A stretch of DNA of 64,000 nt from assembly GCF_018986435.1 (NCBI RefSeq), contig NZ_JAHMIN010000016.1, positions 1 to 64,000 on the forward strand, written 5' to 3'. The first letter of the stretch is position 1. Each line of letters begins with the position of its first letter. Below the pieces are notes generated by a model. It made no database searches, was not told the DNA's origin, and was given only the letters and a program-made list of their open reading frames with translations. The DNA is from Hahella sp. HN01 (GTDB lineage: Bacteria > Pseudomonadota > Gammaproteobacteria > Pseudomonadales > Oleiphilaceae). Of this stretch, positions 1-64,000 are shown piece by piece. The position numbers and the translations under genes were made by a program.

Positions 1-27
1 CTCAATTAGGATCAAGTAGGAGATTTT

Positions 28-444
28 ATGTTTATTAAATTGTGCGCCCTCGGGCGTGACGCCGAACTGAGATACACCCCAAGCGGACAGGCAGTGGCTA
101 CGCTCGCCCTCGCCTACAGCATCGGCCACGGCGACAACAGGCGGACCCAGTGGATCGACGGCGCGCTCTGGGGGGACCGTGCGATCTCGCTGGAGCCACA
201 CCTGACCAAAGGCACAAAGCTGGTCGTGACGGCTGACGATTTGGAGTTGGAGCAGTTCACCAAGGGCGACGGCACACCCAGCGCCAAGATTCGCTGCAGG
301 ATAGTAAAGGTCGACTTTGCGAGCCCGAAACAAACCCAGCCTGCACCGCAACCATACAGGCCAGCAACGCCGCCACAGCCACCAGTTCAGATGCCAACCA
401 CAGGCCAGGCATATGACAACTTTGACGACGACATTCCTTTTTGA
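28..444 (+). CDS. ssb: Phage-type single-stranded DNA-binding protein
   Basis: 138 aa. It binds single-stranded DNA during replication or recombination. Residues 1-100 form an OB fold that starts with FIKLCALGRDAELRYTPSG. A Pro/Gln-rich linker follows, and the protein ends in the acidic tip DNFDDDIPF that SSBs use to recruit partner proteins. The ATG at 28 follows AGGAG at 17-21. It is shorter and more divergent than a chromosomal SSB (about 170-180 aa). Lying next to excisionase and integrase genes at a tRNA, it is most likely carried by the integrated element and not the cell's main SSB. Family assignment is firm; element ownership is inferred. Confidence 0.88.
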   Translation: MFIKLCALGRDAELRYTPSGQAVATLALAYSIGHGDNRRTQWIDGALWGDRAISLEPHLTKGTKLVVTADDLELEQFTKGDGTPSAKIRCRIVKVDFASPKQTQPAPQPYRPATPPQPPVQMPTTGQAYDNFDDDIPF

Positions 445-474
445 ATGACACAAATCTAAACCAAAAGGACTTTT

Positions 475-693
475 ATGAACGACTTAAAAAATATTTCCGT
501 AACGCCCGCTAAATGGGTTGCCCCGAAGCTTCTTATAGCAATTTTCGGGATCACTGTAGGGGCGGCAAAAAAATACCGCGAGCGCGGCAACTGGTGCGAA
601 GGCATCCACTACAAGCGCCATCCAGGCAACTGCCGTGGATGGGTATACAACCGAGAAGAAATTGAAAAGTGGCTAGGAGAAGCTGCGGCATGA
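475..693 (+). CDS. Excisionase-like DNA-binding protein (DUF1233 type)
   Basis: 72 aa, small and basic. The body (KWVAPKLLIAIFGITVGAA, then a WCEGIHYKRHPGNCRGWVYN stretch, then EEIEKWL) resembles the putative excisionases of the Rac-prophage XisR/DUF1233 family, which have a winged-helix MerR-like fold. Such proteins bend attachment-site DNA and steer the integrase toward excision. The ATG at 475 follows AAAGGA. Its TGA overlaps the ATG of the downstream integrase (ATGA at 690-693), so the two are probably translationally coupled. Family recognised from memory of motif layout. Confidence 0.75.
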   Translation: MNDLKNISVTPAKWVAPKLLIAIFGITVGAAKKYRERGNWCEGIHYKRHPGNCRGWVYNREEIEKWLGEAAA

Positions 694-1943
694 GTCTACC
701 GAAGGGTATAACGAAGTTACCTCCCGGTGTAGAAATTCACGGTCAATGGCTGCGGATACGTTTTTCGTACCGCGGCCGGTACTACCGGGAACCCATCACC
801 ACGAAGATCACCAAGGGAAATATTGAGTACGCAAAAAACAAGCGCCAAACCATTAAGAATGAAATCTTAGAGGGACGGTTTGACTACGCACACCACTTCC
901 CCAACTCACCCAACGCCCTAAAAGTTGATGGCTATGAAGCCACCGACATTAAGCGCACGGTGGAGGCAGGCATAGAGAAGTGGCTGAAAGTTCAGGAGGC
1001 GAAGAAAGCCCCCTCCACTTTCAAAAACTACAAAGTAAAAGCCAAGCACGTCCAGCGAAAGTTCCAAGCGCGGAGAATTTCAGACGTCACAAAATCCGAT
1101 CTGGAACTATTCCAGACCGAGCTACTAAAAAGCGGCCTGAACCCAAAGACCGTAAACGACATATTCACGATAGTTCGGGGCGTGTGGGCAGATGCTTTTT
1201 CAGATGGGTTACTGAAGAGTAACCCGCTTGAGCGGATCAACAACCTGGAAAACGAAAAGGAGGATACAGCAGACCCTTTTACTTCCGCCGAACTGGAGCA
1301 GCTTGGAAAGCTCACGGACTACAGGCCGCAAGACGTGCATCTGATTATGTTCAACTGCTGGGCGGGGCTATCGGTATCAGAGGCGATCGCCCTCGCCTGG
1401 GAGGATGTCGACACAACAAGATGGACAATCAAAGTACAGCGCGCCCGCGTGCATTCTGAATACAAGGTGCCGAAGGAGCGCTCAAGGGTGCGAGAAGTAG
1501 AATTGATCGACCCTGCCATTGAATGGCTAAAACGTCAGAAACCATATTCGTTTATGCAGGAGCCGCACGAAATCAGAGTCAGGCAACGGGATAACGTCAC
1601 GTTCAAATATGAGACCGTGCGCTTTGTATTTCTAAATGCGATTTCAAATCAGCCGTGGTACGACAACAGCCTTAGAAGATGGCAGGCCTATCTATTACGA
1701 AAGGCAGGAATTAGACACCGAGGACCCAACCAATGCCGGCACACTTTTGCAAGCCAGCTTTTAAGTCGCTACGTTCCGCAGGAGTGGATTGCGCGCCAAC
1801 TTGGTCACTCTGACACGACAATGATAAAAAAACATTACGGGAAATGGATTCCTGATGATTCTCCCAGCATGGCTCGCTGGGTGTCAGAAAAGCTCTCAGA
1901 TTCGCCCAAAAATAGCCCAGAAAAAAATCAGGTTTTTTCTTAG
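690..1943 (+). CDS. Tyrosine site-specific integrase of an integrated element
   Basis: 417 aa from ATG 690, chosen over GTG 669 because it overlaps the excisionase stop as ATGA and has AGGAGA upstream. Domains: an N-terminal Arm DNA-binding domain (DUF3596-like, residues 1-65), a SAM-like core-binding domain (about 85-185), and a catalytic domain (about 195-395). Visible active-site elements are the beta-hairpin lysine (KVPK, 259-262), R350 in QCRHTF, H373 in LGHSD and the nucleophile Y383 in HYGKW. The usual first arginine of the GLRxxE box is Ser228 (GLSVSE), and the HxxR histidine is Asn347. The gene points at the 3' end of tRNA-Ser 113 bp away, a classic tRNA-targeting layout. Confidence 0.9.
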   Translation: MSLPKGITKLPPGVEIHGQWLRIRFSYRGRYYREPITTKITKGNIEYAKNKRQTIKNEILEGRFDYAHHFPNSPNALKVDGYEATDIKRTVEAGIEKWLKVQEAKKAPSTFKNYKVKAKHVQRKFQARRISDVTKSDLELFQTELLKSGLNPKTVNDIFTIVRGVWADAFSDGLLKSNPLERINNLENEKEDTADPFTSAELEQLGKLTDYRPQDVHLIMFNCWAGLSVSEAIALAWEDVDTTRWTIKVQRARVHSEYKVPKERSRVREVELIDPAIEWLKRQKPYSFMQEPHEIRVRQRDNVTFKYETVRFVFLNAISNQPWYDNSLRRWQAYLLRKAGIRHRGPNQCRHTFASQLLSRYVPQEWIARQLGHSDTTMIKKHYGKWIPDDSPSMARWVSEKLSDSPKNSPEKNQVFS

Positions 1944-2056
1944 TAATCAGAAGGTTATATGGGACATAGCAGATCTAGAAACTTGCTGTATTAGCCCAGA
2001 TTTAGCCCAAGCCGCATGCCTGAATTTCTAAATGATTGAATTAGAAGGGAATTCAA

Positions 2057-2147
2057 TGGCGGTGAGGGAGGGATTCGAACCCTCGATACGGGGTGACCGT
2101 ATACACGCTTTCCAGGCGTGCTCCTTCAACCGCTCGGACACCTCACC
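2057..2147 (-). tRNA. tRNA-Ser (anticodon GGA)
   Basis: Read on the minus strand, a 7-bp acceptor stem GGTGAGG/CCTCACC closes a class II tRNA with a long variable arm. The anticodon loop is CTGGAAA with anticodon GGA, the T arm is GGTTCGAATCC, and 3' CCA is encoded (2057-2059). The 3' end faces the integrase gene, so this tRNA is the probable attB of the element to its left. Confidence 0.97.
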
Positions 2148-2271
2148 AGAGAACCAAAACAGGATTATTGCAACCCGTGTTTTGAGGTGCGCTAATGTAT
2201 ACGAATGCCCCTCGAAAGGCAACCTCTAATATTCCCTATCGCGCAAATATTTCACTGCGGCTTGCGGGGAG

Positions 2272-3096
2272 CTACTTCGCTCTATAAATGATGCCCGGGC
2301 TGCAGTGCACCATCTCGAACTTATCCGGGAGATTCCCCAGGGACTCCGAGGCGCCGAGAATCAGATAGCCGCCCGGCTTCAGAGCGGAGTGCATGCGGGA
2401 CAGAATGTCCTTCTTCAGCTCCGCCGAGAAATAGATCAGCACGTTGCGACAGAAAATCACGTCGAACTTTCCTAGTAATGAATAGGAGTCCAGCAGGTTC
2501 AATGATCGAAACTCCACGCAACGAGCAACCTCCGGCTTGATTTTCCAGGAACCGTTGGGGGTCTTGGTGAAGTAATTGGTCATGCGCTCCTTGGACAACC
2601 CTCGCCCAATGGCCAGCATTTCGTATTCGCCCTTGCGCGCGGCGCTGAGCACACTGGCGGACAGGTCTGTCGCCACAATGCTGAGGGAAGCGCGCATGCC
2701 GCCCAGGTTTTTACGACGGTATTCATCCGTCACCATAGAAATGGAATACGGCTCCTGCCCTGTTGAGCAAGCCGCCGACCAAACGCGAATCTGTGTGACA
2801 CCTTTGTTGGCGTTCAGCTCTGGGAGTATTTTTTCTTCCAGAATCCGGAATGGATGAACATCCCTGAACCAAAGGGTTTCGTTGGTGGTCATCGCATCGA
2901 CCACCGCCTCCCGCAAAGGTGAGCGCATGGATCGACTCATTTTGTCGACCAGCTCGCCCACGGTCTCAATCTTTTCATCCGCCATAATTCGCCGCAGGCG
3001 GCTTTGCACTAAGTATTGCTTGTTATCGCCTAGTACAATGCCACATGCTTTTTGGAGGAAATCCCGAAACTTATCGTAGTCTGCGTTATTAACCAG
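2272..3096 (-). CDS. cheR: Chemotaxis protein methyltransferase CheR
   Basis: SAM-dependent methyltransferase that methylates glutamates on chemoreceptors. It has the N-terminal helical domain, then a Rossmann methyltransferase domain with WSAACSTGQEPYS (SAM loop), the CRNVLIYF motif and a C-terminal KPGGYLILGASE strand. No ATG or TTG gives a full-length protein. An in-frame GTG at 3009 would cut off the conserved FLQKACGIVLGDNKQYL segment. CTG at 3094-3096, preceded by AGGA with 6-nt spacing, gives 274 aa, the normal family size, so I place the start there as a rare non-ATG start. It lies 69 bp downstream of cheV on the same strand, as in Pseudomonas cheV-cheR. The function is firm; the start is inferred. 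Confidence 0.93.
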   Translation of the reverse strand: MVNNADYDKFRDFLQKACGIVLGDNKQYLVQSRLRRIMADEKIETVGELVDKMSRSMRSPLREAVVDAMTTNETLWFRDVHPFRILEEKILPELNANKGVTQIRVWSAACSTGQEPYSISMVTDEYRRKNLGGMRASLSIVATDLSASVLSAARKGEYEMLAIGRGLSKERMTNYFTKTPNGSWKIKPEVARCVEFRSLNLLDSYSLLGKFDVIFCRNVLIYFSAELKKDILSRMHSALKPGGYLILGASESLGNLPDKFEMVHCSPGIIYRAK

Positions 3097-3165
3097 AAAA
3101 TATCCTGCCCTGACCGGTTATGCGCCAAGCGCGTCGACAGCTGAAGGTAATTACGCCAGCCGGTG

Positions 3166-4110
3166 TTATTGTCTTCTTTCTTCTATCGTTTTCAGCACAG
3201 ATGTCACTCGCTGCGCCAGCTCATCGGGGTTGAACTTGGCCATGAAATCATCTGCGCCGACTTTCGCCACCATCGCCTTGTTGAAAACGCCGCTTAAAGA
3301 CGTGTGCAGCATGATGTACAAATCCTTCAATGAAGGATCATTTTTGCAGTTGGTCGTCAGCGTGTAGCCATCCATTTCAGGCATCTCTACGTCTGAAATC
3401 ATCAGACTGAGATGATCGTCAATGCGACTGCCGTCAGCGACCAGCGAACGAAGATAATCCAAGGCCTGGCGACCGTCATTTTTGGTGACGACCTCAACGC
3501 CCACCGCATCCATACAATGTACGATCTGGCGGCGCGCCACAGTGGAGTCGTCCACCACCAGCACTTTATGCTCAATCGCCTTGGCGGCCAGTTCCTTATC
3601 GATGAATTCATCCGCGACGGTATCCCGAGTTGGAGAGACCTCGGCGAGAATCTTCTCCACATCAATGACTTCAATCAGCTTGTTTTCCAAGCGGGTCACC
3701 GCCGTCAAATAATTGTCTTTGCCTGCGCCTTTTGGCGGCGGATGCATATCTTCCCAATTCATATTGACGATACGCTCCACCCCGGACACCAGAAAGCCCT
3801 GGGTCTTACGGTTGTATTCCGTGATGATGACAAAGCAGTTGTTGACGTCTTTTTCAGGAACGGGCATCTGCCCGGTGGCCATTCCCATGTCAAGTATAGG
3901 GATGGTTTCACCGCGAATATGAGCCACACCCCTGACCACCGGATGTCGTTTAGGCATCATTGTCAGCTTCGGGCATTGCAGAACTTCCTTAACCTTAAAA
4001 ACGTTAATTCCGTATATCTGCTCACCCTGCAGCCGAAACAGGAGCAACTCCAGGCGGTTCTGTCCGACTAACTGAGTACGTTGGTTTACGCTGTCTAATA
4101 CCCCGGCCAT
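3166..4110 (-). CDS. cheV: Chemotaxis coupling protein CheV (CheW plus receiver)
   Basis: 314 aa. A CheW domain (about residues 15-155) couples chemoreceptors to CheA. A response-regulator receiver (about 180-310) follows, with acidic pair DD187-188, phospho-acceptor D240 in ISDVEMPEMDG, the LHTSLSG switch residue and the K of FMAKF. Phosphorylation of CheV is thought to tune adaptation. The gene is divergent from flgA and upstream of cheR. A second, clearly paralogous CheV is encoded at 57157-58089. Confidence 0.96.
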   Translation of the reverse strand: MAGVLDSVNQRTQLVGQNRLELLLFRLQGEQIYGINVFKVKEVLQCPKLTMMPKRHPVVRGVAHIRGETIPILDMGMATGQMPVPEKDVNNCFVIITEYNRKTQGFLVSGVERIVNMNWEDMHPPPKGAGKDNYLTAVTRLENKLIEVIDVEKILAEVSPTRDTVADEFIDKELAAKAIEHKVLVVDDSTVARRQIVHCMDAVGVEVVTKNDGRQALDYLRSLVADGSRIDDHLSLMISDVEMPEMDGYTLTTNCKNDPSLKDLYIMLHTSLSGVFNKAMVAKVGADDFMAKFNPDELAQRVTSVLKTIEERRQ

Positions 4111-4155
4111 AAAGGGCGCTCCGCTGTTTGTTGTAGATTACCGAACTATCGGATC

Positions 4156-4179
4156 GGGGCGCTGACGAGGTGGCGCCCC
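4156..4179. repeat. Inverted repeat in the cheV/flgA divergent region
   Basis: GGGGCGC (4156-4162) and GCGCCCC (4173-4179) can pair across a 10-nt loop. There is no T tract, so it does not look like a terminator. It lies between the cheV start and the flgA promoter and could be a regulator site or chance. Confidence 0.3.
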
Positions 4180-4196
4180 GCATGAGCTCGCCAGCC

Positions 4197-4212
4197 CGGC
4201 ACAGACTTTGCG
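4197..4212 (+). promoter_or_regulatory. Sigma-54 (RpoN) promoter candidate for flgA
   Basis: CGGCAC-AGACT-TTGCG matches the -24/-12 consensus TGGCAC-N5-TTGCW, with GG (4198-4199) and GC (4210-4211) exactly 10 nt apart. It points at flgA, whose ATG is 78 nt downstream. Early flagellar genes of Pseudomonas-type hierarchies use RpoN with FleQ, which fits. No enhancer site was identified. Confidence 0.6.
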
Positions 4213-4289
4213 TGCCTTGTCGCACACCGTCATTTTATTGGCGACGCGCAAGCGGCTACCCGGTAGCTAAGTAAAGCATAGGACAAAAA

Positions 4290-5000
4290 ATGAAAATACG
4301 CATAACCGGCTTGATGTATATCGGCATTCTCGTTTTTTCAGCCCCGGCCTTATGCAATTCCATTCCGGTCTGGCGGCAACAAACTTCCGTTGCTGTGGAA
4401 GAATTTATGATGCGATTCGCTGCAGCGGCGGCTGAACAGCTTCAGGAACGGGTTGTTTATGAGGTCTCCGAACCTGACTCCCGCCTTAACTTCTCCCCTT
4501 GTGAACAGACGCCAGCTGTCAAGGAAGCCAGCTCCAACGGCGGAAGACTGACGCTAAAGGTAAGCTGCGACACCCCAAGCCCCTGGCAGATCTACGTGCC
4601 CGTACAAATGGAGCGGTATAGACAAATCGTGACCATCAAATCCGGCGTGCCGCGGGATTACGCGCTGGCGCCAGAGGATCTGGAAACCAAAGAGTTGAAT
4701 ATCATCGACTTACGCTATGGTTTCTACACAAATACCGCAGACGTGGTCGGCATGATCACGCGACGCCCTGTCACAGCAGGCTCCGCGCCCTATCCAAATA
4801 TGCTGGAAGCGCCTAAACTTATTAATAAGGGCGACATGGTGGTGATAGAAGCGGCCACTTCCCACTTCAGCGTGAAAATGCCGGGGGTCGCCATGGCGGA
4901 TGGCAGACGCGGTCAACAGATCATGGTGAAGAACAGCTCCAGCAACCGCATGGTACGGGCGGAAGTCATAGGATCAGGCCACGTCAGAACGCCCCTGTGA
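4290..5000 (+). CDS. flgA: Flagellar basal body P-ring assembly chaperone FlgA
   Basis: 236 aa. A Sec signal peptide (MKIRITGLMYIGILVFSAPALC) directs it to the periplasm, where FlgA helps FlgI assemble into the P ring. The middle and C-terminal parts form the SAF-type domain (VTIKSGVPRDYALAPEDLE through MITRRPVTAGSAP and GDMVVIEA). Length and domain order are normal. It is preceded by the sigma-54-like promoter and followed after 125 bp by flgM. Confidence 0.95.
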   Translation: MKIRITGLMYIGILVFSAPALCNSIPVWRQQTSVAVEEFMMRFAAAAAEQLQERVVYEVSEPDSRLNFSPCEQTPAVKEASSNGGRLTLKVSCDTPSPWQIYVPVQMERYRQIVTIKSGVPRDYALAPEDLETKELNIIDLRYGFYTNTADVVGMITRRPVTAGSAPYPNMLEAPKLINKGDMVVIEAATSHFSVKMPGVAMADGRRGQQIMVKNSSSNRMVRAEVIGSGHVRTPL

Positions 5001-5064
5001 ACGTACAGGTCGCGCTGTTTCAGGTAGAATGGCGACATTCATAAAATAATTCTGAAAATCTCGC

Positions 5065-5091
5065 TAAAGTTTCCCTGCATTGAGCCGATAA
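5065..5091 (+). promoter_or_regulatory. Consensus sigma-28 (FliA) promoter of flgMN
   Basis: TAAAGTTT (5065-5072), 11 nt, then GCCGATAA (5084-5091). Every position of the enterobacterial FliA consensus is matched. It ends 34 nt before the flgM ATG. FliA control of flgM makes the anti-sigma factor part of its own feedback loop. Confidence 0.9.
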
Positions 5092-5125
5092 GTTAGTTAA
5101 TTAAAGTTTTTAAGAGAGTAAGGCC

Positions 5126-5440
5126 ATGAATATCAAGGGTGTCGGTTCACCTCCAGTGAACGATATCAAGTCCCGGGAAAACCTGCAGAAGACTGAGAAA
5201 GTCGATGTAGACGCCGGGAAAAATGCGGCGGCTCCCGAAAAAAGCGGAGATTCCGGGGATAAAGTCGTCCTCAGTTCGCAGGCTCAGAACATCAGGAAAG
5301 TCGAACAGCAACTGGCGAAACTGCCCGACGTGGATAGCGAACGGGTGGAAAAGATCAAAAAAGCGCTGGCCGACGGGTCCTATCAGATCAATTCACGCAG
5401 TGTGGCAGAGAAATTGCTTAATTTTGAGCAAGACTTCTGA
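5126..5440 (+). CDS. flgM: Anti-sigma-28 factor FlgM
   Basis: 104 aa. FlgM holds FliA (sigma-28) inactive until the hook-basal body is complete and FlgM is exported. The N-terminal half is polar and disordered-looking. The C-terminal half (SSQAQNIRKVEQQLAKLP through RVEKIKKALADGSYQINSRSVAEKLL) is the conserved sigma-binding region. The ATG at 5126 follows AAGAGAGTAAGG. It is transcribed from the FliA promoter just upstream and followed by flgN after 18 bp. Confidence 0.96.
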   Translation: MNIKGVGSPPVNDIKSRENLQKTEKVDVDAGKNAAAPEKSGDSGDKVVLSSQAQNIRKVEQQLAKLPDVDSERVEKIKKALADGSYQINSRSVAEKLLNFEQDF

Positions 5441-5458
5441 TAACACTGTGAGGGCATC

Positions 5459-5923
5459 ATGTCCGCCGATCTGAAAGTATTTATTGATCTGCTTAAACAG
5501 GATCTACAAACTCTCTCCCAACTTGAAGATGTGCTGCAGCAGGAACGCGACTCTCTGGAGCAAAGCGATATTGAAACGCTGCAGCGCATCATCGAATGCA
5601 AGCTCCCCCTCCTGCAACAAATCGAAAGCCATGCGCGCACTCGTACGCAGTGGGTCAGCAAAACCGGTCTGCCCATCGATCGCTTTCTCTCTCTGCTGAA
5701 GGAAAAAGCGCCTCCCGTGATGAAGCTTTACCGCCAGTGCGAAAGCAGCCTCGCCAACATACACAAGCTGAATGAAGTCAACGGACGCATTATCGCCCGC
5801 TCACAGCAGCGCACGACCAAGATGATGCAGATCATCCGCGGCCAGTCCCAGCAAATGCAGCTGTACGGCAAAAACGGCGTGGAGAAAAGCGTTGGCGACG
5901 CCCAGGCCATCGCGCAGGCTTAG
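5459..5923 (+). CDS. flgN: Flagellar export chaperone FlgN
   Basis: 154 aa, almost wholly helical and rich in Leu, Gln and Glu, typical of the FlgN chaperone for hook-associated proteins FlgK and FlgL. It starts at ATG 5459 after GAGGG, 18 bp behind flgM, the conserved flgMN pair. In Pseudomonas a PilZ-domain gene (flgZ) usually follows; here none does, and the next gene is on the opposite strand. Confidence 0.93.
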   Translation: MSADLKVFIDLLKQDLQTLSQLEDVLQQERDSLEQSDIETLQRIIECKLPLLQQIESHARTRTQWVSKTGLPIDRFLSLLKEKAPPVMKLYRQCESSLANIHKLNEVNGRIIARSQQRTTKMMQIIRGQSQQMQLYGKNGVEKSVGDAQAIAQA

Positions 5924-5935
5924 ATTCCTGGACAT

Positions 5936-5961
5936 AAAAAAGGCCGCAAACTGCGCGGCCT
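5936..5961 (-). terminator. Rho-independent terminator of the MshEN gene
   Basis: AGGCCGC (5941-5947) pairs with GCGGCCT (5955-5961). Read on the minus strand, the stem is followed by six T residues (A run at 5936-5941). It serves the minus-strand gene ending at 6044; the plus-strand orientation lacks a T tract for flgN. Confidence 0.8.
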
Positions 5962-6043
5962 GAAACAACATCGTCTAAGGAAAAGATCCGCAACCGACGG
6001 AGCGCTCTAACTACCTCGCCCGCCGTGCGGAGGAACCGTCTAC

Positions 6044-6802
6044 TCAGTAGGGTTTCACCACGATATACGAGTTATCGCTAAACTCGATCCCTTCCAAATG
6101 AATACTGCCCATGGTGGGACCATCCGCCGATACCCCCATCGGCCGAATATTGTTGAAACTGACCCGCTCGATATGATTCGGAAGCGTCACGTTCATGCCG
6201 CCGTCTTCATTAAACAAAGGTTTGATGCGGGAGGGATCGATTTGCACGCCGACCACTTCAACTTCGGCGTCCAGGACATTAGTGATTGGAAGCAATAGTT
6301 TTCCGAGAGACCCGAGCACCTGAACCCCGTCCAGCCCAGGCAATTCATCAGGATTATCAGAATTCTGACCTTCCAGCTGGGCCTTCGCGGCCATGTTGTA
6401 AAATTGCTGGAACTCTTCAGTGAAACCCTGCGCGCCGACATTGCTCATTTCACTGTCATCCAGCGCCTGCAGCCCCGACGCATTTTGATACAGGGTTTCA
6501 GAGGCTACCGGTGAAGATTCATTTTCAGACTGAGAGGCGGCGAACGCCACCATGGGCTGGAACGGCGCCACGGCCATAGCGACGAACGCCGCGGCGTAGC
6601 GATACCGGCTTTGGTGCCGGAGGGTACGTTGCAGCTCCTTGTCAGTTATCCAGCCAAAATCTACTAGCAATTCACCAAGGCGTTGACCATTAACGGTCTG
6701 CGCCGTTAATGCTTCATTAAGCTGACCTTCGGTAATGTATCCCCGGTTCACCAGGAGGCGACCTAGGCGGGATCTTTCAATAGCTTGCTGCTGAGTCGCC
6801 AT
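6044..6802 (-). CDS. Membrane protein with MshEN cyclic-di-GMP-binding domain and DUF6160-like exported part
   Basis: 252 aa. Residues 12-35 (RLGRLLVNRGYITEGQLNEA plus LTAQ) and 41-64 (RLGELLVDFGWITDKELQRT plus LRHQ) are two 24-residue MshEN motifs separated by a 5-residue spacer, the arrangement known to bind c-di-GMP in MshE/GspE ATPase N-termini. No ATPase follows. Instead there is a hydrophobic segment (about 69-89), then a stretch LQALDDSEMSNVGAQGF (111-127) like the start of DUF6160-type exported proteins, and a beta-rich tail. Predicted topology: sensor in the cytoplasm, tail outside. The ATG follows AAAGGAG. It is divergent from a diguanylate cyclase gene. Motif assignment is strong; function is inferred. 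Confidence 0.78.
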   Translation of the reverse strand: MATQQQAIERSRLGRLLVNRGYITEGQLNEALTAQTVNGQRLGELLVDFGWITDKELQRTLRHQSRYRYAAAFVAMAVAPFQPMVAFAASQSENESSPVASETLYQNASGLQALDDSEMSNVGAQGFTEEFQQFYNMAAKAQLEGQNSDNPDELPGLDGVQVLGSLGKLLLPITNVLDAEVEVVGVQIDPSRIKPLFNEDGGMNVTLPNHIERVSFNNIRPMGVSADGPTMGSIHLEGIEFSDNSYIVVKPY

Positions 6803-7121
6803 GACTATAACTCCTTTTTTATTGAGTAGTAGCTCTTTAATAATGGAAGATGTTTAAAACTTGTACACCCGAGATAGGTTAATTTTTGTATGGGTTTTGC
6901 TATCGCCTACAACCAAGTATTAATGACTTACTACCGAGTATTAGCGGCCAACGCCGCAATATCTCTCGCCACAACGCCTAGATGCCTGAAACTTTTAAGG
7001 AATTTCTAATAATTTGTCGCTTATAACGCTGGCGGTAAAAGCATGGTTGGTTACACTTTTATAGAAGAGCCGGTTTTCAATACCTGAGACGCTTGCAGCA
7101 ACCACACCCCAGGGGGCGGAT
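6803..7121. other. 319-bp divergent intergenic region (MshEN gene / diguanylate cyclase)
   Basis: No coding region or RNA gene seen. It must hold the start signals of both divergent genes. AGTATTA occurs at 6916-6922 and again at 6937-6943, 21 bp apart (two helical turns), a possible regulator site. I found no match to a c-di-GMP riboswitch. Confidence 0.4.
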
Positions 7122-8429
7122 TTGTCATTACCGAACAGTCACCAGGATATGTCCGCAGATACCGCGACCTACGTTCGCAGACTGCTGGACAACGGCATGC
7201 ACGGACTGCAATTCGAAGGCGAATTGGAAAGCGAGTTTGAGCGTTATCACTTGAACCGTTATCTGCATCTGAACCGGGTATACCCACTACTGGGCGCGCT
7301 GGTGCTGGTGTTCTTCACATTCGCCGATCATTTAGTGATTCCCGCTCTATTTGAACAAACCCTGCAAATCAGAGTAGCGGACGCTCTCGGCATCATTCTG
7401 GTGACGCTGGCCAGCCGACTCGCCTGGGTGCGCAATCGTTATCAGATGACCCTGTGCCTGGGGGCGTTGTGCATTCACCTAAGCCTGATCGCCATCGCCA
7501 TGAAGGCCGCCGCCATTGATCAGTTTCATTACCAGACCGGCTCGATCATCTCCGTCATATTCGTCTGCACGGTGCTGCGCCTGCAGTTCCACTACATATT
7601 TCCCTTTGCCCTACTGATGTGGCTGTCCCAGGTGCTGGCGATGCACTTTCTCATGCATCTGCACGCCTCGCAGTTCACTGAGCTGCTGTTCCTGCACACC
7701 TTTGTCACGCTGATTTCAGTATTGGTGTGTTATCGGGTGGAATACGAAACCCGTAAAAACTTCCTGCAACAGTTGCTCCTGCTGTATGAGCAAGAAGAGC
7801 TGCGCGCCGCCCATGCAGAACTGGAGCGGCTTTCCTTGATGGACAGCCTGACCCAGGTCGCAAATCGCCGCCACTTCAACAAAAGTCTGGAGACGGAATG
7901 GAATCGTTGCCTGCGCGACGACAAACCTCTGGCGCTGTTGATGGTGGATGTGGACTTCTTCAAAGCCTATAACGACGCCTACGGACATCAGCGTGGCGAC
8001 GACTGCCTCATTAATGTCGCCGACTGCCTGACGCAAACGTCTCGTCGCGCCGCCGACTTGGTCGCCCGCTACGGCGGCGAAGAGTTTGCCGTCATTTTGC
8101 CTCATGCGGATCAGGCGTCAGCGCAGCGTCTAGCGGAACAGATTGTGCGCCAGATCTACGAACTCAACATAGAGAACGAAGGCTCACCGGAGCTGAAACG
8201 CCTGACCGTCAGCGTAGGTTTCAGCGCGCTCGCCCCATCCCAGGGCGACGCCCCCAACACATTGATTTCTCAAGCCGACAGCGCGCTTTACATGGCAAAA
8301 CGAAAAGGTAAGAATCGTGCCCACGGTTTTCCCGCCAACGAGACCTCTGAGACAGCGGAACCCGTCAGCTCAGAGGACGAAGGCGAACCGAACATCCACG
8401 ACGAATCCGAAAGCAATGGAGAAATCTAG
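7122..8429 (+). CDS. Membrane-bound diguanylate cyclase (GGDEF)
   Basis: 435 aa from TTG 7122, which has AGGGGG five to six nt upstream; ATG 7149 is an alternative. About six membrane segments (near 54-72, 84-100, 107-127, 138-153, 158-178, 187-205) lead through a short helix to a GGDEF domain (about 236-402). The active-site loop is GGEEF (318-322), so it should make c-di-GMP from GTP. RAAD (309-312), five residues before it, is a complete RxxD inhibitory site, so product feedback is expected. The C-terminal tail is acidic. The stop TAG overlaps the GTG of the next gene by one base. Confidence 0.9.
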
Positions 8430-9019
8430 TGAGACACAGCGTAAATGCGGGCAAAAGAGGATTACTTGGCCTGGCTTTCTGGGCGATCAGTTTGACGGCG
8501 ATGGCCGCCGACCTGCCGACAGCCACCATCAGCACTTCCGAGGGCGACATCAAGATCAAGTTGTTCAGCGACAAGGCGCCAGTCACCGTTGAGAACTTCG
8601 TCGGCTATATCAAAGACGGCTACTACGACGGCTTGATCTTTCACCGCACGATTCCCCAATTCATGATTCAGGGCGGCGGCTTCAAGCCCGACATGGAGAA
8701 AAAAGACACTAAAGCGCCGATCAAGAATGAATCCGATAACGGTCTCGCGAACGATCGCGGCACCCTGGCCATGGCCAGAACCAATGATCCTAACTCCGCC
8801 ACGTCGCAATTCTTCATCAATGTTATCGATAACGCCTATTTGAACGGAGCCAAAGGCAGACCCGGCTATGCGGTATTCGCCGAAGTCGTGTCCGGCATGG
8901 ATGTAGTGGACAAGATCGCCAACGCGCCGACGCAGAACACCGGCCCTTATCAGAACGTGCCAGTCAAGACCGTCACTATTAACTCCATCAAACTGGATGA
9001 GGTTGCAAGCCAGCAGTGA
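8429..9019 (+). CDS. Periplasmic peptidyl-prolyl cis-trans isomerase (cyclophilin type)
   Basis: 196 aa. The signal peptide ends near MAADLP, so it folds proteins in the periplasm (PpiA-like). The cyclophilin domain fills the rest: [15 protein letters not shown] carries the catalytic Arg and Phe, and [14 protein letters not shown] the substrate groove. The GTG at 8429 overlaps the upstream stop (TAGTG), and its TGA overlaps the GTG of mnmC by four bases, so three genes are tightly coupled. The family is certain; PpiA versus another periplasmic cyclophilin is not. Confidence 0.92.
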
Positions 9020-10896
9020 AAGGTCCGCAACTTGATTACGCAGACCTCTCCTGGTCCGACAACGGCGCGCCGATCTCCAACGCTTACGGCGACATCTACT
9101 TCTCCAAGGAAAGCGGCCCGGAGGAAACAGATCATGTCTTCCTCACGGGCAATCGCCTGAGAGAGCGTTTCAGCAAGGCGCCGCCGGGCTCCCTATTCAC
9201 CATTGCGGAAACCGGCTTCGGCAGCGGCCTCAACTTCCTGATGGCCTGGGCGCTTTGGCAAGAATGCGGTCCTGCGGACGGCCACCTGCATTTCACTTCC
9301 GTGGAGTTTTGTCCACTGGCGCTGGAAGATCTGACTCGATGTCACCAGGCCTGGCCGCAACTGGCGGAGTTCGCCCGGCAGTTACAAGCGCAATACCCCG
9401 CCCCCATGCGGGGCGTGCACCGTTGTCGCTTCATCGATCAGGGCGTCACATTGACGTTATACCTGGGCGATGTGGTGGACTGGCTGACCGATTGCCGCTT
9501 TAAAGCCGACGCCTGGTTTCTGGACGGATTCTCGCCAAAACAGAATCCCGAGATGTGGAGCGAATCGTTGTTTCCGCTGATCGCCAGCCACGCTGCGCAG
9601 GGTTGCACCGTCGCCACGTTCTCCGCCGCAGGCTTCATCCGTCGCGGCTTAAAAGAGCACGGCTTCAATGTCAGCAAAGCGCCTGGGTTCGGCTATAAAA
9701 GAGACATGACCGTCGGCGTATTCCAGACGGAAGAGCCAAGCCAACCCTCCGCCCTTCCCCGCAAGGAAGCCGTGGTGGTTGGATCTGGCCTGTCTGGCGC
9801 TAATGTCGCTTATGCCCTCGCTACTCGCGGCTGGAAAGTAACCGTACTGGAAGCAGCGGATCAAATCGCCCCGGACGCGTCAGGCAACCCACAGGGTGCG
9901 TTGTACATAAAGCCCGGCGTTGAGTGGAGCATCAACACACGCATCCACGCCAACGCCTTTTTGTACGCCAAACGCTTTTACTCGCAGATCGCCAACCTGC
10001 CTGCGCCCATATGGAATCCCTGCGGCGTGCTGCAACTTGCGCATAATGACAAGGAAGCCGTCAGACAGCAGAAGTTCTTCCGACACAATCACTACCCAGA
10101 AGAGGTTATCCATCCTCTCACCCAGCAGGAAGCGTCGGAACTTGCCGGCGTCAGCCTGCCAGCCAGCGCCATGCATTTGCCCGGCGGCGGCTGGTTGATT
10201 CCGCCGCAGCTATGCGCTCACCTGTTGCAACACCCTAACATTGAGGTGAGATTGAATTCGCCGGTCAGCGCATTAGAGCGCACCAGCGAAGGCGACTGGC
10301 GCATCCATATCGATTCCGGTGAGTCCGCACAGAAACTGGAATGCGCTACCGTGATATTGGCAACCGCCAACAATCAGGCCATGCTACCGACTGCAGCAAG
10401 CTCCCTCCCCCTCAAACCCATTCGCGGACAAGTCACCACGTTACAGGTGGAGCCCGCCGCATTACCGCAGTTGAATACGGTCTTATGCGGCGAGGGCTAT
10501 CTGATGCCGCCTATTGAAAACCGACTGGTTACAGGCGCTACGTTTAAGCCCAACTGCGCCGACGCGCTGGTGACTGAGGCGGATAACAACGCTAATCTTG
10601 AGCAGCTGTTCCAGCTTACTCCCGCCTTGCGCGACGAGCTAACTGAACGCCCGCCCACCCTGCAAGGACGCGCCTCTGTCAGAAGTGCGTTGCCGGATTA
10701 CCTGCCCGCCATCGGCCCGCTTATCCCAGAACAGGGAGAGAAAGGTTTATTGATCGTGACTGCAATGGGCTCCAAAGGTCTGGCGTTGGCGCCGCTTGCC
10801 GGCGAACTGATAGCAGACAGGCTGGAGGGAACGCCAGCGTCCATCGAAGACAGTCTGATCCAGCGCGTTTTGCCAACCCGCTTCGGCCAGGAGTAG
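9016..10896 (+). CDS. mnmC: Bifunctional tRNA mnm5s2U34 biosynthesis protein MnmC
   Basis: 626 aa. The N-terminal SAM-dependent methyltransferase domain (about 1-240, with [12 protein letters not shown]) adds the last methyl group. The C-terminal FAD oxidoreductase (from about 250, [20 protein letters not shown]) converts cmnm5U to nm5U at the wobble position of several tRNAs. Both domains look intact and the length matches the fused enterobacterial type. The start is GTG 9016, overlapping the TGA of the cyclophilin gene. Confidence 0.96.
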
Positions 10897-10949
10897 ACTG
10901 ATTGCATTGGGGCGCCAAGCGCGGCGCCCTGTCGCAAGGAGCTTCGTTC

Positions 10950-11525
10950 ATGCCGATCTACCTGGTCGACGCTGGTCACCGCATCATCACGCCGTTGAGC
11001 GTGGACCCTCGGGTCAAATCCGTGGAAGAGCTTAAATCCATCTCCGCCATTCACCCCATTGGTCCTCAAGATCAGGGTGCGCGAGAAAACTTTCCCTACT
11101 CCGGCAGCGAACAAGGGGGCGCAGCAGAAGGCGATATTTCCCGCCTTAGCGCCCAAGACGTCATGTCATCGCCCGTGCTTTACGGCAAACAGGAATGGAG
11201 TCTGGATGAGGGATTGCGCTTTTTACACGAGCACAAAGTAAGACATCTACCGGTGCGGGACGATCAAGAAGTGGTGGGCTTTCTTGTAGAGCGCGAGCTA
11301 TTGCAGGCGAAACTGGAGCAGCCAGAAGCGACGCTGGCCGCTCTATGCGCGCCTTACCTGATGGTCGGCGACGACGCCGATCTACGCCGGATCTCTCTGG
11401 TCCTGGTAGAGAGAGATCTGGACGGCGCGTTGGTGCGCAATGTTCAGGGCGATGTGATTGGCGTACTGACCGCCACCGACATCCTGAAAGCCATCGCCCA
11501 TTTCGAGGTGGAAGCCTGGGCTTAA
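10950..11525 (+). CDS. CBS-domain protein
   Basis: 191 aa from ATG 10950, chosen over TTG 10902 because AAGGAG lies 8 nt upstream. After a polar N-terminus (about 1-65) come two CBS motifs: VMSSPVLYGKQEWSLDEGLR to LPVRDDQEVVGFLVE, and YLMVGDDADLRRISLVL to VRNVQGDVIGVLTATDILKA. CBS pairs bind adenosine nucleotides or similar ligands and usually regulate a partner. No catalytic domain is present, so the role is unknown. It follows mnmC by 53 bp and may belong to the same transcript. Confidence 0.85.
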   Translation: MPIYLVDAGHRIITPLSVDPRVKSVEELKSISAIHPIGPQDQGARENFPYSGSEQGGAAEGDISRLSAQDVMSSPVLYGKQEWSLDEGLRFLHEHKVRHLPVRDDQEVVGFLVERELLQAKLEQPEATLAALCAPYLMVGDDADLRRISLVLVERDLDGALVRNVQGDVIGVLTATDILKAIAHFEVEAWA

Positions 11526-11532
11526 CCCAGGC
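11514..11532. terminator. Hairpin at convergent gene ends
   Basis: GCCTGGG (11514-11520) and CCCAGGC (11526-11532) form a 7-bp stem with loop CTTAA, spanning the end of the CBS gene and reaching the end of the lipoprotein gene. There is no clear T tract on either side, so termination activity is uncertain. Confidence 0.35.
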
Positions 11533-11538
11533 CGACCA

Positions 11539-14223
11539 TCAGCAGTCTCCGTTAGGGTCCGCCCGGCAGGCGGCGTTCAAGTCCACGCCATCGACAGTGG
11601 AGAGCGCCTTCAGGGTTACCGTCACGCCGCTGTCAGTCTGGGCTTCTTCCACCGAGATCAACTTAGCGCTGCCGAAGGTGGCCAGATTAGAGAGCTTTTC
11701 GTTGGCCGCCGCGCCGCGCTGGAAACGCCAAATACTCTTCAGCTTATTTACCTGCTCGCCTTCGCCCGGCTCTTCCCCGTCATCCAACACTTCTTCTTTC
11801 ACAATGTCATAACGGGCCAGCCAGCCGTCCTCACCGCCCTGAGCTGCGCCAGCGTCAAATATATCCCCCGCCGTCACGCCTGACACATACACTTCATTGC
11901 CCAGGGACTTAACATCCAGCACAGAGTCCGCCGCCGCGCCGCCGATTTGCGCATAGGCCGTAATCTCACTGGCGTTTTGATGGTAGGCGAGGTAACCGTC
12001 CTGGCCGCCGCGATTGCTCTCTCCACTGACCAGCACGCCATGGGTGTAACCAGCGGAGACGAAACCTTTACTCACCGTACTGACATCGAGCGCCGCATCG
12101 TTAAAGCTGGAGCCGATCTGAGCCACACGGCGAGGATCGCCATCGTCGTTATAGGACACAGCAACGGCGTCATAGCCGCCAAGACTGGAGCCGTTATCCT
12201 CCACCGCGCCATCGCTGAAACCGACGACATTATGATTGGAGGAGGACTCCGGCGACGCTCCCAGCAACACATCGTCACCAGAGGAGCCAAAGGTTTTGGC
12301 GAACATGAGAGCGCCGTTTTTATCAAACTTAATCAGCATGGCGTCGCGACGCCCGGAGTTTTCGCCTTCACCAACCAAGCCTGACGTTGCGCCGACCACC
12401 AGCACTTCCTGACTGAGGTCGACAGACAAGGCGCCGGGCTCGTCATCCCAAACGCTGCCAATCTGCTTGGCCCACTGTAATTCGAAAGCGCCGACATTAT
12501 TGATGCGCTGATACTTCTGCACCACCACATCCTTACCGCCCAGGTCGCTTTCCTGCAGCGGCTCCACGGGAGGCGCGAACAAACCGCCCACCTCAAGTAG
12601 CGCGTATATATCCTGGGTGATCTCATCCTCGTTGGCCGGATTGATCTTCTCATACAACCAGATGTCTTTGATGCGCACGGCGTAGGTCGCCGCTTCCAGC
12701 TTAATGCTCTGATGCAAGACGCCAAAGCGGTCATAGATCATGATGTCCGAGTTAACAGGTTTGCCGCCTTCTTCACCATTCATTCGTGCAAGAAACAGTT
12801 CCGACTGGGACCCCGAAATCGCCTCGGAGACGCTGGCGCCGCTATTGAGCGGCAACTCCACCGCATTCAACCATTGGTTTATGTAGACAGCCAGAGGCTC
12901 TTCGTCAGGATTCACCGTGCCGCTGCGTCGCCAATTAAAGGTCACTTTCTCATCCCGCAACGTAGCGTCGCCATTCGCCGTCGCCTGCAGCTTGACGGTT
13001 TTACTGGTTTCGCCCGCCTCAAAAGGCACGCTGACGCCGTCCGTAATCAGGCTGCCTGCCCCACCGTCCCCGGTATAAAGACGCAAATCCGCATCTGCGC
13101 CCTCAAAGTCGCCGTCGCTGTTATCCGCATCCACGACAAACTCTGCATAAACCGTCTGTTCCGGCTCCTTATCCAGCGTCACTTCCACATTCAGATAATT
13201 GCCTTCCGACACCGACGTCTTGGACACCTTAAAGCTGGCGACAGGCTCATTGTCTGTGATGGAGATAGTGGTATTGACCGGATCGGCGAACTCAAGCAGC
13301 CCACCTTCGTAGTGAGTGATCGACACCGCAATGTTCTCAGTTTTTTCCGCATCGCGATCGTCATTAATAAATACCGGAATATGACAGTAACGCACGCCCG
13401 GATCATAGGTCAGAAAGCCGTCCGCAACAGGGACGACCAGCCCGTCTTTTCTCGCTGTCTCGATAAGAAAATCGCTTCCCGGCGTCGCGCCGTCGCCCGA
13501 ACCGCTGGTCAGAGAGTAGCGCAGTATGACGCGCTGAACCGAGGGCTGCTCCAGAAATACCGGCAGGTAGTGGAGCTTGGGACGCACCGCCAGCGAATCA
13601 TCCTGCTGACGCTGTTCAAAGAAAGCGATGTCTTCCTCAGAGAACAGCGGCGTCCCTTCCGCGTCGGTGAAGCACAGCGGAATGACTTCCTTTTCCTCGC
13701 CCTCGTCTTCCCGACCGTTATTGTTGGCGTCGATCAACTTCGAGGGACGCTCGCCAACGTCGTTTTCCGCGACCGTCAGCGCTTCCGATTCATAGGTATT
13801 GGTGTCGACGAAAATAGAAAAGCGGGTCTCTCCTACACTGGAGCCGTCAGACACCGTCAGCGAAACTTCCTGCGCCTCGCCAGGCGTCAGCGCGTCTTCC
13901 GCCGTTCCGCCTCCATTAACGCCGGGAATCCCCCGCATAATAACGCCTTTGCGGAAGGTGTTGTCGACGTACTCCAACGCCAACCAGCGCGGCTGGTTGG
14001 TCATGGAAAAGTCCACCAGCCCATCGCCGCCGTCCACACCAAACTCATAGGTGTATTCAACGCCCAGATAAGCGGTTCCTGGTGGTTTTCCCAATATGCG
14101 AATGGCTTCGGGCGGCGCGGTATCGCTGCCGCAGGAGGCGAGTAGTAGAGAAGTGATAACCAGCGCAGGCGTTTTCAGCGCCAACTTAACTCCGCTGCGC
14201 TGGGCCAGACCCAGGTGACCCAT
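11539..14223 (-). CDS. Large Calx-beta / beta-propeller lipoprotein
   Basis: 894 aa from ATG 14223 (a GTG at 14238 is an alternative). The signal peptide ends in lipobox LLAS with acceptor Cys31, so it is a lipoprotein. An Ig-like N-terminal part (about 40-155) is followed by Calx-beta-type modules (the first ends near VFINDDRDAEKTENIAVS and TTISITDNE, the next begins ASFKVSKTSVSEGNYLNVEV). The C-terminal half has SBBP-like repeats such as DAMLIKFDKNGALMFAKTFG and DAVAVSYNDDGDPRRVAQIG, which suggest a beta-propeller. Very acidic and Asp/Gly-rich, probably calcium-binding and surface-exposed. No enzymatic motif seen. Role unknown; adhesion or matrix contact is a guess. Confidence 0.8.
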   Translation of the reverse strand: MGHLGLAQRSGVKLALKTPALVITSLLLASCGSDTAPPEAIRILGKPPGTAYLGVEYTYEFGVDGGDGLVDFSMTNQPRWLALEYVDNTFRKGVIMRGIPGVNGGGTAEDALTPGEAQEVSLTVSDGSSVGETRFSIFVDTNTYESEALTVAENDVGERPSKLIDANNNGREDEGEEKEVIPLCFTDAEGTPLFSEEDIAFFEQRQQDDSLAVRPKLHYLPVFLEQPSVQRVILRYSLTSGSGDGATPGSDFLIETARKDGLVVPVADGFLTYDPGVRYCHIPVFINDDRDAEKTENIAVSITHYEGGLLEFADPVNTTISITDNEPVASFKVSKTSVSEGNYLNVEVTLDKEPEQTVYAEFVVDADNSDGDFEGADADLRLYTGDGGAGSLITDGVSVPFEAGETSKTVKLQATANGDATLRDEKVTFNWRRSGTVNPDEEPLAVYINQWLNAVELPLNSGASVSEAISGSQSELFLARMNGEEGGKPVNSDIMIYDRFGVLHQSIKLEAATYAVRIKDIWLYEKINPANEDEITQDIYALLEVGGLFAPPVEPLQESDLGGKDVVVQKYQRINNVGAFELQWAKQIGSVWDDEPGALSVDLSQEVLVVGATSGLVGEGENSGRRDAMLIKFDKNGALMFAKTFGSSGDDVLLGASPESSSNHNVVGFSDGAVEDNGSSLGGYDAVAVSYNDDGDPRRVAQIGSSFNDAALDVSTVSKGFVSAGYTHGVLVSGESNRGGQDGYLAYHQNASEITAYAQIGGAAADSVLDVKSLGNEVYVSGVTAGDIFDAGAAQGGEDGWLARYDIVKEEVLDDGEEPGEGEQVNKLKSIWRFQRGAAANEKLSNLATFGSAKLISVEEAQTDSGVTVTLKALSTVDGVDLNAACRADPNGDC

Positions 14224-14423
14224 AGATGTGCATTCCACGCTTTATTATTCAAGTTTTACAAAATCTTATAAAACTTTGTTTTTTGTAACCACAGCAGGGG
14301 GCCAGAAACCCAACCGGGATCACACTGCCGCCTTTTTATTTGCATCCGATTATTTGTATCCGACAGATAATTCCATTTCTTTGAAAGCGACTAGCACCGT
14401 GCTTATCAGCCCCTGGAATGCAA

Positions 14424-14445
14424 AACGGCCGCAGAAGCGGCCGTT
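14424..14445 (-). terminator. Terminator downstream of ligA
   Basis: AACGGCCGC (14424-14432) and GCGGCCGTT (14437-14445) form a perfect 9-bp stem with a 4-nt loop. Read on the minus strand it continues into TTTTG. It lies 25 nt past the ligA stop. Confidence 0.75.
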
Positions 14446-14469
14446 GCAGGGAATCAAAGATCAATGCAA

Positions 14470-16551
<2,082 letters not shown>

Positions 16552-16563
16552 TTATCAGACGAC

Positions 16564-16593
16564 TCCGCCGCACGGGACCCCCAATGCGGCGGA
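16564..16593. repeat. Inverted repeat in the zipA-ligA spacer
   Basis: TCCGCCGCA (16564-16572) and TGCGGCGGA (16585-16593) can form a 9-bp stem with a 12-nt loop, 46 nt before the ligA ATG. No T run follows. It could be an intercistronic structure affecting ligA expression or mRNA stability. Confidence 0.4.
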
Positions 16594-16696
16594 ATTGCTA
16601 GGTCTTTGATTCGGATTAAAGTATAGCGAATATAACGACAGTATTTTTCGTTACAAGCCAATACTCCGGGACATTCCCGAAAGCGGCGCCCCGGGT

Positions 16697-18055
16697 TTAT
16701 ACCCGGGACGACAACATGCGACGCTCAAACTCCCTGACGCGTTGACGGCAGTGCTCAATAGTCTGCGCCGTCATGACGCTGCGATTTTCATCCTTGAGTT
16801 CGCCGCCCAGATTACGCACCAGGCATTGCGCGGTTTCCACCATGTAGTCGAAGGCGCGCATACTGTTATCCGGTCCAGGCAAGCGCACAAAGAAGCATAC
16901 GCCAGGAAAGCGCTGCGACGCCATGTCTTTTCCGAATACGCCGGGCTCCATAGCGTTCGCCATACTGAACTGGACAGGACCCTCATCGAAGTCATGTTCG
17001 TAACGATGAAAGATCGCCATATCGCCCATCTGCATGCCGCAGGCCTCGACCAGATTGCGTAACGCAACGCCATCGAAGCCTTCTTCGTCCTTGCTCAGCA
17101 CATTGATCACCAGTATCTCTTGAAGCGTCTTGGACGACTTTCCTGGCGAGCCTGCCCTGCCTCCTTTCTCCTCACGACTTTTCGGCGCCTCATCGCTACG
17201 CGGGGTTCCTGCGTGGAGCCCGGTCTGTTGCTGAATCGCGCTGATTTTCTTCAGAAACTTGTCTTTAAACGCAAGCATAGGTTCATGTTGGGATTCCTCA
17301 TGGGCGACCGGCCTGTCTATCGGCTCCGCATGCAGATCCTCTTCCTTTTCAACTTCATCCTGTGGCTCTTCCTGCTCGAACTCCACCTCAGGCTCTGGCT
17401 CATGTTCATGCAGACTGTCGTATCCGCCCTGATATCCCTGCACGCGGAAATTATCCCGCTTCAGAAACTCTTTATAGGGGCTGTCTCTGTATGGGCCGTC
17501 GTCATCCGCTTCCGCGTCTTCTTCGACGTACTCCTCTTCATACTGTTCATCCCTAACCTGCTCGAAGCGTTGATAAGGCGAGAAGCTTTCCTGCTCTTCC
17601 GGCAGGCGCTCTTCTATCTCGTCCTCTTCCACAAACTCCGGCTCTCTGCGTCCATAGCCCTGGTTTGACATGGACTCTTCCAACGCCTCATCCACTTCCA
17701 GAATCGGCGGCTCCGCCATGTCCTGGTCGTAGGGTTCTTCGTCCTGCCGACGCTCTCTTTCTTTAAGCTTCTCAGAGGGTTTGAAGGTAGGTTTGTATTT
17801 GACTTCCTTAATCGGCCGAGTGTAGTTCTGCTCCGCAGCTGGCTTGCCGTCTTTGATCACCCTGAAGCCACTGCCTGGCAGTTCTGGATTAAAGTCATCA
17901 TCGATAGGCGTATTTTCGAAGTTGCCTCCCATACCCTGGGAGATTTCCAATGAATCCTTGCGCGCTCTTCTGACTCGGCGAAAACCATCTATAACCACGC
18001 CCAGGATTATGAGCAGGCCTATCATGATCAGCCATTCACGCAAACTGATATCCAT
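16697..18055 (-). CDS. zipA: Cell division protein ZipA
   Basis: 452 aa. ZipA anchors FtsZ to the inner membrane at the division site. A single N-terminal membrane helix (LREWLIMIGLLIILGVVIDG) precedes a short basic stretch, then a long linker (about 40-310), then the C-terminal FtsZ-binding domain (about 315-445, from LQEILVINVLSKDEEGFDG). The linker is unusually long and strongly acidic (many Glu and Asp), whereas E. coli ZipA (328 aa) has a Pro/Gln-rich linker. It lies between smc and ligA. Confidence 0.96.
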   Translation of the reverse strand: MDISLREWLIMIGLLIILGVVIDGFRRVRRARKDSLEISQGMGGNFENTPIDDDFNPELPGSGFRVIKDGKPAAEQNYTRPIKEVKYKPTFKPSEKLKERERRQDEEPYDQDMAEPPILEVDEALEESMSNQGYGRREPEFVEEDEIEERLPEEQESFSPYQRFEQVRDEQYEEEYVEEDAEADDDGPYRDSPYKEFLKRDNFRVQGYQGGYDSLHEHEPEPEVEFEQEEPQDEVEKEEDLHAEPIDRPVAHEESQHEPMLAFKDKFLKKISAIQQQTGLHAGTPRSDEAPKSREEKGGRAGSPGKSSKTLQEILVINVLSKDEEGFDGVALRNLVEACGMQMGDMAIFHRYEHDFDEGPVQFSMANAMEPGVFGKDMASQRFPGVCFFVRLPGPDNSMRAFDYMVETAQCLVRNLGGELKDENRSVMTAQTIEHCRQRVREFERRMLSSRV

Positions 18056-18176
18056 TAATCTAATATCCCCAACTAAACATCATCATGGTATTCGCCAACC
18101 TGATCCCGCCTGTATTTCTTATCGATTGGCGAGTTAATTTATTCAATTCGCCGCTGCTTTACAATCCAGCGCGCCC

Positions 18177-21100
18177 TTACAACGCAGCCATTGCGGCCGC
18201 TTCTTCAACATCCACGGAAACCAGTCTCGACACGCCGGGCTCATGCATAGTAACCCCCATCAAGTGATCCGCCATTTCCATGGCGATCTTGTTATGGGTA
18301 ATGTAGATGAACTGCACCTGACCCGACATTTCTTTCACCATTCGAGCATAGCGCCCCACGTTGGCGTCGTCCAATGGCGCGTCCACTTCGTCCAACATAC
18401 AGAACGGCGCGGGGTTGAGCTGGAAGATGGAAAAGATCAGCGCAATGGCGGTAAGCGCTTTCTCTCCACCCGACAACAAATGAATGGTGCTGTTTTTCTT
18501 GCCCGGAGGCCGCGCCATAATGGCGACGCCGGTTTCCAGCAAGTCTTCCCCGGTTAACTCCAGATAGGCGCTACCGCCGCCAAAGACACGGGGAAACAAA
18601 TTCTGCAGACCTTCGTTGACCTGATCGAAGGTTTCCTTGAACTTGTTGCGGGTTTCGCGATCGATTTTGCGAATCGCGTTCTCCAAGGTCTCCAATGCTT
18701 CCTGCAAGTCCTCATGCTGACCATCGAGATAGACTTTACGTTCGGCCTGGGCTTCATATTCCTCAATCGCCGCCAGGTTGATCGCGCCGAGACGCTCCAC
18801 TTTACCGACGATTTGCTCAATGTCCCGTTGCAACTGTCCTTCGTCCGTATCTTCCGCCAGCAGTCCGATCACATTCTCGAGGTCGTACTGATCCTCCGCC
18901 ATCTGGTCCCGCAAGGCGTTTTTACGAATATCCGTTTCCCGATGCTGCATGCGTAAAGATTCAATCCGGCTGCGCATGTTCTGGATCACCATTTCATTAC
19001 GCTGCCGAGACGACTCATCGCCCTGCATCAACTGCTCCAAATCCGCGAGGCGGTTACGTTCGCGGGTCAGGATGTCCTCTTGTTGCATACGCAACTCAAG
19101 ATAACCTTCGAGACGCTCCTGCAACGCATCATCTGGATCTTGCAGAGTCTGCAGGCTTTCCTCCACCCACTGCATACGTTCACGGTTGCGCCGCAAGTTG
19201 GCGTCGCTTTTTTCCAGCGCCTGTCGTATCGACTCTCTCCGCGTGCTGAGCGCGCTGGCGCGTAACTGCATCTGGTGCGCATGCTCCCGATCCATACGCG
19301 CCTGAGTGCGCAAACCATCCAGCTTCTGCCGGACGTCATCGCGGCGATTGAGCAACTGCTCCTTCTTTTCCACGCTGCCTTCCAGGTCCATCAAGGCGGC
19401 GTTCCACACGCCCTTGCTTTCCTGCAGCCCCATCTGTTCTTCGTCAATCTGGAACTGTATCTCCGCAATCTCTGCGGCGATAGACTCCACTCTGCGTTGG
19501 ACCTGCTCGCGTCGCGCTTCTTTAGCACTCAAATCGGATTTGGTCTGCAACAATTGCTTGTTGATCTCAACCGATTCCTTTTGCAGCGTTTCCCTTTCTT
19601 CATCAAAACGACTCAGGGCCGCGTCAATGGTTTCCTTATCCTGAGACAACGACGCCAACTCCGCCGCCACCTCTTCCATTTCCTGCTCGATTTCCGCCAA
19701 CCGACGATTGCGCGCGAGCAGACCATCGCCAGTCTGTTTCGCCGGCGGGGCCATAATCCAGTCCCGGCCGACCTGCATGCCGTCTGGCGTCAAAAAGAAA
19801 GCGCCATCAGACAGCTCAGAACGACGACCAATCGCCGCAGCAAAACTGTCGGCGGAACGAACGCCGTCCAGCCACGCCGCCACCGCACTGTTGACGGAGC
19901 TAGCGCTGGCGAACCGCAATGCCTCGCTGGCGACCTCGTCCTCACACACCAGCGCCACACCTTTGGGCGGGGCATCCTGCAGGCGAGTCAGAAATTCACG
20001 GCTGACCACGCGCGCGGACAAGCGAGCGCCCAGCACCGCTTCAAGCGCTGGCTCCCATTGCACCGCAACGCTCAACCGCTCTCCCAGCGTCGGCGCGTGA
20101 TCAATCTCATGCAGCGCCAGCCACTCCAGCGCCTCCTGTCGGGAAGCCTGGCTATCGTGCTTTTGCAATGCCAACAGCGACGCCTGTTCGCCCTTCAGGG
20201 TTTGTTCACGGGTACGAGCGTCATTGATTCTGGCGTTGAGCGATTCTTTACGTTCCTGCTCTCCCTGCTCACGCACCCTCATTTCCTGATGAGACAGCGC
20301 CTGTTGATCCGCATGCATTTCCAGCTCCAGCATGCGTTCGCGCAAAATCTCCAAATCTTCATCATCATGAGCGCCGCCGATGAGGCTTTGCTCATCCGCC
20401 AGCTTACGCTTGCGCTCCATCAACTGCTGAACCAGTTTCTCCGCCTGCTGAATACGGGACTGCTCCACTTCCGCCGTTTTCTGCAGGTGCGCGGAGCTAC
20501 GGGAAAAGTCATCCCACTCCTGTTGCCACAATTGCATGGCGTCTTCAGCCTGCGCCAACAACTCCGTGGACTCTTCTGATTTGGCCAGATGCTCTTCCAG
20601 CTCCGGCTCAATCATCATCAGCTCTTCTTCCAGCTCCTGAAGATGTTGCTGCTCACGCTCCAATTCTTCATTCAGTTCGCGATTGGTTTCCTGCAACTGC
20701 TGCATTTCCGCCTGCAATTGCTGCTCGCGCTCTTTCGCGTTGCGAATCTGCTGTTCCAGTTTGGCGATCTCAGCGCCACTGCCGTAATAATCCGCCTGCG
20801 CCCGATTCACCGCTTCATTGGCGTCCGCCCGTTTCTCACGAAAACCTTCCAGGCGGCTGTCAAGAGAGGTGCGTTCGTACAACAGACGCTCCAGCTCAAC
20901 CTCCTGGCCGCGCAATTCTTCCTGCACACTGGTGGCGTCTTTATCCAGCGTTCGCCATTTCAGAGCATTTAACAGCGCGCGCTTGTCGCGTTCTTCCGCT
21001 TTCAACTCTTTGTAACGCTCCGCCGCCTTGGCCTGGCGATGCAGATGCTGCAGCTGTCGATCCAGTTCTTCCCGAATATCAGAAAGCCGCTCCAGGTTTT

Positions 21101-21665
21101 CCCGAGTCCGCTTCATCCGGGACTCGGTTTCCTTGCGTCGCTCCTTATACTTGGAGATCCCCGCCGCCTCTTCTATAAAAACCCGCAACTCTTCCGGCTT
21201 TGATTCAATCAGACGGGAGATCATGCCCTGTTCGATAATGGCGTAACTACGCGGCCCCAGACCGGTGCCTAGAAACAGATCCGTAATGTCTTTACGACGA
21301 CATTTGTTGCCATTGAGGAAATAGAGTGACTGCGCGTCACGGGTGACTTTGCGCTTGACGGAAATTTCGTTGTAGCTGGAGAACTCGCCCTGCAACACGC
21401 CGCCGGCGTTATCGAAGATCAGCTCGATGGAAGCCTGTCCCACCGGTTTTCGGGTGTTGGAGCCATTGAAAATGACGTCCGTCATGGACTCACCGCGCAG
21501 GTGCTTGGCGGAACTCTCCCCCATCACCCAACGCACGGCGTCAATAATATTAGATTTGCCGCATCCATTAGGCCCCACCACCGCAGCCATATTGCTGGGG
21601 AAATGCACGGTTGTCGGGTCTACGAACGACTTGAAACCGGCAAGCTTGATGGATTTTAGTCTCAT
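18177..21665 (-). CDS. smc: Chromosome segregation ATPase SMC
   Basis: 1162 aa. SMC is the motor of the Smc-ScpAB condensin that compacts and separates chromosomes. The N-terminal ATPase half has the Walker A GPNGCGKSN. Two long coiled coils flank a hinge (about 510-640). The C-terminal half carries the ABC signature LLSGGEKALTAIAL and Walker B CMLDEVDAPLDD. The length is typical. Its partners scpA and scpB lie about 5 kb away at 26329-27826. This replaces the MukBEF system of enterobacteria. Confidence 0.98.
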   Translation of the reverse strand: MRLKSIKLAGFKSFVDPTTVHFPSNMAAVVGPNGCGKSNIIDAVRWVMGESSAKHLRGESMTDVIFNGSNTRKPVGQASIELIFDNAGGVLQGEFSSYNEISVKRKVTRDAQSLYFLNGNKCRRKDITDLFLGTGLGPRSYAIIEQGMISRLIESKPEELRVFIEEAAGISKYKERRKETESRMKRTRENLERLSDIREELDRQLQHLHRQAKAAERYKELKAEERDKRALLNALKWRTLDKDATSVQEELRGQEVELERLLYERTSLDSRLEGFREKRADANEAVNRAQADYYGSGAEIAKLEQQIRNAKEREQQLQAEMQQLQETNRELNEELEREQQHLQELEEELMMIEPELEEHLAKSEESTELLAQAEDAMQLWQQEWDDFSRSSAHLQKTAEVEQSRIQQAEKLVQQLMERKRKLADEQSLIGGAHDDEDLEILRERMLELEMHADQQALSHQEMRVREQGEQERKESLNARINDARTREQTLKGEQASLLALQKHDSQASRQEALEWLALHEIDHAPTLGERLSVAVQWEPALEAVLGARLSARVVSREFLTRLQDAPPKGVALVCEDEVASEALRFASASSVNSAVAAWLDGVRSADSFAAAIGRRSELSDGAFFLTPDGMQVGRDWIMAPPAKQTGDGLLARNRRLAEIEQEMEEVAAELASLSQDKETIDAALSRFDEERETLQKESVEINKQLLQTKSDLSAKEARREQVQRRVESIAAEIAEIQFQIDEEQMGLQESKGVWNAALMDLEGSVEKKEQLLNRRDDVRQKLDGLRTQARMDREHAHQMQLRASALSTRRESIRQALEKSDANLRRNRERMQWVEESLQTLQDPDDALQERLEGYLELRMQQEDILTRERNRLADLEQLMQGDESSRQRNEMVIQNMRSRIESLRMQHRETDIRKNALRDQMAEDQYDLENVIGLLAEDTDEGQLQRDIEQIVGKVERLGAINLAAIEEYEAQAERKVYLDGQHEDLQEALETLENAIRKIDRETRNKFKETFDQVNEGLQNLFPRVFGGGSAYLELTGEDLLETGVAIMARPPGKKNSTIHLLSGGEKALTAIALIFSIFQLNPAPFCMLDEVDAPLDDANVGRYARMVKEMSGQVQFIYITHNKIAMEMADHLMGVTMHEPGVSRLVSVDVEEAAAMAAL

Positions 21666-21916
21666 GATGCGGAGGCTGCAGGAGCTGTCACAGGGTTTGT
21701 CCAGATATGGAGCGGGAGTTTAACGGATTAAACCCGGGCGGACCAGCGCGAAACGCAGCGCTCCCGCGGCTCTAGGCTAAGCGCTTGTATCCGCTGAAAT
21801 TGTGATGTGACAAGGGCTCAGCAGCAATGATGGGACAGAGCGTCGCAAAAATTATTGATTGAAAATCAGCCAACATGTCACTAAATTAATCTTTAGTCGA
21901 ACAGGAGTTGTACGCA

Positions 21917-22114
21917 ATGGAAATCAGCAAACGTAGTAACGACCAGCAATCGAACAAACATCACCGCTCAGACCGCTTCTTCGCTGTGGAAGGCAAGTGG
22001 TACTACCGCACGCGGGAAAAAATCCATCTAGGGCCTTATGAGGCGCTGGAGGAAGCGGAAGACGGCCTGATCGCCTATCTTCGCTATCTGCATGTAGCGG
22101 AACGCAGGGAGTAG
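21917..22114 (+). CDS. Small DUF6316-like protein
   Basis: 65 aa from ATG 21917, placed by AGGAG at 21903-21907 with 9-nt spacing. The upstream TTG at 21908 would abut the ribosome site. The core RSDRFFAVEGKWYYRTREK, followed by LGPYEALEEAEDGLIAYL, resembles the short DUF6316 proteins of marine gammaproteobacteria. No signal peptide or membrane segment. Function unknown. Confidence 0.72.
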   Translation: MEISKRSNDQQSNKHHRSDRFFAVEGKWYYRTREKIHLGPYEALEEAEDGLIAYLRYLHVAERRE

Positions 22115-22133
22115 TTCGTCCAAGTATTGGGGG

Positions 22134-22799
22134 TCAGGAAGATTCCTGCAGGATACTGATCACCAGATTCTTTTGATGCTCCGCAAAGCTCTCGATAACC
22201 AGCTTCACGCCAGCGAAGTCCCGCTGCTGCACGGCTTGTAATAAGCCGTTGTAGAAGTTCATTGATTGGTAAAGCTCCCCTTTCTTGCGCCTGATCGCCA
22301 AATGGTACGTGCGACTGATCGCCGGGCGCAGATTTTCCAGAATTTCCTCAAGATAGGGATTGCTCACCAGCGTCAGGCAGTAACTCATCACCGAAAAACC
22401 ACTGTCGATGACCGATTCGAATGACGCCTCCTCATTCATCACTGCCCGGTTGATTTGCTGCACCTGGTTCATAACCGGGGCCAAATCGCTCTCCCGCCAG
22501 CTCTCCGCTACTTTACGCGCCAGCATCACCAGCAATGACGCATACACGTCATACAAACTTTCCACCTGATTGACGGTGAGGTCCGACACCACTGCGCCAC
22601 GACGCGGATAGATTTCGATTAAATGACGACGCTCCAGAATCAACAATGCTTCGCGCACTGAGCCGCGACTGACTTCCAGGTCGCCAGCCACCTTAAGCTC
22701 CTGAATACGCTCATTGGCCCGCAACTCTCCAGTAATGATCAATCGACCTAAATGTTGCGCAATTTGTTCGGCCAAGCTTTCCGGCGCCTGAAACTTCAT
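22134..22799 (-). CDS. GntR-family (FCD) transcriptional regulator, likely of alkB
   Basis: 221 aa. An N-terminal winged helix-turn-helix (about 8-75, with ELKVAGDLEVSRGSVREAL as the recognition region) is followed by a helical FCD-type ligand domain (about 80-215). It is divergent from alkB across 178 bp that contains a perfect palindrome. GntR-type regulators adjacent to alkB are known in Alcanivorax (alkB2). The inducer is probably a fatty acid, alcohol or alkane derivative, which is inference. Confidence 0.88.
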   Translation of the reverse strand: MKFQAPESLAEQIAQHLGRLIITGELRANERIQELKVAGDLEVSRGSVREALLILERRHLIEIYPRRGAVVSDLTVNQVESLYDVYASLLVMLARKVAESWRESDLAPVMNQVQQINRAVMNEEASFESVIDSGFSVMSYCLTLVSNPYLEEILENLRPAISRTYHLAIRRKKGELYQSMNFYNGLLQAVQQRDFAGVKLVIESFAEHQKNLVISILQESS

Positions 22800-22913
22800 A
22801 TCGGTGTGTTCCTAAAAACTCAGTTTAAGCAAAGAGTTGCGGTAAGAGACACGATTCTAGCATACCCCCGCCCAATGAAAATGGAGGAGTAAAAGTAAAA
22901 ACTCCTTGATCAA

Positions 22914-22934
22914 ATTGTTTGATTGTCAAACAAT
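22914..22934. promoter_or_regulatory. Perfect palindromic operator between the GntR gene and alkB
   Basis: ATTGTTTGA (22914-22922), TTG, TCAAACAAT (22926-22934). The two 9-bp arms match exactly. A second palindrome TTGATCAA (22906-22913) adjoins it. It lies 44 bp before the alkB ATG and about 115 bp before the gntR ATG, as expected for a site controlling both genes. Confidence 0.65.
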
Positions 22935-22977
22935 AAAACAAAAATCACTCCTCAAATAACAAGAAAAGGAGCCTCCT

Positions 22978-24099
22978 ATGCTTGGACCTATTCGTCCACA
23001 ACTTATGCTGCAAATAAAGAAGTGGGGGTATCTGATTTTCATGATCCCCCTGGGTCTCCCTATTCTGAGCTGGGCGCTGACTTCCCATTTCGGCCTGGGT
23101 GACGCAAGCGCCTGGATGACGATATTGTTCGTATTCGGCATTGTTCCGGTTTTGGACGCACTTATTGGCAAAGACGCCAGCAACCCGGATGAACAACTTC
23201 ACACGCCCCATTTGGAAAAAAGTCTGTACTACCCCCTGCTGACCTTATCCTGCGTCCCCGCCTATCTATTCCTGATCATTTGGGGCGCGCACATTTTCAG
23301 TAGCGATCTCTATCACTGGGCGGGAAAGATTGGATGGCTGCTTTCCATAGGCGTCGTCGGCGGACTGGCTATTACGGTCGCTCATGAGCTGATCCACAAA
23401 AACTCCGTCCTGGAGCAAACAGCAGGCGGCTTACTACTCGCTATGGTGGGTTATGGCGGGTTTAAGGTGGAGCACATTCGGGGACACCATGTAAATGTCG
23501 CCACTCCGGCGGACGCCTCATCATCCCGTTACAACCAGTCCCTCTATCATTTCCTGCCTCGCGCCATTTTCTCCAATGTCAAAAATGCATGGGTGCTGGA
23601 GCAACGGCGGCTGGCCAGGAAGGGTCTGTCGCCACTCTCCCCTTACAACGAGTTGATCTGGTGGTATGGCGTCAGCGCAGCCCTGTTGGTGGGTTTTACT
23701 TTAGTTTGGGGACTGATAGGCGCACTGTTCTTTGTTGGCCAGGGAGTAGTCGCCATTTTGTTGTTGGAAACCGTCAATTATCTGGAGCACTATGGTCTGC
23801 ATCGGCGCGCCAAAGACGGTGGGGGCTATGAACGCGTCACCCATCAGCACTCATGGAATTCCAGCTACCTGCTCACCAACCTGATGCTGTTTCAGCTGCA
23901 GCGGCACTCAGATCATCACGCCAACGCCAAACGCCGCTATCAAGCGCTGCGGCATTACGACGAATCTCCGCAACTACCGGCCGGCTACGCCACTATGGTG
24001 TTGCTGGCGCTGGCTCCGCCACTCTGGCGTAAGGTTATGAACCCTAAAGTGAACCATTACTATCAGCAGGACACAGGCGCAGCGGAGAATCCTCAATAA
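22978..24099 (+). CDS. alkB: Alkane 1-monooxygenase (AlkB family)
   Basis: 373 aa. An integral-membrane non-heme di-iron enzyme that hydroxylates medium-chain n-alkanes at the terminal carbon, using rubredoxin for electrons. All four histidine motifs are present: HELIHK (136-141), EHIRGHH (165-171), NYLEHYG (267-273) and LQRHSDHH (307-314). About six membrane segments. The ATG at 22978 follows AAAGGAG. No rubredoxin or alcohol dehydrogenase gene lies beside it, so these must be elsewhere. Chain-length range cannot be read from the sequence. Confidence 0.95.
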   Translation: MLGPIRPQLMLQIKKWGYLIFMIPLGLPILSWALTSHFGLGDASAWMTILFVFGIVPVLDALIGKDASNPDEQLHTPHLEKSLYYPLLTLSCVPAYLFLIIWGAHIFSSDLYHWAGKIGWLLSIGVVGGLAITVAHELIHKNSVLEQTAGGLLLAMVGYGGFKVEHIRGHHVNVATPADASSSRYNQSLYHFLPRAIFSNVKNAWVLEQRRLARKGLSPLSPYNELIWWYGVSAALLVGFTLVWGLIGALFFVGQGVVAILLLETVNYLEHYGLHRRAKDGGGYERVTHQHSWNSSYLLTNLMLFQLQRHSDHHANAKRRYQALRHYDESPQLPAGYATMVLLALAPPLWRKVMNPKVNHYYQQDTGAAENPQ

Positions 24100-24360
24100 A
24101 GTTAAGGTTTTTCACTCTCTTGCGGCCGACAACAATTTGACGCCTGTTGCCGGTCGCCCCCTTCTTAGCGCCGAATCCCCGTCACACCGGCAAGTTCCTG
24201 CCTAGGTTCAATTGACTACATATTGCTGTTTTTCAAAGAATTAAAATCCGCTGGCATTGAAATGGCAGAGTTAGCCTTGCAAGCGCCGTTTTCGCCGTTG
24301 ACGGCGGATATCTCAAGGCATAAGCAATACGCAAGTAGTATCTATCGACGGGAGCATTCC

Positions 24361-25302
24361 ATGTCCAACCTGACCACAGAACGAATGAGCGCTGATAACA
24401 AGGTTGTTGCCCTCGCCACTTCCAATGACTCGCTGACTCTGCGGCTGGAGCACGTCGCCGGGACAATGCTGCGCAAGCTGCAAACGACGCTTGAAGTTGA
24501 AGAGTTACTGCAGATTTTCGTGGGTGAAGCCAGCGCGCTGGTCGCCATAGACGGCTACTCCCACGTTTATAACAATCGTACTTGCGGAGCGCGTAAGCGG
24601 GGAACGCCGCATCAATTGAATTATCGCCTCACGCTGGCGGAAGAAGCCTTGGGAGAAATCACTTTCTATCGGGGCGAGCGCTTTACAGACAGCGATATCC
24701 ATATTATCGAAACACTGCTTGGCAGCCTGGTGTACCCTCTGCGTAACGGTTTGCGCTACCAGGAAGCCATGAACGCCGCGTTGTCCGACTCCTTGACCGG
24801 CGTCGCCAACAAACGGGCTTTTGACTATCAGTTACATAGAGAAGTGTCTCTGGCGACCCGTTACAAATACAAGCTGTCGATGCTGTTTTTCGATATCGAC
24901 TACTTCAAGAAGGTCAACGACACCTATGGGCACGCCGCTGGCGATGCATTGCTGCAACAGTTGGCCAAAGTGGTTCAGGATAATTGCCGTGATTCGGATC
25001 TGTGCTTCCGTTTCGGCGGCGAGGAGTTCGCCATGTTGCTGGCCAAAACGGAATCAGAGGGCGCCTACGCCATTGCAGAGCGTCTTCGTGAGGCCGTTGC
25101 AAACACCACATTTCAACATGAAGGCCATGATATCTCCTTCACGATCAGCATTGGCGTAGCGACCTACGATGGCGTTGAGAATCGGAATGACTTTCTGGAG
25201 AGGGCGGATCAGGCCCTGTACGACGCCAAGCATGCGGGTCGCAACAGGACCAAAATTGCGCCCCAGGATCAAGAAGAGACGCTGACCCAGGCGGCGAACT
25301 GA
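24361..25302 (+). CDS. Diguanylate cyclase with a GAF-like N-terminus
   Basis: 313 aa from ATG 24361, chosen because GGGAG lies 7 nt upstream (TTG 24223 has no such site). The N-terminal 130 residues look like a degenerate GAF-type sensor and have no membrane segment. The GGDEF domain (about 140-300) has GGEEF at 219-223 and a complete inhibitory RxxD (RDSD, 210-213), so an active, product-inhibited c-di-GMP synthase is expected. Cytoplasmic. It stands alone between alkB and the convergent rluB. Confidence 0.9.
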   Translation: MSNLTTERMSADNKVVALATSNDSLTLRLEHVAGTMLRKLQTTLEVEELLQIFVGEASALVAIDGYSHVYNNRTCGARKRGTPHQLNYRLTLAEEALGEITFYRGERFTDSDIHIIETLLGSLVYPLRNGLRYQEAMNAALSDSLTGVANKRAFDYQLHREVSLATRYKYKLSMLFFDIDYFKKVNDTYGHAAGDALLQQLAKVVQDNCRDSDLCFRFGGEEFAMLLAKTESEGAYAIAERLREAVANTTFQHEGHDISFTISIGVATYDGVENRNDFLERADQALYDAKHAGRNRTKIAPQDQEETLTQAAN

Positions 25303-25321
25303 GTTCGCCGCCATTCAACCC

Positions 25322-26293
25322 TTACTGAGGTTTACGTCTGCCAGGGCCTGGTTTACGACCCGTTGTTTGACGTGAGGGCGCCGATCTGCGCTCGTCCGAA
25401 GCGGCGGCCGGTTTGCGCGCAGGGGCGCGAGTTCCAGTACGGCCATTCGAGGGTTTAGGCTTGGAAGCGCCGCTCTTGCCCTGCTGACGCTGCAATTTTT
25501 CCTTTGTATGCGGCGTCAGAGACGCAATCGTCTTCGGCTGCATTCCCGCCATTTCATACAGTACATTGACGTCTTTTTGTCCCGCCATCTCCCAATTGCC
25601 CAAGCGAACACGGCTGGGCAGGAACATATAACCATAGCGCACCCGCTTCAAACGACTGACGGTAACGCCTTGGGACTCCCAAAGGCGACGCACTTCGCGG
25701 TTGCGGCCTTCCTGTAATACGACGTGAAACCAACGGTTGCTACCGCTACCGCCGGCTTCCTTGATGTCCGAAAATTTGGCGAGACCGTCTTCCAGCAGCA
25801 CGCCGTCCTGCAGTCGGGCCACCATTTCTTCAGTCACTTCGCCATGTACGCGCACCGCGTACTCACGGTCAATCTGTGAAGAGGGATGCATCAATCTGTT
25901 GGCGAGTTCGCCGTCTGTCGTGAAGATCAACAAACCCGTGGTATTGATGTCCAGACGTCCTACCGCCACCCAACGACCACTTTTCAGTTTAGGCAAACGC
26001 GCAAATACGGTGGGACGACCTTCCGGGTCCTTGCGGCTGGTGACCTCACCTTCCGGCTTGTTGTATACCAGCACCATGGTTTCCTCAGCGTCCACCATGG
26101 AGATCTTGTGGCCATCGACCGAGATCTTGTCCTCAGCGGTGACGCGGTCGCCCAAATGCGCGACTTTGCCGTTGACGCGTACGCGACCGCCACTGATCCA
26201 CTCTTCAGCCTCTCTACGGGAGGCAAGCCCTTGCCGGGCGATCACTTTCTGAAGTTTCTCGCCCTGCGCCTTTTCACCGGAAGGTTCTATCAT
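25322..26293 (-). CDS. rluB: 23S rRNA pseudouridine synthase RluB
   Basis: 323 aa. It converts a uridine of 23S rRNA (U2605 in E. coli) to pseudouridine. An S4 RNA-binding domain ([20 protein letters not shown]) is followed by the RsuA/RluB catalytic domain with catalytic Asp in [11 protein letters not shown]. The C-terminus is a basic, Ala/Pro/Arg-rich tail. It lies 35 bp behind scpB, the conserved scpA-scpB-rluB order. Confidence 0.95.
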
Positions 26294-26328
26294 CTATTTC
26301 GCCTTAACTGTAATCACCAACACCCTCA

Positions 26329-26958
26329 TCAATGCAATGTGGCGTCGGAGGATGGCGGATCGGCTTCCATCGTTTCGGAAGTGTCCGCCGCATTTACTTG
26401 CAGATCCAGTTCCAGAGCCCGGCCGATTTCCTCCAGGCTTCTGACCTCCGCCAAGGGCGGCAACTGATCCAATGTCTTTAAATTAAAATAGTCGAGAAAT
26501 TGGCGCGTGGTGGCGAATAGCGCCGGCCGGCCCGGCACGTCCTTATGACCAACGACGCGCACCCATTCTCTTTCCTGCAGCGTTTTCATGATCTGGCTGC
26601 TGACCGCCACGCCGCGAATGTCTTCGATGTCGCCTCGCGTAATGGGCTGTCGATAAGCAATGATCGCCAACGTTTCCAGCATAGCGCGGGAGTAACGCTG
26701 CGGACGCTCTTCCGTCAGACGCCCCACCCAGGGCGCAAACTCATCGCGCACCTGGAATCGATAACCGCTGGCCACTTCCACCAGGTTGACCGCACGCTTG
26801 GCATAAGCCGCCGTCAATTCTTTAAGCGCAGCCTTAACCTCATCCCGTTGCGGCGGCGTAAAGTCCTCGACGAACATCGTCATCAACTGATCCACCGTCA
26901 GGGGTCTGTCACTGGCGAACAGCATCGCCTCGATCAACTGCGTCAGATTAACCGCCAT
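26329..26958 (-). CDS. scpB: Segregation and condensation protein ScpB
   Basis: 209 aa from ATG 26958, where the conserved start NLTQLIEAMLFASDRPL begins; longer readings run into scpA. ScpB is a double winged-helix protein that dimerises and binds the kleisin ScpA. ETLAIIAYRQPITRGDIEDIRG is the family hallmark. The start lies inside the end of scpA (11-nt overlap), so translation is probably coupled. Confidence 0.95.
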   Translation of the reverse strand: MAVNLTQLIEAMLFASDRPLTVDQLMTMFVEDFTPPQRDEVKAALKELTAAYAKRAVNLVEVASGYRFQVRDEFAPWVGRLTEERPQRYSRAMLETLAIIAYRQPITRGDIEDIRGVAVSSQIMKTLQEREWVRVVGHKDVPGRPALFATTRQFLDYFNLKTLDQLPPLAEVRSLEEIGRALELDLQVNAADTSETMEADPPSSDATLH

Positions 26959-27826
26959 CGTCACCTTCGCTCGTTTCCACCTCAGGTTCGTTCTCGACTT
27001 CACCCCGGGCGCGCACATGAATTTCGCCAAACATTTCGGTTTGGACCAATTCCAACAAAGACTCTTTTACCAGCTCCAGCACCGCCAGAAACGTCACCAC
27101 CACACCTAATTTTCCCTCATCAAAGGGAAACAGATCCGTAAACAGGGTGAAGTGGTCCGCCGACACTCTTTCCAGCACCTGGGTCATACGCTCCCGGGTG
27201 GAAAGCCTTTCTTTTTCAATCTGGTGATGCTCAAACAGCTCCGAGCGTTTCAGCACTTCCTGCAGCGCCAATAAAACTTCCGTCAACGACACATCCGGGT
27301 GCTTTTTTTCCCGCTGCAGTGTGGGTATTTCCGGATTCGCCGTATAGAAATCGCGATCCATGCGCGGCAATTCATCGATACGTTCCGCCGCTGTTTTGAA
27401 ACGCTCGTATTCTTGCAAGCGTCGAATCAATTCCGCGCGTGGGTCTTCCTCTTCCTCATCATCGTCCTTGCGCCGCGGCAACAGGAAGCGGGATTTTATT
27501 TCCGCCAACATCGCCGCCATCACCAAATACTCCGCCGCCAACTCGAAGCGCATATCCTCCATCACCCGAATGTAATCCATGTACTGACGGGTGACGTCCG
27601 ACACGTTGATATCAAGGATATCCATATTCTGCCGACGGATCAGATACAGCAACAAATCCAGCGGGCCTTCAAACGACTCCAGGAAAACTTCCAGCGCGTC
27701 CGGTGGAATATATAGATCCGAAGGCAGCTCGGTAAACGGACTGCCCCCCACCATCGCCAAAGGCAGTTCCTGCTGAACCGGAAGCTGCTCTGTCTGGCTG
27801 TCCGAGGGGGCGTCGGCGTTTTGCAT
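26948..27826 (-). CDS. scpA: Segregation and condensation protein ScpA (kleisin)
   Basis: 292 aa. ScpA bridges the SMC heads in condensin. The conserved FEGPLDLLLYLIRRQNMDILDI near the start binds the SMC neck, and the C-terminal winged helix (LAVLELVKESLLELVQ) binds the SMC cap. The ATG lies 2 bp after the trpS stop, so it is co-transcribed with trpS. Confidence 0.96.
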   Translation of the reverse strand: MQNADAPSDSQTEQLPVQQELPLAMVGGSPFTELPSDLYIPPDALEVFLESFEGPLDLLLYLIRRQNMDILDINVSDVTRQYMDYIRVMEDMRFELAAEYLVMAAMLAEIKSRFLLPRRKDDDEEEEDPRAELIRRLQEYERFKTAAERIDELPRMDRDFYTANPEIPTLQREKKHPDVSLTEVLLALQEVLKRSELFEHHQIEKERLSTRERMTQVLERVSADHFTLFTDLFPFDEGKLGVVVTFLAVLELVKESLLELVQTEMFGEIHVRARGEVENEPEVETSEGDDGG

Positions 27827-27828
27827 TA

Positions 27829-29043
27829 TCAGTCGTACGCCAGACCTATGGCGCTGCGAACTTCTTCCAAGGTCGCCTTAGCGGCGTCTCTCGCGTGATC
27901 GCAGCCTTCTGCGATGATGCTGCGCACCAGTCCAGGGTCTTCTTCGTAGCGCTTGGCGCGCTCACGCATTGGGCGTTGTTCTTCTATGATGGCGTCGGCC
28001 ACCGGCTTTTTACACTCAATACAGCCGATACCGGCGGAGCGACACCCTTGCTGCGCCCAGGACTTAGTGGCTTCGTCAGAATATACTTGATGCAGCTGCC
28101 ACACCGGGCATTTATCTGGATCACCGGGGTCCGTGCGGCGCACCCTCTGTGGGTCCGTCTGCATGGTGCGAACTTTTTCCGAAATGCTGTCTGCGTCTTC
28201 ACGCAAACCAATCGTATTGCCGTAGGACTTGGACATCTTTTGACCATCCAGACCCGGCATTTTCGCTTCAGGCGTCAGCAATGGCTGAGGTTCGGGCAGA
28301 ATAACTTTGCCCCCGCCTTCAAGGAATCCGTATAAACGCTCTCTGTCGCCAAGTGATATATTTTGCTGCTCTCGCAGCAGCGCCCGTGCTGTCTCCAGCG
28401 CCTCGCCATCGCCCTGCTCCAGATAGCGCTTGCGCAGGCTCTCGTACAGTTTGGCTGTCTTCTTGCCCATTCTTTTGATCGCCGCTTCAGCCTGCTCTTC
28501 AAAGCCCGGCTCACGACCATAAAGATGGTTGAAACGCCGCGCCACCTCGCGCGTCATCTCTATATGCGATACCTGATCCGCTCCTACCGGCACCCAGCCC
28601 GCGCGATATACCAGAATATCCGCGCTTTGCAGCAACGGATACCCCAGGAATCCATAAGTGGCCAGGTCTCTTTCTTTGAGTTTTTCCTGTTGATCTTTAT
28701 AAGTCGGCACTCTTTCCAGCCAACCTAAAGGCGTGATCATAGATAGAAGAAGATGCAGTTCCGCGTGCTCTGGAACACGTGACTGTACAAACATGGTGGC
28801 GGAGCCAGGGTTGATGCCCGCAGCCAGCCAGTCTATCACCATTTCCCACACAGACTGTTCAATGTCGTAAGGGGTTTCGTAGTGAGTGGTCAGAGCATGC
28901 CAATCGGCGACGAAGAAGAAACATCCGTACTCATGCTGTAACTGCACCCAGTTTTTCAGCACTCCATGGTAATGACCCAGATGGAGTTTTCCCGTCGGTC
29001 GCATTCCCGACAACACACGACGCTGCGAATCCACAGAGGCCAA
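27829..29043 (-). CDS. trpS: Tryptophanyl-tRNA synthetase
   Basis: 404 aa. A class I synthetase that charges tRNA-Trp. The HIGH-like motif is GKLHLGHYHG and the KMSKS loop is GQKMSKSYGN. It is longer than the 334-aa E. coli enzyme, with an insert of about 60 residues around 185-255, like the long Pseudomonas-type TrpRS. The start codon is TTG at 29043, supported by GGGGA 6 nt upstream. First gene of the trpS-scpA-scpB-rluB group. Confidence 0.95.
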   Translation of the reverse strand: MASVDSQRRVLSGMRPTGKLHLGHYHGVLKNWVQLQHEYGCFFFVADWHALTTHYETPYDIEQSVWEMVIDWLAAGINPGSATMFVQSRVPEHAELHLLLSMITPLGWLERVPTYKDQQEKLKERDLATYGFLGYPLLQSADILVYRAGWVPVGADQVSHIEMTREVARRFNHLYGREPGFEEQAEAAIKRMGKKTAKLYESLRKRYLEQGDGEALETARALLREQQNISLGDRERLYGFLEGGGKVILPEPQPLLTPEAKMPGLDGQKMSKSYGNTIGLREDADSISEKVRTMQTDPQRVRRTDPGDPDKCPVWQLHQVYSDEATKSWAQQGCRSAGIGCIECKKPVADAIIEEQRPMRERAKRYEEDPGLVRSIIAEGCDHARDAAKATLEEVRSAIGLAYD

Positions 29044-29220
29044 GTTATTTCCCCAAGTTTTTATTAAAGCAACCAGTTGTGACGGCGTCAGAAATTACGC
29101 CAAAAATGAGTCTAATTGCGTGGGATTATAGCGTTAAAAGGGCGGGAGTGAAATTTGGGAGTAGAATGCCGGCCTTTATACCGACTGGGTTGAAGGCGAT
29201 AACCATCTGCGAAAAATAGA

Positions 29221-29244
29221 AAAGCCGCCATATGGCGGCTTTTC
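29221..29244. terminator. Terminator downstream of sucD
   Basis: A 24-bp perfect palindrome with arms AAAAGCCGCCAT / ATGGCGGCTTTT. The minus-strand reading continues into TTTTCTATTTTT, so it ends the sucCD transcript 16 nt past the sucD stop. Confidence 0.88.
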
Positions 29245-29259
29245 AGACAGGCGGAAAAC

Positions 29260-30135
29260 TTATTTCCAGCCAGTCACTTCAGCCAGCGCCTTGCCGATAT
29301 CGGCCAGACTTCTAACTGTTTTAACGCCAGCCTGCTCCAGCGCTGCAAACTTTTCAGCCGCAGTGCCTTTGCCGCCCGCGATGATCGCGCCAGCGTGGCC
29401 CATGCGCTTACCAGCAGGCGCTGTTACGCCGGCAATGTAAGAAACAACAGGCTTGGTGACATTGTTCTTGATGTACTCAGCCGCTTCTTCTTCCGCAGTG
29501 CCGCCGATTTCACCGATCATGACGATCGCTTCAGTCTGGGCGTCCTTCTGGAACATTTCCAGAATGTCGATGAAGTTGGAGCCAGGAATCGGGTCGCCGC
29601 CGATGCCCACGCAAGTGGACTGGCCGAAACCGAAGTCAGTGGTCTGCTTAACGGCTTCATAAGTCAGGGTGCCGGAACGGGAAACGATACCGACTTTACC
29701 TGGCTTGTGAATGTGACCAGGCATGATGCCGATCTTGCATTCGCCAGGAGTGATAACGCCTGGGCAGTTAGGTCCGATCAGACGCACGCCCAGCTCGTCG
29801 CACTTCACTTTCGCATCCAGCATGTCCAGAGTAGGAATGCCTTCAGTGATGCACACGATCAGTTTGATGCCTGCGTTAGCCGCTTCCAGGATGGAGTCTT
29901 TACAGAAAGGCGCAGGAACGTAGATAACAGACGCTTCCGCGCCAGTTTGTTCTACAGCTTCTTTAACTGTGTTGAACACAGGCAGACCCAGGTGAGTCTG
30001 ACCGCCTTTACCAGGAGTCACGCCGCCAACCATTTTGGTGCCGTACGCAATTGCCTGTTCAGAATGGAATGTGCCCTGGGAGCCAGTGAAACCCTGGCAG
30101 ATGACCTTGGTATTTTTATCGATCAAAATACTCAT
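29260..30135 (-). CDS. sucD: Succinyl-CoA synthetase alpha subunit
   Basis: 291 aa. With SucC it converts succinyl-CoA to succinate with formation of ATP or GTP in the TCA cycle. A CoA-binding Rossmann domain ([14 protein letters not shown]) is followed by the ligase domain with the phospho-histidine in [13 protein letters not shown]. Its ATG overlaps the sucC stop by one base (TAATG). Confidence 0.98.
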
Positions 30136-31301
30136 TATTTACCCTCCGCTGCTTTAACCACGGCTTCAGCAGCATGAGTCAGACTTTCCGCTGCGATAAT
30201 GTTCAACCCGCTGTCGGCAAGTTTCTTAGCGCCCAGCTCGGCGTTGTTGCCTTCCAGACGTACGACCACAGGAATCTTGACGCCAACTTCTTCCACAGCG
30301 CCGATGATGCCGTCAGCAATCAGGTCGCAACGAACGATGCCGCCGAAAATGTTGACCAGAACCGCTTTTACGTTGTCGTCGGAGAGAATGATTTTGAACG
30401 CTTCAGTCACGCGCTCTTTAGTCGCGCCGCCGCCTACGTCCAGGAAGTTAGCGGGCGCGCCGCCGTGCAGCTTAACGATGTCCATGGTGCCCATGGCCAG
30501 GCCTGCGCCGTTAACCATACAGCCGATGTTGCCTTCCAGCGCAACGTAGTTCAGTTCCCACTTGGCAGCATGAGCTTCGCGCGGATCTTCCTGCGAAGGA
30601 TCGTGCATGTCGCGAATGCGCGGCTGACGGTACAGAGCGTTGCCGTCCACAACCACTTTCGCGTCCAGACAGTGCAGGTTGCCGTCTTTAGTGATAACTA
30701 GCGGGTTCACTTCCAGCAGCGCCAGATCCAGATCTTGGAACAGTTTCGCCAGGCCCAGGAAAATTTTAGTGAACTGCTTAACCTGATCGCTGTTCAGACC
30801 CAATGCGAACGCCAGTTCACGCGCTTGATAAGGCTGTGCGCCCACCAGCGGGTCGATAACTGCTTTCAGGATTTTTTCAGGAGTCTCTTCAGCGACTTTC
30901 TCGATTTCAACGCCGCCTTCGGTAGACGCCATAAACACGATGCGACGCGTGCCGCGATCCATTACCGCGCCCAAGTACAGTTCCTGATCGATGTCCGTGC
31001 AGGACTCAACCAGAATCTTGTTAACAGGCTGACCTTTCTCGTCGGTCTGATAGGTTACCAGGTTATGACCAAGCCACTTCTCAGCAAATGCCTTAATCTC
31101 TTCCTTGGAAGATACTAACTTAACGCCACCCGCTTTACCGCGGCCGCCTGCGTGAACCTGCGCTTTAACCACCCACTGGCTTCCGCCAATGGAGTCAGCG
31201 GCAGACATGGCCTCTTGTGCGGACTCACAGGCAAAGCCCTTGGAGACGGGCAGACCATAGTCCGCAAAGAGTTGCTTAGCTTGATACTCATGAAGATTCA
31301 T
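30135..31301 (-). CDS. sucC: Succinyl-CoA synthetase beta subunit
   Basis: 388 aa. The ATP-grasp subunit binds the nucleotide ([19 protein letters not shown]) and the C-terminal CoA-ligase domain ([20 protein letters not shown]) contacts SucD. The length is exactly family-typical. It is separated from lpd by 319 bp with a terminator, so sucCD may have its own promoter. Confidence 0.98.
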
Positions 31302-31620
31302 AACGTTTTCCGCTTTTTAGTCAGCTTTCGACTTATTTACCACCGTGCAAACGAGCACAACGTTTCACGTTCTCGCGAGCAGGCTTCCAGCATGAGACTC
31401 AAACTTCTCAGCCTGCGCGCAAAACTGCGCCATGTCCGCTTAGGTGACCTCTCTAACACACTCTTTATATCGAGAGCCCAGTTTTGGCGCCCTGTCTCTT
31501 CAACGGCGGCCGGCCAGACGCTTTGACGTCTCACCTACGCCGCATTCGCCGAAGGGGCGGTCGCGCTCCTTCCCGACGCTCTCAAAACAAAAGGAGGGGC
31601 AATCCCCTCCTTATTCAGCC
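31302..31620. other. 319-bp spacer between lpd and sucC
   Basis: No coding region or RNA gene seen. It contains the lpd terminator (31591-31612) and must hold either read-through or a separate sucCD promoter. I could not pick out a convincing -35/-10 pair. Confidence 0.4.
31591..31612 (-). terminator. Terminator downstream of lpd
   Basis: AAGGAGGGG (31591-31599) and CCCCTCCTT (31604-31612) form a 9-bp stem with a 4-nt loop. On the minus strand it is followed by TTGTTTTG. It lies 9 nt past the lpd stop and separates sdhCDAB-sucAB-lpd from sucCD. Confidence 0.85.
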
Positions 31621-33069
<1,449 letters not shown>

Positions 33070-33167
33070 TTAGTTATAGGTACATAAAAGGTTTTGCGAC
33101 AATGCCCCTCCGCAACCGCGCGGAGGGAGCATGACGCGCCGGAAAACTCGGCGGCGAAAGCGCTGGA

Positions 33168-34403
33168 TCAGATATCCAGCAGAATCCGCGCAGGATCTTC
33201 CAGCAGATCCTTGATAGTCACCAAAAACTGTACCGCTTCCTTACCGTCGATCATGCGGTGGTCGTATGACAGCGCCAGGTACATCATCGGCAGAATCACC
33301 ACTTGGCCATTTACAGCCATCGGACGCTCCTGGATTTTGTGCATACCCATAATAGCGGTTTGCGGCGGGTTCAGGATCGGCGTAGACATCAACGAACCGA
33401 AAACGCCGCCATTGGAAATGGTGAACGTTCCGCCAGTCATGTCTTCGATTGACAGCTTGCCGTCGCGCGCTTTCTTACCGAAGTCGCCGATGGTGGATTC
33501 AATTTCCGCCAAGCCCATTTGATCTGCATCGCGCAGGATAGGCACAACCAGACCGCGCTCGGTGGATACCGCTACGCCAACGTCCTGATAACCGTGGTAA
33601 ACGATGTCGTTACCATCGATAGAAGCGTTCACAGCGGGGAAACGCTTCAACGCTTCACAGGCCGCTTTAACGAAGAAGGACATGAAGCCCAGTTTCACGC
33701 CGTTATGACGCTTCTCGAACAGATCTTTGTATTGCTTACGCAGATCCATGATCGGCTTCATGTTGACTTCGTTGAAGGTAGTCAGCATTGCAGAGTTATG
33801 CTGAGCATCCAGCAGACGACGCGCGATGCTGGCGCGCAGACGAGTCATCGGCACGCGTTTCTCTGGGCGCGCTCCCGCTGGAGATTCAATAGCAGGCATA
33901 GCCGGCGCCGCTGCAGGTTGAGCGGAGGACTTCACTTCAGCAGTAACGCTGGTAGTGTTGGAAGACAAGTGGTTCATCACGTCTTCCTTGGTCACTCTAC
34001 CGCCTTTACCTGTGCCCTGAATGTCGGAAGGATTCAGATTGTTCTCTTCCGCCATTTTGCGCGCGGATGGGCTCAGAATCGCTTCCTGACCCGCCTTGGC
34101 TTCAGTCGCCGCAGGCGCAGCCTGTGGCTTTTCTTCCGCAGCGGCAGGCGCCGCCGTTCCAGCCGCGCCTTCTTTAAATACTGCAATAACTTCTTCGCTA
34201 AGCACCGTCTCGCCTTCGCCTTTGAGAACTTTCTCAATGACGCCGGCTGCGGGCGCTACAACCTCGAGCACCACTTTATCCGTCTCGATATCGACCAGTA
34301 GCTCGTCCCTAGCCACGGATTCCCCAGGTTTTTTATGCCAAGTCGCCACTACGCCGTCCGCGACGGACTCTGGGAAAGTAGGAGCTTTAATTTCGATCGC
34401 CAT
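33168..34403 (-). CDS. sucB: 2-oxoglutarate dehydrogenase E2 (dihydrolipoyl succinyltransferase)
   Basis: 411 aa. One lipoyl domain (lipoyl-Lys in [12 protein letters not shown]), an Ala/Pro/Glu-rich linker, a peripheral-subunit-binding domain ([20 protein letters not shown]), a second linker, and the acyltransferase core with catalytic SYDHRMIDG. It transfers the succinyl group to CoA. It lies 31 bp after sucA and precedes lpd. Confidence 0.97.
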
Positions 34404-34434
34404 CTTTTATCCTTTGTACTAACTAAGCGCCTGT

Positions 34435-37275
34435 TTAAATAGTAAAGGCATCGTTAACTAATTTAGCTTGCTCTTCCGCATGGACATGGCCATAGCCCGC
34501 AGCAGGAGCGGCGGAGCCCGGACGTCCAGCGTACTCGAGATAGAGTTTCGGGTGCGTCTTCGCGAGGACGTTACGCATATGGTGCTGACTGCAGTACCAG
34601 GCGCCCTGGTTCATTGGCTCTTCCTGACACCAGACGATATTGGTCAACTTCTTGTACGCAGACAAAACTTCTTCCAGATCGTCTTCGGGGAACGGGTACA
34701 ACTGCTCTATGCGGATAATCGCCACGTCCTGTATGTTTTCATTACGACGCTTATCCAACAAGTCGTAATACACCTTACCGCTACACATAATGACCCGACG
34801 AACCTGCTTCGGATCGATATGGTCGTCGATCTCGCCAAGGACGGTGTGGAAGTGACCTTCGGCAAGCTCCTCAACCGTAGAGACCGCGTCTTTATGGCGC
34901 AGCAGACTCTTCGGACTCATCGCCACCAGAGGCTTACGCAGCGGACGCTTAACCTGACGACGCAGCATATGGAATACCTGCGCAGGCGTGGTCGGCACGC
35001 AGACCTGGATATTGTGCTCAGCGCACAACTGCAGATAACGCTCCAGACGCGCTGAAGAGTGCTCTGGCCCCTGCCCTTCATAGCCGTGCGGCAGCAACAT
35101 GGTCAGACCGCATAAACGGCCCCACTTGTGCTCGCCACTGGTGATGAACTGGTCGATAACAACCTGGGCGCCGTTAGCGAAGTCGCCGAACTGAGCCTCC
35201 CAAATCACCAGGGTTTTCGGGTTAGTCGTGGCGTAGCCATATTCGAACGCCAACACCGCCTCTTCAGAGAGGTAGGAGTCGTAGATGTCGAACACGGACT
35301 GTCCTTCCGCCAAATGCTGCAACGGAATATGCAATCCGCCGTCCTTCTGGTTATGAAGAACCGCATGTCTATGGGAGAAAGTACCGCGACCAACATCCTG
35401 ACCGGTCAGACGTATGCTATGGCCTTCATGCAACAAGGTTGCATACGCCATAACTTCTGCATAACCCCAGTTCACCGGCATAGCGCTTTGGGTCATTTTT
35501 TTGCGGTCTTCCAAGATTTTGGAGACCTGACGCTGAGGCACGAATCCGTCAGGCAGCACATCCATTTTCCGGCCGAGCTTCTGCAGCGTTTTAAGATTGA
35601 TGCCAGTCTTGCACTTGGCTGTCCATTTGTGGCCCAGGTAGGGAGACCAGTCAACAAACAACTCTTTATTAGGCTCTTTCACCAAGCTTTTAACGACGTG
35701 ATCGCCTTTATCCAGCAGATCGCGATATTCGTTTTCCAGGCGAGCGGATTCTTCTTCGGTGATGACGCCTTCGTTAATCAACCGCTGAGCGTAAATCTGG
35801 CGGGTGGTTGGCAGGCTTTTGATGCATTGATACATCAACGGCTGAGTCGCAGAAGGCTCATCCGCTTCGTTGTGACCACGGCGGCGGTAACACAACAGGT
35901 CGATTACCACATCTTTCTTAAAGGTGTTGCGGTAATCCATCGCTACCTGTGTAACGAACAGAACCGCTTCCGGATCATCGCCGTTAACGTGGAAAATGGG
36001 CGCTTGAACCATTTTCGCAACGTCGGTGCAATACTCGGTGGAGCGCGCGTCTTCACGGCGATGAGTAGTGAAGCCAACCTGGTTATTAATGATGATGTGG
36101 ACAGTGCCGCCAACGCCGTAACCACGGGTCTGGCTCATCTGGAACGTTTCCATGACTACGCCCTGACCTGCGAACGCAGCGTCACCGTGCATGATCACAG
36201 GCACAACCGCATCACCGGCAGTATCGTCACGACGATCCTGGCGCGCTCTTACAGAGCCTTCCACTACCGGAGAAACGATTTCCAGGTGTGAAGGGTTGAA
36301 CGCCAACGCCAAGTGAACTTCGCCACCCGGGGTCAGAACGTTGGAAGAGAAGCCCTGGTGATACTTCACATCGCCGGAACCTTCATCCGACAGACGCTTG
36401 CCTTCAAACTCGTCAAACAACGCTTTGGGGTTTTTACCCAGGGTGTTGACCAGCACGTTCAAACGACCACGGTGCGCCATACCGATAACGATTTCTTTGG
36501 CTCCGTAGCTTCCCGCTCTCTGAATCAACTCATCCAGCAACGGAATCAAGCTCTCGCCGCCTTCAAGGCCAAAGCGCTTGGTGCCTGGATATCGTGAAGA
36601 TAAGTATTTTTCGAGACCTTCCGCCGCGCTCAATCTTTCTAACAGGTGATAGCGACGCTCTTTCTCATATACAGGATGCGAGCGCACTGATTCAAGACGC
36701 TGCTGAACCCAGCGCTTTTCTTCAGTATTAACGATATGCATGTACTCGGCGCCGACGGTATCGCAGTAGGTAAACTCTAAACCGCGAATGATCTCGCCGA
36801 AGGTCATGGTCTCTACGCCGAAGCACAATGAACCAGTCTGGAATACAGTATCCAGGTCCGCTCGGGTCAAGCCGTGATATTCCAACTCCAAGTCCGCGAC
36901 ATGCTCGCGCACCATCAGGTTGAGGGGATCCAGTTTGGCTTTCTGATGTCCACGAAAACGGTAGGTGTTAATCAGCTGCAGCACCTTGACCTGTTTACGT
37001 TCATGCTCAGTGCTGACCAATGATGTTGGACTGGCTTCGACAGCCGCTGCACGTCTGCGCGACAGTTTCAGGAACTGCTCTTTAATGACGGAGTGAGGAA
37101 TATCCTGACTGGGCAGCCCTTCCTCTTTTGGCAGTTTGTCGAAATACTCACGCCAGGCCTGGGGTATGCCGTTAGGATCGGTGAGATAGGTCTCATAGAG
37201 TTGCTCAACATAGGCAAAGTTCCCACCTGCCAAATGGGAAGTCCGCCACAGCTGCTCCATCGTGCTTTCGTGCAT
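34435..37275 (-). CDS. sucA: 2-oxoglutarate dehydrogenase E1
   Basis: 946 aa. The thiamine-diphosphate-dependent decarboxylase of the 2-oxoglutarate dehydrogenase complex. The N-terminal E2-binding segment (YVEQLYETYLTDPNGIPQAWREYF), the first catalytic domain (GMAHRGRLNVL, and HVNGDDPEAV of the ThDP site), and the transketolase-like C-terminal domain (GQDVGRGTFSHRHAVL) are all present. The length is normal. It lies 292 bp behind sdhB. Confidence 0.97.
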   Translation of the reverse strand: MHESTMEQLWRTSHLAGGNFAYVEQLYETYLTDPNGIPQAWREYFDKLPKEEGLPSQDIPHSVIKEQFLKLSRRRAAAVEASPTSLVSTEHERKQVKVLQLINTYRFRGHQKAKLDPLNLMVREHVADLELEYHGLTRADLDTVFQTGSLCFGVETMTFGEIIRGLEFTYCDTVGAEYMHIVNTEEKRWVQQRLESVRSHPVYEKERRYHLLERLSAAEGLEKYLSSRYPGTKRFGLEGGESLIPLLDELIQRAGSYGAKEIVIGMAHRGRLNVLVNTLGKNPKALFDEFEGKRLSDEGSGDVKYHQGFSSNVLTPGGEVHLALAFNPSHLEIVSPVVEGSVRARQDRRDDTAGDAVVPVIMHGDAAFAGQGVVMETFQMSQTRGYGVGGTVHIIINNQVGFTTHRREDARSTEYCTDVAKMVQAPIFHVNGDDPEAVLFVTQVAMDYRNTFKKDVVIDLLCYRRRGHNEADEPSATQPLMYQCIKSLPTTRQIYAQRLINEGVITEEESARLENEYRDLLDKGDHVVKSLVKEPNKELFVDWSPYLGHKWTAKCKTGINLKTLQKLGRKMDVLPDGFVPQRQVSKILEDRKKMTQSAMPVNWGYAEVMAYATLLHEGHSIRLTGQDVGRGTFSHRHAVLHNQKDGGLHIPLQHLAEGQSVFDIYDSYLSEEAVLAFEYGYATTNPKTLVIWEAQFGDFANGAQVVIDQFITSGEHKWGRLCGLTMLLPHGYEGQGPEHSSARLERYLQLCAEHNIQVCVPTTPAQVFHMLRRQVKRPLRKPLVAMSPKSLLRHKDAVSTVEELAEGHFHTVLGEIDDHIDPKQVRRVIMCSGKVYYDLLDKRRNENIQDVAIIRIEQLYPFPEDDLEEVLSAYKKLTNIVWCQEEPMNQGAWYCSQHHMRNVLAKTHPKLYLEYAGRPGSAAPAAGYGHVHAEEQAKLVNDAFTI

Positions 37276-37567
37276 ATAGCTCGCCTTGGTTGCATCAGGG
37301 AACTATCTGCTTAAGGCCACTGATTACGGCTCGTTCCAGCGTCGCAAAGGCGTGCCAAACCACAGATAGCGCAGAGGACATCTGCATAACCCCGTAGGTT
37401 TACAACAGTAAACCACCCCGTCCTTAAAATAGAGGGAGTGGATTTCCTACCAGTTCAGTTTGTTTATGTCGCGCGCATGTTCTGCAACACGCGCGCGCTA
37501 TTAGCTTCTTAGTATAGACAGCTAATTCAGCAACGACCGTAACAGTGTAATTTTTTAAATTATAGTT

Positions 37568-38272
37568 TTAAGTAGCACGCTGTAAGAGCATATTGCGTAT
37601 GTGGCCGATGGCTCTGGTTGGATTCAGGCCTTTCGGGCAAACGCTTACACAATTCATGATTCCCCGGCAGCGGAATACGCTGAACGGGTCGTCGAGATTC
37701 GCCAATCTTTCTTCGGTAGAAGTGTCGCGACTGTCAACCAGGAATCTGTATGCCTGCAACAAGCCAGCGGGACCAACGAACTTATCTGGGTTCCACCAGA
37801 ACGACGGGCATGAAGTAGAACAGCACGCACAAAGAATACATTCATACAGGCCGTCCAGCTTTTCACGCTCTTCGGGTGACTGCAATCGCTCAATCGCCGG
37901 AGGCGGATTGTCATTCACCACGAATGGCTTAATTTTCTCGTACTGCTTGTAGAAAATCGCCATATCCACAACCAGATCGCGAATAACCGGCAACCCTGGC
38001 AACGGACGCAAAACCAGCTTGTTGTTTTTCACCACCTGAGAAAGAGGAGTGATGCACGCCAAGCCATTTTTGCCGTTCATGTTCATGCCGTCGGAGCCGC
38101 ACACGCCCTCACGGCATGAGCGACGATACGCCAAGGTCGGATCTTTCTCTTTCATCAGTCCCAGCACGTCCAGAACCATAAGGTCCTTGCCCGCAGGGAC
38201 TTCCAGCTCCACATCCTGCATGAAGGGAGCTTCGTCAACTTCCGGATTATAACGATAGATGCTTACCAACAT
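37568..38272 (-). CDS. sdhB: Succinate dehydrogenase iron-sulfur subunit
   Basis: 234 aa. It passes electrons from FAD in SdhA to ubiquinone through three clusters. 2Fe-2S ligands lie in CREGVCGSDG; 4Fe-4S in CILCACCSTSCP; 3Fe-4S in CRGIMNCVSVCPKGLNP. The ATG follows GGGGAGA. 21 bp behind sdhA. Confidence 0.98.
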   Translation of the reverse strand: MLVSIYRYNPEVDEAPFMQDVELEVPAGKDLMVLDVLGLMKEKDPTLAYRRSCREGVCGSDGMNMNGKNGLACITPLSQVVKNNKLVLRPLPGLPVIRDLVVDMAIFYKQYEKIKPFVVNDNPPPAIERLQSPEEREKLDGLYECILCACCSTSCPSFWWNPDKFVGPAGLLQAYRFLVDSRDTSTEERLANLDDPFSVFRCRGIMNCVSVCPKGLNPTRAIGHIRNMLLQRAT

Positions 38273-38293
38273 AACTCTGTCTCCCCAACGACA

Positions 38294-40066
38294 CTAGTAA
38301 CTACGAGCTTTCGGAGGAAATGGCTCCACAATTTTAGGCGCGAAGTTTACTTCCCGCTTGCTTACCCGCTTGTCCACAGGGAAGTAAAGAGAGTGCTTCA
38401 GCCAATTGTCGTCGTCCCGTTCAGTGTAGTCGTTACGGGCGTGCGCTCCGCGGCTTTCCTTTCTTTCTTCAGCCGCAACAGCCGTCGCATAAGCGACCTC
38501 GTACAGGTTATCCAGCTCTAAAGCTTCGATACGAGCGGTATTGAACGCCATGCTCTTGTCTTCAAGAACCGTGTTCTTCACACGTCCGCCCAATTCTTCC
38601 AGCAGCTTCAGACCTTTCTGCATGCTTTCGCCATCGCGGAACACACCGAAATATAGCTGCATAGTGTTCTGCAGGTCTTTACGTACTTCCGCCACTTTTT
38701 CAGAGCCGGAGCCGCTGTTCAGTCTGTCCAGACGCGCCATGGTTGCGTCGATATCGGATTCAGATGCGTCATCCACACCGTAACCGTCTCTCAGCATCTT
38801 CTCAATGTGAAGTCCTGCTGCGCGACCAAATACAACCAAATCCAACAGCGAGTTGCCGCCCAGACGGTTTGCGCCGTGTACGGATACGCATGCAGCTTCG
38901 CCACAGGCGAACAAGCCGTCGATGACTTTGTCGTTACCGTTTGCGTCCTGAGTCAGCGCCTGACCGCCGATGTTGGTCGGAATACCACCCATCATATAGT
39001 GACAGGTTGGAACAACCGGAATAGGTTCTTTTGCAGGATCTACGTGCGCGAATGTTTTCGACAACTCCACAATGCCAGGCAAACGCAGGTGTAGCGTTTC
39101 TTCACCCAGATGATCCAGCTTCAGCAATACATGGTCTTTGTTGGGGCCGCAACCACGGCCTTCAAGGATCTCCATAATCATGGAGCGGGCGACGACGTCA
39201 CGACCAGCAAGGTCTTTCGCGTTCGGCGCATAACGTTCCATGAAACGCTCGCCTTCGCCATTGATCAGATAACCGCCTTCACCACGACAACCTTCCGTCA
39301 CAAGTACGCCAGCTTCAGCGATACCAGTTGGGTGGAACTGCCACATTTCCATGTCCTGCGCCGGGAAGCCAGCGCGAAGAGCCATACCGACGCCGTCGCC
39401 AGTATTGATCAATGCATTAGTGGTGGATGCATAGATACGGCCTGCGCCGCCAGTAGCCAGAACTGTCGCCTTGGCTTTGACGTAAACAGTTTCACCAGTT
39501 TCGATGCAGATAGCCGTTACGCCAACTACCGCGCCAGACTGGTTTTTAACCAGATCAACTGCATACCATTCATTTAAAAAGGTAGTGCCGCCGCGCAGGT
39601 TGCCTTGATAAAGAGTGTGCAGCAGCGCATGACCAGTACGGTCCGCCGCCGCGCAGGTACGAGCAGCCTGGCCGCCCTTACCGAAATCTTTGGACTGACC
39701 GCCAAAAGGACGCTGATAGATGCGCCCTGTCTCCGTACGGGAGAAAGGCAGTCCCATGTGTTCCAGTTCAAATACTGCTTGAGGACCTACCGAACACATA
39801 TATTCGATTGCATCCTGATCGCCGATATAGTCCGACCCCTTGACGGTGTCGTACATGTGCCAACGCCAATCGTCATTCGGGTCCGAACTGGCAATGGCGC
39901 AGGTGATCCCGCCCTGAGCGGAAACAGTGTGAGAACGGGTTGGGAATACTTTGGTGATACAAGCGGTTTTCACGCCGGACTGCGTCAACTGCAGCGCCGC
40001 GCGCATCCCGGCGCCGCCGCCGCCGATTACGATGGCATCGTAAGAAAGAGTTCTAAGTTTAGACAT
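38294..40066 (-). CDS. sdhA: Succinate dehydrogenase flavoprotein subunit
   Basis: 590 aa. It oxidises succinate to fumarate. N-terminal FAD-binding [15 protein letters not shown], the covalent FAD histidine in [10 protein letters not shown], and active-site region residues in [21 protein letters not shown]. The C-terminal helical domain ends in the usual [17 protein letters not shown]. The start lies 3 bp after the sdhD stop, implying coupling. Confidence 0.98.
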
Positions 40067-40069
40067 GGA

Positions 40070-40417
40070 TTACAGCCCCCACAAAATTTGCACGCCCCAG
40101 ATGAAGTAAACGAACATGATGGTTCCGCACGCGGCCTGCGCAACGAAACGGACCACGCCGTTTTTCATGTAGTCGGTGGTAATCGTCCACAAACCGATCC
40201 ACGCGTGCGCACCAAGCGCCACCAGCGCAGCCAGGGAGAAAATTCTCATCCAAGTCTTGGCGAACAGTGCGCTCCATACTTCATAGGTCAGATCCGGCGT
40301 AAACACCAGGACGCCAACCATAAATGCGGTATAAAGAGCCAACACGACAGCGGAGACCCGCTGCACCATCCAATCATATGCGCCGCTACGGCCTAAATTG
40401 GTGACGCTGGTTACCAT
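40070..40417 (-). CDS. sdhD: Succinate dehydrogenase membrane anchor subunit
   Basis: 115 aa from ATG 40417 (GGGAG 7 nt upstream; TTG 40423 is the alternative). Three membrane helices; with SdhC it binds heme b and ubiquinone. The heme-ligand region HAWIGLWTITTDYMK is present. It overlaps the sdhC stop by 7 nt. Confidence 0.95.
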   Translation of the reverse strand: MVTSVTNLGRSGAYDWMVQRVSAVVLALYTAFMVGVLVFTPDLTYEVWSALFAKTWMRIFSLAALVALGAHAWIGLWTITTDYMKNGVVRFVAQAACGTIMFVYFIWGVQILWGL

Positions 40418-40785
40418 ATCCAAACTCCCGCCAACAGAATGAGCACAACAGACACGGCTATCACAACCTTCGCTGCGATCTGCCCGCCCTTCAGGGTTTC
40501 ACCGAAACCAGCATCCATAATGAGGTGCTTGATGCCAGCGACGAAGTGATAGAACAATGCGGCGAGAATGCCCCAAAGAATTAATTTTGCAAGAAAACTA
40601 TCCATGACTGACTGAAGGGAAGCAAAACTTTCCTTGCTCGCCAGAGATGCGTCGAGCCCCCACAACAGGAACGCTATTGCAATGAAGATAATTACACCTG
40701 ATATCCGATGCAGAATAGATGTAATTGCGGGTAGAGGAAAATGGAATTTCGTCAGATCTAGATTAACAGGTCTTTTGCTATTCAC
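40411..40785 (-). CDS. sdhC: Succinate dehydrogenase cytochrome b556 subunit
   Basis: 124 aa from GTG 40785, where the family-conserved start (NSKRPVNLDL) begins. ATG 40809 would add eight residues but has no ribosome site. Three membrane helices; LHRISGVI is the quinone-site helix and YHFVAGIKHLIMDAG carries the heme ligand His. First gene of the sdhCDAB-sucAB-lpd run. Confidence 0.93.
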   Translation of the reverse strand: MNSKRPVNLDLTKFHFPLPAITSILHRISGVIIFIAIAFLLWGLDASLASKESFASLQSVMDSFLAKLILWGILAALFYHFVAGIKHLIMDAGFGETLKGGQIAAKVVIAVSVVLILLAGVWIW

Positions 40786-41402
40786 AGCTTCACACTCGAT
40801 TATAGCCATACAGGCGGATTATTTAAGAATGGACCTATTTGGCGGCGGGAATCCTTATGAGGCCTCCGCTTACGGGTTGCAGATTATAGTTTCCCACCTG
40901 GTAAATTACAAACGCAACAACCGTTTATAGCCCACTTAATTTAGCGCCGGACATGAGCTTTTCTGATTTGGGCCGGCAATTTATTCTTTCATACGCAGTG
41001 TGAAGCCCCTCGGCTCAATACCCGGAAGTATTTTTTACGTATTCGAAGACTCCGTTTTCTTTACTGATAAAGCAACGCCCCTCCTCTTTATAAGCTATTT
41101 TAATTGGTGTTTTTTAAACACCATCGGCAGTATTTTCATTACAAGGGCTTAAAAAAAGTCGGTCAGACCATTATGATGACCTCGCTTTTTATTAAGCCGA
41201 CCTTGTATAAAGCCAGAATAAAGGCTGAGAGGCCACTGACGAGCGTCAGTCTCCGCCCGCCGGTCCTAACCGGCGCCGGTTGTGATTGACGCCATTGCGC
41301 AAACAACGTCAGACCTACTTAGAAGTCGGCCTGTAAACACGACCGGGCGTCTATGCCCGGTAAACACGTACGCATCACTTTAAGTCGATATAGGAGAGCA
41401 CC
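40786..41402. other. Long divergent region between sdhC and gltA with many inverted repeats
   Basis: About 617 bp without a convincing gene. Inverted repeats: GGTGTTT-TTT-AAACACC (41106-41122), ACTGAC-GAGC-GTCAGT (41235-41250), the 14-bp palindrome AACCGGCGCCGGTT (41268-41281), and ACCGGGC-GTCTAT-GCCCGGT (41342-41361). GTAAACACG flanks the last as a direct repeat (41333-41341 and 41360-41368). Promoters for both divergent operons must lie here. The cluster close to gltA suggests leader or operator structure. Confidence 0.55.
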
Positions 41403-42677
41403 ATGACTGACAAGAAAGCGACGTTATCGGTCAATGGTAAAACAATCGAGCTTCCGGTTTATTCCGGCACCACCGGCCCAGACGTCATAGATGTCAGAGG
41501 ATTGGTTGAAGAAGGTTTGTTTACCTACGATCCAGGCTTCGTATCAACCGCAGCCTGCGAATCGCAAATCACTTATATAGATGGCGCCAATGGCGTACTA
41601 CTACACCGTGGGTATCCTATAGAACAGTTGGCCGAAAAGTCCGACTATCTTGAAGTCTGCTACTTACTGATACACGGCGAACTGCCTACTGCGGAGCAGG
41701 CGGAAGAGTTCCGTAGCACGGTAAAAAATCACACTATGATCCACGAGCAGCTGAGAAACTTCTTTAACGGTTTCCGGCGCGACGCTCACCCAATGGCGAT
41801 CATGTGCGGCGTTGTCGGCGCCCTGTCCGCGTTCTATCACGACACAATGGACTTCTCCGACGAGCACCATCGCGAAATCGCAGCATTCCGTCTGATCGCG
41901 AAAATGCCCACCCTGGCGGCGATGTGCTACAAGTACTCCACCGGCCAGCCGTTCATGTATCCCAGAAACGATCTGGACTATGCGGGCAACTTCCTGCACA
42001 TGATGTTCGGCACTCCTTGCGAGCCCTATCAGGTCAACCCTGTAGTCGCCAAGGCTATGGACCGCATCTTTGTTTTGCATGCGGACCATGAACAAAACGC
42101 CTCTACATCAACCGTACGTCTGGCTGGCTCTTCCGGCGCCAACCCCTTCGCCTGTATCGCTTCCGGTATTGCTGCGCTATGGGGACCCGCTCACGGCGGC
42201 GCCAACGAAGCAGTGTTGAACATGCTCCTGGAAATCGGCGACGAATCCCGCATTCCAGAATTCATTCAGCGCGCCAAAGACAAGAGCGATCCTTTCCGCC
42301 TGATGGGCTTCGGACACCGGGTCTACAAGAATTTCGACCCACGCGCCAAAGTCATGAAGCAGACCTGTGACGACGTACTGAAAGAGCTTGGCTGCGAAAA
42401 CGATCCACTGTTCCGCATCGCACGCGAACTGGAGCGCATCGCCCTGGAAGACCCCTACTTCGTAGAGAAAAAACTCTACCCCAATGTGGACTTCTACTCC
42501 GGCATCATCCTGCGCGCCGTCGGCATTCCGGTCTCTATGTTCACCGTCATCTTCGCCATGGCGAGAACCATCGGCTGGTTCTCTCACTGGCACGAAATGG
42601 TGAGCTCTTCTTACCGGATCGGTCGTCCGCGTCAGCTGTACACCGGACACACCTCCAGAGACTACCCAAGCAAATAA
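41403..42677 (+). CDS. gltA: Citrate synthase (type II)
   Basis: 424 aa. It condenses oxaloacetate and acetyl-CoA. The N-terminal beta domain found in hexameric, NADH-sensitive Gram-negative enzymes is present. Active-site histidines lie in [25 protein letters not shown] and [12 protein letters not shown], and the catalytic Asp in NVDFYSGI. The ATG at 41403 follows AGGAGAG. Divergent from the sdh-suc block, as in E. coli and Pseudomonas. Confidence 0.98.
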
Positions 42678-42698
42678 ATAGTTTGCCGGTTGACTTGC

Positions 42699-42720
42699 AA
42701 AGGCCGCTTATGCGGCCTTT
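42699..42720 (+). terminator. Terminator downstream of gltA
   Basis: AAAGGCCGC (42699-42707) and GCGGCCTTT (42712-42720) with loop TTAT, followed by CTTTATT. Confidence 0.88.
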
Positions 42721-42782
42721 CTTTATTGGAGCAACCCGCGCACTATTAACCCATTGGATTTAACCACTCCAGGAAGATAAAC

Positions 42783-43670
42783 ATGGAATCAACTGAAACC
42801 GCCGCATTAGGAAGAATTTGTTTCATCGGCCTCGGCGTCATGGGATTCCCGATGGCCGGCCATCTCGCCAACAATGGCCACCAGGTCACCGTTTACAACC
42901 GCAACGTCGAAAAGTCGGAACGCTGGCTGAAGACCCACACTGGCAAGTTCATCCGCAAGCTGCGGGACGCAGCCCAATGCGACGTCATCATCTCTTGCGT
43001 CGGCGACGACAACGACCTGCGCAGCATCTACTTGGGCGAAGAAGGCCTGATCAATCAGTTACGCAAAGGCTCTCTGATCATCGACCACACCACTGCATCA
43101 GCCAGTGTCGCCAAAGAGCTGTTTGAAGCCGCCCAAGAGCGCAACATCGGCTTTCTTGATGCCCCCGTATCCGGTGGACAACAGGGCGCCGAGAACGGCG
43201 CGCTGACCATAATGTGTGGCGGCGAAGAAAAAGACTTTGCGAAGGCGGAACCCCTCCTTAAGCATTACAGCCGCGCAGCAACCCTGATGGGACATGCAGG
43301 CAGCGGCCAGTTAACCAAAATGGCCAACCAGATCGCTATCGCAGGGTTAGTGCAGGGACTGGCGGAAGCGCTGCACTTCGCAGAACAGGCTGACCTGGAC
43401 CCGCAACAAGTGGTGTACGTCATATCCAAAGGAGCCGCGCAATCCTGGCAAATGGAAAATCGCCACAAGACCATGATCGCCGGAGACTACGAACACGGCT
43501 TCGCAGTAGACCTCATGCGCAAGGATTTATCCATCTGCTTACGCGAGGCCTCAAACAACAAGGCTCGACTCCCCATCACCGCTCTCGTCGATCAATTTTA
43601 CGCCGAAGTACAATCCATGGGCGGGGGACGCTGGGATACATCCAGCCTGCTGGCGCGCCTAAAGAGATAA
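42783..43670 (+). CDS. NAD(P)-dependent beta-hydroxyacid dehydrogenase
   Basis: 295 aa. A member of the 3-hydroxyisobutyrate / tartronate semialdehyde reductase family. Rossmann motif FIGLGVMGFPMAGHL near the N-terminus, substrate motif DAPVSGGQQGAENG, and catalytic Lys in GSGQLTKMANQ. The ATG at 42783 follows AGGAAGAT. The exact substrate cannot be read: it is not beside valine-degradation or glyoxylate genes. Cytoplasmic, monocistronic. Confidence 0.88.
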   Translation: MESTETAALGRICFIGLGVMGFPMAGHLANNGHQVTVYNRNVEKSERWLKTHTGKFIRKLRDAAQCDVIISCVGDDNDLRSIYLGEEGLINQLRKGSLIIDHTTASASVAKELFEAAQERNIGFLDAPVSGGQQGAENGALTIMCGGEEKDFAKAEPLLKHYSRAATLMGHAGSGQLTKMANQIAIAGLVQGLAEALHFAEQADLDPQQVVYVISKGAAQSWQMENRHKTMIAGDYEHGFAVDLMRKDLSICLREASNNKARLPITALVDQFYAEVQSMGGGRWDTSSLLARLKR

Positions 43671-43716
43671 CCCAGCACATTTACCTCAAAGCGCCAACTC
43701 AAACATCGGACAACAA

Positions 43717-43744
43717 AAAAGGGCGGTGATCAAACCGCCCTTTT
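43717..43744. terminator. Bidirectional terminator between convergent genes
   Basis: AAAAGGGCGGT (43717-43727) and ACCGCCCTTTT (43734-43744), an 11-bp stem with a 6-nt loop. T runs follow in both directions (TTTTCTTTT on plus; TTTTTT on minus), so it ends both the dehydrogenase and topA transcripts. Confidence 0.92.
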
Positions 43745-43761
43745 CTTTTCGCACTTACAGA

Positions 43762-46377
43762 CTACTTGTCTTTAGCCGCCCACTTTCCATCTTTGTAGAA
43801 AGCCGACCAGCCAGTGGGCTTACCGCCCTTCTCTGACATGACGTACTGCTGCTTGGTCTTGCGACTGAAGCGGATAATCGCCGGATTTCCTTCTGGATCA
43901 CGAGTAGGCGCATCCAGCAGATAGTGATACTTAGGGTCAATTTCCTTCTTGTGAGGAATCAACTCCTCCACCAGAGGCGCCCGTGTTTCACGATTCTTGG
44001 GAAACTTACTCGCCGCCAGGAACAAGCCCGAAGCGCCATCACGCAGAACAAAGATATCGTCAACTTTGTCGCACGCGAGCTCAGGCATGACTACCGGCTC
44101 CATCTTGGGCGGCGCAGGCTCGCCATTCTTCAACAGCTTGCGGGTGTTGCCGCAGGTTGAACTGGTGCAGCCGAAGTACTTCCCAAAGCGGCCGGTTTTA
44201 AGCTGCATTTCAGCGCCGCACTTGTCACACTCCAGTGTCGGCCCATCGTAGCCAGCCACCTTAAACTGCCCGCCTTCGACCTCATAACCTTCACAGTCTG
44301 GATTATTACCACACACGTGCAGCTTGCGGGTCTCATCGATGACGTAGCTATCCATGGCGGTATCACAGATCGGGCAACGCTTTTTCGCGCGCAGCGCATT
44401 CGCTTCGCCTTCTTCATCGTCCGCGCGAATTACCTCATCGCCAGGGATCAGGTTAATCGTCGTCTTGCAACGCTCTTTCGGCGGCAGCGCATAGCCGGAA
44501 CACCCAAGGAACACGCCAGTGGACGCAGTGCGAATCTGCATTGGACGCGAACAGGTCGGACACGTAATTTCCGTCTGCACCGCCTGATTAGCACGCATAC
44601 CGCCTTCCATGTCCGCCTTTTCCAGCTTCTTGGCGAAATCGGAGTAGAAAGCATTAAGAACCTGCTTCCAGCCCTCGCTACCAGAAGCGATCTCATCCAG
44701 CTGACCTTCCATCTTCGCGGTAAAGCCGTAATCCATCAGATCCGTGAAGGCTTCCGTCAAACGATCCGTCACGATATCGCCCATCTTCTCCGCATAGAAG
44801 CGCCGGTTGGCCAGCTTCACATAGCCGCGCTCCTGAATGGTGGAGATGATTGACGCATACGTAGAAGGACGCCCGATACTCCGCTTCTCCAGCTCCTTAA
44901 CCAAGGTCGCTTCCGTGTAACGCGGCGCAGGCTTGGTGAAGTGCTGAGTCGGCTCCAGTTTATCCAGATCCAACTGATCATTAATTTCAAACGCGGGCAA
45001 CTCCGCCTCATCATCCTTCTTCGCTTGCGCAGGCAGCACTTTAAGGAAGCCGTCGAATTGCAAAAGCCGACCACGGGTTCTTAATTCAAAGTCTCCCGCC
45101 TGCACTTGGATACTGGTGCTAAGGAAGCGCGCATTTTCCATCTGACAGGCCACGAATTGACGCCAAATCAGGTCATACAGCTTCTCGGCGTCTTTTTCGA
45201 GACCGGAAATCTGGTTGGAGCCTACATTGATATCAGAAGGACGTATCGCCTCGTGCGCTTCCTGGGCCCGCTCTTTACTCACGTAAGTTTTCGGGTTTTC
45301 AGGCAGATATTTATCACCAAACTTCTTGCCGATAAATTCACGACAGGCGCTCACCGCATCCGCGGACAAGTTGGTGGAGTCCGTTCTCATATAGGTGATG
45401 TAGCCCGCCTCATAGAGACGCTGCGCCAACACCATGGTCTTCTTAACGCTAAACCCTAAACGGGTGCTCGCCGCCTGCTGCAAGGTAGAAGTGATAAATG
45501 GCGCCGGCGTCTTGGTGACAGAGGGCTTATCCTCACGATTGACAACCTTGAACGCCTGCAACTCCAGCAACGCAGTCAGCTTCTCAGACTGCTCTTTGTT
45601 GGTGGGCCGATAATTCTCACCCTTGTATTTGGCGACCTGGAATTTAGCTTGCTGCTTACTCTTGGACAGCAGCGCATGCAATTCCCAGTATTCTTCCGGC
45701 GTAAAGGCGCGGATTTCACGCTCACGCTCGACAATCAAGCGAACCGCGACGGACTGCACCCGCCCTGCGGACAAACCACGCGCAATCTTGGACCACAGCA
45801 GCGGCGACACCATATAGCCGACCACACGGTCAAGGAAGCGGCGCGCCTGCTGGGCGTTTACGCGGTTGTAATCAAGTTGACTGGGACTTTTGAACGCCTC
45901 CGTTATGGCGGATTTTGTGATCTCGTTAAAGACCACGCGACGATAACGGGAGTCATCGCCGCCAATAGATTCTTTGAGATGCCAGGCGATAGCCTCTCCT
46001 TCGCGGTCCAAGTCCGTTGCGAGATAGATCTGGTCGGCGCTTTTCGCCAGACGCTTCAGTTCTTCAACGACTTTTTCTTTACCTGGAAGGATCTCGTAGC
46101 GGGCCGCCCAATCATTTTCAGGGTCGACGCCCATACGAGAGATCAGCTGATCCCGGGCTTTACGTTTCTTGATGCTTTCGCGCTCTTCAGCAGGCAGCTT
46201 GCGCATTTTCGCCGCTTCCGCCGCACGCTCTTTCGGAGATGATGCTTCCTTACCTCCACTGGTCGGCAAATCACGAATATGCCCCACACTGGATTTGACT
46301 ACATATTCCGAACCAAGATATTTGTTTATGGTTTTTGCCTTTGCAGGGGACTCCACGATTACCAGCGATTTACCCAT
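43762..46377 (-). CDS. topA: DNA topoisomerase I
   Basis: 871 aa from ATG 46377, where the family start [20 protein letters not shown] begins (ATG 46416 would add 13 residues). It relaxes negative supercoils by a type IA single-strand break. TOPRIM domain with [13 protein letters not shown], active-site Tyr in [13 protein letters not shown], and three C-terminal zinc-finger segments ([24 protein letters not shown]), then a Lys-rich tail. Length and domains normal. Confidence 0.96.
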
Positions 46378-46601
46378 AGCGGATGGTTCTTTGCTCCTAG
46401 TTGAAATAGCCGTCATATATTAGAGGTTGTAGTCGACGGGTCAAGTGATTGCCAGAAAATCTGGTATTTAATGTAAAAATAGCCGGCCAGGCCCAGTTTG
46501 TCGGCGTCTATTTAACTCCGATAACTTGCCCTACCCCACAATGTCGTTAACACTTAATAAGAACGACACATAAATTTATAAATGCTTCCGCCGCCTTTTA
46601 T

Positions 46602-47300
46602 ATGACAACTTTAATCGTCTTGCTCGCTATTTTCATAACCGCCTCGATCATCGTTAGCGGCGTTATGTACTCGCGACAGCAGGCGTTAGCTTACCGTCAA
46701 AGCCAACTGAAATCGTTAAAACAGAAATACGAAGAAATAAATTCGTTATTTCAGGTCATCATGCGAGTGGACGATTCCGCCAACATCGCTATCAGCCTCA
46801 ACCACGCCATGATTGAAATCGCCCAGTCCATGACCAAAATGGACCGCAAATCGGAAGAGCTGCGCATCCTTTTAGACAACCTGAAACAAAGGGAGCGCGA
46901 CTTGAAAACCGGCGTTCTTCTTCCCCAAGCGCAGAAAACGGTGACCAGCGACGCAGCGGTCGCCGCCATTCAGCGCTCTCTTTCTGAGTGCCTGCAAAAG
47001 CTGCAACGCTTCAAACTGCGCGGCTCACTACCCGTTCCTCTTTATGAGGAATACAGCCATCACCTGCGCGAGATGGCGCTTGACGTGGAAGTCGGCAGCC
47101 AACTACAAATGGCGGAAAGTCTGGTGGCTCAAAACGACAAAGCCGGCGCCGAGAAGCATTTCAAGCACGCTCGCGAGGCGCTCAAGCGCACACGCCTGGA
47201 AATCCCCAACAAGAACGACCAGATCAAAGAGATATCCGACAAGATCAAAAGCCTGATGCGAGACGGCGAGCCCCAGAATCGCTCCCAGGAAACCCAGTAA
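46602..47300 (+). CDS. Membrane-anchored coiled-coil protein of unknown function
   Basis: 232 aa. One N-terminal membrane helix (residues 3-23), then a mostly helical cytoplasmic part with heptad-like stretches (about 28-100), a middle segment AAIQRSLSECLQKLQRFKLR, and a basic C-terminal helical region that may pack as TPR-like helices (MAESLVAQNDKAGAEKHFKH). No family recognised. No clear ribosome site precedes ATG 46602. It lies between topA and fadBA, a region also found together in Pseudomonas. Confidence 0.75.
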   Translation: MTTLIVLLAIFITASIIVSGVMYSRQQALAYRQSQLKSLKQKYEEINSLFQVIMRVDDSANIAISLNHAMIEIAQSMTKMDRKSEELRILLDNLKQRERDLKTGVLLPQAQKTVTSDAAVAAIQRSLSECLQKLQRFKLRGSLPVPLYEEYSHHLREMALDVEVGSQLQMAESLVAQNDKAGAEKHFKHAREALKRTRLEIPNKNDQIKEISDKIKSLMRDGEPQNRSQETQ

Positions 47301-47343
47301 AAGCCTTGCGCCAACTTCAAGCCAACCAGCTTCACCCATAAAA

Positions 47344-47375
47344 AAATCCGGAGCCCCTTACGGGACGCCGGATTT
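47344..47375. terminator. Bidirectional terminator between the coiled-coil gene and fadA
   Basis: AAATCCGG (47344-47351) pairs with CCGGATTT (47368-47375), with an inner CCC/GGG pair extending the stem. The A run before it gives a T run on the minus strand for fadA; the plus side has ATTTCATC. Confidence 0.75.
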
Positions 47376-47419
47376 CATCGCTTCCGATTCAGGTTTCCCC
47401 AAACCGAAGCCTCAACGTA

Positions 47420-48619
<1,200 letters not shown>

Positions 48620-48629
48620 CTATCAGCAA

Positions 48630-50777
48630 TTAGCCAAAAAACTTCTTGCCGGACTTAGCCATGTCGCGCAGCCCTTGGGTCGGATGATACAGAGCGCCCA
48701 GATCCGCATATTTATCAGCGATCTTGCAGAACTCTTCCACGCCCAGAGAGTCAATGTAGCGCAACGCGCCCCCACGGAACGGAGGGAAACCGATGCCGAA
48801 GATCAAGCCCATATCCGCTTCCGCCGCAGTCTCCACGATGCCGTCTTCCAGGCAGCGAACGGTTTCGATGCACAAAGGCACCATCATGCGCTCGATGATT
48901 TCCTCTTCAGAGAAGTCGCGCTGAGACTTCTGCACAGACTTAATCAGTGCGTCAACGCTGTCATCGACAATTTTCTTCTGCTTGCCTTTCTTATCCAGCT
49001 CGTAAGCGTAGAAGCCCTTGTCGCTCTTCTGACCGTAACGACCTTTATCGAACATGACGTCGATAATAGTTGTTTCGGAGTAGCTCATGCGATCAGGGAA
49101 ACCTTCCGCCATTACGTCGCCGGCGTGCTTCGCTGTGTCCATACCTACCACGTCAAGCAGGTAAGCAGGACCCATCGGCCAGCCGAAACGCTCCATCACT
49201 TTGTCGACCTGCTGGAAATCGGCGCCGTCGCGCACCAATCCAATGAAGCCGCCAAAATAAGGGAACAGGATGCGGTTAACCAGGAATCCAGGGCAGTCGT
49301 TCACAACGATAGGCGTTTTACCCATCGCTTTGGCGTACGCCACAGTTGTCGCGACAGCTTTTTCACTGGTTTTCTCGCCGCGGATAACTTCCACTAAAGG
49401 CATCATGTGCACAGGGTTGAAGAAGTGCATGCCGCAGAAGTTTTCCGGACGCTTCAGGTTTTGCGCCAGACGATTGATGGAGATAGTAGAGGTGTTGGAG
49501 GTCAGGATAGTGTCCTCTCGCACCAGATCTTCCACTTCACGCAAAACGATGTCTTTGACCTTAGGGTTTTCAACAACCGCTTCAACTACCAGATCCACCG
49601 TTCCGAAGTCGCCGTAGCTCAACGTCGGAGTGATGCGGTTCAGCACATCCGCCATTTCACTCGCATTCATGCGGCCTTTGTCGACGCGCTTGGTCAGCAG
49701 TTTCTTGGCTTCTTTCAGGCCCAAATCAATACCGGACTGATTGATATCCTTCATCAGGATAGGCGTGCCTTTCAGCGCTGACTGATACGCCACGCCGCCG
49801 CCCATGATGCCTGCGCCCAATACCGCCGCCTGCTTTACTTCGCCGGCTTTAGGCTCCAGGTCTTTCGCTTTCTTCTTCAGCTCCTGATCATTCAGGAACA
49901 AGCCGATCAAGCTGTGCGCCACAGAGGTTTTCGCCATTTTCGCGAAACCTTTGGCCTCTACTTCGATCGCCTTGTCGCGAGTCATGCCCGCGTGCTTTTG
50001 CATCACCTTGATGGCTTCAACAGGCGCTGGATAGTTACGTCCAGCCTGGCCCGCCACGTAGCCTTTGGCGGTTTCAAACGCCATCATGCTTTCCATCGGG
50101 TTCAGCTTCAGCTTGCCGGTTTTTTCTTCCCGACGCGCCTTGTAGTCCAACTTGCCTTCGATCGCCTGACGCAACACAGACAGGGCTGCATCCATCAATT
50201 TCTCAGGGGCGACCGCTGCATCTACAGCACCTTCTTTCAAGGCCTGTTCCGCTCGTTTCTCGCCACTGGCGCAGATCCACTCGATCGCGTAGTCGGCGCC
50301 AACCAGACGGGATAAACGTACTGTTCCGCCGAACCCGGGGAAGATTCCCAGTTTCACTTCCGGCAGACCCACTTTCGCGCTGGTGGACATGACGCGGAAG
50401 TCAGTAGAGAGACACATTTCAAAACCACCGCCCAGAGCGATACCGTTAATAGCGGTCACAGTGGGGAATGGCAGATCTTCAACGGCGGAGAAAATCTTAT
50501 TGGCTTCCAGGTTGTTGGCGACCAACTCTTCTTCGGAGCCGGCAAACAATTCCTGGAATTCAGTGATATCAGCGCCAACGATGAAACAATCTTTGTTGCT
50601 GGTAACGACAAGGCCGGTAATGCCTTGTTGACTTTGTAGTTTCTGGGTCGCTTCCGCCAACTCAGTCAGCGTCAAGCGGTTAAATTTATTAACAGACTCG
50701 CCTTGCAAATCGAAAGTTAGTACCGCGATACCATCCTCGATCTCTTTGACTGTGATGGCTTTACCTGCGTAAATCAT
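48630..50777 (-). CDS. fadB: Multifunctional fatty acid oxidation complex alpha subunit
   Basis: 715 aa from ATG 50777, which has GGAGA 7 nt upstream; the track-length TTG-like start at 50795 does not. Enoyl-CoA hydratase/isomerase domain (1-190, with [18 protein letters not shown]) followed by 3-hydroxyacyl-CoA dehydrogenase domains (NAD-binding [16 protein letters not shown] at about 315; catalytic region [17 protein letters not shown]). Works with FadA. Alkanes oxidised by AlkB would enter here as fatty acids. Confidence 0.97.
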
Positions 50778-51341
50778 CAACGGATCTCCAAGCATTGTTT
50801 AGCACTGGTTTATTGCCCTATAAACGGGTCCCAACGGACGCCTTGCCGGGCCGCCCTTCTCCGGAGCTTCGGAATCAAAGCCGATGCATCGAACAACAAT
50901 TCATACGCTCGTTTGAATCAGGTCGCAACAACATGGATAATTTTGGCCCGTTTGTCAATCTCTTCCAAAAAAATTGGCGGCGATTTTTGTCAATAATTGC
51001 TTACACTTATGACATTTTCAGCCGCTTTAAAAATTTTTAAGATTTATTTTTCATGAAATTATGCAGTATATTTCACCTTACTTTTTAAGTTAGGCGTCCT
51101 CTGAATGCGCCCTGAGCGCATTCGCATAATAGGACAATAAGCTTATAACTTTTTGACTAGCGCAGGCATTTCCCCTATTTTTTCTACTTATAAACCGGCG
51201 GTTGGTAGCTAGGCCGGCCATTAAAGGCGTCGTTGGAAATAATTTTAAAAATATAGTGGGAAGCCGCACCGACAAGTCGGAAACATAATTATAAAAATAG
51301 CGGGTGGCCTTCTGCGCCCAAATTTCCTGGAGAGCGTGTCT
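50778..51341. other. 564-bp divergent region upstream of fadB
   Basis: AT-rich and without a convincing gene. A clean inverted repeat GAATGCGC-CCTGA-GCGCATTC lies at 51103-51123, with no T tract after it. It must hold the fadBA promoter and that of the 51342 gene. I looked for a FadR or PsrA operator and could not identify one with confidence. Confidence 0.4.
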
Positions 51342-52172
51342 ATGAGCCAATCGGGTATACACCGGAATCCTCTCTGGTGTTGTTTTATTGCACTTCTCGC
51401 CCTGTATTCATCACATTCCTTTGCGCTGAACACTGCGCAGGCTGAAGCCATTCTCAAGCATTTGCACGATGTGCAGACGCACTCCTATCAGACCATTAAT
51501 GCGTATTACAACTTCACTTTGAATCCTGGCGACAAGGACATCCAGTCAGAGGTGAACCAGGAAATCGATTTTATGAATGCGACTTTCAAATCGCTGGAGT
51601 CCCAAGACGGCATCGTCGAAGTGCAGGGAGAGTTGAGCGTTATGAGCGCCACCTGGCTCAAGTACAAGGAACTGCTGAACACCAATATGAACGACATTGT
51701 GAAGGTGGGCTACCCTGACCTGCGGCTGGTGGGCGACATGGCGCAGGTAAATATCGATCTGGTAGGCGCGACAGAGAGAACCTACGACAAAACCATGGAA
51801 ATTTCAGGCCACCGCCCCCCAGAGGTAATTGAGCTGGTGCGCAACTCCAAAATCATCCTGGAAAGCATGCTGACCAAATATTCCGCCCGTAGCGCCTCCA
51901 ACGTGACGCAAATATTCCAGGGAGCCAAAAGCGAAGAGCCCATGGACGTCCAGGCGATCAGTTTTGACAAGAACATCGCCCGACTCCTGGCGTCACAGCA
52001 AAACACCGACGCCACGCGCAAGACTTTGGACGCCATTTCCACGAAATGGGAGTTCATCAAGAACTCTTATATCAACTACAACGAAAACAACGTTTCCTAC
52101 GTCGTGAATCTGTATTCAAAAAGGATCATCAGCGACCTGGACAGTCTCGCCAAAGCCTACAGCGGCGCTTAG
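51342..52172 (+). CDS. Exported helical protein, possibly PilJ-like sensor fold
   Basis: 276 aa from ATG 51342 (GGAGAG 7 nt upstream). A signal peptide (WCCFIALLALYSSHSFA) is followed by an almost wholly helical body with no further membrane segment, so it is periplasmic or secreted. The last part (KWEFIKNSYINYNENNVSYV followed by VNLYSKRIISDLDSLAK) recalls the four-helix PilJ N-terminal sensor domain of type IV pilus chemotransducers, but without a signalling domain. That likeness is from memory. Function unknown. Confidence 0.75.
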   Translation: MSQSGIHRNPLWCCFIALLALYSSHSFALNTAQAEAILKHLHDVQTHSYQTINAYYNFTLNPGDKDIQSEVNQEIDFMNATFKSLESQDGIVEVQGELSVMSATWLKYKELLNTNMNDIVKVGYPDLRLVGDMAQVNIDLVGATERTYDKTMEISGHRPPEVIELVRNSKIILESMLTKYSARSASNVTQIFQGAKSEEPMDVQAISFDKNIARLLASQQNTDATRKTLDAISTKWEFIKNSYINYNENNVSYVVNLYSKRIISDLDSLAKAYSGA

Positions 52173-52217
52173 ACACGCCGCTGCATAGCTCACATCACTA
52201 GATCCGAGGGCGCGCCA

Positions 52218-52694
52218 TTAACGCGCGCCAGCAGCTACAGCCACCTTGTTGACGCGCTGCAGCATCTGCTCCAAATCTTCCGACGTTCCCCGCTCTTCCC
52301 ACAGGAAGCCCACTTCATGTCCTGTGATCTGAACTGCTTTAACCTGGGATGACAGCTCACGCAGATCCTCATCCGAGAGCAGCTCATGAGGAAAGTTGCC
52401 ACTGATGGACAGCTGTTTCAATTCACCCTCCTGATTGGCGTATAACGCCCTGCGAGGCGTGCGTGACGCCGGGATGGCCTTATAGTAAAAGTGGGTGCGC
52501 CAAGCGTCCGCCTCCAGTTTTTTCAAAGCGTCGTCCAGCTTTTCCGGCGTAGTCTGTCGCACTCTAAACCCCGCCGCGAGCGCCTGCTGCCGCAAACGCA
52601 TGCGGCGTCGCTCTTCCGGGCTAGGCAACACCCAGAAAATTGAGCCGCCGACGATTCCCACCACACAAAAAATAATAATCAAAGCTGTCGTCAT
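52218..52694 (-). CDS. Membrane-anchored hypothetical protein
   Basis: 158 aa from ATG 52694 (ATG/GTG-type starts further up to 52721 are possible). One N-terminal membrane helix (TALIIIFCVVGIVGGSIFWVL), then a basic segment PSPEERRRMRLRQQALAAGF resembling membrane-proximal cytoplasmic helices, and a small mixed alpha/beta C-terminal domain. Family not recognised. Convergent with the exported helical gene; a GGCGCGC/GCGCGCC inverted repeat (52209-52229) spans the ends. Confidence 0.75.
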   Translation of the reverse strand: MTTALIIIFCVVGIVGGSIFWVLPSPEERRRMRLRQQALAAGFRVRQTTPEKLDDALKKLEADAWRTHFYYKAIPASRTPRRALYANQEGELKQLSISGNFPHELLSDEDLRELSSQVKAVQITGHEVGFLWEERGTSEDLEQMLQRVNKVAVAAGAR

Positions 52695-52895
52695 TCGTCG
52701 TTCATCCTGTCCAAAGACCACTCAAAGCGCGTCAGCGCCCACGAAACCAGGAAACACTTTTTCACCTGATTTTGTCCGCTGTCATCTCAACGCATGTTTC
52801 ATTAGCATTAAGCTGTTTTCAGTTTTGCGGACACTACCGAAAAGTTACACACTTGGAAAACACTTTCGGAACTATGCAGCCAAAAGGAGCACACC

Positions 52896-53324
52896 ATGTA
52901 CAAGAATATTCTCGTCGCCCTGGACCTGAGCGATGAAGGCGAACAGGTCATCACCAAGGCCCTGAAAATGCAACAGGCGACCCAGGCCCGCCTGCATCTG
53001 GCGCACGTTATCGAGCCCATCAGTTACGCCTATGGCGGCGACATCCCGCTGGATCTGGGCGACATTCAGCAGCAACTGCAAAAACACAGCGAAGAAAAAC
53101 TACAAAAACTGATTGAAAAGCACACGCTGACCAATAGCGCCGCTGCGGTGCTGGTGGGACGCCCCGAAGGGGAAATTCATCGCTACGCGGATGAGAATGG
53201 AATTGATTTGGTCATTGTCGGCAGCCATGGCCGCCACGGACTGCAGTTATTGCTGGGCTCCACGGCGAATGGCGTATTACATGGCGCCAAATGTGACGTC
53301 CTCGCGGTCCGCATTAGCGACTAA
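52896..53324 (+). CDS. Universal stress protein (UspA family)
   Basis: 142 aa, one Usp domain. It starts with NILVALDLSDEGEQVI and ends with the nucleotide-loop motif VGSHGRHGLQLLLGSTANGVLHGAKCDVLAVR (a G-2X-G-9X-G-S/T pattern), which suggests ATP binding. The ATG follows AAAAGGAG. Stand-alone gene. Such proteins dimerise and act in stress survival; the specific role is unknown. Confidence 0.93.
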   Translation: MYKNILVALDLSDEGEQVITKALKMQQATQARLHLAHVIEPISYAYGGDIPLDLGDIQQQLQKHSEEKLQKLIEKHTLTNSAAAVLVGRPEGEIHRYADENGIDLVIVGSHGRHGLQLLLGSTANGVLHGAKCDVLAVRISD

Positions 53325-53361
53325 GCACTCAATGGAATAAAATTCGGACTGACGCGCTCCG

Positions 53362-54051
53362 CTACAGCGGAGCCACCCACTCTCCCGATTCAAACGACTT
53401 GCGCAGCTTCTGCAACTGCGTCTCCAGTGAGAATGTGACGCTCGACGCCAACGAAAAAAAGCTCAATAGCGCCTTCAAGTTGGAGTCGCCGTCACAGGCG
53501 GAGTGAATGCGTTGCCACAACGCTTGGTTCACCAGCTGAAGACGACGGTTGCGCTCCACCAGCCCTTTAAGCTCCCAGTCAGGCTTTTCACCATCGCGAA
53601 ACATAAAGTACTGCTGCACCAGATAGATGGAAACAGATCTGAGAATGAATTCTTCGCCGTTGGAAAACGGCATGTGATGAATAGCCATAGGCCTTAACTC
53701 GCCGAGTATGGGGCAATGACTGGTCGCCATGACCAACCCCATCAACGAGCGCAACGCCTCTTCCAGACCAGTACGCTTGTGGTAGTTGCGCTCTTTGGTG
53801 AAAACGGTGACCTCGACTTTCTGGAAAGCCGGTTCGGAGCGAAAGTCCGCCACAATCTTTTGCATGTCGAGAGCGGCGGGACAATAGCGTTCAGCGTCCT
53901 TCTTGAGAGGGCAATTCGAGCACTGACAATTCTTCAGCTCAGTCCACTCGGCGGGCGGCTCTGAGTGCATGCTCTTATCTTCTCTCTCCGTTTCAATGAT
54001 GTAGTCCAGCACTCGGTTATCATCGAAACGGAATTCGTAACGCACCCGCAT
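53362..54051 (-). CDS. Cysteine-cluster hypothetical protein
   Basis: 229 aa. No signal peptide. A C-x-C-x2-C motif plus a fourth Cys (CQCSNCPLKKDAERYCPAAL, residues about 42-61) could bind a metal; the rest is helical with a conserved-looking GLVMATSHCPILGELRPMA. I have seen similar NCPL...CPA proteins annotated only as domains of unknown function. Its stop lies within a small inverted repeat (53356-53373). Function unknown. Confidence 0.78.
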   Translation of the reverse strand: MRVRYEFRFDDNRVLDYIIETEREDKSMHSEPPAEWTELKNCQCSNCPLKKDAERYCPAALDMQKIVADFRSEPAFQKVEVTVFTKERNYHKRTGLEEALRSLMGLVMATSHCPILGELRPMAIHHMPFSNGEEFILRSVSIYLVQQYFMFRDGEKPDWELKGLVERNRRLQLVNQALWQRIHSACDGDSNLKALLSFFSLASSVTFSLETQLQKLRKSFESGEWVAPL

Positions 54052-54194
54052 AAGGCTTTATCTCTCCGTAATCAATTGAGGCGACAGAAGACTAACACTT
54101 TCTCAACGGAGTCCGTCGGCTGCTGAAGTTACTCCTTTATTCTCAAGTGTAGCGGATTTGCGGATGCCGATATTTTTAAATTTGTAACCCCCGA

Positions 54195-56090
54195 TCAGCC
54201 CCCGCCCGCCATTTCTTCAAGCTCCATCCACCTTTCCATGGTCTTCTCCAGAGTTTGCTCCAACGCAGTCAGAGACGTGAGCGCACGATTCACATCCTCA
54301 TGGGGACGACTATAAAAGTCAGCGGCAGACACCTCTTCCTGCATAGCCGCCACTTCCGCTTCCAGTCGCTCGATTTCCTTGGGTAAAGCGTCCAGTTCGC
54401 GCTGCAGTTTGTAGCTTAGCTTGGCCGCTTTGCCGCCATCCGACGCTGTTTTCGGCTTGGCAGCCTGAGCCTTGACTTCAGCGGGCTTGACTTCCGCTTT
54501 GACCACCGGGCGTTGCGCCAACCAGTCGTTATAACCACCCGGATATTCGGATATCTTGCCATCTCCCTCGAACACCAGCGTGCTGGTCACAACGTTGTCG
54601 ATGAAGAAACGATCGTGGGACACCAGCAGAATGGTGCCGTCAAACTCCGCCAGCAGATTCTCCAGCAGGTCCAGCGTATCCATATCCAGGTCATTGGTAG
54701 GCTCATCCAGCACCAGAAAGTTCGCCGGCATGGTGAACAGTTTGGCCAACAACAGCCGGTTAATTTCACCGCCAGATAACGCCTTGGCGGGAGTACGCAA
54801 TCTTTCCGGGGAAAACAGGAAATCTTTCAGGTAGCCGGTGACATGAACGTTACGACCGCCAACCTCGATAAAGTCTTTTCCTTTTGCGACGTTATCCCAG
54901 ACGCTGGCTTCCGGATCGATTTGCCCTCGCAACTGATCAAAATAAGCCACCTGCAGACGGGAGCCCCGTTTTATGACGCCCTCCGTCGCCTCCAAGCCGC
55001 CCAGGATCAACTTTATAAACGTCGATTTACCGCAACCGTTCGGGCCCAATAAGCCCACCCGATCTTTGCGCATCAACTGCCAGCTGAGACCCTTCACCAG
55101 ATTGGGCTGGTCTGCGTAGCCAAAACTGACATTTTTCAGCTCCGCCACCAGGTTACCGGAGCGTTCCTCGGAATCCACTTTCAGGCTCACCTGCCCAACG
55201 CGGTCGCGTCGCTGCCTGCGCTCGTCTCGCAGTTTCTTCAGCGCCCTGACCCGCCCCTCATTACGAGTGCGGCGCGCCTTGATGCCCTGGCGAATCCAAA
55301 CCTCTTCCTCCGCCAGCTTCTTATCGAAGCGCTCCCACTCTTTTTCCTCCGCCGCCAACTGCTCCTCTTTTTTGGCCAGATAGGCTTCATAAGGCGCCGG
55401 CCAGCTCGACAATTTGCCGCGATCCAGCTCAATGACACGCGTCGCCAGACGGTCGATGAACGCGCGATCGTGAGAAATAAACAGTACGCTGCCGCCGAAC
55501 TGCAACAGCTCTTCCTCCAACCAGGTAATCATGTCGATATCCAGATGGTTGGTAGGCTCATCCAGCATGAGCAGGTTTGGCTCCTGCACCAGCGCGCGCG
55601 CCAGAAACACACGCCGACGCCAGCCTCCAGACAATTCGGAGATAGACTTGTCGCCAGGCAGTTCCAGACGCTGCATCACTGCCTCGACCTTCTGCCGCAA
55701 ACGCCAGCCGTCATGAGTTTCGATCTTGTTGTGCAGACGCTCAAGCTCCGCCACATTACCTTCGGCGCCTTGCTGAGTCAGCGCGTCGTAGGCCGCGAGC
55801 CACTCTCCCACTTCCGCCAAGCCTTCCGCCACCACCGAGCGCACACTGGCGTCACCCCGCTCTGGAAGCTCCTGCGGCAGATAGGCCATTTTCAGATCCC
55901 TGCCTCTATTTATTTCACCGCCATCCGGCTTGATTTCACCGGCGCACACTTTCAAAAGCGTGGACTTACCTGCGCCGTTGCGACCGACCAGACAAAGCCG
56001 CTCTTGAGACTCAATCACCAAGTCCGCATGATCCAGCAACGGAGCCATTCCAAACGCCAGGGAAACATCTTTCAGCCGTAGCAACGCCAT
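54195..56090 (-). CDS. uup: ABC-F family ATPase Uup
   Basis: 631 aa. Two ABC domains without membrane segments: Walker A GRNGAGKST and GPNGCGKST, signatures LSGGWRRRVFLARA and LSGGEINRLLLAK, joined by the ABC-F linker (WERFDKKLAEEEVWIRQGIK). The C-terminal coiled-coil domain (from about 555) is diagnostic of Uup. Uup binds branched DNA and ribosomes and limits precise excision of transposons in E. coli. The ATG lies on the minus strand at 56090. Confidence 0.94.
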   Translation of the reverse strand: MALLRLKDVSLAFGMAPLLDHADLVIESQERLCLVGRNGAGKSTLLKVCAGEIKPDGGEINRGRDLKMAYLPQELPERGDASVRSVVAEGLAEVGEWLAAYDALTQQGAEGNVAELERLHNKIETHDGWRLRQKVEAVMQRLELPGDKSISELSGGWRRRVFLARALVQEPNLLMLDEPTNHLDIDMITWLEEELLQFGGSVLFISHDRAFIDRLATRVIELDRGKLSSWPAPYEAYLAKKEEQLAAEEKEWERFDKKLAEEEVWIRQGIKARRTRNEGRVRALKKLRDERRQRRDRVGQVSLKVDSEERSGNLVAELKNVSFGYADQPNLVKGLSWQLMRKDRVGLLGPNGCGKSTFIKLILGGLEATEGVIKRGSRLQVAYFDQLRGQIDPEASVWDNVAKGKDFIEVGGRNVHVTGYLKDFLFSPERLRTPAKALSGGEINRLLLAKLFTMPANFLVLDEPTNDLDMDTLDLLENLLAEFDGTILLVSHDRFFIDNVVTSTLVFEGDGKISEYPGGYNDWLAQRPVVKAEVKPAEVKAQAAKPKTASDGGKAAKLSYKLQRELDALPKEIERLEAEVAAMQEEVSAADFYSRPHEDVNRALTSLTALEQTLEKTMERWMELEEMAGGG

Positions 56091-56159
56091 CGTAACCTTC
56101 TAAAATCTAATAGTTTCTGAATTCGTTCTTTGAAAAGAGAGCACCTCGGCCCGACCGCT

Positions 56160-56969
56160 TTAGTCGAGCAGCTCTACTTTATCGCCGACGCAAATGATCC
56201 CGTGATTCAATTGCACCAGGTTTTGCCCAAAAATCGCGCCAAGTTCCGTCTTGCGATAAGACGCCAGAGTGCGCAACGGCTCAGTGTCCGGGGATTTCTG
56301 ACCCGTAGCAGGATCAATCGTCGTAAAAACGCATCTTGAACAAGGCTTGACCGCCGCAAACTCCACTTCGCCTATACGCAACCGACGCCAATGATCTTCC
56401 GCGAAGCTGTCCGCGCCAGCCACCACAATATTCGGGCGGAAATGCGTCATTTTAACAGGATTTTTTAAGCGGCCATTCAGATCCTCCAACGAGGACTCAG
56501 AGGTCGCCAGAACAGGGTAGCCATCCGCAAAGCTGACTTTTTGCGGCGCATCGTAATAAGTCTGATCCACTTGCCGAAAACTGCGCTCAGGAATATACAC
56601 GAGGCGCGCCTGCTCACCCAAGAACTCACTGAACCAGGCATCTGCGCGCGCATCGACAAACAACGCAGACACCTCGTCTTTCCATACTTGCACAGTCTCC
56701 AGAGCGCCTCCCTCTTGATCCGGCGCCTCAATATACAAGCCATTCATACCCGGCGCCGACAACATCAGCCCCTTATCCGCAGTAACCGCCCTCACCAATA
56801 CCAGCCGATGATGCTTTCTCGCCGTGATGAATTTGCCATTGGCATCCACCAACATAAAACGGCGATCGCGATCCGCCCCCCAATTCGTAATCGCCACTTT
56901 GCTAAGGCTAACGCCCGCACAGGATTTGATGGGGTAAATATTTAACTCGGTAACTCGGATATCCGTCAT
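56160..56969 (-). CDS. MOSC-domain molybdenum-cofactor protein (YcbX-like)
   Basis: 269 aa. An N-terminal MOSC-N beta barrel (ELNIYPIKSCAGVSL) and a MOSC domain with cofactor-binding Cys in KPCSRCVFTTIDP (C210, C213). YcbX and relatives reduce N-hydroxylated bases using molybdenum cofactor. The usual C-terminal 2Fe-2S ferredoxin domain of E. coli YcbX (369 aa) is absent, so electrons must come from a separate protein. Confidence 0.88.
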   Translation of the reverse strand: MTDIRVTELNIYPIKSCAGVSLSKVAITNWGADRDRRFMLVDANGKFITARKHHRLVLVRAVTADKGLMLSAPGMNGLYIEAPDQEGGALETVQVWKDEVSALFVDARADAWFSEFLGEQARLVYIPERSFRQVDQTYYDAPQKVSFADGYPVLATSESSLEDLNGRLKNPVKMTHFRPNIVVAGADSFAEDHWRRLRIGEVEFAAVKPCSRCVFTTIDPATGQKSPDTEPLRTLASYRKTELGAIFGQNLVQLNHGIICVGDKVELLD

Positions 56970-57156
56970 AACTCTCTCCTAAGCGCGCACTAGCCTCAAC
57001 GCAGGCGTAGCGCACGGGGCATACAGGGAAGGGACAAAATGCGTGGGTCGTCGACGCGAAAAACTAAAACAGCCTACTCTAAGCAGGCGGAAACAGGCAG
57101 TCTAATTAGGTCTACATCGGAGGACAAGGGTCGAGACAAGCGCTCTTTGCGACGCT

Positions 57157-58089
57157 CTAGCGAGCCGCCAATGAATTAAGCCGCGATTGCACCAACGCCG
57201 CCAATTCATCCGGCTGGAACTTGGACAAGAAGTTATTACACCCTACCTTTTCCACCATCGCCTTGTTGAAGCTACCGCTTAGAGAAGTATGCAGCACCAC
57301 GTACAGGTCTTTCAGGCGGGGATCGTTACGAATCTCCGTAGTCAGCCTGTAGCCATCCATCGCCGGCATTTCAGCATCAGTCACCACCATTAGAAGCTTT
57401 TCAGGCACATTGACACCTTCGTCAGCCCATTTCTTAAGAAGGTTATAGGCTTCCAGGCCATTTCTGGCGGTAATCACTTTCAACCCAACTTTCTGCAAAG
57501 TCCCAATCGCCTGACTGATCGCCACCGGCGAATCGTCCACTAACAGGACTTCCTTACCCTGAGCAACTTTTCGAATACTTTCCGTCAGCGCCGTGTCGGA
57601 AACGTCAGTGGAATACGGACGAATATCCGCTAGCACCCGCTCCACATCGATGATCTCAACAATCTGATCGTTGTAATGGGTTATCGCCGTAACGTAATGA
57701 GAACCGCCCGCCCCTTTTGGCGGAGGCAAGATCTGCTCCCAGGTCATATTGACGATACGATCAACGCTGGCCACCAGAAAAGCCTGCACGGTGCGGTTGT
57801 ATTCCGTCACGATGATGGTGGAATCCTTGTCCGGCTGTAGTGGCCGAAATCCTATCGCCTGAGACAGGTTAATCACCGGCACTGTGGTGTCGCGTATATG
57901 ACTAACGCCACACACGACAGGATGACGATGCGGCATTTGCGTCAAATTGGGCAGCTTGAGGACTTCCTGAATTTTGAACACATTGATCGCGAAAATCTGT
58001 CTCATCCCCAGCTTGAACAAGAGAAGCTCCAAACGATTCTCGCCCACCAGTTTGGTGCGCTGATCAACAGAGTCCAAAACACTCGCCAT
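57157..58089 (-). CDS. Second CheV chemotaxis coupling protein
   Basis: 310 aa. The same CheW-receiver layout as the 3166-4110 protein, with close similarity in both halves (for instance HPVVCGVSHIR against HPVVRGVAHIR). Phospho-acceptor D238 in VTDAEMPAMDG and acidic pair DD185-186 are intact. It stands alone, away from flagellar genes, next to tRNA-Gly. The paralogue may serve other receptors or a second CheA. Confidence 0.95.
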   Translation of the reverse strand: MASVLDSVDQRTKLVGENRLELLLFKLGMRQIFAINVFKIQEVLKLPNLTQMPHRHPVVCGVSHIRDTTVPVINLSQAIGFRPLQPDKDSTIIVTEYNRTVQAFLVASVDRIVNMTWEQILPPPKGAGGSHYVTAITHYNDQIVEIIDVERVLADIRPYSTDVSDTALTESIRKVAQGKEVLLVDDSPVAISQAIGTLQKVGLKVITARNGLEAYNLLKKWADEGVNVPEKLLMVVTDAEMPAMDGYRLTTEIRNDPRLKDLYVVLHTSLSGSFNKAMVEKVGCNNFLSKFQPDELAALVQSRLNSLAAR

Positions 58090-58259
58090 AACCTAATACC
58101 CCAGGGTAGATACCAACTTACAGACCATACAGGCCTGCTTGGCTTTAAGTTTAGACGATGGTTGAAGAAAACGCCGAAAATCCAGAGAAACCAATAGGAG
58201 ACTGGGAGCAAGAACTTGATTATTTGAAAAGATTGGAATGAAAACTTGAAGAGAAAATT

Positions 58260-58335
<76 letters not shown>

Positions 58336-58344
58336 TTAAAAGAT

Positions 58345-58368
58345 CAAGCTAATCATAATGTTAGCTTG
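58345..58368 (-). terminator. Possible terminator downstream of the TetR gene
   Basis: CAAGCTAA (58345-58352) and TTAGCTTG (58361-58368) with an 8-nt loop. The minus-strand continuation is ATCTTTTAAG, then the tRNA-Gly gene begins 10 nt on. The stem is A/T-rich and the T run is short. Confidence 0.4.
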
Positions 58369-58494
58369 CTTTTCAGCTTCTTTCGAGGTGCTCCTCAACA
58401 GAAGTGGGCGCATTATAATTAGCGTTCTCCAAGCGCGCAACCCCTATTTTGATTTTTTTTCATCTCGTTAAACAAAAGCAGGGGGAACCGGAAC

Positions 58495-59208
58495 TTAACG
58501 AATATCCAGCATCATATAAAGAAGGCGCCGCCAGACCCTGCGCACCTTATCGTCATCAATGCTGCCGCCCTGAAGCGCGCCCTCCTGCTCCAGATTGCCC
58601 ACCATTCCCATAATAATGGCCGCATCCTCAGTATAGGTCTCGTAGCCAAGCGACTGCATAAAGTCTACCAACCCGGACAACCAGGCGTCTTTATAGCGCC
58701 GAGCCAGCGCACTCAGACTCTCATCCCGCACAGACTCCATTAAAAACGCCTGCTCCGACATGAGTTCAGACTTATGGTGCCGGACCTGACCCAGCACGTA
58801 GTTTGTCCCCATCTCCACCAACGCGTTGGCGAATTCGCGCCTGCGCCCTTCATCTTCCATGACGGAGACTGCATCATACTCATCCGCAAGACGACGTAAT
58901 TCAGAATAGAAGAACTCCAACTTCTCGCGGCTTTTTTCCGCGAACAGCATGAAAGCGTCGGTAATTAACTCATTGATGTCTTTGAAGTAATAAGTGGTGG
59001 AGGCTAACGGGACACCCGCCTCTTTCGCTACGGCACGATGCTTGACGCCTTGCACGCCCTCCTTCGCCACTATGCGTAAAGCGGCTTGCAATATTTCTCG
59101 GCGTCGCTGCTCGCTTTTGACCCTTGAGGCCTTTCTTCCCTGATATTGAATCGATTCACATAAGGACTGATCTACAGCGGGAAAGTCCAATTCAAGGCTA
59201 CTAGACAT
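58495..59208 (-). CDS. TetR-family transcriptional regulator
   Basis: 237 aa. A polar 30-residue leader is followed by the TetR DNA-binding domain (ILQAALRIVAKEGVQGVKHR, with helix-turn-helix AVAKEAGVPLASTTYYFKDINELI) and a helical ligand domain. No adjacent gene shares its orientation or looks like an obvious target. Ligand unknown. Confidence 0.9.
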   Translation of the reverse strand: MSSSLELDFPAVDQSLCESIQYQGRKASRVKSEQRRREILQAALRIVAKEGVQGVKHRAVAKEAGVPLASTTYYFKDINELITDAFMLFAEKSREKLEFFYSELRRLADEYDAVSVMEDEGRRREFANALVEMGTNYVLGQVRHHKSELMSEQAFLMESVRDESLSALARRYKDAWLSGLVDFMQSLGYETYTEDAAIIMGMVGNLEQEGALQGGSIDDDKVRRVWRRLLYMMLDIR

Positions 59209-59408
59209 AACTAACTCTTATTTTACTTCCAGGCTCCAGACGTCACTCAGGAGCCGTTGACGCAAAGTCCAGGAAACTGTGACGAACCCCGCATGTTAAC
59301 AAAGGGGGATACAAGGCTCAGCCAGCAAAGGTCAACATTGTGACCCAGGAGACAGAAAATCCTCACAGGTGAACAGCATTAGAATAAGAAATTAGCCGTC
59401 AGGCTGGA

Positions 59409-60014
59409 TCAATCGTATACGGCTGGATAAGAGGCCAAAAACTCGACCTCCTCTGGTCTGCTCGCACGCTTCAGTATCTTGTTTCTGTGGGGGAAACGCC
59501 CAAATTGGCGAATAACGCCCCGGTTCGTTTCCGCCATGCTTGCGAAACCACTGACAAAATCCCTTAACGGACCCGCCTCGCAGGTCGCAGCGAGCTGTCG
59601 ATACAACGCAACCGACTCCTCTTGATCAGGCATCTTCTCCGAATGCAGAAGCGGCAGGTAGAAGAAGATCCGGTGAACCGGCTCCAGCCTGACGTCCAAC
59701 GCCTTTTTAAGCCCTTCCTGCGCTATTTTTCTGGACTCTTTGTCCTGATCAAACGCCATGGCGCCGCCGCGAAAGATATAACGCGGAAAAACATCCTGCA
59801 GTAGAATCAAGGCCAGTACGCCATCGGAGCTGTCGCGCCAATGCCGCAGTCCCTGCTCAGAGGCCAGAACAACCGTCGTTAAAAAGCGCCGGCGAATTTC
59901 ACGATCATAGCTCTTCGCCTCGGTAAACCAGCGCCGGAGATTTTCCTGTGGCGGCAACCCTCTCTCATCCTGCTCGCCAAACCAATAACGTAAAATTTCG
60001 CTGTCCGACCACAT
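59409..60014 (-). CDS. DUF924-family protein
   Basis: 201 aa from ATG 60014, set by GAGGGAGGGGG upstream. Helical, with the family features ILRYWFGEQDERGLPPQENL, RRWFTEAKSYDREIRRRF, LALILLQDVFPRYIFRG and FFYLPLLHSEKMPDQEESV. The common family motif DQFPRN is here DVFPRY. Related to short TPR-like folds. Function unknown. Confidence 0.88.
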   Translation of the reverse strand: MWSDSEILRYWFGEQDERGLPPQENLRRWFTEAKSYDREIRRRFLTTVVLASEQGLRHWRDSSDGVLALILLQDVFPRYIFRGGAMAFDQDKESRKIAQEGLKKALDVRLEPVHRIFFYLPLLHSEKMPDQEESVALYRQLAATCEAGPLRDFVSGFASMAETNRGVIRQFGRFPHRNKILKRASRPEEVEFLASYPAVYD

Positions 60015-60205
60015 TCCCCCTCCCTCATCATCGACACAAAACGCTGCGCAAAAACCAAGATGGATATTCGTTTCGCACCTAAAACTGAGTAAGCTCTCGA
60101 TTATAGGCGTCCAAGTCAAGAAAATAGGCCCCGTATAAAAAAAGCGGCAAACCAAACCGGCCTTATCGGCGTATCATGCACAAATTGGAGATTCGGCAAT
60201 TCATT

Positions 60206-60580
60206 ATGACTTTCGACCATACGATACTTCTTGCTCACGGCAGCCGTGACAACAATTGGCTGCAGCCTTTTATCGCACTGACGGAACGCCTGTCCCAAAG
60301 CGCCACTCAGGTTTCCCTGGCGTTCATGGAGCTTGCGGAACCCACCTTGGAACAAGCCGTAATACAAGCACGAGATCAAGGCGCACAATCCATCGCCGTA
60401 CTGCCTCTTTTTTTCGCCGCCGGCAAACATTTGCGAGAAGACGTTCCCGCCATGATATCCACGCTAACCGAAGAGTCCGGCGTCGACATCACTCTGCTGC
60501 CGCCCCTTGGCGAGCACCCTCTCTTCATCGCCACCGTAGAAGGCATTGTTCGCGACCTTCTTCAGTCCAATGCACGCTAA
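60206..60580 (+). CDS. Small CbiX/sirohydrochlorin chelatase-like protein
   Basis: 124 aa from ATG 60206 (ATG 60176 is possible). Metal-binding His in ILLAHGSRD and second His in FFAAGKHLREDVPAM are the family's metal-insertion residues. Small CbiXS-type proteins insert Co, Ni or Fe into sirohydrochlorin as dimers. There is no neighbouring cobalamin or siroheme gene, so the metal and pathway are unclear. Confidence 0.85.
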   Translation: MTFDHTILLAHGSRDNNWLQPFIALTERLSQSATQVSLAFMELAEPTLEQAVIQARDQGAQSIAVLPLFFAAGKHLREDVPAMISTLTEESGVDITLLPPLGEHPLFIATVEGIVRDLLQSNAR

Positions 60581-60662
60581 CACGGCCACCAGTATTTGCG
60601 AGAGGCCACTAGCCATCTTTTTAACTTGCCACGACTATATTCTGAACTGAGCGAGCTAAGCC

Positions 60663-60698
60663 CAGGTTATTGAACAACTTCAGGTTATTGAACAACTT
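60663..60698. repeat. 18-bp perfect tandem duplication
   Basis: CAGGTTATTGAACAACTT occurs twice back to back (60663-60680 and 60681-60698) in the intergenic region, 112 bp before the epimerase ATG. No variation between copies. Confidence 0.9.
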
Positions 60699-60809
60699 AT
60701 TGTATAGCCGCCCGAATAGGCACAAGATAACCTCATCGCCACTGCGCACCACCCGCGTAAAGTCGGCAAATTATGTATTAATAAAGGAAGAGTTTAAGGA
60801 GATCCGAGC

Positions 60810-61703
60810 ATGCACATCCTGGTGACCGGGGGCACAGGTTTTATCGGCAAACAACTGTGTCGGGCGTTATGGGCCAGTGGACACGACACCACGGTATTCA
60901 GCAGGAGACCAGAGCAGGTCGCCCACTTGGTGGGAGAGCGCTGCCGGAGTATCGGAGAGCTACGCGCGGATCTCATAGAAGCGCCTGTTGACGCCATCAT
61001 CAATCTGGCCGGCGAACCCGTAGCCGACAGACACTGGACGCAAGCGCGCAAACAAAAGCTGAAGCAAAGCCGCATTGCGCTGACTCATGACTTGATTGAC
61101 ATGTGCAAGCAAATGGAAACGCCCCCCAAAGCCATGGTTTCCGCATCCGCCGTGGGCTATTACGGCGACCAGCAAGATCTATTAGTGACTGAGCAAACCC
61201 CACCCCACGAGGAATTCACCCATGAGCTGTGCAGCGAATGGGAAGCTGCCGCCCTTAGCGCGGAGAGCATTGGCATGCGCGTCGCTATCGCCCGTATCGG
61301 TCTGGTGGTGGGGAAAGAAGGTTTCCTACAGAAAATGCTGCCCGTTTTTAAGCTTGGCCTGGGAGGAAAATTTGGCGACGGAAGTCAATGGATGCCCTGG
61401 ATTCATATTCAGGACCTGTTGAGAGTTCTACTGCATTTACTCGAAACGCCTACCTGCAGCGGCCCCTACAACGCCGTCAGCACTACGCCAGTCACTAATG
61501 CTGAGTTCACCGCCACTTTGGCGAAGCTGCTTCATCGCCCCGCATTCTGCACGGCGCCTGCATTTGCATTGAAGTTAGCGATGGGAGAACTATCAAGGAT
61601 GTTGCTAACGGGACAAAAGGCGATTCCAGCCCGTTTATTGGAAGAAAACTTCAGTTTTCAATTCGATACGCTTGAGGAGGCGCTGAAAGACGTCATTGAC
61701 TGA
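60810..61703 (+). CDS. TIGR01777-family NAD-dependent epimerase (YfcH/SulA-like)
   Basis: 297 aa. N-terminal nucleotide-binding TGGTGFIGKQLCRAL, catalytic-region SASAVGYYGD and KEGFLQKMLP. An extended short-chain dehydrogenase of unknown substrate, widely conserved and named YfcH in E. coli. The ATG follows AAGGAGAT. It appears monocistronic, 230 bp behind the chelatase-like gene. Confidence 0.92.
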   Translation: MHILVTGGTGFIGKQLCRALWASGHDTTVFSRRPEQVAHLVGERCRSIGELRADLIEAPVDAIINLAGEPVADRHWTQARKQKLKQSRIALTHDLIDMCKQMETPPKAMVSASAVGYYGDQQDLLVTEQTPPHEEFTHELCSEWEAAALSAESIGMRVAIARIGLVVGKEGFLQKMLPVFKLGLGGKFGDGSQWMPWIHIQDLLRVLLHLLETPTCSGPYNAVSTTPVTNAEFTATLAKLLHRPAFCTAPAFALKLAMGELSRMLLTGQKAIPARLLEENFSFQFDTLEEALKDVID

Positions 61704-61855
61704 CTCGCTTTCAGTCCTCCGGTAATACACCGTATGAAGACGCCGCCAAGTATTGGCGACAGGGATGACGCATGCTTATTTGCGGGACGTCTTCATTTAT
61801 GGGTTTCCGCACCCCCTGACTCCAGGCCCAATGCGGGGCAGCCGATCACACGACG

Positions 61856-62515
61856 TTACGCCGCCGCGTCCAGCTCACCTAAACGTTGACGCAAGTATGA
61901 CTTCACCATCAACTTTAATTCCGTCAGCATGATTGACTCAGGCTTTTCTTCCATAGTCATGGCCAGCCTCAGGATAGCGCCGCAGGCTCTGGGCAACATC
62001 ACGCATATCAACCACAGACGCTCTTGTTCGACTTGCGGATACAGCAGTTTGGCGCGATTGGTAATGGCCTGGGCGTTATCGAACAGCTCGCCGAGATCCA
62101 ATTGCTGCAGCTCTGGCATCGCCTCTACGCCTGACCAGATTTCCTTATAACCCGGCTCGGACCGGTAGAAATGGGCGAAGGTGTCGATAAGTTTGTCAAA
62201 CCCTTCCTCCAGATCAAACTCGTTTACAAATTCCTCCATGACTGTGCTCAGCGTTTTGATATGGCGCTCAGCCAAGGCCTTGACTATAGCGGCCTTGTTG
62301 GGAAAATAACGGTACAAAGACGCCAGGGAAATACCCGCGCGACGGGCAATTTCCGAGGTTTTCGCTCCCTGCACGCCAACTTCACTGATAAGAATGGCAG
62401 CTTCGTTTAATATCAGCTCGACTCTTTCCCGGCTGCGTTCTTGCACGGGCTGCCTGCGCTGTTCGAGCTCCTGCAGCGCTTCTGAGTTTTTACTGGCGGT
62501 AATGTTCATAGTCAT
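61856..62515 (-). CDS. TetR-family transcriptional regulator
   Basis: 219 aa. The DNA-binding domain is canonical (AAILISEVGVQGAKTSEIAR then RAGISLASLYRYFPNKAAIV). The ligand domain has no recognised subfamily signature. The ATG 62515 (AGGAAG just upstream) or ATG 62509 may be used. Direct repeats (62540-62569) lie just upstream as a probable self-operator. Confidence 0.9.
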   Translation of the reverse strand: MTMNITASKNSEALQELEQRRQPVQERSRERVELILNEAAILISEVGVQGAKTSEIARRAGISLASLYRYFPNKAAIVKALAERHIKTLSTVMEEFVNEFDLEEGFDKLIDTFAHFYRSEPGYKEIWSGVEAMPELQQLDLGELFDNAQAITNRAKLLYPQVEQERLWLICVMLPRACGAILRLAMTMEEKPESIMLTELKLMVKSYLRQRLGELDAAA

Positions 62516-62539
62516 AACTTCCTGTAGTTATTCCACGAG

Positions 62540-62569
62540 GTTAGTACTGATCGTTCTTGAGTTAGTACT
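62540..62569. promoter_or_regulatory. Direct-repeat operator candidate of the TetR gene
   Basis: GTTAGTACT at 62540-62548 and again at 62561-62569, starts 21 bp apart. Each contains the palindrome AGTACT and is soon followed by GATC. It lies 25 bp before the regulator ATG. Confidence 0.5.
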
Positions 62570-62671
62570 CTGATCAAAGTCATTTCATTTGGTTTTTATT
62601 GTTGTGGGTACGGCTATTATTGCGGTACAGCAGTCTACTAGCTGCGACGCGCCTGGCGGGCTCCTCCCCCC

Positions 62672-63082
62672 TTACCGCGGCAACGCGTAACTTCCCGTTG
62701 CGTGTGCGACCAAACCATCGCTGTTCGGCGAGTACAGATTTACTTCACAAAATGCAATCCGGGAACCCAGTTTCAGCAGAGTCGCCTCCGCCAACAGGTC
62801 TTCCGGCTTGGGCCGTTGTAAAAAGTTGATGTTTAAATTGCTGGTGACAGCCATTTCCACACGCCCTAAAGTCGCCAGGATAATTGCATACATGGATGCA
62901 TCCGCAAGCGACATGATGATGGGGCCGGAAAGGGTTCCTCCGGGGCGCACAAAGGTTTCTGAAAACGGGATTCTGGCGATAGCGTTCTTGCCTGAGACCT
63001 CATCAACCCGGAAATCGATGGACTCCGCCATCGGCACGCCGGTTCTGATGATGTTTTGAATTTCGTGCGCGGTCAGCATCAT
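62672..63082 (-). CDS. PaaI-type hotdog-fold thioesterase-like protein
   Basis: 136 aa. Hotdog domain with FVRPGGTLSGPIIMSLADAS as the characteristic helix with the catalytic-region Asp, and TSNLNINFLQRP strand. Such proteins hydrolyse acyl-CoA thioesters; the substrate is unknown. Its stop is 156 bp from the TetR start, so the TetR may control it. Confidence 0.9.
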   Translation of the reverse strand: MMLTAHEIQNIIRTGVPMAESIDFRVDEVSGKNAIARIPFSETFVRPGGTLSGPIIMSLADASMYAIILATLGRVEMAVTSNLNINFLQRPKPEDLLAEATLLKLGSRIAFCEVNLYSPNSDGLVAHATGSYALPR

Positions 63083-63410
63083 AGGCTCAACTGTATCATC
63101 GGACGCTGGTGAGTTTGCCTCATCGCCCCAGGGTTGCCAAGCAGGTATATGGCATAAACCATGAGGCCGGTTGCGTTCTCATGACAAACTGTTGTATGAC
63201 GCGAAAAAAGGCCGCTTTGGCGGGCCGTTTTGGGGAAATCTGCGATAAATCCGATCGTCATGGCGGCCGTCGGGCCGCGCTCGGCGTCGTATTCGCAATT
63301 AATACAATCGCGCCTGTACGCAAGGAGTCATCGCTTCTACAATAGTGCGGCAGTAAAAATAAACCATTACCGGTAGTTAACCTTATTTATTTGTATTCCT
63401 GGGAAGATAT
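63083..63410. other. 328-bp region upstream of proS
   Basis: No supported gene. It contains a short inverted repeat GCGGCC-GTCG-GGCCGC (63263-63278). TACAAT occurs at 63303-63308 and 63338-63343 but neither has a good -35 partner. The proS promoter should lie here. Confidence 0.4.
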
Positions 63411-64000
63411 ATGCGCGCAAGTCGATACCTGATCGCCACCCTGAAAGAAACCCCTGCCGACGCGGAAGTCATCAGTCATCAGTTGATGCTGCGCGCAGGC
63501 ATGATTCGCAAGCTGGCCGCAGGTCTCTATACCTGGCTCCCCCTTGGCTTGAGGGTTCTGAAAAAAGTTGAAAACATCGTCAGAGAGGAAATGGACCGTT
63601 CCGGCGCCCAGGAAGTGTTGATGCCGGCGGTGCAGCCAGCAGAGCTATGGATCGAGTCCGGCCGCTGGGAGCAATACGGCGGCGAGTTGCTGCGCATTCA
63701 AGACCGCCACAACCGTGATTTCTGCGTCGGCCCGACTCATGAAGAAGTCATCACCGACCTGATTCGCAATGAATTGAAAAGCTATAAACAACTACCGGCT
63801 AACTTTTATCAGATTCAGATGAAATTCCGCGATGAGCGCCGCCCTCGCTTCGGCATCATGCGCGCCAGAGAATTCCTGATGAAGGACGCTTATTCCTTCC
63901 ATGTGAATCAGGAATCGCTGGACGAGACCTACATAGTCATGTACGACGCTTATACCCGCATATTCACCCGCTTTGGCCTGGACTTCCGTCCTGTGCAGGC
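63411..64000 (+). CDS. proS: Prolyl-tRNA synthetase, partial (runs off the window)
   Basis: The first 196 codons of a class II prolyl-tRNA synthetase. ATG 63411 (GGGAAGAT upstream) starts [20 protein letters not shown]. Motif 1 region [20 protein letters not shown], motif 2 [26 protein letters not shown]. The editing and anticodon-binding domains lie beyond base 64000. Confidence 0.96.

Follow-up and report, generated by a model that had tools for sequence, protein, structure and literature searches.

An MshEN c-di-GMP domain directly before a predicted signal peptide on a DUF6160-like protein of Hahella sp. HN01

One gene of Hahella sp. HN01 (Table 1), situated in the first 64,000 nt of contig NZ_JAHMIN010000016.1 (the whole stretch analysed, hereafter the window), may encode a secreted DUF6160-like protein with a c-di-GMP-sensing export leader, its MshEN domain serving as an enlarged n-region of the signal peptide through which export would be controlled; the probability of this reading is put at about 0.5. 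The underlying architecture (MshEN, signal peptide, cargo) is well supported by comparison of homologues: the MshEN domain, the signal-peptide features, their conservation and the exchange of cargo are read from sequence, and c-di-GMP binding is taken from the literature on a homologue.

Table 1. Positions in the window of the gene, its parts and its neighbours.
Feature	Position (nt)	Strand	Basis
Whole gene, 252 aa; MshEN, signal peptide and exported tail (predicted)	6044–6802	-	open in a single frame in every orthologue
Ribosome-binding site AAGGAG, 8 nt 5' of ATG	6811–6816	-	sequence
MshEN c-di-GMP-binding domain, residues 12–64	6611–6769	-	NF053729 1.1e-18; 12/12 contact residues
Signal peptide (predicted), residues 65–88; n-region SRYR, apolar core 70–79, P80-x-Q82, c-region ending A86-F87-A88	6539–6610	-	51-homologue alignment
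Predicted mature exported tail, residues 89–252, DUF6160-like	6047–6538	-	DUF6160 matches in 11/20 relatives; homologues with ordinary signal peptides
Conserved motif GLQALDDSEMSNVGAQG, residues 110–126, start of tail	6425–6475	-	
flgN, convergent; adjoins the gene in this family only	5459–5923	+	PF05130 1.5e-28
Terminator-like hairpin 3' of gene, in convergent gap with flgN	5941–5961	-	pattern match only; chance alone would give a similar number
Divergent diguanylate cyclase gene (GGDEF); possible but not general partner	7122–8429	+	PF00990 2.1e-51

The ORF is a genuine gene. About 30 full-length orthologues, all in one frame and without an ATPase, were found in the family sampled, where 49 of 58 genomes gave some match, and full-length one-frame orthologues also occur in several other families of the same order. 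The chance that the ORF is a frameshifted piece of a GspE-family ATPase, which the first-pass annotation had itself raised, was looked into in related genomes and is ruled out because the same protein, open in one frame in every orthologue, is found across the order. Its statement that no T2SS/MshE ATPase follows the motifs also holds, as the 252-aa protein has no T2SSE match and the one-frame homologues likewise lack the domain. An internal start bypassing MshEN is ruled out by reading of the sequence, ATG, GTG and TTG being absent just before the hydrophobic core.

Judged by profile and residue matches, residues 12–64 are a true MshEN domain. They match the NCBIfam family of MshE-related c-di-GMP domains above its cut-off, with the same span recovered in the genome search, and also match Vibrio MshE (5htl; 1.2e-7) and a PDB chain of PilF. 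The motif pair described in the first-pass annotation, two 24-residue RLGxxLVxxGxIxxxxLxxxLxxQ motifs with a 5-residue spacer, is present, and all 12 c-di-GMP contact residues (positions from the MshEN structure paper, PMC5013675) are identical to those of Vibrio MshE. The contact columns are nearly fixed, with a mean entropy of 0.24 bits versus 1.64 bits for the other domain columns in the 51-sequence family alignment (p=2e-6). The isolated MshEN_N fragment 1–62 binds c-di-GMP at 0.35 uM (PMC5013675). The same 53-residue domain, with 12/12 contacts, is that of MshE, PilB and NfrB (MshEN/GspE-N), but those proteins carry an ATPase or a glycosyltransferase, while here a signal peptide comes directly after MshEN.

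Members of the family in Pseudomonas (about 238 aa), homologous to the window protein in both tail and leader, adjoin rplS, thioesterase and antiporter genes, the setting in which P. aeruginosa has PA3740. At the end of their second motif, directly before the signal core, stands LxxALKKQxNLR, which is near-identical to the stretch LKKALKKQTNLR with which PA3740 peptides are reported to bind c-di-GMP (review, PMC8789108); the exact 12-mer was not found in the Pseudomonas members read. From synteny and this published motif we infer that the Pseudomonas member belongs to the PA3740 family, PA3740 itself lying outside the genomes read. Binding of c-di-GMP by the window protein is accordingly supported by homology, since the Pseudomonas member matches a reported binder and all 12 contacts are kept. 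PMC5013675 also names PA3740 among the MshEN proteins, with a link to swarming. PA3740 is probably of the window gene's family and has the LxxALKKQxNLR-type motif that stands right before the signal core in the Pseudomonas members, but occupies another locus, without flagellar genes or a GGDEF gene alongside. Degenerate MshEN domains that have lost binding exist, e.g. that of XpsE (PMC5013675), and some of the cargo groups described below keep only 8–9 of the 12 contact residues exactly, as would suit an MshEN that acts without ligand as a folding, dimerising or targeting element of the precursor; the complete contact set of the window protein, the nearly fixed columns of its family and the reported binding by PA3740 make such a role improbable.

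The segment following MshEN is very probably a cleavable Sec/signal peptidase I signal peptide, cleavage being predicted. In the 51-sequence alignment R68 and P80 are invariant and Q82 nearly so, and the interval from R68 to P80 holds only about 10 apolar residues. Small-X-Ala ends the segment in 51/51 homologues, at positions 86–88 in 47 and, as A-S-A, one residue earlier in the remaining four (Pseudomonas). Only A, S and T occur at position 86, A or G occupies position 88 in 92% of the sequences, and conservation drops right after that residue. Charge in the n-region, a short apolar core, the small-X-Ala site and the fall in conservation behind it are thus all present, and several paralogues have a lipobox in place of that site (LFLAGC, LALAGC, LMLVGC). 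The single membrane segment annotated earlier at about residues 69–89 is therefore real as a hydrophobic stretch, for which a signal peptide is the better interpretation.

The first-pass annotation had proposed a protein that spans the membrane once and stays uncleaved, so that c-di-GMP bound inside would change the tail outside. The hydrophobic stretch is of borderline anchor strength (its best-19 hydropathy, median 1.69, is by itself compatible with a membrane anchor), and AlphaFold2, run with three sequences, drew a single helix over residues 54–90, with low confidence there; the four-helix core of MshEN reached a pLDDT of about 65–78 and the rest was low. The helix breakers P80 and P83 and the polar Q82, however, fall within 69–89, in addition to the shortness of the apolar run. 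A one-piece inside-to-outside switch is unlikely, given the conserved signal-peptidase site at the end of the segment (a lipobox in paralogues) and the ordinary signal peptides found on tail homologues that lack MshEN.

These MshEN-less homologues have signal peptides ending, for example, ...STSAFA/E, ...STAYA/G and ...PVFA/V, so that, as far as sequence can tell, the tail is an exported protein for which the MshEN leader is optional. Some stand in tandem with an MshEN-bearing gene; in one such cluster (L190) an MshEN-leader gene comes first and two tail paralogues, each bearing an ordinary signal peptide, come after it. The union of a non-ATPase MshEN sensor with a predicted exported, DUF6160-like tail, as described earlier, is supported and recurs in related genomes. 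The DUF6160 (PF19657) likeness is weak for the window protein itself (E=0.18, below the curated cut-off) and stands better among its relatives, 11 of 20 of which match (best 5.6e-5). A search for a relative of solved structure gave only a chance-level best match for the tail (E 0.13, plant PR10), and structure prediction, suggested earlier for the tail, yielded low AlphaFold2 confidence outside MshEN.

Searching the order and the class with a profile built from MshEN and the signal region yielded more proteins in the order and a small number in the rest of the class, many with other tails. In an all-against-all comparison of 27 representatives, leaders were homologous in 350/351 pairs, the representatives having been picked by the leader profile so that leader homology, though not tail diversity, was an entry condition; the tails fell into 16 unlinked groups, a count in which small tails may conceal distant kinship. 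Cargoes include DUF6160-like proteins, Ig/FN3 lipoproteins, DUF547 and beta-lactamase2-like proteins, and small proteins; Ig, FN3, beta-lactamase2-like and DUF547 domains are typical of the cell exterior, and many of the short cargo proteins have an aromatic last residue. Five proteins (L066, L067, L069, L070 and L073) are predicted lipoproteins because their core ends in a lipobox. Class- and phylum-wide scans (threshold 1e-15) were biased towards the leader profile, and the spread seen outside Gammaproteobacteria is a lower bound. In a 53-column tree, leader MshENs lie apart from those of ATPases (2 label changes versus a shuffled mean of 19.6), and a single origin is possible; bootstrap support for this tree was not settled and the leader set was selected by its own profile.

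Several members have further features. The genome of HN01 holds a second MshEN-leader protein (L073:4772–6212, contig C91 at about 101452) with a core ending LFLAGC; it is predicted to be a lipoprotein and contains Ig and FN3-like domains besides a Ser/Thr stretch of low complexity. Tandem MshEN pairs precede the signal core in L163, L166, L168, L170 and L127, the cargo of the last being a beta-lactamase2-like domain. Small cargoes (L102, L104, L115, L116, L155–L160, L169, L170) mostly have a beta-like end with a terminal F, resembling the C-termini of outer-membrane proteins. A CheA-like protein of 728 aa in the same genome (L113, contig C80) has an MshEN domain mid-protein.

Signal peptides usually evolve fast. 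In the present family the leader evolves more slowly than the cargo: mean identity is 52% in the signal region versus 29% in the mature part, the former being higher in 96% of pairs. FlgA from neighbouring loci, taken as a control, shows the reverse (18% versus 38%, signal higher in 0.5% of pairs); its start codons were chosen by a simple rule, making the FlgA figure rough, though the contrast is large. A leader with a function of its own once cut off could also account for its slow evolution: the 88-residue MshEN-signal fragment would then remain in the inner membrane, a small receptor for c-di-GMP, with the cargo simply produced in equal amount. Complete conservation of P80 and near-complete conservation of Q82 within the signal, and the pairing of one leader with 16 unlinked cargo groups, are in keeping with this. 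It is nevertheless a lesser possibility, as signal fragments are normally degraded and no stand-alone MshEN-plus-core gene was seen, cargo always being kept in frame.

For the preferred reading, a c-di-GMP-sensing export leader, the following course is proposed, with topology, cleavage and the control of export, including its direction, all inferred. Sec topology keeps the n-region cytoplasmic, and MshEN, which would fold in the cytoplasm, would therefore stay there. Its last helix (LxxxLxxQ) would pass through a link of 3–4 residues ending in R68 directly into the signal core, and the last c-di-GMP contact, Q64, is only 3 residues from R68 and the core. The Sec machinery would insert the core with MshEN held inside, and signal peptidase I would cleave after A88, freeing the tail outside the inner membrane. 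Being so close to the core, c-di-GMP on MshEN might alter the rate at which the precursor is inserted or processed, and delivery of cargo would thereby follow the c-di-GMP level. Many unrelated exported proteins carry this leader, and bacteria may thus tie protein export directly to c-di-GMP. Extended to the whole class, the proposal is a ligand-gated signal peptide, whose n-region c-di-GMP domain decides on export or processing precursor by precursor and which has come to head a dozen or more unrelated cargoes in Gammaproteobacteria; this wider claim is tentative, with somewhat less than an even chance. The anchor-compatible hydropathy and the low AlphaFold2 confidence outside MshEN speak against the leader model, as does the deletion of PA3740, which left biofilm unchanged in fleS/fleR mutants with raised c-di-GMP (PMC8335546).

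Among systems already described, two more come close. The ESPR of autotransporters is likewise a cytoplasmic-side N-terminal extension of a Sec signal peptide common to different cargoes, but it is short and not known to bind a ligand, unlike the folded messenger-binding domain found here. In LapD-LapG signalling, too, c-di-GMP in the cytoplasm is linked to processes beyond the inner membrane, but LapD is a stable membrane receptor, while the sensor here belongs to a leader whose removal is predicted. The c-di-GMP receptors described so far work through transcription, enzymes, motors, secretion ATPases or stable membrane receptors. In the open-access literature searched no description of MshEN joined to a signal peptide, lipoprotein or secreted protein was found, nor any of PA3740 as an exported precursor. 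The earlier view that the system is undescribed thus stands for the export architecture, discussed in no accessible paper, though not for c-di-GMP binding, already reported for PA3740. If correct, what leaves the cytoplasm would be controlled directly and in a very compact way, by a domain that binds the messenger and sits on a removable export leader; PA3740 would gain a mechanism that is concrete and can be tested, and a link to c-di-GMP would be indicated for numerous lipoproteins and secreted proteins that are so far uncharacterised.

The divergent GGDEF gene is confirmed, as is the proximity to flagellar genes (flgA-flgM-flgN). Relatives were examined for whether the architecture always adjoins a GGDEF gene, as the first annotation had asked: such a gene is adjacent in only 7/27 relatives (flgN in 17/27) and is ruled out as an obligatory partner. 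Absence of flgZ from this spot was correctly noted, but the genome has 14 PilZ matches and does not lack PilZ receptors. No c-di-GMP riboswitch was detected near the gene, where sub-threshold Trp_leader and anti-hemB matches lie over the terminator region, and no convincing sigma-28, sigma-54 or FleQ-like site was seen in nt 6803–7121. Beyond mnmC, a large predicted lipoprotein (LLASCGS; nt 11539–14238, - strand) is kept in most relatives. At the start of the window, a tyrosine-type integrase gene (nt 669–1943) adjoins tRNA-Ser(gga) (nt 2057–2147), with a single-stranded DNA-binding protein gene at nt 28–444, and this region resembles one end of an integrated element.
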